Assembly: GCA_002733605.1 (NCBI GenBank)
Contig: NVWK01000001.1
Span: 237,837 to 301,836, forward strand
Origin: Robiginitomaculum sp.
Lineage (GTDB): Bacteria; Pseudomonadota; Alphaproteobacteria; Caulobacterales; Maricaulaceae
Direction of reading: 5' to 3'
DNA length: 64,000 nucleotides
Both the position numbers and the translations under genes were made by a program. The notes beneath the pieces are model-generated. The model did no database searches and was not told the origin of the DNA. It saw only the letters and a list, made by a program, of their open reading frames with translations. Positions 1 to 64,000 of this stretch are shown in pieces. The first letter of the stretch is position 1. Each line of letters opens with the position of its first letter.

Positions 1-31
1 CTTCAAGGGTAAGCTTGGTTAAATCAGACAT
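1..31 (-). CDS. gatA: Asp/Glu-tRNA amidotransferase subunit A, N-terminal fragment (runs off window)
   Basis: Reverse complement of 1..31 reads ATG TCT GAT TTA ACC AAG CTT ACC CTT GAA (MSDLTKLTLE), directly downstream of gatC. Confidence 0.6.
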   Translation of the reverse strand, partial: MSDLTKLTLE

Positions 32-40
32 ATCAGCCCC

Positions 41-343
41 CTATTCCACAGAGCGCGGCACAACAAAATAGCCCGCCTCTGTCTTAGGCGCATTGGCCAA
101 TACCTTGTCACGCACATTACCGTCCGTAACTTTATCTTCGCGCATAGGCGCATCCATTTCCACCGCCGATGTCATCGGCTCAACACCCTCCACATCCACT
201 TCGCCCAGCATTTCAATCCACGACAGAATGCCGTTCAACTCATCGGCCAAAGGGGCAAGCCTGTCTTCGCTCACATGCAAGCGCGATAGCCGGGCAATTT
301 TTCTTACGGTTTCGGCGTCCACGCCAGTATTTGCTTCACTCAC
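41..343 (-). CDS. gatC: Asp-tRNA(Asn)/Glu-tRNA(Gln) amidotransferase subunit GatC
   Basis: 100 aa, typical GatC sequence (DAETVRKIARLSRLHVSEDRL...GILSWIEMLGEVDVEGVEPM). Confidence 0.95.
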   Translation of the reverse strand: MSEANTGVDAETVRKIARLSRLHVSEDRLAPLADELNGILSWIEMLGEVDVEGVEPMTSAVEMDAPMREDKVTDGNVRDKVLANAPKTEAGYFVVPRSVE

Positions 344-474
344 AATAATTCTCTCAGGTGGGAGTTTTACATTCTACATGTCAACTAACAGGCCATGCAA
401 GGCGGGGCAAGTGGGGAGTGACTAGCCGCGTGTTATTATTCCTGTATAGTCGCTCAAAAATATAAAGGGACACC

Positions 475-1536
475 ATGATTTTTCTATACATATTACTGGC
501 ACTACTCGCGCTAATTATCGTCATAACATTTTGGCTTAAAGGCGAAAACCTGTCCAAATACGATGTGAACCCGCCCGTGACATTTGAATGCGACCCTGAC
601 TCCGAAGGCTTGCAAATTGTAAACCAGTCTTTGTATGATAATTTTATCAAACCGGCAAAAGGCCATAAGGGCGGTGAACCGATCAAAGCCAAACGTGACC
701 GCTTTGATGAAGTCGGCTTGGCAGGCACCTACCCCAGTACATTCACCCCTCTGATGATTGGGGATATTTCCGGAGAATGGGTCACCTCCAAAAAATCAGA
801 CCCCAACAAACGCATCCTCTACATTCACGGCGGCGCCTTCACAGTCGGCAGTGCCGTCAGCCACCGCGCCATCACCAGCAAACTGGCCGAACTAACCGGT
901 GCCAGCGTCTGCGTCATCAATTACCGCCTGATGCCCGAACACCCGCGCCAAGCCGGTATTGAGGATAGTATCACCGCCTACAAATGGATTTTAGAAAACG
1001 GCCCGGACGGCCCCGCCCGCGTACACAAGCTTTGTGTGTCCGGCGATTCTGCCGGTGGCAATCTAACATTACGGGTGCTCCAATGGGCCCGCGACAATAA
1101 TGTGCGCGCCGCAGATGCCGCCGTGCCTTTGTCTCCGTTAGCCGATGCATCCTGCTCGGGCAAAACCATCAAAACCAATATGGCAACGGACAATATGTTG
1201 CGGCCCCTCATCGGGCATCTTGTCAATATTTGGTGGCCGCTCCTGCTTTGGGGCACATGGCACAACACCAAACACTCCCCGTCCTCGCCGGTCATCTCGC
1301 CAATCTTCGGCAAGCTCTCCAACCTACCCCCAACCCTCATCCACGCCAGCAGTTCGGAAATCCTCTATGATGATGCCTGCCGTTATGTCGAGAAAGCCAC
1401 ACGTGCCGGTTCCGACGCCAGCTTACAAAGTTGGTCAAACATGCCCCATGTTTGGCAAATTTTCACACCCGTATTGCCGGAAGCCCATGATTCAATGGTT
1501 GAAATCGCCCGTTTTCTGAAAAAGCACGGGTTTTAA
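475..1536 (+). CDS. alpha/beta hydrolase (HSL-like esterase/lipase)
   Basis: HGGAFTVGS oxyanion-hole motif and GDSAGGNL nucleophile elbow. Confidence 0.85.
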   Translation: MIFLYILLALLALIIVITFWLKGENLSKYDVNPPVTFECDPDSEGLQIVNQSLYDNFIKPAKGHKGGEPIKAKRDRFDEVGLAGTYPSTFTPLMIGDISGEWVTSKKSDPNKRILYIHGGAFTVGSAVSHRAITSKLAELTGASVCVINYRLMPEHPRQAGIEDSITAYKWILENGPDGPARVHKLCVSGDSAGGNLTLRVLQWARDNNVRAADAAVPLSPLADASCSGKTIKTNMATDNMLRPLIGHLVNIWWPLLLWGTWHNTKHSPSSPVISPIFGKLSNLPPTLIHASSSEILYDDACRYVEKATRAGSDASLQSWSNMPHVWQIFTPVLPEAHDSMVEIARFLKKHGF

Positions 1537-1594
1537 ACGGGCCCGAAAGCGCGAAACTCTTGTACCTAGAGCTTTGCACCGCTAGAGAGACCAC

Positions 1595-2188
1595 ATGATC
1601 AAACCCGAAAACCATGTTCCCGAATCTGCGCCCCGGATTGGCAATCGTTTCACCCGCTTTATCGGGCGGTGCATCTTGCGTGCATTTGGCTATACATTCG
1701 AAGGCAAATTTGCCAATGAACCCAAACTGGTATTAATCGTATCCCCGCACACATCCAACTGGGATTTGTTTTTGGCCATTGGTACGATATTGGCTCTGGG
1801 TGTGCGCATAAATTTCATGATGAAAAAGGAAGCTTTTTTCTTTCCCCTAAAATCACTATTCATTGCGCTCGGAGGTGTCCCCATTGACCGCTCCAACCCA
1901 AAACGGGTTGTGGCAAGCACTTTGAGAGGGTTTCGAGACCGCGAAAAATTCTGGCTTGCCATCCTGCCCGAAGGCACACGCAAACCGGTCAACACATGGA
2001 AGTCCGGCTTTGTTCGCATTGCTCATAAAGCAGATGTCCCTATTTTCATTATGGGCGTGGATAGCCGTACAAAAACGCTTCATCTGGACAAAATGGTCAG
2101 TGCTGGCCCAAAAGCTTTGGAACAGGCCGAGGAACTTCGGCTTTACAGTAAAGAGAGATACTGCGGGATAAACCCTGAAAACAACTGA
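1595..2188 (+). CDS. 1-acyl-glycerol-3-phosphate acyltransferase family protein
   Basis: PlsC-like motifs: SPHTSNWD and ILPEGTRKPVNTWKSGF. Confidence 0.8.
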   Translation: MIKPENHVPESAPRIGNRFTRFIGRCILRAFGYTFEGKFANEPKLVLIVSPHTSNWDLFLAIGTILALGVRINFMMKKEAFFFPLKSLFIALGGVPIDRSNPKRVVASTLRGFRDREKFWLAILPEGTRKPVNTWKSGFVRIAHKADVPIFIMGVDSRTKTLHLDKMVSAGPKALEQAEELRLYSKERYCGINPENN

Positions 2189-2191
2189 TTT

Positions 2192-2644
2192 ATGACCATC
2201 CTGACCCTTGAACAACTCAAAGAGACACGCGGCCCCCTGCTCGGCATTGATCCAGGCAGCAAAACATTTGGTCTCGCCGTTAGCGACGCAACCCGTTTGA
2301 TCGCGACCCCTGTAGAAACCATAAGACGCAAGAAATTCACCCCTGACGCCCAAAAAATATTTGCCCTTTATGACGACCGCAACTGCACAGCTATGATCAT
2401 AGGCTATCCTATCAACATGGATGGCAGTGAAGGCCCACGTACACAATCGGTAAAAGACTTCGCCCATAATCTCCAGACCCTGCGCGACATTCCGATCCTG
2501 TTCTGGGATGAACGCCTTTCCACCGCTGCCGTCACCCGCACCCTGCTGGAATTTGACACCAGCCGGGCCAAGCGCGCCGAAAACGTGGACAAACTGGCCG
2601 CAAGCTATATTTTGCAAGGATTGCTAGACCGATTACGGTCTTAA
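2192..2644 (+). CDS. ruvX: Holliday junction resolvase-like RuvX (YqgF)
   Basis: GIDPGSKTFGLAVSD and WDERLSTAAVTRTLLE motifs. Confidence 0.92.
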   Translation: MTILTLEQLKETRGPLLGIDPGSKTFGLAVSDATRLIATPVETIRRKKFTPDAQKIFALYDDRNCTAMIIGYPINMDGSEGPRTQSVKDFAHNLQTLRDIPILFWDERLSTAAVTRTLLEFDTSRAKRAENVDKLAASYILQGLLDRLRS

Positions 2645-2719
2645 CATATTCGCTATTCATAGACTCGCCCGTTATTTTCGTGGTAAACATATGAAAACAA
2701 AGGATAGACGGGCATCAAT

Positions 2720-3718
2720 ATGAAAAGCATCATCACAATCATAGGCATTCTTTTAGCACTGGCTGTGTGGGCTTATATCACCCAACACAATATGGTTTTA
2801 TTCGCAGGTGTCCCCGCAATCCTGTTTGCACTCTGGACGCTTCTGAATACGCAAAAAACCGGATTATGGGCTATTTCCAAATTAATGCATCTGGAAAGTT
2901 CGAAAGCCGGGCTAGAACGAAAACTGGCCAAGCTTGATGGACTAGACATGGTCTATTACGAAAGTAAAAATACAAGCGATAAACCCACACTTGTCCTTAT
3001 CCACGGCTACACATCCAATAAAAGCATCTGGACCCGTTGTGCACATCATCTAGAAGCCGATTATCACCTGATCGTTCCCGACATGGCAGGCCACGGCGAA
3101 ACCCCCTACGATCCAAACATGAACTACAGCGTCCCGACGCAGGCGGAATGGCTATTCAAGCTCCTCCAACATTTAAACATCGACAAAGCCCATATTGCCG
3201 GCAATTCAATGGGCGGATTTATTGCCGCCTATTACGCCACGGCCTATCCCGAACACACCCTAAGCACGATTTTGATAGATCCTGCGGGCATGCAATCTCC
3301 TGAGCCAAGCGATATCCAACTCGCATTTGAGGGTGGGCAAAATTTATTCCTCCCCGAAACACGGAAAGATTTCCATAAATTCATCGATATGACGATGGCA
3401 AAACGCCCCTACACACCGGGCTTCATTCTCAAAACTTTGGGCAAAGTGCACATCTCGCGCAAGGCTGATTACAGCCATATTTTTGATGATTTTTTCGATA
3501 CCGCCAGAATGGAAAACAAAGTCAAAGATATAAAAGCCCCCACCTTGCTCATCTGGGGTGAAAAAGACCAAATCCTCCATGTCAGTACCGTGCCAATGTG
3601 GCAAAAGGGCGTCCCCGATTGCAAAACAATTATCTGGGACGATCTCGGCCATGTCGCCATGTTCGAGGCGCCTGAACGCACCGCAGATGCTATGAAAGCA
3701 TTTTTGTCGGGTACGTAA
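2720..3718 (+). CDS. alpha/beta hydrolase, membrane-anchored N-terminus
   Basis: N-terminal hydrophobic segment; HGYTSNKSIW, GNSMGGF and C-terminal GHVAMFE. Confidence 0.85.
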   Translation: MKSIITIIGILLALAVWAYITQHNMVLFAGVPAILFALWTLLNTQKTGLWAISKLMHLESSKAGLERKLAKLDGLDMVYYESKNTSDKPTLVLIHGYTSNKSIWTRCAHHLEADYHLIVPDMAGHGETPYDPNMNYSVPTQAEWLFKLLQHLNIDKAHIAGNSMGGFIAAYYATAYPEHTLSTILIDPAGMQSPEPSDIQLAFEGGQNLFLPETRKDFHKFIDMTMAKRPYTPGFILKTLGKVHISRKADYSHIFDDFFDTARMENKVKDIKAPTLLIWGEKDQILHVSTVPMWQKGVPDCKTIIWDDLGHVAMFEAPERTADAMKAFLSGT

Positions 3719-3834
3719 TCAAACGGATAAACGGTTTCGCATCAGGTACAATGGGCAACTAGGCTCGCACTTGACACCATATTGATAATCGGTAAGTATT
3801 CTTCACAGTATCTAAGCCAGATCGTGGGGAAATC

Positions 3835-4434
3835 ATGCATATATTTAAAACCATCCTATCATCGGGAAGCCTTGTTTTAAGTCTTGTGGCGACAAACGCA
3901 TTTGCAAGTGACCAGACCTCCAACACGCCACAGAGCGATACAAAAACAACACCCTGTAGCGGTCTCGTCTCTTCTGACCCCGAACGCATGTACGATTTTA
4001 AAATGGGGGAATGGGATATCTTGTGGAAAAACATGCGGGCCGATCGTAGTATTGATGTGTTTCCCGCTGTTTCAAAAGCCTATGCCATTGTAGATAATTC
4101 CATCTCTATTGACGAACAAATTGCAGACACATTCCAAGGCATCACATTTCGCACATATAACAGTGCAAAGAAAGAATGGGTGATCCGGTGGATGCCGTCC
4201 TATTCCGGTGATCCAACGCCAATCACCGCAAAACTCGAAAACTGTGTCCCCGTAGAGCGGCACATCCAAAAAGTCGACGCAACAACAAATGTAAAAGCGG
4301 TAACGCGCTTCACAGACATCACACCAACCAGCTTTAAATTCAGACAAGACTGGTCATGGGACGATGGAAAAACGTGGGTAAAAGATGTGTTATATTACGA
4401 AGCAACCCGCAAGGCATCAACCTCTATGCCTTAA
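3835..4434 (+). CDS. secreted hypothetical protein
   Basis: Signal peptide (LVLSLVATNAFAS) followed by an unrecognised 170-aa domain. Confidence 0.6.
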   Translation: MHIFKTILSSGSLVLSLVATNAFASDQTSNTPQSDTKTTPCSGLVSSDPERMYDFKMGEWDILWKNMRADRSIDVFPAVSKAYAIVDNSISIDEQIADTFQGITFRTYNSAKKEWVIRWMPSYSGDPTPITAKLENCVPVERHIQKVDATTNVKAVTRFTDITPTSFKFRQDWSWDDGKTWVKDVLYYEATRKASTSMP

Positions 4435-4437
4435 GGC

Positions 4438-5910
4438 TTATTCTCCCGCCTTCTCCAACATCAGATAATAAACCTGTACAGCCTTGGCAAAGGTTTCAAC
4501 ACTCATGCGTTCATTCAGCCCGTGAAAACGGGCCAAATCGGCAGGCGTAAGTGCATAAGGCGCAAAGCGGTAAATATCATCAGTAATAATCGCAAAATAG
4601 CGGGAATCAGTGCCACCAACAACCGTGTTGGGTGTGACAATTGTTTCCGGAAATGTCTGGCGAACGACATCTTCTAGCCACAGATACGGGCCACTGCCGA
4701 TTTGCGAGATCGGGGAAGGTTCCGAACCAATATTGCCCGACAGGCCAATCTCGACATTAGGATCATTAATCACCTTACGTACATGCTCTGTAACACTTTC
4801 CACACTATCGCGACTGTGCAAACGAAAATTCACATGTGCCACGGCCTCACGCGGCAGAGCGTTTTCTTTAAACCCAGCCTCAATAATCGTCGGCGCAATG
4901 GTTGTGCCAAGAACGGCATTCATACTATCCGTACCCCGCATTTTCTTTTCAACAAGTGGTTTAAACAGCCATAAATTAGCAATGGCCATCCGACTCATGA
5001 AATCCTGATCTGCCGAAGTCGCTTTCAACATTGCGGTACTGACCGCGTCCAGACCACTTTCAAACGGGTGGCTTTCAATCGCGACAATCGCTTTGCTCAA
5101 CGCCCCAATCGCCGTGTAGGGCGGCGGTGTTGACGAATGGCCACCCCGCGCTTTGGCGGTCAGAACAAGGGTCAAATAGCCCTTTTCTGCAACCCCGATC
5201 AACGCAAGCGGGCTGTTCACCCCCGGCATGCCTGACAAAATCGCACCACCTTCATCAATGACTGCATAAGGGGCAACACCGCGCGTTTTCAGCAACTCCG
5301 CAATGGCTTTCGCGCCACTTCCCGCAACCTCTTCATCATGACCAAACCCAAACATCAGTGTACGCTTGGGTTTAAACCCGCTGGCGGCAAGACGATCTGC
5401 CGCCTCCAAGAGGCCAATCAGAGAACCTTTATCATCAATAGTGCCCCGCCCGTAAATAAACCCGTCCGCAATCACCCCGTCAAACGGAGGATAGTCCCAG
5501 CCAATGCCCTTCTCTTCACTCGCAGGCACCACGTCTTGATGCGCCAGAAATACAATCGGGGCCAGTGAAGGGTCGCTCCCCTGCCAAACATTCAACTGTG
5601 CATAATCAACCACTTGTTCGCTTGCCACGGCCGCGTAAAAATTCGGGTAGGTTTCCAACAACCAAGCTTGAAAACCGAGGAAAATTTGCCAGTCCGTATC
5701 CTCCCGTTTTTGGGTGGTAACGGTTTTGAACTGAACCGCTCTGGCCAAATTTGCGGCGACCACATTTGCATCCAAGTCAATAAGTTCTGCAGGCGTCACA
5801 TCGCTTGTTTGCACCGGTTTGTGCGCCGAAATCGTCCGAAAAACAACGATGCCTGCCAAAACAGCCAGCAACAGAATTCCAGCCAATAAAAATTTGAGAA
5901 ACTTGCCCAT
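4438..5910 (-). CDS. M20 family metallopeptidase (carboxypeptidase S-like)
   Basis: FLAHQDVVP, GRGTIDDKGS, DEEVAGSGA, ARGGHSSTPP motifs; N-terminal membrane anchor. Confidence 0.9.
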   Translation of the reverse strand: MGKFLKFLLAGILLLAVLAGIVVFRTISAHKPVQTSDVTPAELIDLDANVVAANLARAVQFKTVTTQKREDTDWQIFLGFQAWLLETYPNFYAAVASEQVVDYAQLNVWQGSDPSLAPIVFLAHQDVVPASEEKGIGWDYPPFDGVIADGFIYGRGTIDDKGSLIGLLEAADRLAASGFKPKRTLMFGFGHDEEVAGSGAKAIAELLKTRGVAPYAVIDEGGAILSGMPGVNSPLALIGVAEKGYLTLVLTAKARGGHSSTPPPYTAIGALSKAIVAIESHPFESGLDAVSTAMLKATSADQDFMSRMAIANLWLFKPLVEKKMRGTDSMNAVLGTTIAPTIIEAGFKENALPREAVAHVNFRLHSRDSVESVTEHVRKVINDPNVEIGLSGNIGSEPSPISQIGSGPYLWLEDVVRQTFPETIVTPNTVVGGTDSRYFAIITDDIYRFAPYALTPADLARFHGLNERMSVETFAKAVQVYYLMLEKAGE

Positions 5911-6032
5911 ATTACATCCCTTTTTGCATCCCTTGCATTCGCCAATAGTCTAACCCGAAGCCCTCTTGTTCTACAAGCCACTTTACAATCACGCGAACAC
6001 CCCGTAAAACCACCAAAATTACAGAGGCCTAT

Positions 6033-6998
6033 ATGCCAAATGCGCGCGGTTTAGCGGGATTTAACCCCCGACATCTTCTCTCTATAGCGGATCTCAACCG
6101 CCTTGATATTGAGATGCTCCTTGAATTAGGAGAAACATATCTTGATCTTTCCGTACAAAAAGACAGTAAAAATTCGGTTCTGGCCGGAAAAACACTGATC
6201 AATCTGTTTTTCGAAAATTCGACCCGTACAGAAAAATCATTTGAACTTGCCGGACGCAGGCTTGGCGCAGATGTCATCAACATGGCCATCGCCCAAAGCA
6301 GTGTCGCCAAAGGAGAAACCCTTCTCGATACGGCCGCCACTCTGAATGCTATGAACCCGGATTTACTGGTGATCCGTCACGGCGCGTCAGGCGCCCCCGC
6401 CCTATTGGCCCAAAAAGTATCCTGCGCCGTCATCAATGCCGGAGACGGCATGCATGAACACCCCACCCAAGCCCTGTTGGACGCACTTTGCCTGCGCCAA
6501 GCCGTGCAAGAGGACGGCGGACAGTTGGACGGGTTACGCATTGCGATTTGCGGCGACATTCTCCACTCCAGAGTGGCACGCTCAAATGTGCAACTTCTCA
6601 ACATACTGGGCTGCGAAGTCCGCCTCATCGGGCCACCAACCCTCTTGCCTGCAGACGCAGACCGTTGGGGCGTCGATGTTTTTCACGATATGAAGACTGG
6701 ACTGGAAGGTTGCGACGCCATCATGATGCTGCGTTTGCAACTCGAACGCATGGGCGGCACCTTCATCCCTTCAAAACGCGAATACTTCCATTTTTATGGA
6801 TTGGATCGTGCCAAACTCGCCTATGCCAAGCCCGACGCGCTGGTCATGCATCCCGGCCCGATGAACCGGGGTGTCGAGATCAGTTCCGACATTGCCGACG
6901 ATCCCGATATCAGCCTAATCACCAAACAAGTCGAAGCCGGTGTCGCCATGCGTATGGCCATTCTACACGCCTTATCCCTAAGAGGAGACCGCGCATGA
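6033..6998 (+). CDS. pyrB: aspartate carbamoyltransferase catalytic subunit
   Basis: [46 protein letters not shown]. Confidence 0.96.
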
Positions 6999-8290
6999 AC
7001 ACTCTGGCCCTAAGAGGCGCACGCCTCATTGATCCCGAAAGCGGTCTTGACGAACGCGGTGATCTTCTCATTCAGGACGGCAAAATCGCAGCTCTTGGCA
7101 AACACATTTTTGACACGGGCCTCAGCGATGACATCCAAACCATCGACGCAGACGGGCTTATCCTCGCACCGGGCCTCATCGATATGCGGGTCGTGACCGG
7201 AGAACCGGGCGCAGAACACAAAGAAACACTGGCAAGCGCAGGCCTGGCCGCCGCAGCCGGCGGCGTCACCTCCATGGTGGTCATGCCCCAAACCAATCCG
7301 GTGATTGATGATATTTCATTGGTCAATTATATCCGCCAACGGGGCCATGAAACCTCGCCCGTACGGGTTTACAGCGCCGGCGCATTGACCAAAGGTCTCA
7401 AAAGCCAACGCATGACAGAGCTTGGCCTCATGGCCCAAGCCGGAGCCGTCATGTTCTCCAACGGGGAAAACCCGATTACAGACACCCGCCTTATGCGCAG
7501 GATTATGGCTTATAGCTCAACCTTCAACGCCCTGATCGCCCACCGCGCCATTGACCCCTATTTAACCGAAGGGGCCTGCGCCCATGAAAGCGACTTTTCA
7601 TCACGGCTAGGCCTCAGCGCCGCCCCCGCCCTCTCGGAGCGCATCATGGCAGAGCGCGACCTCGCCCTCGTCGAACTCACTGGCGCCCGCTATTTGCTTG
7701 ATCTGGTGTCATCAGAAGACACCCTTCCCGCCATTCAGCGCGCAAAAGCACGTGATCTGGATGTCAGCGCCTCGGTCAGCATCAACCATCTAGCCCTCAA
7801 CGAGCTTGATATCGGCGATTACCGTAGTTTTGCCAAGCTTGATCCGCCCCTACGGGCTGAAAGTGACCGCACCGCCCTCCTCCGTGCCGTCAATGATGGC
7901 ACCATAGACGTGATTGTCTCTGCCCATGACCCCCGCCCGGCCGGTGAGAAACGCAGACCCTTCTCGGAAGCCTCTTCCGGCGCCGTTGGTTTGGAATTAC
8001 TCCTCTCCGCAGGCTTGACGCTCATCGCCGATGGACAACTGGATTTAACCGCCTTTTTAAGGGCCGTAACCTGTAATCCCGCAGATTTGCTCGGGCTGGA
8101 GCAGGGGCGGCTGCGTATTGGCGCTCCCGCAGACATCGTCCTCATAGACCAACACAAACCATGGATGTGCGACGTCGGCAAACTACGCTCTATCTCGCGC
8201 AACACCCCGTTTGATGAACGCCATATGCAAGGCAAAACCGCTATGACCATCTGTAATGGTAAAATCGTTTTTGACTCCGCTGTAAACTAA
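6995..8290 (+). CDS. dihydroorotase-like protein PyrC' (probably non-catalytic)
   Basis: [25 protein letters not shown]...; ATGA overlap with pyrB; the supplied ORF 6488..8290 includes an upstream out-of-frame extension through pyrB. Confidence 0.88.
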
Positions 8291-8305
8291 GGGCACACTG
8301 GCCCA

Positions 8306-8932
8306 ATGTTCTCAAACATTGACACACTCTACGCCCAAATCTTTGCCCTAGTTGGCGGATATTTTCTCGGCTCAATCCCATTTGGTCTTCTGTTGGCAAA
8401 ATTGGCAGGACAAGGCGATATCCGCAATATTGGCTCCGGCAATATCGGAGCCACTAATGTACTCCGCACCGGGCGTAAGGATTTAGCGCTCATCACCCTC
8501 GTCCTAGACGCAGGAAAAGCAGGCATAGCCGCATTTATTTTCCTCAAACTGTTTGGCTTTATCCCGTCCCTATTGGCTGGCGGCGCGGCTCTGCTCGGGC
8601 ATTGTTATCCCGTCTGGTTAAAGTTTAAAGGCGGCAAAGGCGTCGCCACCTATTTCGGGGTTCTCTTTGCCACCGCGTGGCCAATTGCCCTCATCGCCTG
8701 CGCCACATGGCTCCTAAGCGCCGCCGTAACCCGTATGTCTTCCCTCTCGGCCCTGCTCGCCACACTTGCGGCCCCAATTGCAGCCTATTTTATGGGGAAA
8801 TCCGAGATCGCAATTCTCACCGCCATACTCAGTCTGGTTATTTTTATCCGCCATAAAGAAAATATCGGACGCATTCTCGCAGGTACAGAATCCCGCATTG
8901 GTAACAAGACCCGCGCTGGTAACAAAAAATGA
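8306..8932 (+). CDS. plsY: glycerol-3-phosphate acyltransferase PlsY
   Basis: GSIPFGLLLAK, GSGNIGATNVLRT, FKGGKGVAT motifs. Confidence 0.95.
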   Translation: MFSNIDTLYAQIFALVGGYFLGSIPFGLLLAKLAGQGDIRNIGSGNIGATNVLRTGRKDLALITLVLDAGKAGIAAFIFLKLFGFIPSLLAGGAALLGHCYPVWLKFKGGKGVATYFGVLFATAWPIALIACATWLLSAAVTRMSSLSALLATLAAPIAAYFMGKSEIAILTAILSLVIFIRHKENIGRILAGTESRIGNKTRAGNKK

Positions 8933-10047
8933 GCGGAACCGAACTTACGTATTCCGAAAAATGTGATTGGCTCCGCCTTACCCGCACCACAACCGTTGGC
9001 CCTGTAGCCTTTCGGGATTTACTCCGTCGTTATGGAAACGCAGGCGCAGCGCTTGAGGCTTTACCCGAATTGGTTGCCCGTACCGGGCGTCGCGGCAAAA
9101 TGGTCATCCCTCCTATGGTAGAGATCGAGCATGAGCTTCAAGCCTTTGAAGACATGGGTGTCCGCCTGTTAGCCGCCTGTGAACCGGATTTCCCGAAATA
9201 TTTAAAAGCCGTAGACCCCACCCCACCAACCATAAGCGTCCTTGGGAATCTGGAGCTTTTGCATAAGCCTTGCATAGCTATTATCGGCTCCCGCAATGCT
9301 TCCGCGATCGGGTTACGGTTTGCACGGCAAATTGCAACAGAGCTCGGCAAAGAAGGCGTCACCATTGTCTCAGGCCTCGCACGCGGTATGGACGCAAGCG
9401 CCCATTGGGGGGCGATAGAAACCGGTACGATTGCCGTACTGGGCGGCGGCGTAGATCATATTTATCCACGTCAAAACACCGAACTATATCACGAAATAGC
9501 CCAACACGGAGCCTTGGTCTCGGAAAGCCCACTTGGCTACCAAGCCACGGCGCGCGATTTCCCTCGCCGTAACCGCATTATTTCCGGGCTGAGCCAAGGG
9601 GTTGTTATCATCGAAGCGGCCGAACGCTCGGGCACTCTGATCACAGCCCGCTATGCGCTTGAACAAAACCGCGAAGTTATGGCCGCACCCGGTTCCCCGC
9701 TTGATCCACGCACCAAAGGCTGTAACCGGCTTATCCGCCAAGGGGCGGCTCTAATTGAAAATACAGATGATATATTGAACATACTCGCCAATATCCAACT
9801 GCCTCTCTTTGAAGAAGGCGCAGACGAATACCACCAAAAAGAACTGAATTGGGACGAGTTACAGGGCGACATTGATAAGGCCAGAGACATCCTTCTCTCT
9901 CTGTGCTCCCCGACACCAACGCACCGCGATGAAATCATTCGCCAAAGCGAGCTTCCCTACCCCATCGCGGCCGCAGCTTTGTTAGAACTGGAGCTTGCAG
10001 GGGCATTATATGCTGAAAGTGACGGAAAATTGGCCCTAATCCTCTAG
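8929..10047 (+). CDS. dprA: DNA-processing protein DprA
   Basis: IIGSRNAS, SGLARGMDASAH, AVLGGGVDHIYP, FPRRNRIISGLS; ATGA overlap with plsY. Confidence 0.95.
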   Translation: MSGTELTYSEKCDWLRLTRTTTVGPVAFRDLLRRYGNAGAALEALPELVARTGRRGKMVIPPMVEIEHELQAFEDMGVRLLAACEPDFPKYLKAVDPTPPTISVLGNLELLHKPCIAIIGSRNASAIGLRFARQIATELGKEGVTIVSGLARGMDASAHWGAIETGTIAVLGGGVDHIYPRQNTELYHEIAQHGALVSESPLGYQATARDFPRRNRIISGLSQGVVIIEAAERSGTLITARYALEQNREVMAAPGSPLDPRTKGCNRLIRQGAALIENTDDILNILANIQLPLFEEGADEYHQKELNWDELQGDIDKARDILLSLCSPTPTHRDEIIRQSELPYPIAAAALLELELAGALYAESDGKLALIL

Positions 10048-10062
10048 ACCATTTTCCAATGG

Positions 10063-10311
10063 TCAGAACCTAGGTCTCGGAAACCCCTTCACCGCTTTAT
10101 GCACAAGGCATAAAACAGCCAAAGCTTCTTTTTGCCGCGTCTTACGGGCAAAATCGCATAACTCTTTCAACATATCTTCAATGTATTCATGCGCATCGTC
10201 AGCACTTACCTCCGGCACTGCCGGATGAATAACTACATTTGACATGCCGCTGGGTGTGGGTCCCTCGCCTGTCATTTTTCCCTCTATAAATTTTATCGTC
10301 GGATGCAACAT
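10063..10311 (-). CDS. hypothetical protein (82 aa)
   Basis: Non-overlapping ORF with plausible composition; start could be at 10275 (MTGEG). Confidence 0.5.
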   Translation of the reverse strand: MLHPTIKFIEGKMTGEGPTPSGMSNVVIHPAVPEVSADDAHEYIEDMLKELCDFARKTRQKEALAVLCLVHKAVKGFPRPRF

Positions 10312-10478
10312 AGGTTATTATACTTATAATTGCAATATTATATATTACTCTTTTACAGCAATATCATGACAATTTTATTCGTTTTACATACGTTGTGTTG
10401 ACAAGTGGGAAGACTTACCCCCATATCGCCAAAAATTTCCCGTCAGGTTTACGCTCCGGGTCTCAATTTGGTGTCTTT

Positions 10479-13091
10479 ATGAATTTAGTGATTGTAGAAT
10501 CGCCGGCGAAAGCCAAAACAATTGAAAAATATCTTGGCAAAGATTATACAGTACTGGCCAGTTTCGGCCATGTTCGTGATCTGCCCTCCAAGACAGGATC
10601 TGTACGTCCTGACGAAGATTTTGCTATGGATTGGTCCATAGACGCAAGATCCAAAACCCGTATTAATGACATCGTCAACGCTCTTAAAGATGCAGACAAA
10701 CTTATTCTCGCAACTGACCCGGATCGTGAGGGGGAAGCCATCTCTTGGCATTTGCTTGAAGTTCTAAACAAGAAAAAAGCCCTAAAAGACAAACAGATTG
10801 AGCGGGTCGTTTTTAACGCTATTACTAAAAAATCTGTCACAGATGCAATTAAGGCACCCCGTGAACTAGATATGGAACTGGTCGAAGCCTATCTGGCCCG
10901 CCGTGCTCTTGACTATTTGGTTGGCTTTACCCTGTCGCCCGTTTTGTGGCGCAAACTCCCCGGCGCACGTTCTGCTGGACGGGTGCAATCTGTAACCCTG
11001 CGATTGATTTGTGAACGCGAAACGGAAATCGAACAGTTCAACTCCGAAGAATACTGGACAGTTGCTGCCGACATTGCCAGTTCTAAAGGCAAGAACTTTC
11101 CCGCCAACCTAGTCTCGCTCAACGGTGAAAAACTTAAAAAGTTTAGCCTAAACACCGAAGCGCTCGCACACGCAGCCCGTGACGCGGTCAAAGCCGTTTC
11201 CCTCTCTATTACGTCCGTCGAAGCCAAACCGGTAAAACGGCATCCACAACCACCATTCACGACTTCAACTTTGCAACAAGAAGCCAGCCGCAAACTTGGT
11301 TTTTCCGCCACACGCACAATGCAAACGGCCCAAAAACTTTATGAAGGTGTCGATATTGGCGGAGAGACCGTGGGTTTAATCACCTATATGCGGACAGATG
11401 GCGTTTCCATGGTCGGAGAAGCCATTACGGAAGTCCGCTCGGCAATTGGTAATAAATTTGGCGCACAATACGTGCCCGACAGTCCGCGCGTTTACAAAAC
11501 CAAGGCCAAAAACGCACAAGAAGCCCATGAAGCAATCCGGCCAACCAGTTTCACCCGCACGCCTGACGCGGTGCGTCTTTCTGGCGATCAAGCCAAATTG
11601 TATCAATTGATCTGGAACCGGGCCACCGCCAGCCAAATGGCCTCGGCCCAACTGGAACGCACAACCATCCTTATCGAAGATAGAGAAAAAACTGTTGGCC
11701 TGCGCACCACCGGATCGGTCGTTCGTTTTGACGGGTTTTTGACCCTTTACGTGGAAAGCGGCCATGAAAAAGATGGCGATTCTGTTCGCCTACCTGCCGT
11801 CACATCTGGCGATATGGTCATTGGTGAAAAAGTGGACGCGGAACAACATTTCACCCAACCTCCACCGCGCTTCAGTGAAGCTTCTTTGGTCAAACGCATG
11901 GAAGAACTGGGCATTGGCCGCCCATCGACCTACGCCTCCATTTTGAAGGTTTTGCAAGACCGCACCTATGTGACCCTCGACAAACGCCGGTTTATCCCCG
12001 ATGCAAAAGGCCGCCTTGTTGTTGCATTTCTCGAAGAATTTTTTACAAAATATGTCCAATATGATTATACGGCTGAGCTTGAAGAACGGCTGGATTTGGT
12101 CTCTGATGGCAAGTTGGAGTGGAAGAAGCTCCTCGCCAATTTTTGGGAAGGATTTTCCGCCCATGTAGACGGGACAAAAGATCTACGGGTGTCACAGGTT
12201 CTTGACGCTCTCAACATCGCGCTCGCCCCAATGGTTTTCCCGCAAAAAGATGATGGCAGCGATCCGCGTAAATGCCCGTCTTGTGACAAAGGCGAATTAA
12301 GCCTGAAAGTCAGCCGTTTTGGGGCTTTCGTCGGCTGCTCCGATTACCCTGAATGCAAATTCACCCGCCCCTTCGGCCAAAACGGCGAAGAGGCAGCCCC
12401 CACTGAGGATAAAGTTTTGGGTGTTGATCCTGACAGCGGTCTGGATGTGTGGTTGAAAAACGGTCGCTACGGCCCGTATGTACAACTCGGCGAAGACAAA
12501 AAACCGAAACGGACCAGCCTGCCTAAAACATGGCCATATGAGGACATGGATTTGTTCAAGGGCCTAAAACTACTGTCCCTCCCGCGCGAGATCGGGGACC
12601 ATCCAGAAGACGGCAAAAAAATCGTCGGCTCTCTTGGTCGTTACGGCCCCTATATTCTGCATGCGGGCACCTATGCCAATCTACAAGACATTGACGAAAT
12701 GTTCGAAGTTGGTCTCAACCGGGCTGTTATTCTACTCGCAGAAAAACGTGCTAAAGGTGGGTCACGCGGAGCCAGCGCTCTGAAAGAATTAGGTAATCAT
12801 CCCCAAACAAATAAACCGATCCGCGTCATGTCGGGACGGTATGGCCCTTATGTCAAATACGAAAAAGTCAACGCAACCATCCCTAAAGACGTTGACCCAA
12901 ATGATGTGACATTGGAAATGGCCGTTGAGTATATTGCGGCCAAACAGGCAAAAGGCGGCAAGAAGAAACCGGCAGCCAAGAAAAAGAAGGCCCCAGCGAA
13001 AAAGAAAGCGGCGGCTAAGAAAAAAACACCTGCAAAGAAGAAAACAGCGGCTAAAAAACCGGCAACGGCAAAGAAAACCACCGCCGAATAA
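10479..13091 (+). CDS. topA: DNA topoisomerase I
   Basis: MNLVIVESPAKAKTIEKYLG start at 10479; toprim, GLITYMRTDG active-site region, C-terminal zinc ribbon, three GRYGPY repeats, Lys/Ala-rich tail. Confidence 0.96.
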   Translation: MNLVIVESPAKAKTIEKYLGKDYTVLASFGHVRDLPSKTGSVRPDEDFAMDWSIDARSKTRINDIVNALKDADKLILATDPDREGEAISWHLLEVLNKKKALKDKQIERVVFNAITKKSVTDAIKAPRELDMELVEAYLARRALDYLVGFTLSPVLWRKLPGARSAGRVQSVTLRLICERETEIEQFNSEEYWTVAADIASSKGKNFPANLVSLNGEKLKKFSLNTEALAHAARDAVKAVSLSITSVEAKPVKRHPQPPFTTSTLQQEASRKLGFSATRTMQTAQKLYEGVDIGGETVGLITYMRTDGVSMVGEAITEVRSAIGNKFGAQYVPDSPRVYKTKAKNAQEAHEAIRPTSFTRTPDAVRLSGDQAKLYQLIWNRATASQMASAQLERTTILIEDREKTVGLRTTGSVVRFDGFLTLYVESGHEKDGDSVRLPAVTSGDMVIGEKVDAEQHFTQPPPRFSEASLVKRMEELGIGRPSTYASILKVLQDRTYVTLDKRRFIPDAKGRLVVAFLEEFFTKYVQYDYTAELEERLDLVSDGKLEWKKLLANFWEGFSAHVDGTKDLRVSQVLDALNIALAPMVFPQKDDGSDPRKCPSCDKGELSLKVSRFGAFVGCSDYPECKFTRPFGQNGEEAAPTEDKVLGVDPDSGLDVWLKNGRYGPYVQLGEDKKPKRTSLPKTWPYEDMDLFKGLKLLSLPREIGDHPEDGKKIVGSLGRYGPYILHAGTYANLQDIDEMFEVGLNRAVILLAEKRAKGGSRGASALKELGNHPQTNKPIRVMSGRYGPYVKYEKVNATIPKDVDPNDVTLEMAVEYIAAKQAKGGKKKPAAKKKKAPAKKKAAAKKKTPAKKKTAAKKPATAKKTTAE

Positions 13092-13114
13092 ATCAGACGA
13101 GATACGGGCAGATC

Positions 13115-15370
13115 ATGAATATTACACGCGAGACCCTACTTCAAACGGTTCGCGATACAGATACGGAACTGACCAAGCGCGGCCTTGTACGCGCCCTTGG
13201 CCTGTCGGGCGATGACCGGCGTGAACTTCGTACATTGTTAAGCGAACTGGTTGAAGACGGCACACTTATCCGCACAGACCGTCGCACCTATCGGTGTGCG
13301 GACACTTTGCCGAATGTCATGGTCGTTTGCATAGATCATATAGACGACCATGGTGATCTTGTAGGTGTCCCCGCGCGCTGGGAAGGCAAGCCCCCCCCTC
13401 CGACCATCCTCGTCCTTGAGAAAAAACACCACAAAAAATCCGGCCCGCCTCGTGCCACAAAAACACTTGGGGTTGGCGATCGCGCCCTCTGCCGCATCTC
13501 GAAAAAGGATGAGGGGTACCGCGGAGAAATCATTAAAACCCTTGGCCAAGGCCCCCGCACCGAATTGGGTGTCGTGGTTAAAGGCGGGCGCGGCTGGCGC
13601 ATTCGTCCGGTCGCCAAAGGCTCTCGCTATGACCATTTGCCCCAACGCGGACAAATGGAAGCTCTGCAACTTAAAGACCAAGACCTCGTCTTGTATGAAC
13701 TCACCTCTGCCCGTAACAAAGGCGACCGCATTGCCCGTGTCACAGAAGTTTTAGGCAGCGCCGACCATCCACGTTCCGCCTCGATCATCTCGCTTTATGC
13801 CCATAATATTCCCCTCGGGTTTAGTGGTGACGAACTGGCCGAAGCCCAATCCCTCACCCTACCCAAACTGGACAAATACCGCAAAGATATCCGCGACATC
13901 CCTCTCCTGACCATCGACCCCGATGACGCCAAAGATTTCGATGACGCCATATTCGCCCGTCCCGATGACAATGCGAGAAACGAAGGCGGACATATTGTCT
14001 GGGTTGCGATTGCCGATGTCAGCGCCTATGTCCGCCCCGGTAGCGCTCTTGACAAGGGTGCGTTCAAGCGCGGAAACTCCGTCTACTTGCCGGATCGTGT
14101 CGAACCAATGCTCCCCGAAGAGCTGTCCGCAGATTTATGCTCTCTACGCCCCAATGAAGACCGCGCCTGTCTGGCTGTACGGATGCGGTTTAATGCACAA
14201 GGGGATAAAATAGACCATAAATTTGTGCGTGGCCTGATGCGTTCCCACGCACGCCTTACCTATTCACAAGCCCAAACCGTTTTCAAACGCGATGGCGAAA
14301 TTGCCAAAGAAGCTGTGCCTGTCACCGATATCCTCTCCGATATTTTTGCTGCCTATACATCCGTAAAGATTGCGCGTGAACGACGCGGGCCCCTCAACAT
14401 TGAAATGCCCGAACGCCGTGTCCGCGTAGACGAAAAGGGCAATGTAACCAGTATTGAAGTTCGGGAACGCTTCGACGCCCATAAACTCGTCGAAGAATTT
14501 ATGATCCAGGCCAATGTCGCCGCCGCGCAAGCCTTGGATAGTAAAAATGCAGAGCTTATCTACCGGGTACATGAACCTCCAGGATACGATAAATTACAAG
14601 GCCTATCAGATTTCTTGCCAGCTCTTGACTTAAAATGGTCAATGGGAGAGCGCGTCACACCAAAAAGGTTTAATCGCCTTATCGAAAAAGCACGCGAGAA
14701 TGATCTGGCTGAAACTGTCAGCATGTCAGTTCTACGCACCCAGATGCAAGCCTATTACGGCCCCAAAAATGGTGGGCATTTCGGGCTAAACCTGACCCAT
14801 TATGCCCATTTTACCTCCCCAATCCGCCGCTATGCAGACTTGATTGTCCACCGCGCCCTGATCAAAGCTTTTAATCTTGGTGACGATGGATCAAGCGCCG
14901 AAGAACTGACACGGCTCAAAGAAATCTCGGAGCACATAAGCGATACGGAACGCCGCGCTATGGCGGCCGAACGCGATGCCAAAGACCGCTATGTTGCCGC
15001 CTATCTACAAGACCGTGTCGGGGCAGAATTTGAAGGCCGCATTGCTGGCGTCACCGGCGCAGGCCTGTTCGTACAACTTGACGAAACCGGCGCAGACGGG
15101 TTTGCACCTGTCAGTCAGCTCGGACTTGAGCGCTATATTTTTGACGAAAAATCAAAGTCCCTGATCGGAGCAGAGACGGGCGGTACCTATAAATTCGGAC
15201 GTCGGGTCACAGTGCGCCTGCTCGAAGCCACCCCTCTGACCGGCGGTCTTCTCTTCGAAATTTTGACAAAACCCGAAAAAGGCAAACGCCCCAAACATTT
15301 GCCGACAAGCCACTACCGCAAGCGCGGCCCAAACAAGGGTGGCTATAAGGGAAAACGGCGACGGAAATAG
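13115..15370 (+). CDS. rnr: ribonuclease R
   Basis: DDAKDFDDAIFA, YLPDRVEPMLPEELS, HFTSPIRRYADLIVHR, S1 domain, basic tail. Confidence 0.95.
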   Translation: MNITRETLLQTVRDTDTELTKRGLVRALGLSGDDRRELRTLLSELVEDGTLIRTDRRTYRCADTLPNVMVVCIDHIDDHGDLVGVPARWEGKPPPPTILVLEKKHHKKSGPPRATKTLGVGDRALCRISKKDEGYRGEIIKTLGQGPRTELGVVVKGGRGWRIRPVAKGSRYDHLPQRGQMEALQLKDQDLVLYELTSARNKGDRIARVTEVLGSADHPRSASIISLYAHNIPLGFSGDELAEAQSLTLPKLDKYRKDIRDIPLLTIDPDDAKDFDDAIFARPDDNARNEGGHIVWVAIADVSAYVRPGSALDKGAFKRGNSVYLPDRVEPMLPEELSADLCSLRPNEDRACLAVRMRFNAQGDKIDHKFVRGLMRSHARLTYSQAQTVFKRDGEIAKEAVPVTDILSDIFAAYTSVKIARERRGPLNIEMPERRVRVDEKGNVTSIEVRERFDAHKLVEEFMIQANVAAAQALDSKNAELIYRVHEPPGYDKLQGLSDFLPALDLKWSMGERVTPKRFNRLIEKARENDLAETVSMSVLRTQMQAYYGPKNGGHFGLNLTHYAHFTSPIRRYADLIVHRALIKAFNLGDDGSSAEELTRLKEISEHISDTERRAMAAERDAKDRYVAAYLQDRVGAEFEGRIAGVTGAGLFVQLDETGADGFAPVSQLGLERYIFDEKSKSLIGAETGGTYKFGRRVTVRLLEATPLTGGLLFEILTKPEKGKRPKHLPTSHYRKRGPNKGGYKGKRRRK

Positions 15371-15379
15371 AGTATAAAG

Positions 15380-16147
15380 CTAGGTTAGAACTTGATACGG
15401 ATCCTGGCCAACGGATCTGCACATTTCGTGTACTCGGTTATATTCAACAGGCACAGAAAACCCCATACGCTTGCGCGCCGCCTCAAGCGGTTCAGCCAAC
15501 AAAGACGGGATGTCCTGATAGGAAATACCCAGAGAGTTCTTGCCCGTACGTTTGCCTTCAAACACCGCTTTCATAACCGGCGCACCTTTCGGCGCCAGTT
15601 TCTTAATCTCACGCCCACCCATAACCGATATAAAAATCACGCCCGGACTACGGTTATGACCATAAGAAACAGCAAGTACACAGGCCTCGCCCAAAGCATC
15701 GCGTCCATATCCGGTGAGCACATGCATCAAATCATGGGTGTCACGCAAGCGGTTGCTATACCATTCGACCAGATCGTCATAATGTTCAACCTTATCGCCA
15801 AACTTGTCGTATTCTGCCACAAGCCCGGCCGCACTTAGCCCTTCGCTCTCCATAAAATCCACATAGGCGCGACCAACCGTGCCTTCCGGCAATTTACGAA
15901 TCGCGTCATGATCATCCAGAATCGGAGGCAGAAAACGTTTGTTTTTTATGTGCTGCTTGCCTTCAGAGCTACGCGCAAACCGTTTCAGGTCACGCAAAAA
16001 AGATTTGCCACTAAGCGCCTGAATAATGTGGAACACCTGTTCAGTATCTTCTTTATCAGCAACCAGATTACGAAAATGCCGGAGAGCTTTTAGCGGACGC
16101 ATGCGCATCGTCTTACGATCTGGATGAACCATCTGGGTATTGCTCAT
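15380..16147 (-). CDS. Coq4 family protein
   Basis: RDTHDLMHVLTGYGRDALGEA resembles the Coq4 HDxxH-type motif. Confidence 0.8.
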   Translation of the reverse strand: MSNTQMVHPDRKTMRMRPLKALRHFRNLVADKEDTEQVFHIIQALSGKSFLRDLKRFARSSEGKQHIKNKRFLPPILDDHDAIRKLPEGTVGRAYVDFMESEGLSAAGLVAEYDKFGDKVEHYDDLVEWYSNRLRDTHDLMHVLTGYGRDALGEACVLAVSYGHNRSPGVIFISVMGGREIKKLAPKGAPVMKAVFEGKRTGKNSLGISYQDIPSLLAEPLEAARKRMGFSVPVEYNRVHEMCRSVGQDPYQVLT

Positions 16148-16359
16148 GATCTATCACTCCTCATTTCCCTAAAAAAGTCTAACCAATCCACACAGTAACG
16201 GCAAGACGCGCAAACGAATGCCCAACATGCACGGATGAAGACATGGGCACGCATGCGTGCAAAAGCAGACGACCATGGATAGCATGACAATCAATAGGGA
16301 AATATGAAGGCCCACAAAATTTCCTATACAAGCATTTCGACACGCCTTAGGTAGCAAGA

Positions 16360-17061
16360 ATGATTCAAATTCCGAAACCTGTCCTCGGACGCACGGCACC
16401 ACGCCCTAAGCTGGCCTCGACCATCGTGCTTTTGCGCACCAAAAAGGGCGTGCAACAAATCCTGATGGGCAAACGTTCGGTAAAACACGACTTTATGCCA
16501 AGCGTTTATGTGTTTCCGGGTGGACGGGTTGACCCGGCAGACAGTTACGCGCCCGCACTCGACAGCCCCAACGCCCGCACACGCGAAATACTGGAAGCCG
16601 CCATGACACCGGCCCGCGCCCGCGCCTGTATATTGGCAGCCGTGCGCGAAACCTTCGAAGAAACATCCCTGGTCCTGGGCGAGAAAGCAAAACCCCAAAG
16701 CGCCATAAACGATCCCTCATGGAAGGCTTTTCACGCTCAGGGATATCTGCCCAACATCTCCAACATCGAAGTCTTTGGTCGTGCGATTACCCCCCCGCAC
16801 CGGGACAAAAGATTTGATACATGGTTCTTCTTGGCCCGACTCAACTCGGAAACAGCTAATCGACATTTTCAAAACAGTGCAGAACTTGTTGATACAAATT
16901 GGTTTTCACTTGATGAAGTGAAACGCCTAAAAATGCACAGGGCCACAGAAATGATGCTGGGCCAACTCGCTCAATATCTGGAATATGACAATCCACCTCC
17001 TAACGTATTTTTCTCGCGCGCCATAAGAGGGAAATTCCAGTTTTCACGGTATCCGGAATGA
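16360..17061 (+). CDS. NUDIX hydrolase
   Basis: FPGGRVDPAD... AAVRETFEETSLVLGE Nudix-like box. Confidence 0.85.
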   Translation: MIQIPKPVLGRTAPRPKLASTIVLLRTKKGVQQILMGKRSVKHDFMPSVYVFPGGRVDPADSYAPALDSPNARTREILEAAMTPARARACILAAVRETFEETSLVLGEKAKPQSAINDPSWKAFHAQGYLPNISNIEVFGRAITPPHRDKRFDTWFFLARLNSETANRHFQNSAELVDTNWFSLDEVKRLKMHRATEMMLGQLAQYLEYDNPPPNVFFSRAIRGKFQFSRYPE

Positions 17062-18257
17062 GTACGACTACAAACAGCTCTGAACCAACCTTAAGCCGCG
17101 CCCAAAAGAACGGCATCATCACGGCGATCACCTGCACAGGATCCGCCGCGCTTGGGTTTGGCTATTCAGCCCCCCTCATCTCGCAAAATCTCGAACGTAT
17201 GACAAGTTCCGGGGCTTTGCTTGGCTGGCTGATCTCGATCGGCGCAGTCACAACCATATTGCTCACCCCTTTTGTTCCGAAACTGCTCAACCGCTTCAAT
17301 GCAAAATGGATCATGGTCCTGGCATTGATATTCGGGGCCCTGTCGATTCCACTGTTTAAAATATTCATGTATCCCGAGGCCTGGTTTGTGATCCGGTTTA
17401 TTGAAGGATGTGCCTTCACAATCTTGTTTGTCGTCGCAGAGACATGGATCAACCAACTCGCGCCCGAACATCTAAGGGGACGGATACTCGGCATGTACGG
17501 CACAGCTCTGGCCGGAGGTTTCGGCCTAGGCAGCGGTATTGCCGTATTTACCGGCATTGATGGCTGGTTTCCGTTTTTATTCGGAGCCAATTTATTCCTG
17601 TTAGGACTCATCCCGTTCATCCTGCTGCGCACCGCCACAAATGTTGTCCCGCCCCCGAAAGAACATTCCCGGTTCAGCTCGACATTAAAGATCATATTAG
17701 CCGCCCCCTCACTCATTGCCTGCGGTATTGTATTTGGCGCGATTGAACAGGTGATCTTTCATTTCCTCCCTGTCTACGCTACCCGTTTGGGCAATACGGA
17801 ACATATGGCCCGTATTCTCCTGCTCATCGCCACCCTTGGAAATGCATTATTTCAATACCCGATGGGCATGTTAACGGATCGGATCAACCGTGAAAAACTC
17901 ATGGTCTTTCTTATGGGGGTAGCGTTTATAGGGCCGGTTTTTATGGCCTTGGCAGGTACAAATTTTTACCTACTCGCAGGCTTCGTGTTTTTCTATATAG
18001 GGCTAACAACAGCCATATATACGGTTGGCCTGGTCTTGCTGGCAGAACGCTTCAAGGGTCATACGATGTCCGCTGCAAACGCAGCTTTTATCTTTGCCTA
18101 TGGCATTGGGTCGTTCATTGTGCCCCCGATTTGCGGCATCATGATGGACGTTTTCAGACCATACGGCTTTATGTGGACGCTTGCCGCTCTCGGCGCATGC
18201 GGGTTTATATTGGTATGGGTAAGAAACCACCTGAGAAAACCGCGTCAAAATGGTTGA
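17058..18257 (+). CDS. MFS transporter
   Basis: 12-TM-like hydrophobic pattern, GRILGMYGTALAGGFGLG, MGMLTDRINREKLM. Confidence 0.85.
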   Translation: MSTTTNSSEPTLSRAQKNGIITAITCTGSAALGFGYSAPLISQNLERMTSSGALLGWLISIGAVTTILLTPFVPKLLNRFNAKWIMVLALIFGALSIPLFKIFMYPEAWFVIRFIEGCAFTILFVVAETWINQLAPEHLRGRILGMYGTALAGGFGLGSGIAVFTGIDGWFPFLFGANLFLLGLIPFILLRTATNVVPPPKEHSRFSSTLKIILAAPSLIACGIVFGAIEQVIFHFLPVYATRLGNTEHMARILLLIATLGNALFQYPMGMLTDRINREKLMVFLMGVAFIGPVFMALAGTNFYLLAGFVFFYIGLTTAIYTVGLVLLAERFKGHTMSAANAAFIFAYGIGSFIVPPICGIMMDVFRPYGFMWTLAALGACGFILVWVRNHLRKPRQNG

Positions 18258-18342
18258 CATGGAGATAATCATAAGTATGTTCCCGCTTCAGATTAAGGGC
18301 TCATCTTACATGAATTTGGGCTAAATATTTAAGGACACCGTC

Positions 18343-18510
18343 ATGGCGAAGCCAACCACAGTTAAAATCCGTTTGAACTCCACCGCCGGAACCGGATATT
18401 TCTACGTCACCAAGAAAAATGCCCGCACAATGACGGACAAAATGGTTAAAAAGAAATATGATCCCGTTGTTCGCAAACACGTTGATTTCAAAGAAGGCAA
18501 AATCAAATAG
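18343..18510 (+). CDS. rpmG: 50S ribosomal protein L33
   Basis: 55-aa ORF below the ORF track cutoff: [55 protein letters not shown]. Confidence 0.96.
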
Positions 18511-18534
18511 GCATAAGCCTGTTATTTTGTGATG

Positions 18535-18561
18535 AAAAAGCCGCGGATTACGCGGCTTTTT
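18535..18561. terminator. bidirectional Rho-independent terminator between rpmG and pleD
   Basis: AAAAAGCCGCG-GATTA-CGCGGCTTTTT, perfect 11-bp stem. Confidence 0.85.
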
Positions 18562-19909
18562 GTATTTCTGCACCCTCGACACGATTACGGCCCTTTTGCT
18601 TGGCCCTATAAAGAGCATCATCGGCACGTTTGAACACATCGCGGAATTTATCGCCCGCGTACACTTCGGCCACCCCAGCACTGACACAAACACTAAAAGC
18701 CTGACCATCCACATGAATGGGTGTGCCTCCGATAAGCGCCCGCACCCGGTCTGCGGCCAACAAAGCAGCATCCTGTGTTGCATCCGGCATCGCCACAACA
18801 AATTCTTCACCGCCATAGCGGCTAACAATATCTATACACCGCATATTGGAAGCCAAACGCGCGGCAATCTCTTTTAAAACAGTGTCGCCCGTATCGTGAC
18901 CCAGAATATCATTCACCCGTTTAAAATGATCTACGTCAAACACGACAACACTAAACGGTGTGCCCGTTTCAGCCAATTCGTCAAACAGAGGCGCAACTGA
19001 GCGATCAAAATAACGACGATTACCAAGACCGGTAAGCGGGTCTGTAACCACCATTTCAAGACTTTCGTTAAAGTCTTCTTTCAAACTATCCGCATAGAAC
19101 TTCCGCTTAAGCTGCGTATTGGCGCGGGCTAACAGCTCTTGACGCTCAACCGGGCGCATCAATGTATCATTGATGCCAATATCATAGGCGCGTACCAATT
19201 TCGCCTGATCTTCAGGATTACCAATGGCTAAAATAGGGATGTCGCGGGTTTTAGCATCAGAGCGCATACGCGCACAAAGCCGCAACCCGTCAAATTTTTC
19301 GGATGTAAGGCTGATAATCACCAAATCCATATTCATACCAGCCTGCTCAAGCGCCCCTTTCGGGTCGGACTGCAAAATCACTTCATGGGTTTCCTGCAAC
19401 GGTCCCGCCAATTTTTCCAATTTACGAATATGATCATCAACGATGAGGATGCGCCCATGACGTTTATCCAGCCGGTCCAAAATAGGACGCGAAGTCTCGA
19501 TAGAATGCCCGGTGTGGCTCAACAATTGATCTGTCACCATCTTCAACCGCAAGAGAGATTTCACCCGTGCCATCAAATTAAAATCATCAATTGGCTTGGT
19601 AATAAAATCGTCCGCACCCGCTTTCAATCCGCGAATACGGTCTTTACTTTCTTCCAGCGCTGTCACCATGATAACAGGGATATGCCAGGTTTCAGGATCA
19701 CTTTTCAAGCGCATACAGGTTTCAAACCCGTTCATGCCCGGCATCATAGCATCCAGTAAAATAAGATCTAATTTTTCATTTTTAGCAATATCAAGCGCTT
19801 TTGTTCCGCTCATTGCAGTGACAACATCATAATATTGAGCCGCCAGCTTAACCTCCAGCAAGTGAAGGTTTGGCGCCAAATCATCAACAACCAGTATGCG
19901 CGCACTCAT
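18548..19909 (-). CDS. pleD: PleD-type response regulator (REC-REC-GGDEF diguanylate cyclase)
   Basis: Two receiver domains, then DPLTGLGNRRYFD and SRYGGEEFVV. Confidence 0.93.
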   Translation of the reverse strand: MSARILVVDDLAPNLHLLEVKLAAQYYDVVTAMSGTKALDIAKNEKLDLILLDAMMPGMNGFETCMRLKSDPETWHIPVIMVTALEESKDRIRGLKAGADDFITKPIDDFNLMARVKSLLRLKMVTDQLLSHTGHSIETSRPILDRLDKRHGRILIVDDHIRKLEKLAGPLQETHEVILQSDPKGALEQAGMNMDLVIISLTSEKFDGLRLCARMRSDAKTRDIPILAIGNPEDQAKLVRAYDIGINDTLMRPVERQELLARANTQLKRKFYADSLKEDFNESLEMVVTDPLTGLGNRRYFDRSVAPLFDELAETGTPFSVVVFDVDHFKRVNDILGHDTGDTVLKEIAARLASNMRCIDIVSRYGGEEFVVAMPDATQDAALLAADRVRALIGGTPIHVDGQAFSVCVSAGVAEVYAGDKFRDVFKRADDALYRAKQKGRNRVEGAEIQKAA

Positions 19910-19916
19910 GGCCGCG

Positions 19917-20294
19917 CTAACCTAAAAATTTGCGAATAGTCGCCAAAAATGACGATACAGCAATCGGCTTGGAAATATAGGCCTGACAGCCCCCATCCCG
20001 AATGCGCTTCTCGTCACCCTTCATGGCAAAGGCCGTCACGGCAACAATAGGAATATCTGCCAATGCCTTGTCATCCTTGATCCATTTGGTCACTTCCAAC
20101 CCCGAAACTTCGGGAAGTTGAATGTCCATGAGAATCAAATCCGGCTTATAACTCTTGGCAATAGCAATCGCCTTCAGCCCCTCACGGGTTTCGCGGGTTT
20201 CATAGCCATGCGCCCCCAGTAAATCCGAGAACAGCTTCATATTCAGCTCATTGTCTTCGACAATCAATATTTTCTTAGGTATCGCTTGCAACAT
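19917..20294 (-). CDS. divK: cell-cycle response regulator DivK
   Basis: Single REC domain: [26 protein letters not shown]...[21 protein letters not shown]; adjacent to pleD. Confidence 0.93.
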
Positions 20295-20381
20295 ATCACC
20301 ATTTCACCATTTCGCGCTTAAGCGCCTGTTTTGACACTGGCCATTAAACACGAATATTCTTAAATAACGGTGTTCATGCCA

Positions 20382-20396
20382 GTAACCATTTGTTAA
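20382..20396. promoter_or_regulatory. candidate CtrA-type box (GTAA-N7-TTAA)
   Basis: One mismatch from TTAA-N7-TTAA, in the divK upstream region. Confidence 0.35.
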
Positions 20397-20398
20397 AA

Positions 20399-20413
20399 GA
20401 ACATAGGGCGAAC
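20399..20413. promoter_or_regulatory. candidate LexA/SOS box (GAAC-N7-GAAC) upstream of dinB
   Basis: GAACATAGGGCGAAC equals the reverse complement of the alphaproteobacterial GTTC-N7-GTTC consensus; 48 bp upstream of the dinB ATG. Confidence 0.75.
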
Positions 20414-20460
20414 ACAATAAAAAACCGTAAACGTCTGGAAAGGTTCTTTTCGCTAGAAAT

Positions 20461-21780
20461 ATGAGCAAACACGACAACATATGCACGGGTCTATGCCGTG
20501 ATTGTGGCGCGGATGTGGCGCCAGATGTGCCAACATGTCCGAAATGCCGTTCATATCGTCTCCTGTATCACCCTGAATTACATACACTCTCGATCGCCCA
20601 TGTGGATTGTGATGCCTTTTTTGCCTCCGTGGAGAAACGTGACAATCCAGAACTGGCCGACAAACCTGTCATCATAGGCGGCGGCACACGCGGCGTTGTC
20701 GCAGCCGCCTGTTACAATGCGCGTGTCTATGGTGTGCGCTCGGCCATGCCCATGTTCAAAGCCCTCAAAGCCTGTCCACACGCCGTTGTCATCCGGCCAA
20801 CCCACAATAAATACAGCTATGAAGGCGGGCGGGTCAAAAAAATCATGCTGGATTACACTCCACTGGTGCAACCCATCTCCATAGACGAAGCCTTTCTGGA
20901 TTTAACCGGTACGGAGCGCCTACACGGTGGCTCGCCTGCCAGCACATTGATCAAATTACAAAACCGCATACATGAAGAAATAGGCGTCACGGTCAGTGTC
21001 GGCTTATCCTACAATAAATTTTTGGCCAAAACCGCTTCGGATTTGGACAAGCCGAACGGGTTTGCTCTTATTGGCCAAAGCGAGGCTCTTGATTTTTTGA
21101 AAGACAAACCGGTCGAATTTATATTTGGCATTGGCCCTGCATTCGCCCGCACGCTCAACAAAGCCGGCATTAAAAGCATTGCCGACGTACGCAAACGGTC
21201 CGATTCGCAAATGATGAAGCAATTCGGGGAATCAGGTCTCAGATTGGCAAAATTATCCCGTGCCGAAGACCACCGCCCGGTCAAAGTGGAAAGCATCCGC
21301 AAAAGCATTTCCACCGAAATTACATTCAATACGGATATCGGAGACGAAACGGAACTCACCGACAGGCTCTGGCAAGTCTGCGAAAAGACCGCCGATCGCG
21401 CCAAAGCGAAAAACATGGCAGGGTATGTGGTTACCCTAAAATTGAAAACCCATAATTTCCAAACCATAACCCGCAGACGCACCCTCACCGAACCCGTCCA
21501 ACTTGCCGACATTATTTTCCATACCTGCCTCCCCTTGTTACAAGCCGAGATCAGCGGTGCCAAACAGGGCCGCAAATTCCGTCTGATTGGCGCAGGGCTT
21601 TCAAGCCTGTGTCCCCCCGCAGGAGACGCAGGAGATCTCCTCGACCCGAAAGCTCAAAAACGCAGGATAGCCGAACGCGCCAGCGACAAAGCCCGTCAAA
21701 AATTTGGTACAGACGCAGTTATGACAGGCCGGGCTTTACGACGAAAAGGAACGCCGAAGCCGAAAAATAAAACGTCTTAA
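20461..21780 (+). CDS. dinB: DNA polymerase IV with N-terminal Cys-rich (zinc ribbon-like) extension
   Basis: HVDCDAFFASVEKRDNP, SIDEAFLDLTGT, SYNKFLAKTASDLDKP; N-terminal CxxxCxxC...CPKC. Confidence 0.93.
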   Translation: MSKHDNICTGLCRDCGADVAPDVPTCPKCRSYRLLYHPELHTLSIAHVDCDAFFASVEKRDNPELADKPVIIGGGTRGVVAAACYNARVYGVRSAMPMFKALKACPHAVVIRPTHNKYSYEGGRVKKIMLDYTPLVQPISIDEAFLDLTGTERLHGGSPASTLIKLQNRIHEEIGVTVSVGLSYNKFLAKTASDLDKPNGFALIGQSEALDFLKDKPVEFIFGIGPAFARTLNKAGIKSIADVRKRSDSQMMKQFGESGLRLAKLSRAEDHRPVKVESIRKSISTEITFNTDIGDETELTDRLWQVCEKTADRAKAKNMAGYVVTLKLKTHNFQTITRRRTLTEPVQLADIIFHTCLPLLQAEISGAKQGRKFRLIGAGLSSLCPPAGDAGDLLDPKAQKRRIAERASDKARQKFGTDAVMTGRALRRKGTPKPKNKTS

Positions 21781-21794
21781 AAGCCGGTAAGGAC

Positions 21795-22307
21795 TCATTT
21801 TTTGGCGTAATGATCAAAATATGCATATGTCATATCGTTCGGAACCCCATCAGCACGACGCCAGTATCCGGCACTTTCGGCATTCAGAACACTCCCATCA
21901 GGGGTGGCGATAAAAACAGTCGGTGTCCCCTCGATTTTTTCGACACCGAAACGTTTTGAAACCGCCCGGTTTTGATCATTCTGCCCGGGCTTGCTACCCG
22001 CACTTACATAGACAAGCTCGAAATTTTCAGAAATCAAAGTTTTGAACGCGGGCGTATCCAGCCGTGTCGCCAATGCACGGCTATCATGACACCAATTCGC
22101 GCCCATCACGATAACAGTACGTACCCCCCGGCTTCGCGCGCGCTCAAGTGCAGCGTCCACATCAGCCATAGCATCACTGTTATCATCAAAAGGACGTAGC
22201 TCCACATGCTCTCGTGCAACGGCATTTGCTTTTTTCGGAGCGGCCTCGGCATAGGCATGCCCGAACACCAACATTCCTGCCAAAAACATCAACACGATTC
22301 TGTACAT
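21795..22307 (-). CDS. thioredoxin-fold secreted protein
   Basis: MYRIVLMFLAGMLVFGHAYAEAA signal; VIVMGANWCHDSRAL, GTPTVFIATPDGSVL; start set to 22307 behind an AAGGAGAAT SD. Confidence 0.75.
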   Translation of the reverse strand: MYRIVLMFLAGMLVFGHAYAEAAPKKANAVAREHVELRPFDDNSDAMADVDAALERARSRGVRTVIVMGANWCHDSRALATRLDTPAFKTLISENFELVYVSAGSKPGQNDQNRAVSKRFGVEKIEGTPTVFIATPDGSVLNAESAGYWRRADGVPNDMTYAYFDHYAKK

Positions 22308-22399
22308 AAAATTCTCCTTTTGTCGCAAGCTAGCATAGCCTAGAGTGCAACTCCAATACCAATAACGGGGATGTAAACACCCTTTCGGGAGCACATATA

Positions 22400-23860
22400 A
22401 TGTCTAAACAACCTCTTACGGCCCTAATCATTGGTGCCGGATTTGCAGGCATATGTTCTGCCATCAAACTCCGTGAAGCCGGAATAGATAATTTCATCAT
22501 CGTCGAAAAAACTGGCGGCATTAGCGGCACATGGTATGACAACGCCTATCCCGGAGCCGCCTGTGACGTACCCTCACATCTGTATTCTTTCTCCTTCGCC
22601 CCCAACCCCAACTGGAGCCGCCGCTTTTCTCCAGCTTCTGAAATCCGGGCCTACGTAGAAAAAACCGTGCAAGATTACGATCTTCAAAAGCATATTCGCC
22701 CGCATACGGAAATCGTCTCGGCAAAATTTGATAAGACCAAAGCCCTATGGCACGTCACCGCCAAAGACGGCACCGTATTCACCACACGATTTGTCATGGC
22801 CAGCGTCGCTATACTCGGCACGCCTCAATTACCAGACATAAAAGGCATTAAATCGTTCAAAGGCCCGGCGTTTCATTCAGCCCGCTGGGATCAAGATGTC
22901 GATGTGACAGGCAAACACATAGCCATTATCGGGAGTGCGGCCAGTGCCTTGCAGATCATCCCTGAAATCGCAAAAACCGCCTCAAAAGTATCCGTATTTC
23001 AACGCACAGCCAATTATGTCATTCCTAGAGGCGACCGGAACTACTCCAAATTTGAAAAATTCCTGTTCAGAACCTTCCCATGGACAATGAAATTTCCGCG
23101 CCTTGGCACCTATGCCTATGTAGATTTTCTGTTTTATCACAATTTCCGCCAAGGCAGTTTCATCAACAAACACCTCACAAAATCCTCCGCGAAACTACGT
23201 AAAAAATTAATCAAAGATCCTGAGTTACTCGCAGACCTTACCCCTGATTACGCAATGGGATGTAAACGGGTTTTGTTGTCAGATAATTTCTACGAAGCCC
23301 TTCAACGTGAAAATGTAGATGTCATCACGGACGGCATCGATAAAATCACCGCCAAAGGCGTCATGACCGAAACTGGAAAAAATATTGACGCGGATATAAT
23401 TGTGTTTGCGACCGGTTTCAAGACAACCAATTTTCTATCTGGCCTCAAAATGAGCGGTATTCACGGCGGCACGCTGGCCAAATGGCGCAAAAACCCGAAA
23501 GCCTTACGCGGGCTGATTATAGAAAACATGCCCAATGCCTTTTTTCTGCTCGGGCCAAATACAAATCTCGGACATTCCTCGATGATTCTGATGATCGAGG
23601 CACAGGTAAAATATATGATCCAGTGCATACAAGCCGTACCGGAAGACAAATATCTCAGTGTCAAACCAGATGCCGTACGCACCTATAATGAAGAGCTACA
23701 AAAACATCTCGACACATCCATGTGGGCAACAGGCTGTGTCAGCTGGTATAAAACTGCTGACGGCAGCCTCCCGACCATGTGGCCACATCAAACTTCGACC
23801 TTCTCCAAAATGATGCGGGTCGCGGATATGAATGAATATGATATGGTAGATATAGGCTAG
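22400..23860 (+). CDS. flavin-containing monooxygenase (Baeyer-Villiger type)
   Basis: GAGFAGICSAIKLREAG, GTWYDNAYPGAACDVPSHLYSFSF, IIGSAASALQIIPEIA. Confidence 0.92.
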   Translation: MSKQPLTALIIGAGFAGICSAIKLREAGIDNFIIVEKTGGISGTWYDNAYPGAACDVPSHLYSFSFAPNPNWSRRFSPASEIRAYVEKTVQDYDLQKHIRPHTEIVSAKFDKTKALWHVTAKDGTVFTTRFVMASVAILGTPQLPDIKGIKSFKGPAFHSARWDQDVDVTGKHIAIIGSAASALQIIPEIAKTASKVSVFQRTANYVIPRGDRNYSKFEKFLFRTFPWTMKFPRLGTYAYVDFLFYHNFRQGSFINKHLTKSSAKLRKKLIKDPELLADLTPDYAMGCKRVLLSDNFYEALQRENVDVITDGIDKITAKGVMTETGKNIDADIIVFATGFKTTNFLSGLKMSGIHGGTLAKWRKNPKALRGLIIENMPNAFFLLGPNTNLGHSSMILMIEAQVKYMIQCIQAVPEDKYLSVKPDAVRTYNEELQKHLDTSMWATGCVSWYKTADGSLPTMWPHQTSTFSKMMRVADMNEYDMVDIG

Positions 23861-23861
23861 A

Positions 23862-24410
23862 TCATTTAATTTTTCCGGCCATCATCGGCAACATGGCCAA
23901 AGGTGTGAACACGACCCCAAAAACGCCGCCATAAAAACCTTTAACCCAGATGAACAGCGCTAGTGACAATTGAGTGATTTTCAACACCCAAAACACCATC
24001 AAGATGAGCGGCCCAATAACCACAATTCCGATCACGCCCATCATAAGGGCGCGTAAAATTACGTTTTGCGGTAAAATTCGCAAGGGAAACGGCAGGGTTT
24101 CTTTGGGATAGTCAGGCACAACACCTTTCCCAATACGCCCTCTTAGCAAAGGGGTGGCGATTAATGTCAACAGCACACCAATAACGAACCCTGTCACCAA
24201 AACATCAATGATAATGCCGCCCGGCCCCGTAAAAGGTACATTCTCCATGTTCCGTGCCACTAACCAGCCAAACAACATACCGAAGCCTCCATTAATGATG
24301 GCTGATGCGATCATTTCTATGATCATGAATTTTTTGAGCGGCAAAATTTTTGGTGCGGTGGCTGTGTCGGTCATAAATGTATTCCCCTTTTTTGCAAGCT
24401 TAGTCGGCAC
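23862..24410 (-). CDS. integral membrane hypothetical protein
   Basis: Four predicted hydrophobic segments; start may be internal MTDTATAP. Confidence 0.6.
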   Translation of the reverse strand: MPTKLAKKGNTFMTDTATAPKILPLKKFMIIEMIASAIINGGFGMLFGWLVARNMENVPFTGPGGIIIDVLVTGFVIGVLLTLIATPLLRGRIGKGVVPDYPKETLPFPLRILPQNVILRALMMGVIGIVVIGPLILMVFWVLKITQLSLALFIWVKGFYGGVFGVVFTPLAMLPMMAGKIK

Positions 24411-24527
24411 ACCTTATGCGGTCAATCCAGACTATGGTCACACATCATTGTAAGCTATCTTGCCTATTCCCCATAAGCCTCCTATGATTGTTGTGCATGA
24501 CCAACACGATGCACAAGAGGGGAAAAT

Positions 24528-26882
24528 ATGTTTTTAAATGCCGATGGATCATTCCGCCACGAAATACTGCCAACCCAGGCGAGGGCTTTAGCAAACCCGA
24601 TTGTCAATCTAAGCCGGCGCAAGTTTTTGGGCGGAGCAGGTACAATGGTCATTGGCATGTCACTTTTAAGTGCCTGCGCCCCTGCGGACACGTTTCCCGA
24701 GATCGAAGCCGATGCAACTCCCTCGCCTCTGACAGAGGTAAAGGGCGGCGACGCAACCCCATCACTGTTCATAACGATTGAGCCAAACGGAGACGTGAAG
24801 CTAATTTGTCACCGCTCTGAAATGGGGCAACAAACATGGACATCCATGACCCAGATACTCGCCGATGAAATGGAAGCGGACTGGGACAAAATTGAAATTG
24901 TCCAAGCCGTTGGCGATGCCAAATACGGAGATCAAAACACGGATGGCTCCACATCTGTGCGCAATAACTTCCACCGCCTGCGCGTCACAGGGGCCGCCAT
25001 GCGCCACATGCTGGAAAACGCAGCCGCACAATTGTGGAAAGTTGATGTATCCGAATGCAAGGCCGAGCTTGGCGTTGTCTATCATACCGAGAGTCGTAAA
25101 AAGGCCCATTTCGGGAAATTGGCAGAATTTGCCGGCAAACTCCCTATCCCTTCTGAGGACATGCTGACCCTTAAAAAACGAGAAGACTGGCGCTATATTG
25201 GCAAGGCCTCTCCCTCTCTGACGGTTCCGAAAATCATACATGGCCAAGGCACATTCGGCATGGATGTCCGCCTACCGGATATGCTGTACGCCGTTGTCGC
25301 CCATCCCCCACAGACACAAGGCAAAGTAAAATCCTTTAATGCGGCACAGACCATGGCTGTACCCGGGGTCAAAAGCACATACCAATTACCCGACGCAACA
25401 ACCCCTGTTGGCTTTAATCCACTGGGTGGAGTTGCCATCATTGCAACGGATACATGGGCAGCTATTCAAGGGCGTAAAGCCTTGGAAATTGAATGGGAAG
25501 CTGGCCCCAACGCAGGGTATTCATCACAAATATTTGCGCAAGCCATGCAAGAAACGGCCCGTCAACCCGGCGAAATTAAACGCAAACGCGGAGATGTAGA
25601 CGCCGCTCTGGCAAATGCAGAGAAAACGATTGTGGCCGAATACTACGCCGCCCACCTTTCACAGTCCCCTATGGAACCACCGACAGCCACCGCACGCTGG
25701 ACGGACGGCAAGGTTGAATGCTGGACATGTACACAAAACCCGCAAGCCGCGCGCACTACAGTTGCGCAAGTCTGTGGCGTTGACCCTTCAGATGTCACGA
25801 TTAATGTCACATGGCTTGGTGGCGGGTTTGGCCGCAAATCCAAACCCGATTACGTCGCTGAAGCCGCCCTCATCGCGCGCGAAGCTGGCAAACCTGTTAA
25901 ACTGGTCTGGACCCGTGAGGACGATCTTCAACACGGGTATTTCCATGCGGTCAGCGCCCAACGCCTAGAAGCCAGCCTTGATGCAGACGGCAAACCCAGC
26001 GCATGGTTACACCGCACGGTTTTCCCTACAATCAGCTCAACCTTTGCCCCCGGCGCAGATATGCCGTCTGCGGGCGAGCTTGGCTTGGGTGCCAGCGACA
26101 TGCCATTTGCCATCCCCAATATCCAGCTTGAGGCAGGACGTGCCAAAGGCCATATCAGAATTGGCTGGCTCCGCTCTGTTTGCAATGTCTACCAAGCTTT
26201 TGCCGTACAAAGTTTTGCAGCCGAACTGGCCCATGCAGCCGGACGTGACCAAAAAGATTACCTTCTCGAACTGCTCGGCCCAGCCCGGCATTTCGACCCC
26301 AACACAGAGGGCGCAGAATACTCAAACTACGGCAGCCCCCTGGAAGAATATCCAATCGACACGGCCCGACTTGCCAAGGTGACAAAGACTGCGGCCAAAA
26401 TGGCAAATTGGGGACGGACATTACCCGAAAGCCACGGTATCGGGATTGCCACCCACCGCTCATTCCTCTCCTATGTCTCGACCGTGATTGAAGTGAAAGT
26501 GGACGCCGATGGAGCCCTGACCATCATCGGCATCTGGAGTGCGATTGACGCAGGGACAGTCGTCAACACAGGCCATACAATTTCACAAGTAGAAGGCGGC
26601 ACACTATATGGTCTATCCAATGCCCTTTACGGCGAAATCACAGCTGAAAACGGCATTGTCCAACAGGCCAACTTCCCGGACTGGCGCGTCATGCGCATGT
26701 CGGAAGCGCCCCGGCATTTCGAAGTTCAAATTATTGAATCCGATGCCCCTCCTGGCGGTGTCGGCGAACCTCCAACCCCGCCCGCCGCGCCAGCCTTGGC
26801 CAATGCCATCTTTGACGCCACAGGCGTGCGCTTGCGTTCACTGCCGTTCATCAGCGCCAACAGCAATACTTTACCGGTATAA
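24528..26882 (+). CDS. xanthine dehydrogenase family molybdopterin-binding subunit (isoquinoline 1-oxidoreductase beta-like)
   Basis: SRRKFLGG Tat-type motif, LGGGFGRKSKPDYVAEAALIA, GGVGEPPTPPAAPALANAIFDATG. Confidence 0.93.
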   Translation: MFLNADGSFRHEILPTQARALANPIVNLSRRKFLGGAGTMVIGMSLLSACAPADTFPEIEADATPSPLTEVKGGDATPSLFITIEPNGDVKLICHRSEMGQQTWTSMTQILADEMEADWDKIEIVQAVGDAKYGDQNTDGSTSVRNNFHRLRVTGAAMRHMLENAAAQLWKVDVSECKAELGVVYHTESRKKAHFGKLAEFAGKLPIPSEDMLTLKKREDWRYIGKASPSLTVPKIIHGQGTFGMDVRLPDMLYAVVAHPPQTQGKVKSFNAAQTMAVPGVKSTYQLPDATTPVGFNPLGGVAIIATDTWAAIQGRKALEIEWEAGPNAGYSSQIFAQAMQETARQPGEIKRKRGDVDAALANAEKTIVAEYYAAHLSQSPMEPPTATARWTDGKVECWTCTQNPQAARTTVAQVCGVDPSDVTINVTWLGGGFGRKSKPDYVAEAALIAREAGKPVKLVWTREDDLQHGYFHAVSAQRLEASLDADGKPSAWLHRTVFPTISSTFAPGADMPSAGELGLGASDMPFAIPNIQLEAGRAKGHIRIGWLRSVCNVYQAFAVQSFAAELAHAAGRDQKDYLLELLGPARHFDPNTEGAEYSNYGSPLEEYPIDTARLAKVTKTAAKMANWGRTLPESHGIGIATHRSFLSYVSTVIEVKVDADGALTIIGIWSAIDAGTVVNTGHTISQVEGGTLYGLSNALYGEITAENGIVQQANFPDWRVMRMSEAPRHFEVQIIESDAPPGGVGEPPTPPAAPALANAIFDATGVRLRSLPFISANSNTLPV

Positions 26883-26895
26883 GAAGGGATTTATC

Positions 26896-27351
26896 ATGAC
26901 AGTCACACTGAAAATTAACGGCAAATCCCAAACGGTAAATGCCGCCGAAGGCACACCTCTTCTCTGGGTGTTACGCGATCATCTGGGCATGACAGGCACG
27001 AAATTCGGGTGCGGTGTTGCCCAATGCGGTGCCTGCACAGTCCATGTAGACGGCGTCCCTATACGCGCCTGCATCACGCCCCACGACAGCTTGGACGGTG
27101 CAAATATTACCACCATTGAAGGGAAATCGGGCAAGGCCGCAGACGCTATCCGTAAAGCTTGGCAAGCCATTGATGTACCCCAATGTGGCTATTGCCAATC
27201 CGGTCAAATCATGTCGGCGATTGCCCTTCTGGAAGAAACCCCTAATCCATCCGACGAAGATATTGACGACGCGATGAACGGCAATATTTGCAGATGTGCC
27301 ACCTATATGAAAATTCGGAGCGCCATCAAAGACGCGGCAGGTTCATTATAG
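26896..27351 (+). CDS. (2Fe-2S)-binding subunit of aldehyde/isoquinoline oxidoreductase
   Basis: MTVTLKINGKSQ..GTKFGCGVAQCGACTVHVDG...QCGYCQSGQIMSA...NGNICRCATY; ATG at 26896 inside ORF 26608..27351. Confidence 0.94.
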   Translation: MTVTLKINGKSQTVNAAEGTPLLWVLRDHLGMTGTKFGCGVAQCGACTVHVDGVPIRACITPHDSLDGANITTIEGKSGKAADAIRKAWQAIDVPQCGYCQSGQIMSAIALLEETPNPSDEDIDDAMNGNICRCATYMKIRSAIKDAAGSL

Positions 27352-28304
27352 TTTCAACACTCGAGCCGCTTCAGGATCATCATCACCCTGCCGATGTTCT
27401 GGCGTTTATAAAACGCGAACAGGACAGCAATACCCCGTGTGCCCTTCTCGTTATCACCGATATTCGCGGCGGCACATTACGGGCAAAAGGTACGCTTATG
27501 GCAGTAGCAGCCAACGGCAAAACCGCAGGCTATATTTCAAACGGGTGTGTAGACGCGGATATTATTTCACAAGCACAGACTGCCCTTCACGAAAACAAAA
27601 CAGTCTCCCTTCTCTACGGGGAAGGCTCTCCATTTAAAGACATTAAATTGCCGTGTGGTGGTTCGATAGAGATATCCATTATCCCCAACCCCGACCCGAC
27701 TATCATCAATACAGCTACACTCTCATTAAGTGCACGAAAAAGCGTTACTCTACAGATTTCAAAAGGCGGCCTATACATACAAAACAACCCTCTCAACAAG
27801 AAGGTCGCAACCTTCGAAATCACCTACCAACCCAAGCTCAAACTTCGCATTGTTGGGCGAGGCGCGCCTGTACGTAGCCTCGCTTCACAAGCTGCGCAAT
27901 CCGGATTTGAGGTGCATATCCAATCCCCGGAGCCTGATCTGGAAGCCCTCGCCGATACAAACAATCTCATCACCTTTGAATTGCTTAACACCCCCGAAAC
28001 CCCACCCCCTTGTCAGGACGATAAATGGACAGCGCTTGTACTTATGTTTCATGACCACGAGTGGGAAACAGAAATTTTGAAACAAGCATTGTCTCGGCCT
28101 GCATTTTACATTGGCGCTCTGGGAAGCCCCCAAACCCATTCCGCACGTTGTGAAACTCTACGCGCATCAGGAGTATCCCCAGAAAACATTGCCAAAATTC
28201 ACGGCCCCATCGGCCTCATCCCCAGCATGCGCGATGCAAATCTGCTTGCCGTATCAGCCTTGGGTGAAATTATAAAAACCGCCCAAATTAAACACAGATT
28301 ATGA
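27345..28304 (+). CDS. XdhC family molybdoenzyme maturation factor (start codon uncertain)
   Basis: CALLVITDIRGGTLRAKGTLMAV, GCVDADI, GAPVRSLASQAAQSGFEV, YIGALGSPQTHSARCETL; no canonical start after the iorA-like stop. Confidence 0.8.
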   Translation: MIVSTLEPLQDHHHPADVLAFIKREQDSNTPCALLVITDIRGGTLRAKGTLMAVAANGKTAGYISNGCVDADIISQAQTALHENKTVSLLYGEGSPFKDIKLPCGGSIEISIIPNPDPTIINTATLSLSARKSVTLQISKGGLYIQNNPLNKKVATFEITYQPKLKLRIVGRGAPVRSLASQAAQSGFEVHIQSPEPDLEALADTNNLITFELLNTPETPPPCQDDKWTALVLMFHDHEWETEILKQALSRPAFYIGALGSPQTHSARCETLRASGVSPENIAKIHGPIGLIPSMRDANLLAVSALGEIIKTAQIKHRL

Positions 28305-28885
28305 GAGCCGAAGATTGCGCAATTCTCGTACTCGCAAGTGGAAGTTCGAAACGCTTTGGGCCAGAAGATAAATTATTGACCCCTTTTCTAGGCCGCCCTT
28401 TGTGCACCCATATTATAGACACCACCGTCCAAATCAATTTCATGCACCGCTATGTCATCGTGCCTGAAAACTGTCCTGATCGTGTTGCCCCGTTCATACA
28501 GGCTAATTTCCAAATCATCATCAATCCCAAACCCGAAGCCGGACGTGGATACGCCTTGAGGCTTGGCGCGCAAGCTCTACTGGCGCACAGTATTAAAAAC
28601 ATGTGTGTCGTTCTGGCAGACATGCCCCTCATAAACACATCTCACCTACATACGCTGTTAGAGCGGGCAACAGGCCCCGTCACGATGAGTGCCTATAACG
28701 GCATCAAAATGCCACCTGCCATATTTGCAAATGAAGCCCTGATACAATTATCAAAGCCCCAGACTGCACGGAAAAACCTGGTGGAAAACCAGCAAACTGT
28801 CTGCGTCCCTCTTTCGGGTTTGGCAGCACAGGATATTGATACCAAAACAGAGTTACGCACCCTTGAAGACCAGTTTAAACTATAA
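28301..28885 (+). CDS. MobA/MocA-like nucleotidyltransferase
   Basis: LVLASGSSKRFGPEDKLLTPFLGRPL, VVLADMPLI. Confidence 0.88.
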   Translation: MRAEDCAILVLASGSSKRFGPEDKLLTPFLGRPLCTHIIDTTVQINFMHRYVIVPENCPDRVAPFIQANFQIIINPKPEAGRGYALRLGAQALLAHSIKNMCVVLADMPLINTSHLHTLLERATGPVTMSAYNGIKMPPAIFANEALIQLSKPQTARKNLVENQQTVCVPLSGLAAQDIDTKTELRTLEDQFKL

Positions 28886-28919
28886 ACGACTTGCGATTTT
28901 TGGAAAATTCCATTATTTA

Positions 28920-28934
28920 TGTTAGCGCACAACA
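28920..28934. promoter_or_regulatory. candidate LacI-family operator upstream of GH5 (TGTTAGCGCACAACA)
   Basis: Shares the 9-mer TGTTAGCGC with 40115..40128; resembles the TGTTAGCGCTAACA class. Confidence 0.45.
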
Positions 28935-28994
28935 AAATATGTAACATGCTGATAGTTATAAATATTTTTAATAGTGACATTTGGAGAGATCAAA

Positions 28995-30350
28995 ATGCTA
29001 CACAATTTTAAGCCTATAAAATTTGCTCTCTTGACCCTATCCGGGTTCCTTATGTCCGCGTGTTTATCCACACATTCACAAGACCATGGGTTTACGCAGG
29101 ACACAGCATCCCAATTTGTAACTGTCAAAGATACAGCCCTGATGATTGGAGAAACACCCTACCGGTTTGTCGGCGTAAATTTCTGGTACGGGGCTTATTT
29201 AGGTTCAGAAGGCGCAACCGGTAACATAGAAAGGCTCCGCGCCGAACTAGATTTACTCAAAAGCAAAGGCATTGATAATCTGCGAGTGCTTGGCGGTTCA
29301 GAAGACGGGCCAATGGAAAAATCTGTCCGGCCAGCCTTTCGCAACGCAAGCAGCGATTACAATGAAACCCTGTTACGCGGCCTTGATAGTTTGCTCGTCG
29401 AAATGGGCAAACGGGACATGAAAGCCGTGATTTATCTCAACAATTTCTGGGAATGGTCGGGCGGCATGGGCACCTATCTTTCATGGGTCAATAACGGGGA
29501 ATTTACCGATTTAGGCGACCCGAACAAGCCTTGGCCCGCCTACCCTTTAGCAACAATGAAATTTTACTCCAACACAGCCGCCAAGGCCCTGTATCAGGAT
29601 TATGTAAAAGCGGTGGTCGGACGCACAAACACCCTTACCGGCAAGGCTTACACCCACGACACAGCCATCATGGCCTGGCAATTGGCCAATGAACCCCGTC
29701 CCGGATATTCAGCCGCCCCCGGCATGGCCGATCTGCCCGAGTTTTATCAATGGATTGACGAAACGGCAGGGTTTATAAAATCAATTGATGGCAATCACCT
29801 TGTCTCCAGTGGCAATGAAGGCTTTATGGGTTGCGCCGATTATGATCCTTGTTTCAATGAAGCCCATAAAACTGATAACATAGATTATCTGACATTTCAC
29901 ATGTGGCCAAAAAACTGGAGTTGGGTTGATCCTGATAATATGCAAGGCACAATCGAAAGCACCAAATTAAAGGCGACAGCCTATATTGAACAACATATTG
30001 CCTATGCAAACACACTAAATAAACCAATTGTTTTGGAAGAATTCGGGCTGCCCCGTGACAAAGGCGCCATTACCATTAACTCATCGACCGAGTACCGGGA
30101 CCGGTTTTACGCCTTTGTATATGACCATGTTGAAAACAGCATTGCCCAAAACGGGCCGCTTGTGGGCACCAATGTCTGGACATGGGGTGGCTTCGGGCGC
30201 GCAGCACACCAAAACGGCATATGGCAGCAAGGCGATACAGATTTCACCGGCGATCCTCCTCAAGAAGATCAGGGCTTGAACTCCATTTTTGATACCGATG
30301 TTTCAACAATAAAAGTACTTTCCAATCACGCCGAGAAAATCACGAAATAA
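28995..30350 (+). CDS. GH5 family endo-beta-1,4-mannanase, lipoprotein
   Basis: MLHNFKPIKFALLTLSGFLMSAC lipobox; GVNFWYGAYLG, AIMAWQLANEPRPG, IVLEEFGLPRD; alternative start at 28974. Confidence 0.9.
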   Translation: MLHNFKPIKFALLTLSGFLMSACLSTHSQDHGFTQDTASQFVTVKDTALMIGETPYRFVGVNFWYGAYLGSEGATGNIERLRAELDLLKSKGIDNLRVLGGSEDGPMEKSVRPAFRNASSDYNETLLRGLDSLLVEMGKRDMKAVIYLNNFWEWSGGMGTYLSWVNNGEFTDLGDPNKPWPAYPLATMKFYSNTAAKALYQDYVKAVVGRTNTLTGKAYTHDTAIMAWQLANEPRPGYSAAPGMADLPEFYQWIDETAGFIKSIDGNHLVSSGNEGFMGCADYDPCFNEAHKTDNIDYLTFHMWPKNWSWVDPDNMQGTIESTKLKATAYIEQHIAYANTLNKPIVLEEFGLPRDKGAITINSSTEYRDRFYAFVYDHVENSIAQNGPLVGTNVWTWGGFGRAAHQNGIWQQGDTDFTGDPPQEDQGLNSIFDTDVSTIKVLSNHAEKITK

Positions 30351-30603
30351 ATAAGGGCATTCGCTCCGTTGTAGTTAGAACACCCCCGCCCCATCAACGC
30401 ATTGGTGCAATTCTTGACCCTCAAATATTGTTGATTTGAAATTTATCGCGTCCCTAAAACGCATCACGGCACCCCCAAGTATTAACCTGAGGATGCCGTG
30501 ATAATAAATTTAAGAGATGATACGCCGCCTGTGGAGAGACACCGAAACCACCAGTCTTCTACACGGTTTTAAATATTGCCCGTATTAGGTTCCTACTCAT
30601 CAA

Positions 30604-30617
30604 TGAAACCGGTTTCA
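30604..30617. promoter_or_regulatory. LacI-type operator palindrome TGAAACCGGTTTCA
   Basis: Perfect 14-bp palindrome in the intergenic region between the 3' ends of GH5 and lacI-like genes. Confidence 0.7.
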
Positions 30618-30809
30618 ATATATTTTGCATATTATTTTCATAAATTTGCATTTTGTGTCATATTTACAACATGGAAAATTAAATTATCCTTATCTTTCAG
30701 ATAGTTAAAAATATCAACAAAATACGAATACACCACCAACATTATGGCGGGTCAATATTTGGCAAAAAAATGATTTTGTTTCATAAATTCAAAACCCCCA
30801 CCATAAAAC

Positions 30810-31817
30810 CTATGTCGTACGATGGCGTCTTGTACTGCTACGAATAACCAATTCCGTTGGTAAGCATTGATGATTTGGAGCCGCAGTTTCTCCGCGAAGA
30901 AGACTGACCATCATTGTCATCGCAATTTCGCCCATACGTTCCGCGGGTTGTACGACTGTCGTCAGGGTCGGCTGACAAACTTTACTAAAGGCCGTGTCAT
31001 CAAACCCTGTAACCGACAAATCGTCCGGCAAGGAAAGCCCACGATCCAGAGCCGTCCGCATGGCGCCAATCGCAATCTCGTCACTTAAACAAAACAAAGC
31101 CGTTAAATCAGGGTGCCGGGAGAGAAGCCGCAGAGCCGCGCGCTGACCTCCGGCAAAAGAATAGGCTGAGTGTTCGGTTGCACTGTCCTCATATTTAAGC
31201 CCATACCCCTCAATAGCCCGACGATATCCCTTAATACGTTCCTGAGAGACGCTTCTGTTACGAATACCGCCAAGCACGCCAATCCTGGTGTGCCCCAAAG
31301 CGAGAAGGTAAGAGGTCATAGATTCTGCCGCAGCAGCATTATCTATCATAACCGTGGGGTATTTTGCTGGTGCCACCACATCCAATGCATGCACAAAAGG
31401 CACAAGAGTACGATCCCCGTCAGGCATAATCTCCTTTAAAGTACGCCCTCCCACCTGAATGACACCATCGGCACGATTGGTTTGCACCATTTCCAGCCCC
31501 GCGCGCTCAATCTCGATATCATCACGTGTATCCATCACGAGCAGGAAGTAATCATTTTCAGCCACAATCCGCTCAACCCCGGCAAGAACCTTGGCAAAAA
31601 TCACATTCCTGAGATCCGGAACCATGACCAGCACACTGCGTGTACTTTTCCCGCGAAACGCTTTCGCCAATGAATTTGGTTTATAGTTAAGCTGCGTAGC
31701 GGCCCGCAGAACTTTCTCAAGCGTGCCCGCTGAAAGCTTGCTCGGGTCAGAAAAAGCACGTGAAACCGTCGCAGGGGAAACCCCGGCCAGTTTCGAAACT
31801 CTTTTAATGGGTGACAT
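30810..31817 (-). CDS. LacI family transcriptional regulator
   Basis: MSPIKRVSKLAGVSPATVSRAFSDPSKLSAGTLEKVLRAATQLNYKPNSLAKAFRG HTH plus periplasmic-binding fold. Confidence 0.95.
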   Translation of the reverse strand: MSPIKRVSKLAGVSPATVSRAFSDPSKLSAGTLEKVLRAATQLNYKPNSLAKAFRGKSTRSVLVMVPDLRNVIFAKVLAGVERIVAENDYFLLVMDTRDDIEIERAGLEMVQTNRADGVIQVGGRTLKEIMPDGDRTLVPFVHALDVVAPAKYPTVMIDNAAAAESMTSYLLALGHTRIGVLGGIRNRSVSQERIKGYRRAIEGYGLKYEDSATEHSAYSFAGGQRAALRLLSRHPDLTALFCLSDEIAIGAMRTALDRGLSLPDDLSVTGFDDTAFSKVCQPTLTTVVQPAERMGEIAMTMMVSLLRGETAAPNHQCLPTELVIRSSTRRHRTT

Positions 31818-31913
31818 CCAACATTCCGTTCTTGTTATGACTTAAGTCATTTGGTTTAGCCAAAAAAATGCATAAATACAATGCACCAGCACAGAGCCCC
31901 ACACAGGGCATAA

Positions 31914-31927
31914 TGAAACCGATTTCA
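31914..31927. promoter_or_regulatory. LacI-type operator TGAAACCGATTTCA
   Basis: One-base variant of the 30604 palindrome, in the divergent lacI/SSS promoter region. Confidence 0.7.
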
Positions 31928-31957
31928 TAAAATTATCAAATATTTTCTAAAAAAGAT

Positions 31958-31971
31958 TGAAAATTGTTTCA
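31958..31971. promoter_or_regulatory. degenerate LacI-type operator TGAAAATTGTTTCA
   Basis: Same TGAAA-N4-TTTCA arms, 44 bp from the 31914 site. Confidence 0.4.
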
Positions 31972-32069
31972 TTTTCGCTCAAAAAGCAACATAGACAGAG
32001 TTTGACACGTGCAATTCTTTAAAAATAATGCGCGGCAAAATAAAAATACTCTGGGTGGGAGACAGCGAC

Positions 32070-34013
32070 ATGGCATTACACGGCATTGATTTATTTATTA
32101 TTTTTGGCTATCTCGCCGCAACTCTTACGATCGGGTTTTGGATATCCAACAAGGCTGCCAAAGATATGCGCGGCTATTATCTCGGTGGCAACAAACTACC
32201 ATGGTATGCGCTCGGCCTCTCGAATGCATCAGGCATGTTCGATGTCGCCGGTACAATGTGGCTCGTCAGCATCCTGTTTATTTATGGCCTGAAAAGCATC
32301 TGGATTCCTTGGCTCTGGCCCGTCTTCAACCAGATATTCCTGATGGTCTTCCTGTCGATCTGGTTGCGCAGATCCGGCGCACTGACCGGTGCAGAATGGA
32401 TTACCTTACGTTTTGGTGACGGAAAATCCGCCCGTATGAGCCATATGATCGTCGTCGTCTTCGCCCTCATCATGGTGTTGGCCTATATGGCTTATGGCTT
32501 TTTAGGCATCGGAAAACTTGCCGCCCAATTCATGCCTTTTGATCTCGCGGCCTTACTACGTCTCAATGTTTTCTTGCCAGAAGCCCTGCAAGGAAGCGCC
32601 TTGGTTGGCGACGAACTTGCCAGACAAACAAATGCCATGATGGGCATGAACGAAAAAGTATATGGAGTGCTCATCATCTTCATAACCTCGCTGTATGTGA
32701 TTAAAGGCGGAATGTATTCGGTGGTGTTCACCGAGGTCTTGCAATTTTTCATCATGGCCCTCGCCAGCGTCGGGGTCGCTTACATCGCCATGACCCATGT
32801 CAGCACAGAAGCCCTTGCCGCCGCCATTCCCGAAGATTGGGCAAACCCGTTCTTTGACTGGAAACTTGATCTGGACTGGTCGAAGATTTTGCCCTCAGCC
32901 AACACCAAAATTGAGCAAGACGGTTATTCCCTCTTCACAATTTTCTTCATGCTGGTTTTGTTTAAAGGCATTCTCGGCTCTATGGCTGGCCCGGCACCGA
33001 ACTATGATATGCAACGTGTCCTTTCCGCCAGAAGCCCTGTTGAGGCCGCTAAAATGAGCTGGTTTGTCAACGTTGTGATGATCGTTCCGCGCTATCTATT
33101 GATTGCGGGCCTCACCATTCTTGCCCTCGTTTACTTTACCGGTGATTTACGCACCATGGGCGAAAACGCCGATTTTGAAGGCCTGCTGGCATTCGTGCTC
33201 AGCCAAGGCCTTATTCCGGCTGGCTTGTTAGGCCTTGTCCTCGCGGGCCTGTTCGCCGCCTTCATGTCAAGCTTCGCGGCCCCGCTTAATGCGGCTCCAG
33301 CTTATGTGGTCAATGATATCTACCGCAAATACATCAACCCGCACGCCAGCGAAAAGAAATATTTGCGCATCAGCTATCTTGTCTCTGCCATCTTTGTTCT
33401 GACCGGAACAATATTTGGCCTGTTCCTGACAAGCATTGACGGCATTATCAACTGGATCACCGCCGGACTGGGTGGCGGCTATGTCGCGGCCAATATGATA
33501 AAATGGTATTGGTGGCGTATGAATGGCTGGGGCTATTTCTGGGGCATGTTCGTTGGGATTGCTTTCGCATTACTACTGGGTCTGCCATTCGTCAGCGATA
33601 AAATTAGCGCCATTCAGGCCTTCCCGTTCTTCTTTTTCGCCTGTTTGGTCGCCGTGATTGTTGGTTCCCTCGCAACGAAACCAACCGAGATGTCCGTCTT
33701 GCAAGAGTTTTATATCCGCACTCGCCCTTGGGGGTTCTGGAAGCCAGTTCAAAATGCACTGGAAGCAGACGGTAAAGGCGTTGAAGAAAACAAAGACATG
33801 AAACGCGACCTTACCAATGTCGCCGTTGGTATTGTCTGGCAATCCGCACTTGTGGCTGCCCCGGTTTTCTTCGTTATTCGCGATTGGGACAAGCTAGCTA
33901 TTGCCGTCGTCATTATTGCCATAACAAGCGTGTTCCTGAAGTATCGCTGGTGGGACAATCTTCGTGATTACGCCCCCGGATACACACCGCCAACACCTTC
34001 CTCATCAAAATAA
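32070..34013 (+). CDS. sodium:solute symporter family (SSS) sugar transporter
   Basis: MALHGIDLFIIFGYLAATLTIGFWISNKAAKDMRGYYLGGNKLPWYALGLSNASGMFDVAGTMW; multi-TM; GGGTGGGAGA SD upstream. Confidence 0.92.
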   Translation: MALHGIDLFIIFGYLAATLTIGFWISNKAAKDMRGYYLGGNKLPWYALGLSNASGMFDVAGTMWLVSILFIYGLKSIWIPWLWPVFNQIFLMVFLSIWLRRSGALTGAEWITLRFGDGKSARMSHMIVVVFALIMVLAYMAYGFLGIGKLAAQFMPFDLAALLRLNVFLPEALQGSALVGDELARQTNAMMGMNEKVYGVLIIFITSLYVIKGGMYSVVFTEVLQFFIMALASVGVAYIAMTHVSTEALAAAIPEDWANPFFDWKLDLDWSKILPSANTKIEQDGYSLFTIFFMLVLFKGILGSMAGPAPNYDMQRVLSARSPVEAAKMSWFVNVVMIVPRYLLIAGLTILALVYFTGDLRTMGENADFEGLLAFVLSQGLIPAGLLGLVLAGLFAAFMSSFAAPLNAAPAYVVNDIYRKYINPHASEKKYLRISYLVSAIFVLTGTIFGLFLTSIDGIINWITAGLGGGYVAANMIKWYWWRMNGWGYFWGMFVGIAFALLLGLPFVSDKISAIQAFPFFFFACLVAVIVGSLATKPTEMSVLQEFYIRTRPWGFWKPVQNALEADGKGVEENKDMKRDLTNVAVGIVWQSALVAAPVFFVIRDWDKLAIAVVIIAITSVFLKYRWWDNLRDYAPGYTPPTPSSSK

Positions 34014-34036
34014 CGATATAGAAGGTCATATAAGGC

Positions 34037-36493
34037 ATGGGGGAAACAGAGAAGATACGCACGGCACAAAGCGTTGCCAATGACGGCACACGCCCGATCG
34101 ACATCAACCTCTGGCCCAAACTAGAGGCACCAATTAAACCTGACCCTGCGCTAGAAGCGCGCATAGATGAAATCTTGGAAAGCCTAAGCCTTGAACAAAA
34201 AGTCGGCCAAACCATTCAGGCTGATATTGGCTCTGTCACCCCCGAAGATATTCGCACCTATCCACTCGGCTCAATCCTAAACGGAGGCAACTCGGCCCCA
34301 CACGGTAATATGCGAGCCTCGCGCGAAGTATGGCTGGCTCTGGCAGATGCGTTTTGGGAAGCTTCAATGCACGAAAACGGCGCGGGCATCCCTATTATGT
34401 GGGGCACAGACGCCGTACACGGGAATAACAATGTGGCCGGAGCCACCATTTTCCCTCATAATATAGGCCTTGGCGCAAGCGCAGATGCCGAACTGATCGA
34501 ACGCATCGGCGCGGCAACAGCCCGCGAGGTCATCACCGCAGGTTTTGATTGGACTTTCGCCCCCACCTTAGCCGTTGTTCAAGATATTCGGTGGGGTCGC
34601 ACCTACGAATCCTATTCAGAAGACCCCAACATTGTTGCCAAATGCGGCGCGGCACTTATCAATGGGCTACAAGGCAGACTAGGCAGTGATGCCTTCCTTG
34701 GCTCCGATAAAATCATCGCAACCGTAAAACACTTTATTGGTGACGGTGGCACTCTGAATGGTCGCGACCAAGGGGATACTGACGCTACCGAAGACGAATT
34801 ACGAGACATTCATAGCCTTGGCATTGAACACGCCCTCAGCGCAGGCGTACAGACCGTAATGGCTTCATTTTCAAGCTGGGGCGACATTAAAATCCACGGT
34901 CGCCACGATTTACTAACCGAACTCCTAAAAGACCAATGGGCCTTTGACGGGATTTTGGTTGGCGACTGGAATGGGCACGCCCAACTTTCCGGCGCTTCAC
35001 CCGAACATGCCCCGGAATCCATGACCGCTGGCCTTGATATATTTATGGCCCCCGATAGCTGGAAATCCCTGTTTCATAATACAGTGACAGATGTGCGAGA
35101 AGGGCGTCTCTCGCCCGAAAGGCTCGACGATGCTGTACGCAGGGTATTACGAGTTAAACTCCGCTCTGGCCTGTTTGACAAACCAAAACCGAGCGCACGT
35201 ATTCCCATACAAACCGCCCCCGCGCCGAACAACACAGCCCACAAAACCCTTGCACAAGAAGCCGTACGAAAATCAGCCGTATTGTTGAAAAATAAAGACA
35301 GCATCCTCCCGATCAACTCCGCGCACCACATATTGGTAGCAGGTGCAGGCGCAGATAATTTAAGCATGCATTGCGGCGGCTGGTCTCTGTCCTGGCAAGG
35401 CGATAATATTGAAAAATCAGACTATCCCGAAAGCGAAACCATTTTGGAAGGTATTGCGCGCATCACACGCAGAAACAATTCCAGTTATATTTATTCTGAA
35501 ACAGCTGACTGGCAAAAAAGCGGGACATCCCAAAAACCGGATATAGCAATTTATGTTTTTGGCGAGCGAGCCTATGCAGAATTTAGAGGCGATCTCAACA
35601 CACTGGATTTCATGCCCGGAGATGACCACGATATTACGGCCCTGCGCAAACTCCGCGCCGAAGGCATTCCCGTGGTCGGTGTCTTCCTCTCTGGTCGCCC
35701 TTTATGGGTAAATCCTGAGCTAAATGCATGTAATGCCTTCATTGCTGCCTTTCTACCGGGCACACAAGGCGGCGCGTTAGCCGATATACTGCTCGCGCAA
35801 AACGGCGAATACGATTTCACCGCAAAACTCTCTTTCCTATGGCCAATGAATGCGGATCAATACGCAGATACGTCGGTGTCCCCCCTCTTCTCAAGAGGCT
35901 TTGGCTTGTCCTTACAAGACACATGTGCGCTCCCACACCTTCACGAGAGCGGCGTTGAAACAAACCCCGACACGTGCACAATATTTGACAAAGGCAACAC
36001 GGTCAGCGGCTGGTCTGCAAATCTGGAAGACACATCAGGGCAAACCATTTGGTCTCCGGGCACACACACCTCACCCAATGAAGGCCTTACAGCCTCATCT
36101 GCTGATTTCGGGCAACAGGAAAACGCCATTCGGATAAGCTGGTCACAAGCAAAAGGGCAGATCAATTTCACACATGATCCCGTTGATTTTTCCCGCGAGG
36201 CCAATGCGGACTTCTTACTTACCATGGATTATTTTCTTAAATCAAAACCTTCAAAGCCGATTTTTGCAGAAATCGTGGATACGCAAGGCAAAGGCGTACG
36301 GCTAGACATTACCGACAAACTTGAAACGGCTCGGCATGGCGACCTTAAACAGTTCACCATCGCTTTGAAAGCGATCACTGTGTCTGGTGGAGATTTGGAA
36401 AATATCACACGGGTAACACTTGCCAGCGAAGGCCCGTTTGAAATTATTATTACCCGCATGAACTTTGTCCCCGGGGTCAATTGCAATGCCTAA
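34037..36493 (+). CDS. GH3 family glycoside hydrolase (exo-beta-glucosidase-like)
   Basis: MWGTDAVHGNNNV, KHFIGDGGTLNGRDQG, FDGILVGDWNGHAQL (GH3 nucleophile region); no signal peptide apparent. Confidence 0.92.
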   Translation: MGETEKIRTAQSVANDGTRPIDINLWPKLEAPIKPDPALEARIDEILESLSLEQKVGQTIQADIGSVTPEDIRTYPLGSILNGGNSAPHGNMRASREVWLALADAFWEASMHENGAGIPIMWGTDAVHGNNNVAGATIFPHNIGLGASADAELIERIGAATAREVITAGFDWTFAPTLAVVQDIRWGRTYESYSEDPNIVAKCGAALINGLQGRLGSDAFLGSDKIIATVKHFIGDGGTLNGRDQGDTDATEDELRDIHSLGIEHALSAGVQTVMASFSSWGDIKIHGRHDLLTELLKDQWAFDGILVGDWNGHAQLSGASPEHAPESMTAGLDIFMAPDSWKSLFHNTVTDVREGRLSPERLDDAVRRVLRVKLRSGLFDKPKPSARIPIQTAPAPNNTAHKTLAQEAVRKSAVLLKNKDSILPINSAHHILVAGAGADNLSMHCGGWSLSWQGDNIEKSDYPESETILEGIARITRRNNSSYIYSETADWQKSGTSQKPDIAIYVFGERAYAEFRGDLNTLDFMPGDDHDITALRKLRAEGIPVVGVFLSGRPLWVNPELNACNAFIAAFLPGTQGGALADILLAQNGEYDFTAKLSFLWPMNADQYADTSVSPLFSRGFGLSLQDTCALPHLHESGVETNPDTCTIFDKGNTVSGWSANLEDTSGQTIWSPGTHTSPNEGLTASSADFGQQENAIRISWSQAKGQINFTHDPVDFSREANADFLLTMDYFLKSKPSKPIFAEIVDTQGKGVRLDITDKLETARHGDLKQFTIALKAITVSGGDLENITRVTLASEGPFEIIITRMNFVPGVNCNA

Positions 36494-36496
36494 ACC

Positions 36497-37687
36497 CTAG
36501 AGTTTTTCCAACCGATCAAGACATTCCATCATAGCCCTCCCATTGTGATAACAAGCCTTCCAGTGCCCGGCTTGATAGGGCGAAATCTGATCCGCATCCA
36601 AACTGGAAAACCAACTCCATTCACAGCCATCCCTAAGGACATGTTGTTTAATAAAGGCCCACATGCCCACGGCTCTATCGAAAAACTCAGGATTACCACT
36701 CAGTTGATATGCATTTAAAAATCCGACCAATGCTTCCGCCTGTACCCACCATATGCGTGTAGTATCTATATGATCTGCCGAGAAACTGCGCTCATTATAC
36801 ATCTCCCCGTCTGGCCCCATAGCTTCCGCCAATGCAGTTTCTGCCAACTGAAGTGTCACCTGACGCGTTTGCGCTAGAACATTATCATCTCCTAAAACTT
36901 CAGCTGCCTCCCACAACAACCAACTGGCTTCTATGTCATGACCAAAGGATGCGTCTCGTGAAACATCGCGCCAATCCGCCTGCCAGAATAAACGCAAATG
37001 CCCGATATCGGCCCTAAAAATTTTCCTGTTATGAAGCTTAATCAAGCTCTCTAAAGCCTTACGCACACGTGGTAAGGGCTTGGCGCGGTATAGCTCCGTA
37101 TAAGCTTCAAGAATATGTAAATGCGTATTCATGGTTTTGGGCGCGTCATCATCTTTCTCGCTGAGCCTAACATCCTCGATCTCGACCCAATCCCGCGCAA
37201 AAGCCTCCCAATAGCCCCCATGATCGAGATCATAAAAACGCGCTTCAAGCGTATCAAACAGGGCAAGTGCATGTTCAAGGCTCTCCTCGTCTCCGCTAGA
37301 GTGTGCATGGGCCGCAAGACCATAAATCGCAAACGCCTGTGCATAGCCCTGTTTACGCGTATTGGTCGGAGCCCCTCGCGCATCTACCTCCCAAAATACC
37401 CCCCCATGCTTCGTATCTATAAAATGAGAGACAAGAAAATCCCGCGCCCGCAAAGCCATATCCGCATCGCTCTGCGTACCGGAGCGTAAAGCCGCCATAC
37501 TAAAAAACCACAGAATACGGGCTATATAAATCAACCCCTTGGGAGCATCCACAACAGGCCGGCCATCCAGATTTATCTGTCCGTAAAACCCACCGTTTTG
37601 TCGATCAACCGCATTGGTTTTCCACCATGTAGACAGCCGTTCCAACTCGGATTGAAATTCAGCAGATAAGGTTTTCAAATCTGACAC
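36497..37687 (-). CDS. AGE family epimerase, probable cellobiose/mannobiose 2-epimerase
   Basis: STWWKTNAVDRQNGGFYGQINLDGRP, FGHDIEASWLLWEAAEVL, RIWWVQAEALVGFLNAYQ; GTG start at 37687 overlapping the GH130 end. Confidence 0.85.
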   Translation of the reverse strand: MSDLKTLSAEFQSELERLSTWWKTNAVDRQNGGFYGQINLDGRPVVDAPKGLIYIARILWFFSMAALRSGTQSDADMALRARDFLVSHFIDTKHGGVFWEVDARGAPTNTRKQGYAQAFAIYGLAAHAHSSGDEESLEHALALFDTLEARFYDLDHGGYWEAFARDWVEIEDVRLSEKDDDAPKTMNTHLHILEAYTELYRAKPLPRVRKALESLIKLHNRKIFRADIGHLRLFWQADWRDVSRDASFGHDIEASWLLWEAAEVLGDDNVLAQTRQVTLQLAETALAEAMGPDGEMYNERSFSADHIDTTRIWWVQAEALVGFLNAYQLSGNPEFFDRAVGMWAFIKQHVLRDGCEWSWFSSLDADQISPYQAGHWKACYHNGRAMMECLDRLEKL

Positions 37688-37688
37688 A

Positions 37689-38873
37689 CTAGGTCTTTGC
37701 AGCAAGGTTTCGCGCAATAAGATCACAACGCGTATCCACGCATTCGGCGCTGGTGAGTTTATCCTCCGGCGTATTGACGCAGTAATCCACCAATTGTGCC
37801 AACGTGCTCGTAGCCACATGCAAACGCGTGTCTGATGACGCATAATAGATAAACACATTGCCGTCTTCGTCCAACGTCCAGCCATTGCTGAACACAACAT
37901 TGGAAACATCTCCGACCCGCTCTGCCCCGCGCGGCGCAAGAAAATGCCCGCCCGGACGATGGTTGACAACCCACGGGCGCTCAAGCTCGGTCATAAACAT
38001 ATACAGCACATAACGAAGCCCCGCCACCGTATTGCGAACCCCGTGCGCAAGATGCAACCAACCCTGCTCTGTTTTTAAAGGCGCTGGCCCCTGCCCGTTT
38101 TTCACTTCATTGATGGTGTGATAAATCTTGGGGTCAATAACAATTTCGTCGCTGACAACAGCCTTCGTCATATCCTCACACAAGGCCCAACCAATCCCGC
38201 CGCCAGACCCAACAGAAATAAATCCGTCTTGGGGCCGCGTATAAAGTGCATATTTTCCGTCAACGAATTCAGGGTGCAAAACCACATTGCGTTGTTGGCT
38301 ACCCCCCGATTGCAAATCCGCCAAACGTTCCCAGCTCACCAGATCACGTGTACGTGCAATGCCGCACTGGGCATCTGCCGCTGACATGTCATCAGGCTGC
38401 GATAAATCTTTGCGCTCGGTACAAAACAAACCGTAAACCCAGCCATCCTCGTGCGCAGTGAGCCGCATATCATACACATTGGTATCCGGTCTATCTGTCT
38501 GTGGAAGGCGCACAGGAACATCCCAAAATGTAAACCCGTCAACACCGGTCTTGCTCTGGGCAATTGCAAAAAAAGATTTGCGGTCATCCCCCTCCACACG
38601 CACAACAAGTGTGTGCAGCCCGTCCTTATAAATCGCCCCCGCATTAAAGGTCGCATTCACACCCAACCTCTCCATCAAGAACGGATTGGTTTTGGGATCA
38701 AGATCATAGCGCCAAAACAAAGGCGTATGCGCCGGTGTGACAACAGGGCTCCCCCACCTCTCATAAACCCCGTTTCCCAATTTGGCGGGACTGTTTTTTT
38801 GCGCCATCAACGCAGCATGATCTGCCTTTAAACTTTGCAAACGGTGCTGAAAATTGTTGGACATTTTTGTCAT
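37689..38873 (-). CDS. GH130 family phosphorylase, probable 4-O-beta-D-mannosyl-D-glucose phosphorylase
   Basis: PVVTPAHTPLFWRYDLDPKTNPFLMERLGVNATFNAGAI, VVRVEGDDRKSFFAIA, TNVYDMRLTAHEDGWVYGLFCTERKD. Confidence 0.92.
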   Translation of the reverse strand: MTKMSNNFQHRLQSLKADHAALMAQKNSPAKLGNGVYERWGSPVVTPAHTPLFWRYDLDPKTNPFLMERLGVNATFNAGAIYKDGLHTLVVRVEGDDRKSFFAIAQSKTGVDGFTFWDVPVRLPQTDRPDTNVYDMRLTAHEDGWVYGLFCTERKDLSQPDDMSAADAQCGIARTRDLVSWERLADLQSGGSQQRNVVLHPEFVDGKYALYTRPQDGFISVGSGGGIGWALCEDMTKAVVSDEIVIDPKIYHTINEVKNGQGPAPLKTEQGWLHLAHGVRNTVAGLRYVLYMFMTELERPWVVNHRPGGHFLAPRGAERVGDVSNVVFSNGWTLDEDGNVFIYYASSDTRLHVATSTLAQLVDYCVNTPEDKLTSAECVDTRCDLIARNLAAKT

Positions 38874-38895
38874 TATAGGGAGCCTAAAACTAGAA

Positions 38896-40029
38896 TTAGT
38901 TGGGAACAGGGCAGGCATTAATTTCACGCTTTGACAAAGGAGCTTGCGTCCATGTCAAACGTGTATCTGCGGGTATGCCTTCAAGGGACAACACAGTTTT
39001 CTTGTGCATAAATGCAATTGTTTCCGCTTCGGTATTACATTTATCGCACTTACCGGTCATGGCCCAACTTGCCTTCAAAAATTCTCCGCCCCACAAAAAA
39101 ACAAACGCCGGTTTCGTCTCCGCCAACACACGATCAGACGGCACCCGCCCAATTTCTGTAAAAGCAAATGGAGCGCTCGAGCTAACCTTGCGCGCATCTT
39201 TCCAGCGATCAATGAAAAGTTCCGAATCATTATCCGTCTCGTAAATATCCGCACCAACAATATCGAAAGTACCATTAGGCGGCGCATAATGCGGAGAGTT
39301 CGGGCGATCTGCCGACCCCCAGACCCAGATTATATTTTTAAGCCCATGCACAGTTTCCATTTCATGGTGCAAAATACTCCATAGATCCGCAAACCGGTCT
39401 GTCGCGCCCCACCAAAACCAGTTGCCATTCATTTCGTGAAACGGACGAAACAACACGGGGATGCCTGCGTCTTGCATACGTTTAAACACGGGTGCAACCG
39501 CCGCAATATCTTTTTTAAACAATACATTTTCATGCGTCCCATCCGTCAGCATCAAAGCCATCATGTCATCGGACATCATCATTTTCGAACATTCATAGAA
39601 CTCGCCGCGCGGACACGTTTTAAGCGGATTACGCGCATGCCATGCCAGCGTAACAAGTCCCCCTGCCTGCGCATGTTCACGCGCAAGTCGCACCAGATGA
39701 TCCGCATAGCCCTCATACTCGATAGCAAACATCAACTCCAACCCGAGCACCGCCGCTTTTTTACCTGTCATGGCATGCAAGCGATCATAGGAAGTACATT
39801 TGATAAAGACCTCATACTCATTGACCTGCGTGCCGGACAATGTCTGACCCCCTTCACTTACACTGGTCAAATATTCAAGAATTGCAGTTTTTCTCGCACG
39901 CCAATCCGGGGCAGTGCCGGGGGTTGCAGCCTGTGTCAATTGACAGGCAGACAAAACAATCCCGAGAACAACAATGAGACCTCCCATGAAGCGGCGCAAA
40001 ATATTGGCACTTTCAAACGCATCTGGCAT
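38896..40029 (-). CDS. GH26 family beta-mannanase, lipoprotein
   Basis: Lipobox VLSAC; VLFRPFHEMNGNWFWWG (GH26 acid/base), FAFTEIGRVP (nucleophile region). Confidence 0.93.
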   Translation of the reverse strand: MPDAFESANILRRFMGGLIVVLGIVLSACQLTQAATPGTAPDWRARKTAILEYLTSVSEGGQTLSGTQVNEYEVFIKCTSYDRLHAMTGKKAAVLGLELMFAIEYEGYADHLVRLAREHAQAGGLVTLAWHARNPLKTCPRGEFYECSKMMMSDDMMALMLTDGTHENVLFKKDIAAVAPVFKRMQDAGIPVLFRPFHEMNGNWFWWGATDRFADLWSILHHEMETVHGLKNIIWVWGSADRPNSPHYAPPNGTFDIVGADIYETDNDSELFIDRWKDARKVSSSAPFAFTEIGRVPSDRVLAETKPAFVFLWGGEFLKASWAMTGKCDKCNTEAETIAFMHKKTVLSLEGIPADTRLTWTQAPLSKREINACPVPN

Positions 40030-40114
40030 GTAAACACTCCCCTGCTAAATCACACTCGTATTCTTATAGAATTTCCCCGATTTTTCCAGCCCTTTATGGA
40101 TAAACCCAATTTTT

Positions 40115-40128
40115 TGTTAGCGCTCACT
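40115..40128. promoter_or_regulatory. candidate LacI-family operator TGTTAGCGCTCACT
   Basis: AGCGCT core; shares TGTTAGCGC with the site upstream of GH5; lies in the divergent GH26/AKR promoter region. Confidence 0.45.
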
Positions 40129-40219
40129 TTTATCTTGATCCACACCTTATAAATGTGCAAAATACCAAGGGAGATCATTGATTTTTCCAGACACATCAGG
40201 ATACAAACGGAGCCACCCC

Positions 40220-41209
40220 ATGACATATCTTCCTGCCCCGACACGCTATGACACCATGCCCTATAATCGTTGTGGGCGCTCCGGTTTAAAACTACCTGCA
40301 ATTTCACTGGGGCTTTGGCATAATTTTGGCGAAGACTGCCCCCGTGACATGGCCCGTAAAATTTGCCGCACATCCTTTGATCTGGGTATTACCCATTTTG
40401 ATTTAGCCAATAATTACGGCGTCCCGGCCGGATCCGCAGAAACCACATTTGGCGACATTCTACGCACAGATTTCGCGGGGCTTCGCGACGAGCTGATCAT
40501 TTCCAGCAAAGCCGGATACGAAATGTGGCCTGGTCCTTATGGTGAATGGGGTAGCCGTAAATATGTGCTCGCCAGTCTGGATCAAAGCCTGACCCGGATG
40601 GGCCTTGACTATGTCGATATTTTCTACTCGCACCGTTTTGATCCCGACACACCTCTGGAGGAAACCATGGGCGCCCTCGACACAGCCGTGCGCCAAGGCA
40701 AAGCCCTCTATGTCGGTATCTCGTCCTATAGCGCAGAGCAGACACGCGAAGCCGCCCGCATCCTAAAAGAGCTCGGTACACCCTGCATCATCCATCAACC
40801 CCGGTATTCGATTTTTGACCGCTGGACAGAAGACGATGCCCTGTTTGATGCAACAGAAGAAACCGGCATGGGCAGTATTGTGTTCTCTCCGCTTGCCCAA
40901 GGCACATTGACCAACAAATACCTGGGCGGTATTCCGTCCGGAAGTCGCGCCAGCGGAAATGGATTCTTGAAAGAAAGCGACCTCACCCAAGACAAGCTAA
41001 ACCAAATTCAGGCACTGGACGACATCGCCAAAGCCCGCGGACAAACCCTGGCTCAAATGGCTCTGGCATGGGTTTTACGCGATTCCCGTGTGACCAGCGC
41101 CCTCATCGGCGCCAGCCGCCCTGAACAGGTGATCGACTGCGTTGCTGCCACCCAAACACCTGATTTTAACGCTGAGGAACTTGCCAAGATTGACGCAATC
41201 AGTAAATAA
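40220..41209 (+). CDS. aldo/keto reductase (YghZ-like)
   Basis: GRSGLKLPAISLGLWHNFG, HFDLANNYGVPAGSAE, DYVDIFYSHRFD. Confidence 0.92.
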   Translation: MTYLPAPTRYDTMPYNRCGRSGLKLPAISLGLWHNFGEDCPRDMARKICRTSFDLGITHFDLANNYGVPAGSAETTFGDILRTDFAGLRDELIISSKAGYEMWPGPYGEWGSRKYVLASLDQSLTRMGLDYVDIFYSHRFDPDTPLEETMGALDTAVRQGKALYVGISSYSAEQTREAARILKELGTPCIIHQPRYSIFDRWTEDDALFDATEETGMGSIVFSPLAQGTLTNKYLGGIPSGSRASGNGFLKESDLTQDKLNQIQALDDIAKARGQTLAQMALAWVLRDSRVTSALIGASRPEQVIDCVAATQTPDFNAEELAKIDAISK

Positions 41210-41226
41210 AGGTAAACCACGGGGAT

Positions 41227-42393
41227 ATGGAAAACCTGCCACCTGAATTTGAAAAATTTGTAAACTGGTGCAAAACCGAGGCTTTGCCCTATTGGGCAAA
41301 GGCCGCGCTTGCACCAACTGGCGGTGTTTACGAGTGTTTGAGAATGGACGGCACCCCCGTAACGGATAGCCTCAAGCGGGTACGGGTACAGGCACGGTTT
41401 TCCTATGTCTACGCCCATGCAAGTGCGCTCGGATGGTTCGACAACGCCAAAACCGTTTCTGATTATGTATGGCAACATGTTATGGGCCCCGGTTCTCAAG
41501 GGGGCGAAGATATTCCCGGAACAGGCTATAAGGGCTGCGCCCATCTCCTTGCGGCCGATGACAGTCTACACGACGGACTGCGTGACACCTACGCACAAGC
41601 TTTTATTATTTTGGCCGGATCATGGCGCTATATTGCCTTCAAAGACAATGCCGCCCTAAATATTGCCAAAGAAACTTTGGCGTTTCTTGACTCAAATGTA
41701 CAGGCTGGAAATGGGGGCTGGCAGGAAGGCCTGCCTGCAAGCTTACCGCGCCGCCAAAACCCGCACATGCATTTGTTTGAAGCCCTGATTGCATTATATG
41801 ACGCCACACAAAACCCGCAATATTTAAACCGCGCGGGTGAGATTTACACCCTGTTTCAAAATACATTTTTCGATGCAGGCACCGGTACAATTATCGAATT
41901 TTTCAATCAAGACTGGACGCGTGCAGACAATAATGGCGGCCCGGTTGAACCCGGCCATATGATGGAATGGTGCTGGCTATTACGCGCATATGAAGACCGA
42001 AGTGATGTTGAGATCAACGCACAGGCCAACGCATTGTACACATCTGCCCTTACCCTTGGTTTGAACACAAAACTAGGGCTATTATATGACTGCGTGCCCC
42101 CCCCGACAACCGGAGGAACCTTGCGTACATGGCCACAAACAGAACTGCTAAAAGCCAGCCTCGCCCAAGCCAAATCCGGCGACACAGCCTGCATGGCAAC
42201 GGCTGCAAATACAATCCAGAACATGTTTTCCACCTATCTGAACGTGCCTGTAAAAGGCGGGTGGCTAGATCAATTGGATGCAGAAGGTGCCATGATCTCA
42301 ATCACCATGCCCACAAGCACATTTTACCATTTCTTCTGTGCTGCCGCTGAGGTAGATGCCTTTATAAAATGGCATAAAAAACGAGTCGGATAA
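41227..42393 (+). CDS. AGE family epimerase/isomerase (mannose isomerase-like)
   Basis: VRVQARFSYVYAHASALGWF, RRQNPHMHLFEALIALYDATQ, VEPGHMMEWCWLL. Confidence 0.87.
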   Translation: MENLPPEFEKFVNWCKTEALPYWAKAALAPTGGVYECLRMDGTPVTDSLKRVRVQARFSYVYAHASALGWFDNAKTVSDYVWQHVMGPGSQGGEDIPGTGYKGCAHLLAADDSLHDGLRDTYAQAFIILAGSWRYIAFKDNAALNIAKETLAFLDSNVQAGNGGWQEGLPASLPRRQNPHMHLFEALIALYDATQNPQYLNRAGEIYTLFQNTFFDAGTGTIIEFFNQDWTRADNNGGPVEPGHMMEWCWLLRAYEDRSDVEINAQANALYTSALTLGLNTKLGLLYDCVPPPTTGGTLRTWPQTELLKASLAQAKSGDTACMATAANTIQNMFSTYLNVPVKGGWLDQLDAEGAMISITMPTSTFYHFFCAAAEVDAFIKWHKKRVG

Positions 42394-42404
42394 GGGAAAT
42401 CAGC

Positions 42405-43370
42405 ATGGCGCAGATAAAATGGGGCATGATCGGATGCGGAGACGTAACTGAGCTAAAAAGCGGGCCAGCTTTTTCCCTTGTACCCAACTCCCACTTAAGT
42501 GCGGTGGCTTCAAGGCGGCCTGAAACCGCCCATGCCTACGCCAAACGGCATAATATTGAACACGTATATGAAACCTCCGAAACCCTCATTAACTCCAAAC
42601 ACGTAGACGCCGTTTATATCGCAACCCCGCCCTCATCCCATTTGGACTTGGCCCTTCTGGTTGCCAAAGCCGGGAAACCATGCTGCGTAGAAAAGCCGAT
42701 CAGCCCAACCCTCAAAGACGCACAGACAATGGTCGAAGCGTTCAAAGACGCAGATCAACCCCTTTTCGTCGCCTATTATCGCCGCTCTCTGCCCCGTTTT
42801 TTACAAATAAAAACCTGGCTTGAAGAAAATCAAATCGGAGATATTCGCCATATCCACTGGAGCTATACCCGCCCACCATCCGAAACGGACCTTGCCGGTC
42901 ACCAAGGCTGGCGCACACATCCCAAAGATGCCCCTGGCGGATATTTCGAAGATATTGCTTGTCATGGACTGGACGTATTCGACTTTCTACTAGGCCCCAT
43001 CACCATAGCTTCAGGCTTTAGCGCCATGCAACACACGGCCTTTGTGGTTCCTGACGCTGTCACGGCAAACTGGCTGCACGGCACAGACATTACCGGATCA
43101 GGTCATTGGAATTTTTCCTGTCAGGACGATGCAGATATGGTGACAATTTCCGGCTCCAAAGGCCATATCAATTTTTCAATTTTGGGGGCAGAACCTGTCC
43201 GGCTCACTACATCTTCGCAAACAATTGAGAAAGACATCCTCCAGCCAAAACATATTCAATACCCTCATGTCGAAAACATGGTCAAACACCTCACCAATGG
43301 CCCAGAGCATCCTTCCCTAGGGGCAAGCGCTCTACGTACAGCTTGGGTCGTCGATCAAATTCTCAATTAG
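42405..43370 (+). CDS. Gfo/Idh/MocA family oxidoreductase
   Basis: KWGMIGCGDVTELKSGPAF, CVEKPISPTLKDA, GYFEDIACHGLDVFDFLLG. Confidence 0.92.
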   Translation: MAQIKWGMIGCGDVTELKSGPAFSLVPNSHLSAVASRRPETAHAYAKRHNIEHVYETSETLINSKHVDAVYIATPPSSHLDLALLVAKAGKPCCVEKPISPTLKDAQTMVEAFKDADQPLFVAYYRRSLPRFLQIKTWLEENQIGDIRHIHWSYTRPPSETDLAGHQGWRTHPKDAPGGYFEDIACHGLDVFDFLLGPITIASGFSAMQHTAFVVPDAVTANWLHGTDITGSGHWNFSCQDDADMVTISGSKGHINFSILGAEPVRLTTSSQTIEKDILQPKHIQYPHVENMVKHLTNGPEHPSLGASALRTAWVVDQILN

Positions 43371-43410
43371 CCACACATTCTCAATTAACCGCATACGGGA
43401 TATTAGCACG

Positions 43411-43827
43411 ATGTCAATTATCACAAAAATGGACCACTTTACTATTCTCTCAACCGATTTAGCCGCAACACAGGCCTTCTATGAAATGTTTGGCCTAAGC
43501 GTTGGCCCGAGGCCAGCCTTCTCTTTCGGAGGACTTTGGTTTTATTGTGGCAAAACACCAATTCTACATGTCGTCGAAAAGCAAGAGATACCACAAGAGC
43601 CGGGAGTTTTAGATCATATGGCATTTTCAGGCACAGACATAAACGCCCTATTGCAACGTCTCACGCTAGAAAACGTCGGATATACAATAAGTCAGCTCCC
43701 GAACCCGTTTAAAGGATGGCAAGTCTTCTTCTTAGACCCAAACAACGCAAAGGTCGAAATAGCCTTTGATATTAAGGATATCCCTGACGAACACCATCTA
43801 AACGCATCCCTCGAACAATTGCGCTAA
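43411..43827 (+). CDS. VOC/glyoxalase family protein
   Basis: MDHFTILSTDLAATQAFYEMFGLSVG, FLDPNNAKVEIAF. Confidence 0.88.
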   Translation: MSIITKMDHFTILSTDLAATQAFYEMFGLSVGPRPAFSFGGLWFYCGKTPILHVVEKQEIPQEPGVLDHMAFSGTDINALLQRLTLENVGYTISQLPNPFKGWQVFFLDPNNAKVEIAFDIKDIPDEHHLNASLEQLR

Positions 43828-43961
43828 CATAAAGCGGTCAACACCCGGCAAGGCGGATTATTTCAGGAGATGTTTTATGGTGTTTGAATAAATTGCTCAT
43901 GACTCATCAATAAGGAACTGCTATTTACCAATCATGCATTTTCCTCTGACACTGCCGCCCC

Positions 43962-44471
43962 ATGCCCAATCGAAATGAACTTCTCGACATGGATGATGAT
44001 AACTTGCTGCGACACTGCCGCCAGGAGTGCTACCGAGCATCCGGACCCGGAGGCCAACATCGCAACACCACGGATTCCGCGGTCCGGCTGACGGTGCTGG
44101 ATGGGATCGTCGTCGCCCTCTGCGCGGATCATCGTTCGCAACACCGTAATCGGGCCGATGCACTAAAACGCCTGCGATCGGCCATCGCGATCCAGCTACG
44201 CTTGCCAGTAGCGCCAGACAGTGCATCTGGGAGTAAGTCCGAATGGCAGGGGTCCTGGAAGCTAGGTAAAAAAGACCGGCGCTATGCCAGGTTCATCGCT
44301 CACTTACTCGATATCCTGGCTCACCACGAATGGGCCGTTGGTCTAGCGGCGAAAGCGCTAGGTATCTCAACGGGAAAGCTTATTCGCATCCTCGCTAAAG
44401 ATCCCCACGCATGGAACATCGTCAACCAAGCTCGGGCGAAGCTCGATCTGGTGAATTTGAGGCGCCCCTAA
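43962..44471 (+). CDS. peptide chain release factor-like (GGQ domain) protein
   Basis: YRASGPGGQHRNTTDSAVRL...DHRSQHRNRADALKRL; RF-1 domain with C-terminal extension. Confidence 0.85.
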   Translation: MPNRNELLDMDDDNLLRHCRQECYRASGPGGQHRNTTDSAVRLTVLDGIVVALCADHRSQHRNRADALKRLRSAIAIQLRLPVAPDSASGSKSEWQGSWKLGKKDRRYARFIAHLLDILAHHEWAVGLAAKALGISTGKLIRILAKDPHAWNIVNQARAKLDLVNLRRP

Positions 44472-44537
44472 GCTCGCCGCTAGCTCTCGCATGTATAGTT
44501 TGGTGAAGTATTTTTTAACCTATTTAAATGAGTTTTT

Positions 44538-45083
44538 ATGCCAGATGCCAATACAATTATAAATCAGACTAAAAAATGGCTATCAAACGTCATAATTGAC
44601 CACACCCTCTGCCCTTTTGCGAAACGGGAGTATGACAATAATCGCATTCATTATGCGGTTATTGAAACGACAGACTTACAGGGCCAATTAGAGCAAATAA
44701 TTATGCAGTGCGCCGCGTTGGATAATGATGCAGAAAGAGAAACGAGCTTATTAATATTTCCCCTCGCTCTGTCTGATTTTGAAGATTATTTAGATGTGCT
44801 AGAAACCGCCACCGCCTTATTAGAAAAACAAGGGTATGAGGGTGTTTATCAGTTAGCGAGTTTTCACCCTAAGTATTGCTTTGCTAACGCGCCCCCTGAT
44901 GACGCAAGTAATTATACCAATAGGTCTCCTTATCCTATGCTGCATATTTTACGGGAAACTAGTGTTGAGACCGCCTTAGAAAATTTTCCAAACCCAGAAA
45001 ACATCCCTAACCGTAATATCCAATTGACTAAGGGTTTAGGCTTGAATGTCATGAAGGCATTACTTGCTGATTGTTACAAATAA
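44538..45083 (+). CDS. DUF1415 family protein
   Basis: TKKWLSNVIIDHTLCPFAKRE...IFPLALSDFEDYLDVLE...YQLASFHPKYCFAN. Confidence 0.8.
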   Translation: MPDANTIINQTKKWLSNVIIDHTLCPFAKREYDNNRIHYAVIETTDLQGQLEQIIMQCAALDNDAERETSLLIFPLALSDFEDYLDVLETATALLEKQGYEGVYQLASFHPKYCFANAPPDDASNYTNRSPYPMLHILRETSVETALENFPNPENIPNRNIQLTKGLGLNVMKALLADCYK

Positions 45084-45307
45084 CGGCGGACTACACCTTT
45101 GCCGCGGCCTTCTGAGGCGTATCTCAGGATTAGACATCACCGCCAAATTGTCTGACGTCAGCACTTATGAGAGTCCTGTCGGCTTTGTCACGTTAAATAT
45201 ACCCACAACCAACGCGCGAACCAAAAATGTTAAATATCAATAGATTAGAATCCGTCGAGTTTAATAATATTAACGTAAGATTACTTAACGTGACAAACTC
45301 GTCTAGA

Positions 45308-45384
45308 TGGTGGGTGAGGAGGGACTTGAACCCCCGACCAGCCGGTTATGAGCCGGCGGCTCTAACCAGCTGAGCTACTCACCC
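45308..45384 (-). tRNA. tRNA with CAT anticodon (elongator Met or Ile2), CCA encoded
   Basis: Reverse complement folds as a full cloverleaf: GGGTGAG acceptor, GCTC D-stem, GCCGG-CTCATAA-CCGGC anticodon arm, TTCAAGT T-loop, ACCA end. Confidence 0.95.
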
Positions 45385-45562
45385 CCAATTGGTTTCAGCG
45401 CGGTGTATAGCGCGCACATGGGCGTATGAAAAGCCCTAACTGTACTTCAAATTCGGGTAAATCGTACATTCATGTTAAGTATGTCATAGAATATATCAAC
45501 GTCGCGCACACATGTAACCCACATCTCCCCCGAAAGCGCGTTGCAACATAAGGAACGATCCA

Positions 45563-46294
45563 ATGAAAAAAATTATTCTCTTAACAGCTAGTGTTTTTGT
45601 TCTCTCATTCAGTCCTGCGAGTACCCATGACGCATCCGCAGCCTCCCAACACGAAATGGCCCACCAAGAACAGGGTAAACTATATGTGTCCGCAACCGGC
45701 ACAGTCGCACAAATCCCCGATCAAGCCAGCGTTTCGGCCGGTGTTGTTACACAAGCCGTCACTGCCGGAGACGCTATGCGCCAAAATGCCAGACAAATGA
45801 GCGCCGCCTTTGCAGCCCTTAAAGCTGCTGGTATCAAGGCCCGCGACATTCAAACCTCGCAAATGTCTCTCCAGCCCAGATACGACTATAAAGACCGGAA
45901 AGCCCCGATTATTGTTGGCTATGAGGTACGCAATACTGTCAGCGCACGCACCGAAGATCTGGAAAATGTCGGCCCTATGCTTGACGCTCTGGTGACAGCA
46001 GGGGTTAACACCATTAACGGCGTAACCTTCTCGATCAAAAACAGTAAATCTGCAAAAAACAAGGCCCGCCTTGATGCCATCGCAGAAGCCCGTGCCAAAG
46101 CTGTCGGCATGGCCAATGCTGCAGGTGTACGCCTCGGTAAAGTGTTGGAAATCCGTGAAAACACCAATAATTTCAACCCGCGCCCGCAAATGATGATGGC
46201 GCGCGTGGCTATGGATGAAGCTTCAACGCCAATTTCTGCTGGTGAACAAACACTAAGCGTGACAGTGAATATTACCTACGCTTTGGATCAATAG
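45563..46294 (+). CDS. SIMPL domain (DUF541) secreted protein
   Basis: Signal peptide; KLYVSATGTVAQIPDQASVSAGVVTQA. Confidence 0.88.
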   Translation: MKKIILLTASVFVLSFSPASTHDASAASQHEMAHQEQGKLYVSATGTVAQIPDQASVSAGVVTQAVTAGDAMRQNARQMSAAFAALKAAGIKARDIQTSQMSLQPRYDYKDRKAPIIVGYEVRNTVSARTEDLENVGPMLDALVTAGVNTINGVTFSIKNSKSAKNKARLDAIAEARAKAVGMANAAGVRLGKVLEIRENTNNFNPRPQMMMARVAMDEASTPISAGEQTLSVTVNITYALDQ

Positions 46295-46351
46295 AAACGA
46301 TCATTAAATATTTGGGAATGTTGGACAATACCTCCCGCATTCCCATAATCC

Positions 46352-46714
46352 CTAATTCAGTTTTTGCATCACCACATCATTGTTTTCGTCAAGAAGAACG
46401 ACGTTCGGAGCATAATTTCGCGCCTTTTCAATGTCCATTTGGCAATAGGTGATAATGATGATCTGATCACCAATTTGAACCCGCCGCGCCGCCGCGCCGT
46501 TTAGGCCAAAGGTTTTGGAGCCACGCGGGGCTTCGATCGCATAAGTGGTAAACCGCTCGCCATTGGTGATATTGAGGATGTCCACCTGCTCATTAGGCAA
46601 AATCCCACTACGATCCAGCAAATCCATATCAATCGAGATGGACCCTACATAGTGCAAATCAGCCTGCGTCACAGTGGCGCGGTGAATTTTGCCTTTCATC
46701 ATGGTCACTTTCAT
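46352..46714 (-). CDS. panD: aspartate 1-decarboxylase
   Basis: [30 protein letters not shown] with G-S autocleavage site. Confidence 0.95.
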
Positions 46715-46899
46715 GACGTTCCTCCAATAACACCCCGAGTTGGGCGGGGTTACACACAGCATATAGGGCGTATAGCATAGATTACAAATCATAGAACACA
46801 TATCACTGCATAACTGTTATGCTATGTGCAGTAATTGCCTTAATTTGGACATAAGATACCCGAATATTGCTAAATAATATTGGCAAAAGAGGACAGCAT

Positions 46900-47838
46900 A
46901 TGAAAAACCTACTTCTCCCCATGATGATTATCTCCACCGCCGGATTTGCCGGTTGCCAAGACCGCGCCTCCGCACCAATGCACGCTCAATCCGAATATAT
47001 GGAAGCGGACGGCATGGATATGGCCGCCTCCGCACCCGCCCCCAGAGTTCTGAAACAAAGTGTAGGCGGCGCAAATGAAGCCCCGATCAACACATCAGGC
47101 CAGAATGTACCCGGCACAGAATTACTCCTCGCCTACCGGTACAATTTTCGCTTTGCGATCCCCGTTAAAAACCTAGAAAGCGTCTCCCAACAAGCCCTAC
47201 AATCGTGTCAGGATGCAGGGCCGGATAAATGCCGGATTGTCTCCTCATCTCTCAACAAATATTCCGATGATCAAATATCAGCCAATATCCAATTGCGGGT
47301 GCAACCGGACTGGTTCCAAAGCTACCGAGAAAGTTTGAACGCTGACAGCAAGACCGCCAATGGCAAGCTCACAAGTTCGAACGTAAACGCCGAAGATCTG
47401 ACAATGGCCATAACCGACAGCGACGCCCGCCTGAACGCCCTCAAAACTCTACGCATCCGCTTGCAAGGCCTGCTCGAAACCAAGGGCAGTCGCTTAAAGG
47501 ACTTAATCGAGGTCGAGCGCGAGCTTGCCCGTGTTCAGGGCCAAATCGAAAGCAGCACCGCCCGCTTACGTATTTTGCGCACCCGGGTCAGCATGTCACA
47601 GGTGTATCTGAACTATGAAACAAAAGCAGTCGCCGCAAGCCGCTCTTCCTTCTCGCCGATCAAACAAGCGCTCACAGAATTTATCGGCACATCTGCAGAA
47701 GGATTTGCCGGTGTCATTCGCTTTGTCGCCTTTGCCCTCCCATGGATGGTCATCGTCCTGCCCGTCTTCTGGCTGTTCAGGCGCTGGTGGCGCAAACATA
47801 AAGCCCGCAAAGCCCAACCAAAGACAAGCAAAGCTTAA
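46900..47838 (+). CDS. DUF4349 domain-containing lipoprotein
   Basis: MKNLLLPMMIISTAGFAGC lipobox; LEVERELARVQGQIES-like coiled region (IEVERELARVQGQIESS) and C-terminal TM. Confidence 0.8.
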   Translation: MKNLLLPMMIISTAGFAGCQDRASAPMHAQSEYMEADGMDMAASAPAPRVLKQSVGGANEAPINTSGQNVPGTELLLAYRYNFRFAIPVKNLESVSQQALQSCQDAGPDKCRIVSSSLNKYSDDQISANIQLRVQPDWFQSYRESLNADSKTANGKLTSSNVNAEDLTMAITDSDARLNALKTLRIRLQGLLETKGSRLKDLIEVERELARVQGQIESSTARLRILRTRVSMSQVYLNYETKAVAASRSSFSPIKQALTEFIGTSAEGFAGVIRFVAFALPWMVIVLPVFWLFRRWWRKHKARKAQPKTSKA

Positions 47839-47880
47839 AACAGACTCGCAATCCCGCCCGAGACCCCTTACATTAGGCGC

Positions 47881-49707
47881 ATGCGTTTTGGAGAACATTT
47901 TTTAGACGAGTTAAAAGCCCGCGTCCGCCCCTCGGACGTGGTCGGTAAGCACGTCAAATTAAAGCGCCAAGGGCGGGAATTCGCTGGATTATCGCCCTTC
48001 ACCAACGAAAAAACCCCCAGCTTTTTCGTCAATGATGAAAAAGGCTTTTACCATTGTTTTTCTTCCGGAAAACACGGGGATATCATCTCGTTCCTGATGG
48101 AAGTTGAAGGCCTGTCCTTCCCCGAAGCCGTCGAACAAATCGCCAATATGGCTGGAATGCCACTCCCCGCCGTCGACCCCGAAGCGGAAAAACGCGCCGA
48201 AGCCAACAAAAAAACCATTAGTTGGATCGAGCAAGCCCAAAACTTTTACCAAAAATCCCTGCACCGCGATCTTGGCAAAACCGCCCGTACTTACTTAAAA
48301 ACCCGCGGCCTCACCGGCGAGGACTGCAAACGGTTCGGCATTGGCTACGCCCCCGATAGTTTCAATGCCCTGCGCGATGAATTAACCCAGCAAAATGCAA
48401 AACTAGACCGCCTGATCGAAGCGGGCTTGCTAGTTAAACCCGATGATCCGTCCAAACAGCCATGGGATCGTTTCCGCCACCGAATCATGTTCCCGATCAC
48501 CGACCCGCGTGGACGCTTGGTCGCCTTTGGTGGCCGCGCCCTAAAAAAAGACGAAAAAGCCAAATATTTGAACTCGCCAGAAACCAATTTGTTTCACAAA
48601 GGCAAGCTCCTCTACCGCTACCCCGAAGCCCGCAAAGCCTTGTTAGCACCGGGCAATGGCGCGCGCGGCATGATCGTCGCCGAAGGCTATATGGATGTCA
48701 TCGCCTTGGCAAAAGCCGGATTTGAACACGCGGTCGCCCCCCTAGGCACCGCCCTCACCGAAGAACAACTGGATTTGCTCTGGCGCGCGGGGCCGGAACC
48801 CACGCTCTGTTTTGACGGCGACAAAGCCGGCCTACGGGCCGCTTTCCGCTCTGTCGAACGCGCCCTGCCCTTACTCAAACCCGGCCAAACACTCAGGTTT
48901 GCACTCCTGCCTGACGGAAAAGACCCGGATGATTTGATCCGCGAAAAAGGCCCTGCCGCCATGGGCGAAATCCTCGACAATTCCGTCCCGCTTGTCGACA
49001 TGTTATGGCGGCGCGAGATCGAAGCCGAGCGCCTCGATACTCCCGAGGCCAAAGCCGGATTAAAAGACCGCATTTTCGCAGCCCTACGAGAAATCACCCA
49101 TGAAGGTGTACGCGATCAATACAAAACCACTCTATTAGCCAAATTCGACGCCGAATATGGCCGCCCGAAATGGACACCCAATACACGCACCACAACATGG
49201 AATAAACCAAAGCAAAAACTCACCCAGTCCCAGATAAAAGGTGGCCAACCAGCCGCCCTTCGCACTGTGCGGGAACGCCGCATATTAGGCGCCGTGCTGG
49301 AATGGCCAAACCTGCTGGAACATGTCGATCAAACCCTGTTCGGACTCGAGTTTCACACCGAGAACTGCGCCAAACTGCAAAATTGTCTTTTAAACTACTG
49401 GCAGGACACAATATCGGTTGATAAACGTGCACTTCATGCCCATATAGAACAATACGGCTTGGAAGCCCTGCTAAAATCCTTCCAACGGGACCGAAAGCTA
49501 ATTATTTCGGGTTTGGGAGGCGTTGATGCGGATTTTAAATACCGTATTAAGGTTTGGCAGGCAGAAGCAAGGGCCCTAGAGGGTCATACGGGCAATATTG
49601 GTGCCCGAAACGAGACACGCGGACGAATGGCCGACACTATTCGTTCCGAAAATACGGACGCTTTACAGCGTCTCATGCGATCTTCTCGCGAAGAGCGCAA
49701 CGGATAG
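47881..49707 (+). CDS. dnaG: DNA primase
   Basis: NEKTPSFFVNDEKGFYHCFSSGKHGD, VAEGYMDVIAL, toprim region. Confidence 0.96.
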   Translation: MRFGEHFLDELKARVRPSDVVGKHVKLKRQGREFAGLSPFTNEKTPSFFVNDEKGFYHCFSSGKHGDIISFLMEVEGLSFPEAVEQIANMAGMPLPAVDPEAEKRAEANKKTISWIEQAQNFYQKSLHRDLGKTARTYLKTRGLTGEDCKRFGIGYAPDSFNALRDELTQQNAKLDRLIEAGLLVKPDDPSKQPWDRFRHRIMFPITDPRGRLVAFGGRALKKDEKAKYLNSPETNLFHKGKLLYRYPEARKALLAPGNGARGMIVAEGYMDVIALAKAGFEHAVAPLGTALTEEQLDLLWRAGPEPTLCFDGDKAGLRAAFRSVERALPLLKPGQTLRFALLPDGKDPDDLIREKGPAAMGEILDNSVPLVDMLWRREIEAERLDTPEAKAGLKDRIFAALREITHEGVRDQYKTTLLAKFDAEYGRPKWTPNTRTTTWNKPKQKLTQSQIKGGQPAALRTVRERRILGAVLEWPNLLEHVDQTLFGLEFHTENCAKLQNCLLNYWQDTISVDKRALHAHIEQYGLEALLKSFQRDRKLIISGLGGVDADFKYRIKVWQAEARALEGHTGNIGARNETRGRMADTIRSENTDALQRLMRSSREERNG

Positions 49708-49779
49708 AGGCGGGAATTCCCGTTTTGAAAAAACAGGTTCCAGCCTGTCTCTCTTGTAGGGGCGGGCACGGAATCTATT

Positions 49780-49818
49780 GGCGTTTAATTCAGGCGTCTA
49801 ATTATGGCGTTTAATAGA
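49780..49818. repeat. three tandem 13-bp repeats upstream of rpoD
   Basis: GGCGTTTAATTCA / GGCGTCTAATTAT / GGCGTTTAATAGA starting at 49780, 49793, 49806. Confidence 0.85.
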
Positions 49819-49842
49819 GCCGGTTTGTCCCCAAACCAGCTC
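49817..49842 (+). promoter_or_regulatory. leader hairpin just upstream of rpoD SD
   Basis: GAGC-C-GGTTTG-TCCC-CAAACC-A-GCTC, 10 paired positions with one C/A mismatch. Confidence 0.6.
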
Positions 49843-49860
49843 TAATTGGAGAATAAGTTT

Positions 49861-51918
<2,058 letters not shown>

Positions 51919-51924
51919 ATAGAG

Positions 51925-51956
51925 AAAAAGGCGCCAAGCCTTTCAAGCTCAGCGCC
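51925..51956 (-). terminator. Rho-independent terminator downstream of the 39-aa ORF
   Basis: On the minus strand: GGCGC-TG-AGC-TTGAAAG-GCT-TG-GCGCC followed by TTTTT; may also serve rpoD. Confidence 0.6.
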
Positions 51957-51963
51957 CTAATTG

Positions 51964-52083
51964 TTATTTTTTAGTTTTCACACGAATTGGGAACGCTTTC
52001 TTACCAATACTTTTGGCATATAAACGTTTCCCATTTTTCAGTGTAATGTATGAAACGAAAATAACTTCGTGTTCTTCAGACAT
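51964..52083 (-). CDS. small protein of 39 aa
   Basis: MSEEHEVIFVSYITLKNGKRLYAKSIGKKAFPIRVKTKK; AAGGAG 6 nt before the ATG; terminator follows the stop. Confidence 0.65.
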   Translation of the reverse strand: MSEEHEVIFVSYITLKNGKRLYAKSIGKKAFPIRVKTKK

Positions 52084-52113
52084 ATTCTACTCCTTAAATG
52101 GATTGACAAATAT

Positions 52114-52203
52114 GCAAAAAGTCACAGTATGTAGTTGCTAAACTGAGTGTGGCTTTTTGCACTCATAAGGGCGTTGGTGAATTTCACTAACGCCTTTTTT
52201 TAA
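52114..52203 (+). ncRNA. candidate structured RNA with Rho-independent terminator
   Basis: 13-bp stem GCAAAAAGTCACA/TGTGGCTTTTTGC (one G-U), then GGCGTTGGTGAA-TT-TCACTAACGCC followed by a T-run. Confidence 0.4.
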
Positions 52204-52225
52204 TTTTTCATCTATTTACATCACA

Positions 52226-52576
52226 TTATCTCTCCCTCCGTTTTAACTTCCAGCGGCCACCATCATATAGCAAACGACCCTCTCGCTTTAACCGAGAAAG
52301 TTGGGGTGAAAGTGAAGTCCTAAGCAAATTCACACGCTTTACTTTCAACATTTTCAACACCTCCAAAGCCGCTAAACCATCTGAATAATCTGCTAATAAT
52401 TCCAGTACATCCGCCTTTATTGACCCCTCAATAACTTCAGGCGGATTATCCCCTGACGCCCTATTTACCACACCAACAACCTTAAGCAGCGCGCCTTCAG
52501 CCACCCTCAGTGCCGAAATCTTCCCCTCCAGCTCCAAAATTTGCAACCGTATTTGTTTTAATAAATCATCACTCAT
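52226..52576 (-). CDS. hypothetical protein, possible winged-helix DNA-binding protein
   Basis: N-terminal coiled coil plus C-terminal LSRLKREGRLLYDGGRWKLKRR, a wHTH-like wing. Confidence 0.55.
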   Translation of the reverse strand: MSDDLLKQIRLQILELEGKISALRVAEGALLKVVGVVNRASGDNPPEVIEGSIKADVLELLADYSDGLAALEVLKMLKVKRVNLLRTSLSPQLSRLKREGRLLYDGGRWKLKRRER

Positions 52577-52589
52577 GCGCCTCTCTTAG

Positions 52590-52623
52590 CGGAATCCATA
52601 CCATATGTCAAGAACGGATTCCG
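52590..52623. promoter_or_regulatory. inverted repeat CGGAATCC-N18-GGATTCCG spanning a TTGACA box
   Basis: Exact 8-bp arms, 14 bp upstream of the 52576 start; minus strand between arms contains TTGACA. Confidence 0.6.
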
Positions 52624-52848
52624 TTTATCTTAAAATCAAGATTCCTTATTTTAATTAATAAAAACAACTAGATATAAGATATAATATAAAAATTAACCAT
52701 AAATTATTCACGGACTCGCCTGAAAAAACTTACCCCCACCGCCATTATGAACAAAAAAAGGACTCACGGCACACCCCTCTCTATTCACCACTTGAAATAA
52801 AAAAATAAATACATACATAATCAACTAGCAATACATATTTAGTATAAG

Positions 52849-53457
52849 GTGGTATCGTTAGTGACAATATATAGTACCAGTTACATAAATAGAAGGAGCG
52901 CGGAGAACCTGTTTCACGCAAGACGGTATGCTGAAAGTATGGGGGTAAACCTAAATTACCTAGTATCGATAAACTGGGATATATTAGGAGTTTCCGATCT
53001 GGACTCCACAGCGCACTTCAAGGAACTCAAGAAAAGGGTTTCAAGAGCATGGAAGTACCATACAAGCCTCGATGGCAGCGTAGGGGGTTTTTACCATCTA
53101 GAAGTTCAGGAAAATCCGAATGGAAAAACAAATACACACTGGTTACTTCATGTCGAAAAAGGGGCAGTTAAATGGCTTAACGAAACAATTGAAAATAGGC
53201 TTGAAAAAGTACTACTTTGTACGTTGCCGGACAACGCGCTTCATATGATGCACGTTCCACGCTCTGGCACATTACTAAAATATCTAAACAAAGGTATGAA
53301 TCCACTGTATGCAGCGCACTTTCACGTAAACCATGAAGATCAAGGAAAGATTACAGGGCAACGAACGAACACAAGTAGAAATCTTGGGCGAAACGCGAGA
53401 AAGAAAAACAATTGGCGACGCAAGAACCGCTTAACCAAATTTCAACGTGACATATGA
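52849..53457 (+). CDS. hypothetical protein, replication-initiator-like (tentative)
   Basis: 202 aa, basic, in AT-rich DNA; NTHWLLHVEKGA and LLKYLNKGMNP segments recall Rep-like families; GTG start after AAGGTGG. Confidence 0.5.
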   Translation: MVSLVTIYSTSYINRRSAENLFHARRYAESMGVNLNYLVSINWDILGVSDLDSTAHFKELKKRVSRAWKYHTSLDGSVGGFYHLEVQENPNGKTNTHWLLHVEKGAVKWLNETIENRLEKVLLCTLPDNALHMMHVPRSGTLLKYLNKGMNPLYAAHFHVNHEDQGKITGQRTNTSRNLGRNARKKNNWRRKNRLTKFQRDI

Positions 53458-53873
53458 TTAAAACGTTCCACATCCAAACCTCCGGCCCCGGCCTGTTCGA
53501 GTTTACGCACGACGTCACCCGCTTCGTCTCTGAAAGCGACCTAGACACCGGCCTTCTCACCCTATTCGTACAACATACCTCCTGCTCTCTGCTGATACAG
53601 GAAAATGCAGACCCGGATGTGAAACTGGATATGAACGGGTTTTTCTCACGAATGGTGCCGGACGCGAATGATGCCAGCATGCAGTGGCTCCGCCATACCT
53701 GTGAAGGGCCGGACGATATGCCCGCGCATATCAAAGCGGCGCTGACACCCGTATCCCTATCGATTCCGGTCAGTAATGGACGGCTCGCGCTCGGCACATG
53801 GCAGGGGATTTATCTGTTTGAACACCGCAACTCCGCCCATAGGCGCAGAGTGATCGGGCATTTAAGCGCGTAA
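53454..53873 (+). CDS. yjbQ: secondary thiamine-phosphate synthase enzyme / YjbQ family (UPF0047)
   Basis: LLTLFVQHTSCSLLIQENADPDVKLDM, GTWQGIYLFEHR. Confidence 0.93.
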   Translation: MIKTFHIQTSGPGLFEFTHDVTRFVSESDLDTGLLTLFVQHTSCSLLIQENADPDVKLDMNGFFSRMVPDANDASMQWLRHTCEGPDDMPAHIKAALTPVSLSIPVSNGRLALGTWQGIYLFEHRNSAHRRRVIGHLSA

Positions 53874-54335
53874 TTAACCCGCCAAAATCGCCTTCACAGC
53901 CGCGCCCGCTTTGCCCATGTCCATACGACCGGCAAATTCAGCCTTCAGCTTGCCCATAACCTTGCCCATATCTTTCAGACAGGTCGCGTCCAGAACATCC
54001 ACCGCCGATTTGACAGCCGCAGACAACTCCGCGTCGCTAACAGGTTTAGGCATATAGCCTTGGATCACGTCAATTTCGCTGCGCTCGCGCTCGGCCAGTT
54101 CGGGACGGCCATTATCTTCGTAGATTTTGGCGCTCTCTTGGCGTTGTTTCACCATTTTTGCCAATAGTGATAATATCTCCACGCTGTCGATACCATCCGG
54201 GCGATCTTCGGCCCGTGCAGCAATATCGCGGTCTTTGATCGCGGCATTGACCAGACGCAAGGTCGAAAGTGTCAATTTGTTTTTTTCTCTCATCGCGGCT
54301 TTCATGCCGTCCATTATTTCAGTTCTCAGGGTCAT
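53874..54335 (-). CDS. GatB/YqeY domain-containing protein
   Basis: LRTEIMDGMKAAMREKNKLTLSTLRLVNAAIKDRDI...YMPKPVSDAEL; start set to 54335. Confidence 0.92.
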   Translation of the reverse strand: MTLRTEIMDGMKAAMREKNKLTLSTLRLVNAAIKDRDIAARAEDRPDGIDSVEILSLLAKMVKQRQESAKIYEDNGRPELAERERSEIDVIQGYMPKPVSDAELSAAVKSAVDVLDATCLKDMGKVMGKLKAEFAGRMDMGKAGAAVKAILAG

Positions 54336-54488
54336 TACTATCCTTAGGGGCCAATTTATCGGCCATATTGAAATCGCATTCGTCTTAACACACAAATTTC
54401 AGCGCAAAAAGCCTTTATCAAGGAAATCTTCTTGACGCTGGTCGGGGGCAACCCTAGTTTCTGCGCGTTTGAATGTGAATCAACTTAA

Positions 54489-55691
54489 ATGCTCAGAAGG
54501 CGGGTATCTATGAAGGATCAGGCAGAAAATCAAGTCCCGATTGCATACCGCACGGAATCCCCTACGGGCGTTCTCGTGTTGGCCAGTGGACAAGTATTCT
54601 ATGGTTCCGGCTGCGGGGTGGTCGGAGATGCGTTGGGCGAGGTCTGTTTTAATACGGCCATGACCGGATATCAGGAGATTCTCACCGATCCCTCCTACGC
54701 CGCCCAAATCATCTGTTTCACCTTCCCCCATATCGGCAATACCGGCACCAATTCCGAAGACGAAGAAGCCGCCTGTAGCAACGCCGAACGCGCCGCCTGC
54801 GGAACCATATTTCGCGAAAAAATTACACAAGCCGCCAGTTGGCGCGCGCAATCGCATCTGGACGTCTGGTTGAAAAAACGCGGTATTGTCGGCCTTTCCG
54901 GTATTGATACCCGCGCCCTCACCGCATACATCCGCGAGAACGGCATGCCAAACGGTGTTGTCGCCCACGCGCCAGACGGTAAATTCGATATTCCCGCCCT
55001 GTTGGCCAAGGCCAAAGCCTGGGCCGGACTTGTCGGTGCCGATCTTGCCAAAGATGTCAGCACCGCCCAAACATATGAATGGAGCAAAAGCCGCTGGAAC
55101 TGGTCACAAGGATATGGATCAGCCGAGAACGCACCCAAACATGTCGTCGTGATCGATTACGGTGTGAAGCGCAATATTTTACGCTCGCTCGCCTCCGCTG
55201 GCATGACATCCACCGTCGTCCCTGCCAATATGAGCGCCGAAGATATTTTGGCAAAAAAACCTGACGGCATTGTCCTCTCCAACGGCCCCGGTGACCCGGA
55301 AGCCACTGGTGCGTATTCTTTACCCATTATCAAAGATTTGGTGGCAAGCGGCGTGCCCATCCTCGGCATATGTCTAGGACATCAAATGCTGGCTCTCGCA
55401 CTCGGTGGTAAAACCATCAAAATGCCGCAAGGCCATCATGGTGCCAACCATCCGGTCAAGGACTTTGAAACTGGCAAGGTGGAAATCGTGTCTATGAACC
55501 ATGGTTTTGCTGTTGATGGGGATAGCCTGCCCGAAGGTGTCTCGCAAACGCATGCGTCCCTGTTTGATGGCTCGAATTGCGGCTTGCGGCTTGACGGAAA
55601 ACCCGTCTTCTCCGTCCAGCATCACCCCGAAGCCAGCCCTGGCCCGCGTGACAGTTTCTATTTGTTCGAAAGATTCGCCGCCGCGCTTTAA
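54489..55691 (+). CDS. carA: carbamoyl-phosphate synthase small subunit
   Basis: [44 protein letters not shown]; alternative start 54510. Confidence 0.96.
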
Positions 55692-56710
55692 ATTTTGCCC
55701 AGTGCGTCCAGATAGGCACAACTGTCCAGAACGCTTTCTTTTGCGGGTCTGAAGTTCACACCTGTCATCTCGACAACATAGGCATTGTCCACAGTGTGAT
55801 ATGTACCCAGATCAGAGGTGACGGATTTCAACCGGTCATCGAACAAAGCCGCCAACCGCAAAACAAAATTAGGCAATGTGCCTTTGGGTAATTTACGTCC
55901 CTTTTTCGGGTAGGCGGCACGGGCAATATCGGCAATATCCTGAAGCCATAAAGTCTCCCCCGCCCCGATTAATCTACGTCCAGAGGCGCACTTGGTTGTC
56001 ATGGCTGCAATATGCAGTGCCGCCAAATCACGCACATCAACAATCGGATAGGATGCCTTTGGCGTACGCGGAAATTCACCGGCAAACATTTGCTCAATCA
56101 ACGTCAACGATGTGCCGTAACGCGGCCCGATCGCAGGCCCCAGAACAAAGCCCGGATTAATAACGCATAAGCGATCTTCAAACCCCTGTACACGCGCATA
56201 CTCCCACGCGGACAGCTCCGCCCGCGTTTTGGAAACCGCATACGCGGTCAAAGCCCGCCAATCAGGGTCTGTCCAATCGTCTTCTGTCACCTTCATATGG
56301 GCGCCCTTGCCGGGCTTGCCGACCATGGCCACCAAAGACGACGTCATCACAATACGCTTCACACCGGCCGCAAAACCAGCCGCCAAAACCCGTTGCGCTC
56401 CTGCACGCGCAGCCGGCACAAGCGCTTCACGATCCGCGGGTTGTTCCAACGGAAATGGGGACGCCAAATGCTGGATATATTCACATCCCTGCACGGCCTC
56501 ATCCCAACCCTCTTCATTCGCAAGGTCAACTTCGACAAATGACAAGCCTGAAACATCAACACCGAGGGCCACTAAATCCTGACGTACAAGCTCACCCTTG
56601 GCCAGAGTACGCACCGTACCACGAACCTTATATCCGTTTTCCAACAAGCAACAGGCGACATGCCCCGCAATATAACCGCTGATACCTGTGACGAGAACTG
56701 TAGCGCCCAT
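55688..56710 (-). CDS. NAD-dependent epimerase/dehydratase family aldehyde reductase
   Basis: [39 protein letters not shown]. Confidence 0.9.
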
Positions 56711-56712
56711 AT

Positions 56713-57621
56713 CTATTCCCTATTCCTATCTGATGTTTCCAGACTGATGTTTCCTGAGCAGCTTTGATTATAAATAGCAATCGCTTCCGGCATGTTTTGG
56801 TTAAAATCGGCAATACGGGTTTCCGCACTCGGATGAGTCGACGCAAATTCCTGCGGCGCATTGCCGCCGCTTGCCTGTTTCATACGCGCCCATAATTTCG
56901 GCGCTTCGCGTGGATCATAACATGCGCGCGCCATCAAAATCAGACCAATATAATCCGCCTCCGATTCGTGTGAGCGGGAAAACGGCAAGGCAAATCCGTA
57001 TTTTGAAATACCACCGAACACACCCATAACGGCACGCTGTGCCCCTGTATCCATGCCGCCAGCCCCCATCGCCACCCCCATACCGACGATACGTTGCATG
57101 TTTTGCTGGGCCATACGTTCAGCCCCGTGATGAGCGAGCGCGTGACCGATTTCGTGCCCCATAACCGCCGCCAATCCATCTTCATTCAGCGCCACAGGCA
57201 CAATGCCCGTATAGACGGCCGTATATCCGCCCGGCAGAGCGAACGCGTTGACTTGATTGGAACTGATCACAGTGTAGGTCCAATCAAATCCGGGATCTTC
57301 CGGGGCCGCAGCTTGAGCAAGCCTTGCCCCTATTTCACGTACCGTGTCTACAATGGGACCACGTACAAGCACCTGACTATCGCTCAAGATTTGTTGGTAA
57401 GACTGCAAACCAAGCTGCATTTCTTGTGCAGGTTTCATGGTCCGAAGTTGGGTGCGGCCCGTGAAAGGCACCGTTTTCTGGTTGGCAAAATAATATACGC
57501 CAGCCCCGATGGCGAATAACACCATGATTTTCCAGCGAAACCCACCGCCTCGCCGCCCTAACGTTTGGCGCCTCAACGCGGACGGGCGGGCGCGTGTATT
57601 ATAAATTGAACCTCTGGCCAT
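56713..57621 (-). CDS. M48 family metallopeptidase
   Basis: VMGHEIGHALAHHGAERMAQQ (HExxH), SHESEADYIGL; N-terminal TM; start 57621 or 57645. Confidence 0.92.
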   Translation of the reverse strand: MARGSIYNTRARPSALRRQTLGRRGGGFRWKIMVLFAIGAGVYYFANQKTVPFTGRTQLRTMKPAQEMQLGLQSYQQILSDSQVLVRGPIVDTVREIGARLAQAAAPEDPGFDWTYTVISSNQVNAFALPGGYTAVYTGIVPVALNEDGLAAVMGHEIGHALAHHGAERMAQQNMQRIVGMGVAMGAGGMDTGAQRAVMGVFGGISKYGFALPFSRSHESEADYIGLILMARACYDPREAPKLWARMKQASGGNAPQEFASTHPSAETRIADFNQNMPEAIAIYNQSCSGNISLETSDRNRE

Positions 57622-57759
57622 CCCCATTCCTCTCGACTCCCCCAAAATCGCTTATTATCGGCAGTTTTACAAGGACGAATGCTTGTATAATGCGCACGAG
57701 GCGACTATGCATACGAAGTTTTGTGTTTTGAACAGATTCTATGTGAGTATAGGTGTGAC

Positions 57760-61023
<3,264 letters not shown>

Positions 61024-61075
61024 CATTGTGCACCCCGCAAACAAGAGCTGCACAATTGTTTAGGCAGTACCCGGA

Positions 61076-61432
61076 TTAGGAAACCATTTTATGGTAGTAA
61101 GCCGTTATCCGTACGTCATCCAAATCTTTCACAAAACTTGCCAATAGATCTGTAGCACAGGCTTGACTGGCAAATCTGTCTTTTAAAGGGGCATATCCAA
61201 AGGTTCCACAGGCATGCTCGGCCTTGCTGGTCATGCGCTGGTAAACACGCTGCACACCATCAGGCGTCTCAAGCTCACGTAAGTCCACCTGCATATGCAC
61301 AGTGTCATTTTTCACAACACCAGCCTGTGCAGGAACTGCGCCCACCATAAGACCCGCAGCTAAGACAGTTATAATCTGTGCCTTGACGAATGTAGAGCGA
61401 AACTTCAGAATAAATCTCTGTTTATTGTGCAT
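61076..61432 (-). CDS. UrcA family protein
   Basis: Secretion signal then VHMQVDLRELETPDGVQRVYQRMTSKAEHACG. Confidence 0.8.
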   Translation of the reverse strand: MHNKQRFILKFRSTFVKAQIITVLAAGLMVGAVPAQAGVVKNDTVHMQVDLRELETPDGVQRVYQRMTSKAEHACGTFGYAPLKDRFASQACATDLLASFVKDLDDVRITAYYHKMVS

Positions 61433-61543
61433 TATATCATCTCCTTGTTGGTTAATGCTTGATAGATACGGCGGTAAGGTTGCACCCTTACCGCCATTCT
61501 ATATAAGGAAACCAGTTTGAGGGGGTAGTGTACTGAAGGCTCC

Positions 61544-61607
61544 TTATTGTTTATCAATAACAGAATCTATCTGCGACTACAAGTAAAAAATTATCGATAA
61601 ACAATAA
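61544..61607. repeat. 17-bp inverted repeat with one mismatch
   Basis: TTATTGTTTATCAATAA (61544..61560) and TTATCGATAAACAATAA (61591..61607). Confidence 0.6.
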
Positions 61608-61807
61608 TTATTGACAATGTTTCTATATCCGTATTTTTCCTTGGCAGATATACACCTCCATCAGGGCACGACTTCCCTGACTTCCCCCTTGCAATCCGCA
61701 CCCGTTGTTATTATGTTCCCGTCCCTTCTGGAGTGGGTCCATCATAAATTTGGGCTTTCACAATATGAAGTTATAATTTTTTAAGACTTAAGACGGATGT
61801 ATGAGAC

Positions 61808-62280
61808 ATGCAAAAATTTCCAATGACAACAGTCGGCCATGCCGCCTTAGAAGTAGAACTAAAACAACTCAAGACGGTTGAACGTCCGATCATTATCAAT
61901 GCAATTTCGGTTGCACGCGACCATGGTGATCTGAAAGAAAATGCTGAATATCATGCGGCCAAAGAAAAACAGGGGTTTATCGAGGGTCGTATTCAGGAGT
62001 TGGAAACCAAGCTTTCTCTCGCCCATGTGATCGACGTATCCCAAATGAACGGCGATACGGTGAAATTTGGCGCCACCATCACAATTGAAAATGTCGATAC
62101 GGATGAACAAAGTACCTACCAAATCGTTGGTGAAGACGAGGCGAATATTAAAGCTGGAAGAATCTCTATTACAGCCCCGATTGCACGGGCTATGATAGGG
62201 AAAGAAGTTGGGGACGAATTCGAAGTCCACGCGCCAGGCGGGGCAAAGGGCTATGAAATTATGGGAATTGTTTTCAAATA

Positions 62281-62281
<1 letters not shown>
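61808..62281 (+). CDS. greA: transcription elongation factor GreA
   Basis: [38 protein letters not shown]. Confidence 0.96.

Positions 62282-64000
<1,719 letters not shown>

Follow-up and report, generated by a model that had tools for sequence, protein, structure and literature searches.

What role, if any, should be assigned to three regularly spaced 13-bp repeats that stand before the gene for the primary sigma factor of a Robiginitomaculum sp.? The repeats lie in the spacer between dnaG and rpoD, two genes whose identities are backed by curated models (Table 1), within a 64,000-nt stretch of DNA that was analysed as a whole and is referred to here as the window. A preliminary description had reported three units at exact 13-bp spacing running into a hairpin before rpoD, and its letters were correct; the last 4 bases of the third unit are also the first stem bases of this hairpin, which we call H2. 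A second, bulged hairpin directly 5' of the repeat units, absent from that description, is called H1, and a small one just past the dnaG stop is called H0. The entire spacer had a folding z of -4.5.

Table 1. Features of the dnaG-rpoD locus (positions are those of the window)
Feature	Positions	Strand	Basis
dnaG (DNA primase), gene 5' of the spacer	47881..49707	+	TIGR01391, 450.7 bits
H0, small hairpin GGCGGG-aauu-CCCGUU	49709..49724	+	-8.1 kcal/mol, z -1.95
H1, bulged hairpin GGUUCC-a-GCCUGUC...GGCGGGC-ac-GGAAUC	49735..49776	+	-23.8 kcal/mol, z -5.0
Repeat unit 1 of linker, GGCGTTTAATTCA	49780..49792	+	sequence; MAFFT 26-nt gap falls within the array stretch
Repeat unit 2 of linker, GGCGTCTAATTAT	49793..49805	+	sequence; 26-nt (two-unit) gap in relative G013
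Repeat unit 3, GGCGTTTAATAGA	49806..49818	+	MAFFT pairs unit 3 with the relatives' single unit TTGGCGTTGAATAGAG
H2, hairpin UAGAGC-c-GGUUUG-uccc-CAAACC-a-GCUCUA	49815..49844	+	-15.1 kcal/mol, z -7.3
Shine-Dalgarno of rpoD, TTGGAGAA	49846..49853	+	sequence
rpoD (primary sigma factor), ATG at 49861	49861..51918	+	NF004208, 860.8 bits

The exact spacing of the array is far beyond chance. Among the period-13 triples of the window it ranked first (30/39 matches), and in first-order-resampled windows the maximum was 28 matches, with none of 200 matching the array's 30. Its Tandem Repeats Finder score of 51 was the second-highest in the 64 kb, and a two-unit pattern with three mismatches allowed, designed after the array had been seen, matched the array only and nothing in 100 shuffles. 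The units have already diverged from one another, and the tandem-repeat scan found other short arrays in the window too; the top-scoring tandem repeat was a lysine/alanine-rich coding-type repeat with a period of 18-21 at 12952-13065. RpoD in the window (49861-49960) and in relatives L003-L012 has a low-complexity N-terminal tail rich in lysine and alanine, the length of which differs strongly between relatives, with AAKKP-type repeats in G010.

Comparison with relatives revealed that the array is found in none of those searched. The genus comprised 14 genomes, with sequence before rpoD present in 11 relatives (12 members including the window), and none of the 11 had more than a single unit (TTGGCGTTTAAT or a variant). 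For the closest comparable relative, G013, the MAFFT alignment to the window contained one gap of exactly 26 nt, the length of two units (window TATTGGCGTTGAATAGAG versus TATTGGCGTTTAATTCAGGCGTCTAATTATGGCGTTTAATAGAG in G013), although it is ambiguous from this gap which pair of units is the addition. The relaxed two-unit pattern, run across the window's own genome and 20 relatives, found the array site only and no second array in the window's genome, and the single unit occurred there at a background frequency of 19 matches versus 15 for a reversed control. A match resembling the repeats, in a different genus (G014, L034), was judged to be chance, as it consisted of reverse-complement words at 12-bp spacing in an unrelated context. 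Judged from these alignments, the array is probably a private and recent expansion, present only in this genome among those compared, in which a linker unit that is otherwise single-copy has been tripled.

The preliminary description had seen in the three 13-mers iteron-like sites for a regulator of rpoD, a view that the exact 13-bp spacing favours, and direct repeats of similar length and fixed spacing are indeed known from the iteron arrays of replication origins and plasmids. Unlike iterons, however, the repeats of the window are unconserved, have no other copies in the genome, and form the linker between two RNA hairpins; moreover, a 13-bp period does not correspond to a whole number of helical turns. 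With the array private to one genome and its unit at background frequency, regulator-binding iterons are unsupported, and absence from close relatives is the first of the two outcomes that the preliminary description itself had named as jointly refuting its view. We therefore dropped the regulator array as highly improbable. What the private occurrence, the diverged units, and the other short arrays of the window suggest instead is that the array arose by neutral slippage or duplication and has by itself no effect, which we consider likely and which is compatible with our favoured reading of the locus, RNA processing, because that reading concerns the hairpins surrounding the array.

For H2, the claim of a leader hairpin next to the Shine-Dalgarno sequence proved sound, but its true extent is longer than had been described: it was given as ending 18 nt before the ATG, while the stem extends two pairs further outward to a total of 12 pairs with one C.A mismatch. 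The fold was retained through compensatory changes in the two nearest relatives, G013 and G012, as in the inner stem, which is GGUUU/AAACC in the window and AGAUU/AAUCU in G013, and it was not strictly retained in G010. Covariation of H2 within the window clade, with G010 included as a fourth species, was weak: 79.5% of cells were paired, a share equalled in 13 of 500 shuffles, and 3 pairs were changed on both sides, a number equalled in 140 of 500. The shape of H2 differs among the clades of the genus, and in the consensus folds of two other clades a stem near the Shine-Dalgarno sequence has the single GGCGTT unit itself as its 5' arm. At the position of H0, the consensus folds of the genus clades contained different hairpins. 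In the best fold of the window, the GGC of the 13-bp unit pairs with the GCC of the first rpoD codons, a pairing that was dropped since the relatives, judged by eye, do not keep it.

Every one of the 12 genus members with sequence at the site had H1. Because the first MAFFT alignments had moved one of its arms by a base, its pairs were tallied in a table anchored by hand, in which 128 of 132 cells across the 12 species were standard pairs and compensatory types occurred at 4 of the 11 pairs; a row-swap control gave moderate support (120/5000). A covariance model built from 8 relatives (R1) found the held-out H1 of the window at the right place with an E value of 0.028, and in whole genomes its strong matches were only at rpoD, single-copy in 8 genus genomes, with one match in G009 (E 0.015) set aside as resembling coding sequence. 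The internal loop of H1 carries a conserved A. A pairing between UCCA in its 5' arm and UGGAG of the Shine-Dalgarno sequence was rejected, consisting of about 5 pairs only and having no compensatory change. In the window and in genus g21 of the same family, the dnaG stop and the start of H1 are at most about 10-30 nt apart, so that the structure would be part either of a dnaG-rpoD co-transcript or of a leader begun inside dnaG.

The same order of elements, from the dnaG stop through a long bulged hairpin, an AU-rich linker, a second hairpin, and the Shine-Dalgarno sequence to rpoD, was found in several genera of the family, with linkers such as CTAAACGTATTTTTAA in g17, CTAACGTTATTTTAAG in g21, and ACGCATTTTTAAGG in g19. 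A linker word (GGCTAA..GT.ATTTT) occurred at rpoD in g17 and g21 and at background elsewhere in the family. Consensus folds were better than those of column-shuffled alignments in 6 of 6 groups (0/200 shuffles in each), with z values of -8.2 for the window clade, -9.4, -5.3, -7.2 for g17, -11.4 for g21, and -6.3 for g19. For g21, the two hairpins contained 31 pairs, with 91.7% of cells paired and 9 pairs changed on both sides, a result reached in none of 500 shuffles, and the covariation was lost when the pairing partner was slid. In a whole-genome search, the g21 model (R2) recovered the spacer of genus g2 (G034) exactly between dnaG and rpoD (E 0.0012), and among the fetched loci it recovered two g17 spacers (E 0.003 and 0.05); it had no match in the window genus (g1), so that kinship of the g1 spacer with those of the other genera is argued from position and layout only. 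Strong R1 and R2 matches occurred only at rpoD, which ruled out a dispersed palindromic element. Both compensatory base changes across relatives and a fixed dnaG-rpoD context, as expected of a structured cis RNA, were found, and stems that are altered in sequence yet still paired argue for a role at the RNA level. No Rfam family reached its gathering threshold for the spacer, and a known RNA family was dropped after the weak matches below threshold had been judged chance.

Two further observations concern the spacers of other groups. In several species of g19 (loci L136, L142, L143, L145, L148, L166, and L169), CCGGC in the 3' arm of H1 could also pair with GCUGG of the Shine-Dalgarno sequence, a possible switch of about five pairs only, seen in one consensus fold. 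Families outside that of the window have other dnaG-rpoD spacers, and copies of TGATTCG / CGAATCA, which contain GANTC, the CcrM methylation motif, were seen in those of Rhodobacterales, often several per spacer (L095-L099, L102, L103, L105, L113, L118, L121-L123, and L126), and of some Rhizobiales (L067, L070, L114, L117, and L120). No such array was seen in the window's family.

The reading we favour, to which we give about an even chance on the strength of these comparisons, is that the spacer between dnaG and rpoD specifies a structured intercistronic RNA, most likely acting as an mRNA processing and stability element, and that in one lineage the linker of this RNA became triplicated. Transcription running from dnaG into rpoD would include the spacer, and the AU-rich linker flanked by the two stems would be the entry point of an RNase E-type endonuclease whose cut separates the messages of the two genes. 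After the cut, H1 would form the 3' end of the dnaG message and H2 a protective 5' stem on the rpoD mRNA, while the extra units of this genome would provide only a longer linker or added cleavage positions, with little effect expected. The stem-linker-stem layout expected of an RNase E site is present in the sequences and folds, most strongly in g17 and g21; the linker of the window is only moderately unpaired (mean 0.28-0.50) and moderately AU-rich (AU 0.56-0.62). RNase E is encoded in the window's genome, and the enzyme favours AU-rich single strands, also in Rhodobacter (PMC6238624).

This reading has parallels in known systems. The macromolecular synthesis operon of E. coli (rpsU-dnaG-rpoD), cited as a processed co-transcript in PMC10311766, contains the same gene pair with its spacer in the same position, and this spacer also has a GC-rich hairpin followed by AU-rich AAATATATAAGTACG. 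There is no evident sequence relation between the two, however, and the layout of two hairpins with H2 directly at the Shine-Dalgarno sequence is specific to the window family; in the window, no rpsU lies directly before dnaG. A comparable case within the alphaproteobacteria is the puf operon of Rhodobacter, where RNase E cleavage at AU-rich sites yields segments of unequal stability, although the genes are other ones and the sites described are found both within coding sequence and in an intergenic region (PMC6238624).

The main rival to processing is translational control by H2, in which H2 and the linker of a structured 5' leader would tune access to the Shine-Dalgarno sequence of rpoD, possibly with a protein or ligand bound on H1. 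H2 abuts the Shine-Dalgarno sequence in the clade of the window (clade A) and in g17, g19, and g21, and in the window fold UUUAAU can pair with AUUGGA and so carry H2 across it; the conserved A in the internal loop of H1 fits this proposal as well. Predicted accessibility of the Shine-Dalgarno sequence nevertheless ranged from 0.06 to 0.91 over the family without consistent sequestration, no mutually exclusive structure was kept across clades, and Rfam gave no match at threshold, so that we regard leader control as rather doubtful. Still less probable is an arrangement in which the linker is the rpoD promoter and H1 the dnaG terminator. It could account for UUGUUUU after H1 in clade B and UUUU after H2 in g17 and g19, but the + strand of the region held no sigma-70-like site (the scan's coverage did not extend to alphaproteobacterial promoter types), a -35 box would sit in the covarying arm of H1, and in clade C about 30 nt separate the unit from the ATG. 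Nor did H1 and H2 of the window resemble terminators, as neither the tail of H1 (CTATTGGCG) nor that of H2 (AATTGG) is the direct T run that follows a GC-rich stem; a terminator scan called neither of them, its sole + strand call being at 49733-49748 and overlapping only the 5' arm of H1. The attenuation proposed in the preliminary description thus finds little support in this species, where neither hairpin is followed by a T run, though some relatives have one. Its broader suggestion of RNA-based control of the primary sigma factor pointed in the right direction, as hairpins are kept by compensatory change in this and other genera, while the function is one that we infer.

A function seems likely for the hairpins, which carry the conserved signal, but probably not for the number of repeats; the striking repeats are probably a side event. 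Tentatively, since the chance falls somewhat short of even, the dnaG-rpoD spacer may represent an uncatalogued two-hairpin cis RNA that determines how much primary sigma factor is present and that occurs across several genera within a single alphaproteobacterial family, with the triplicated linker as a natural variant. Little is known of how bacteria other than E. coli control their housekeeping sigma factor, and in these marine stalked alphaproteobacteria the conserved and structured spacer that divides the primase gene from the sigma-factor gene marks a specific point at which their messages may be uncoupled.
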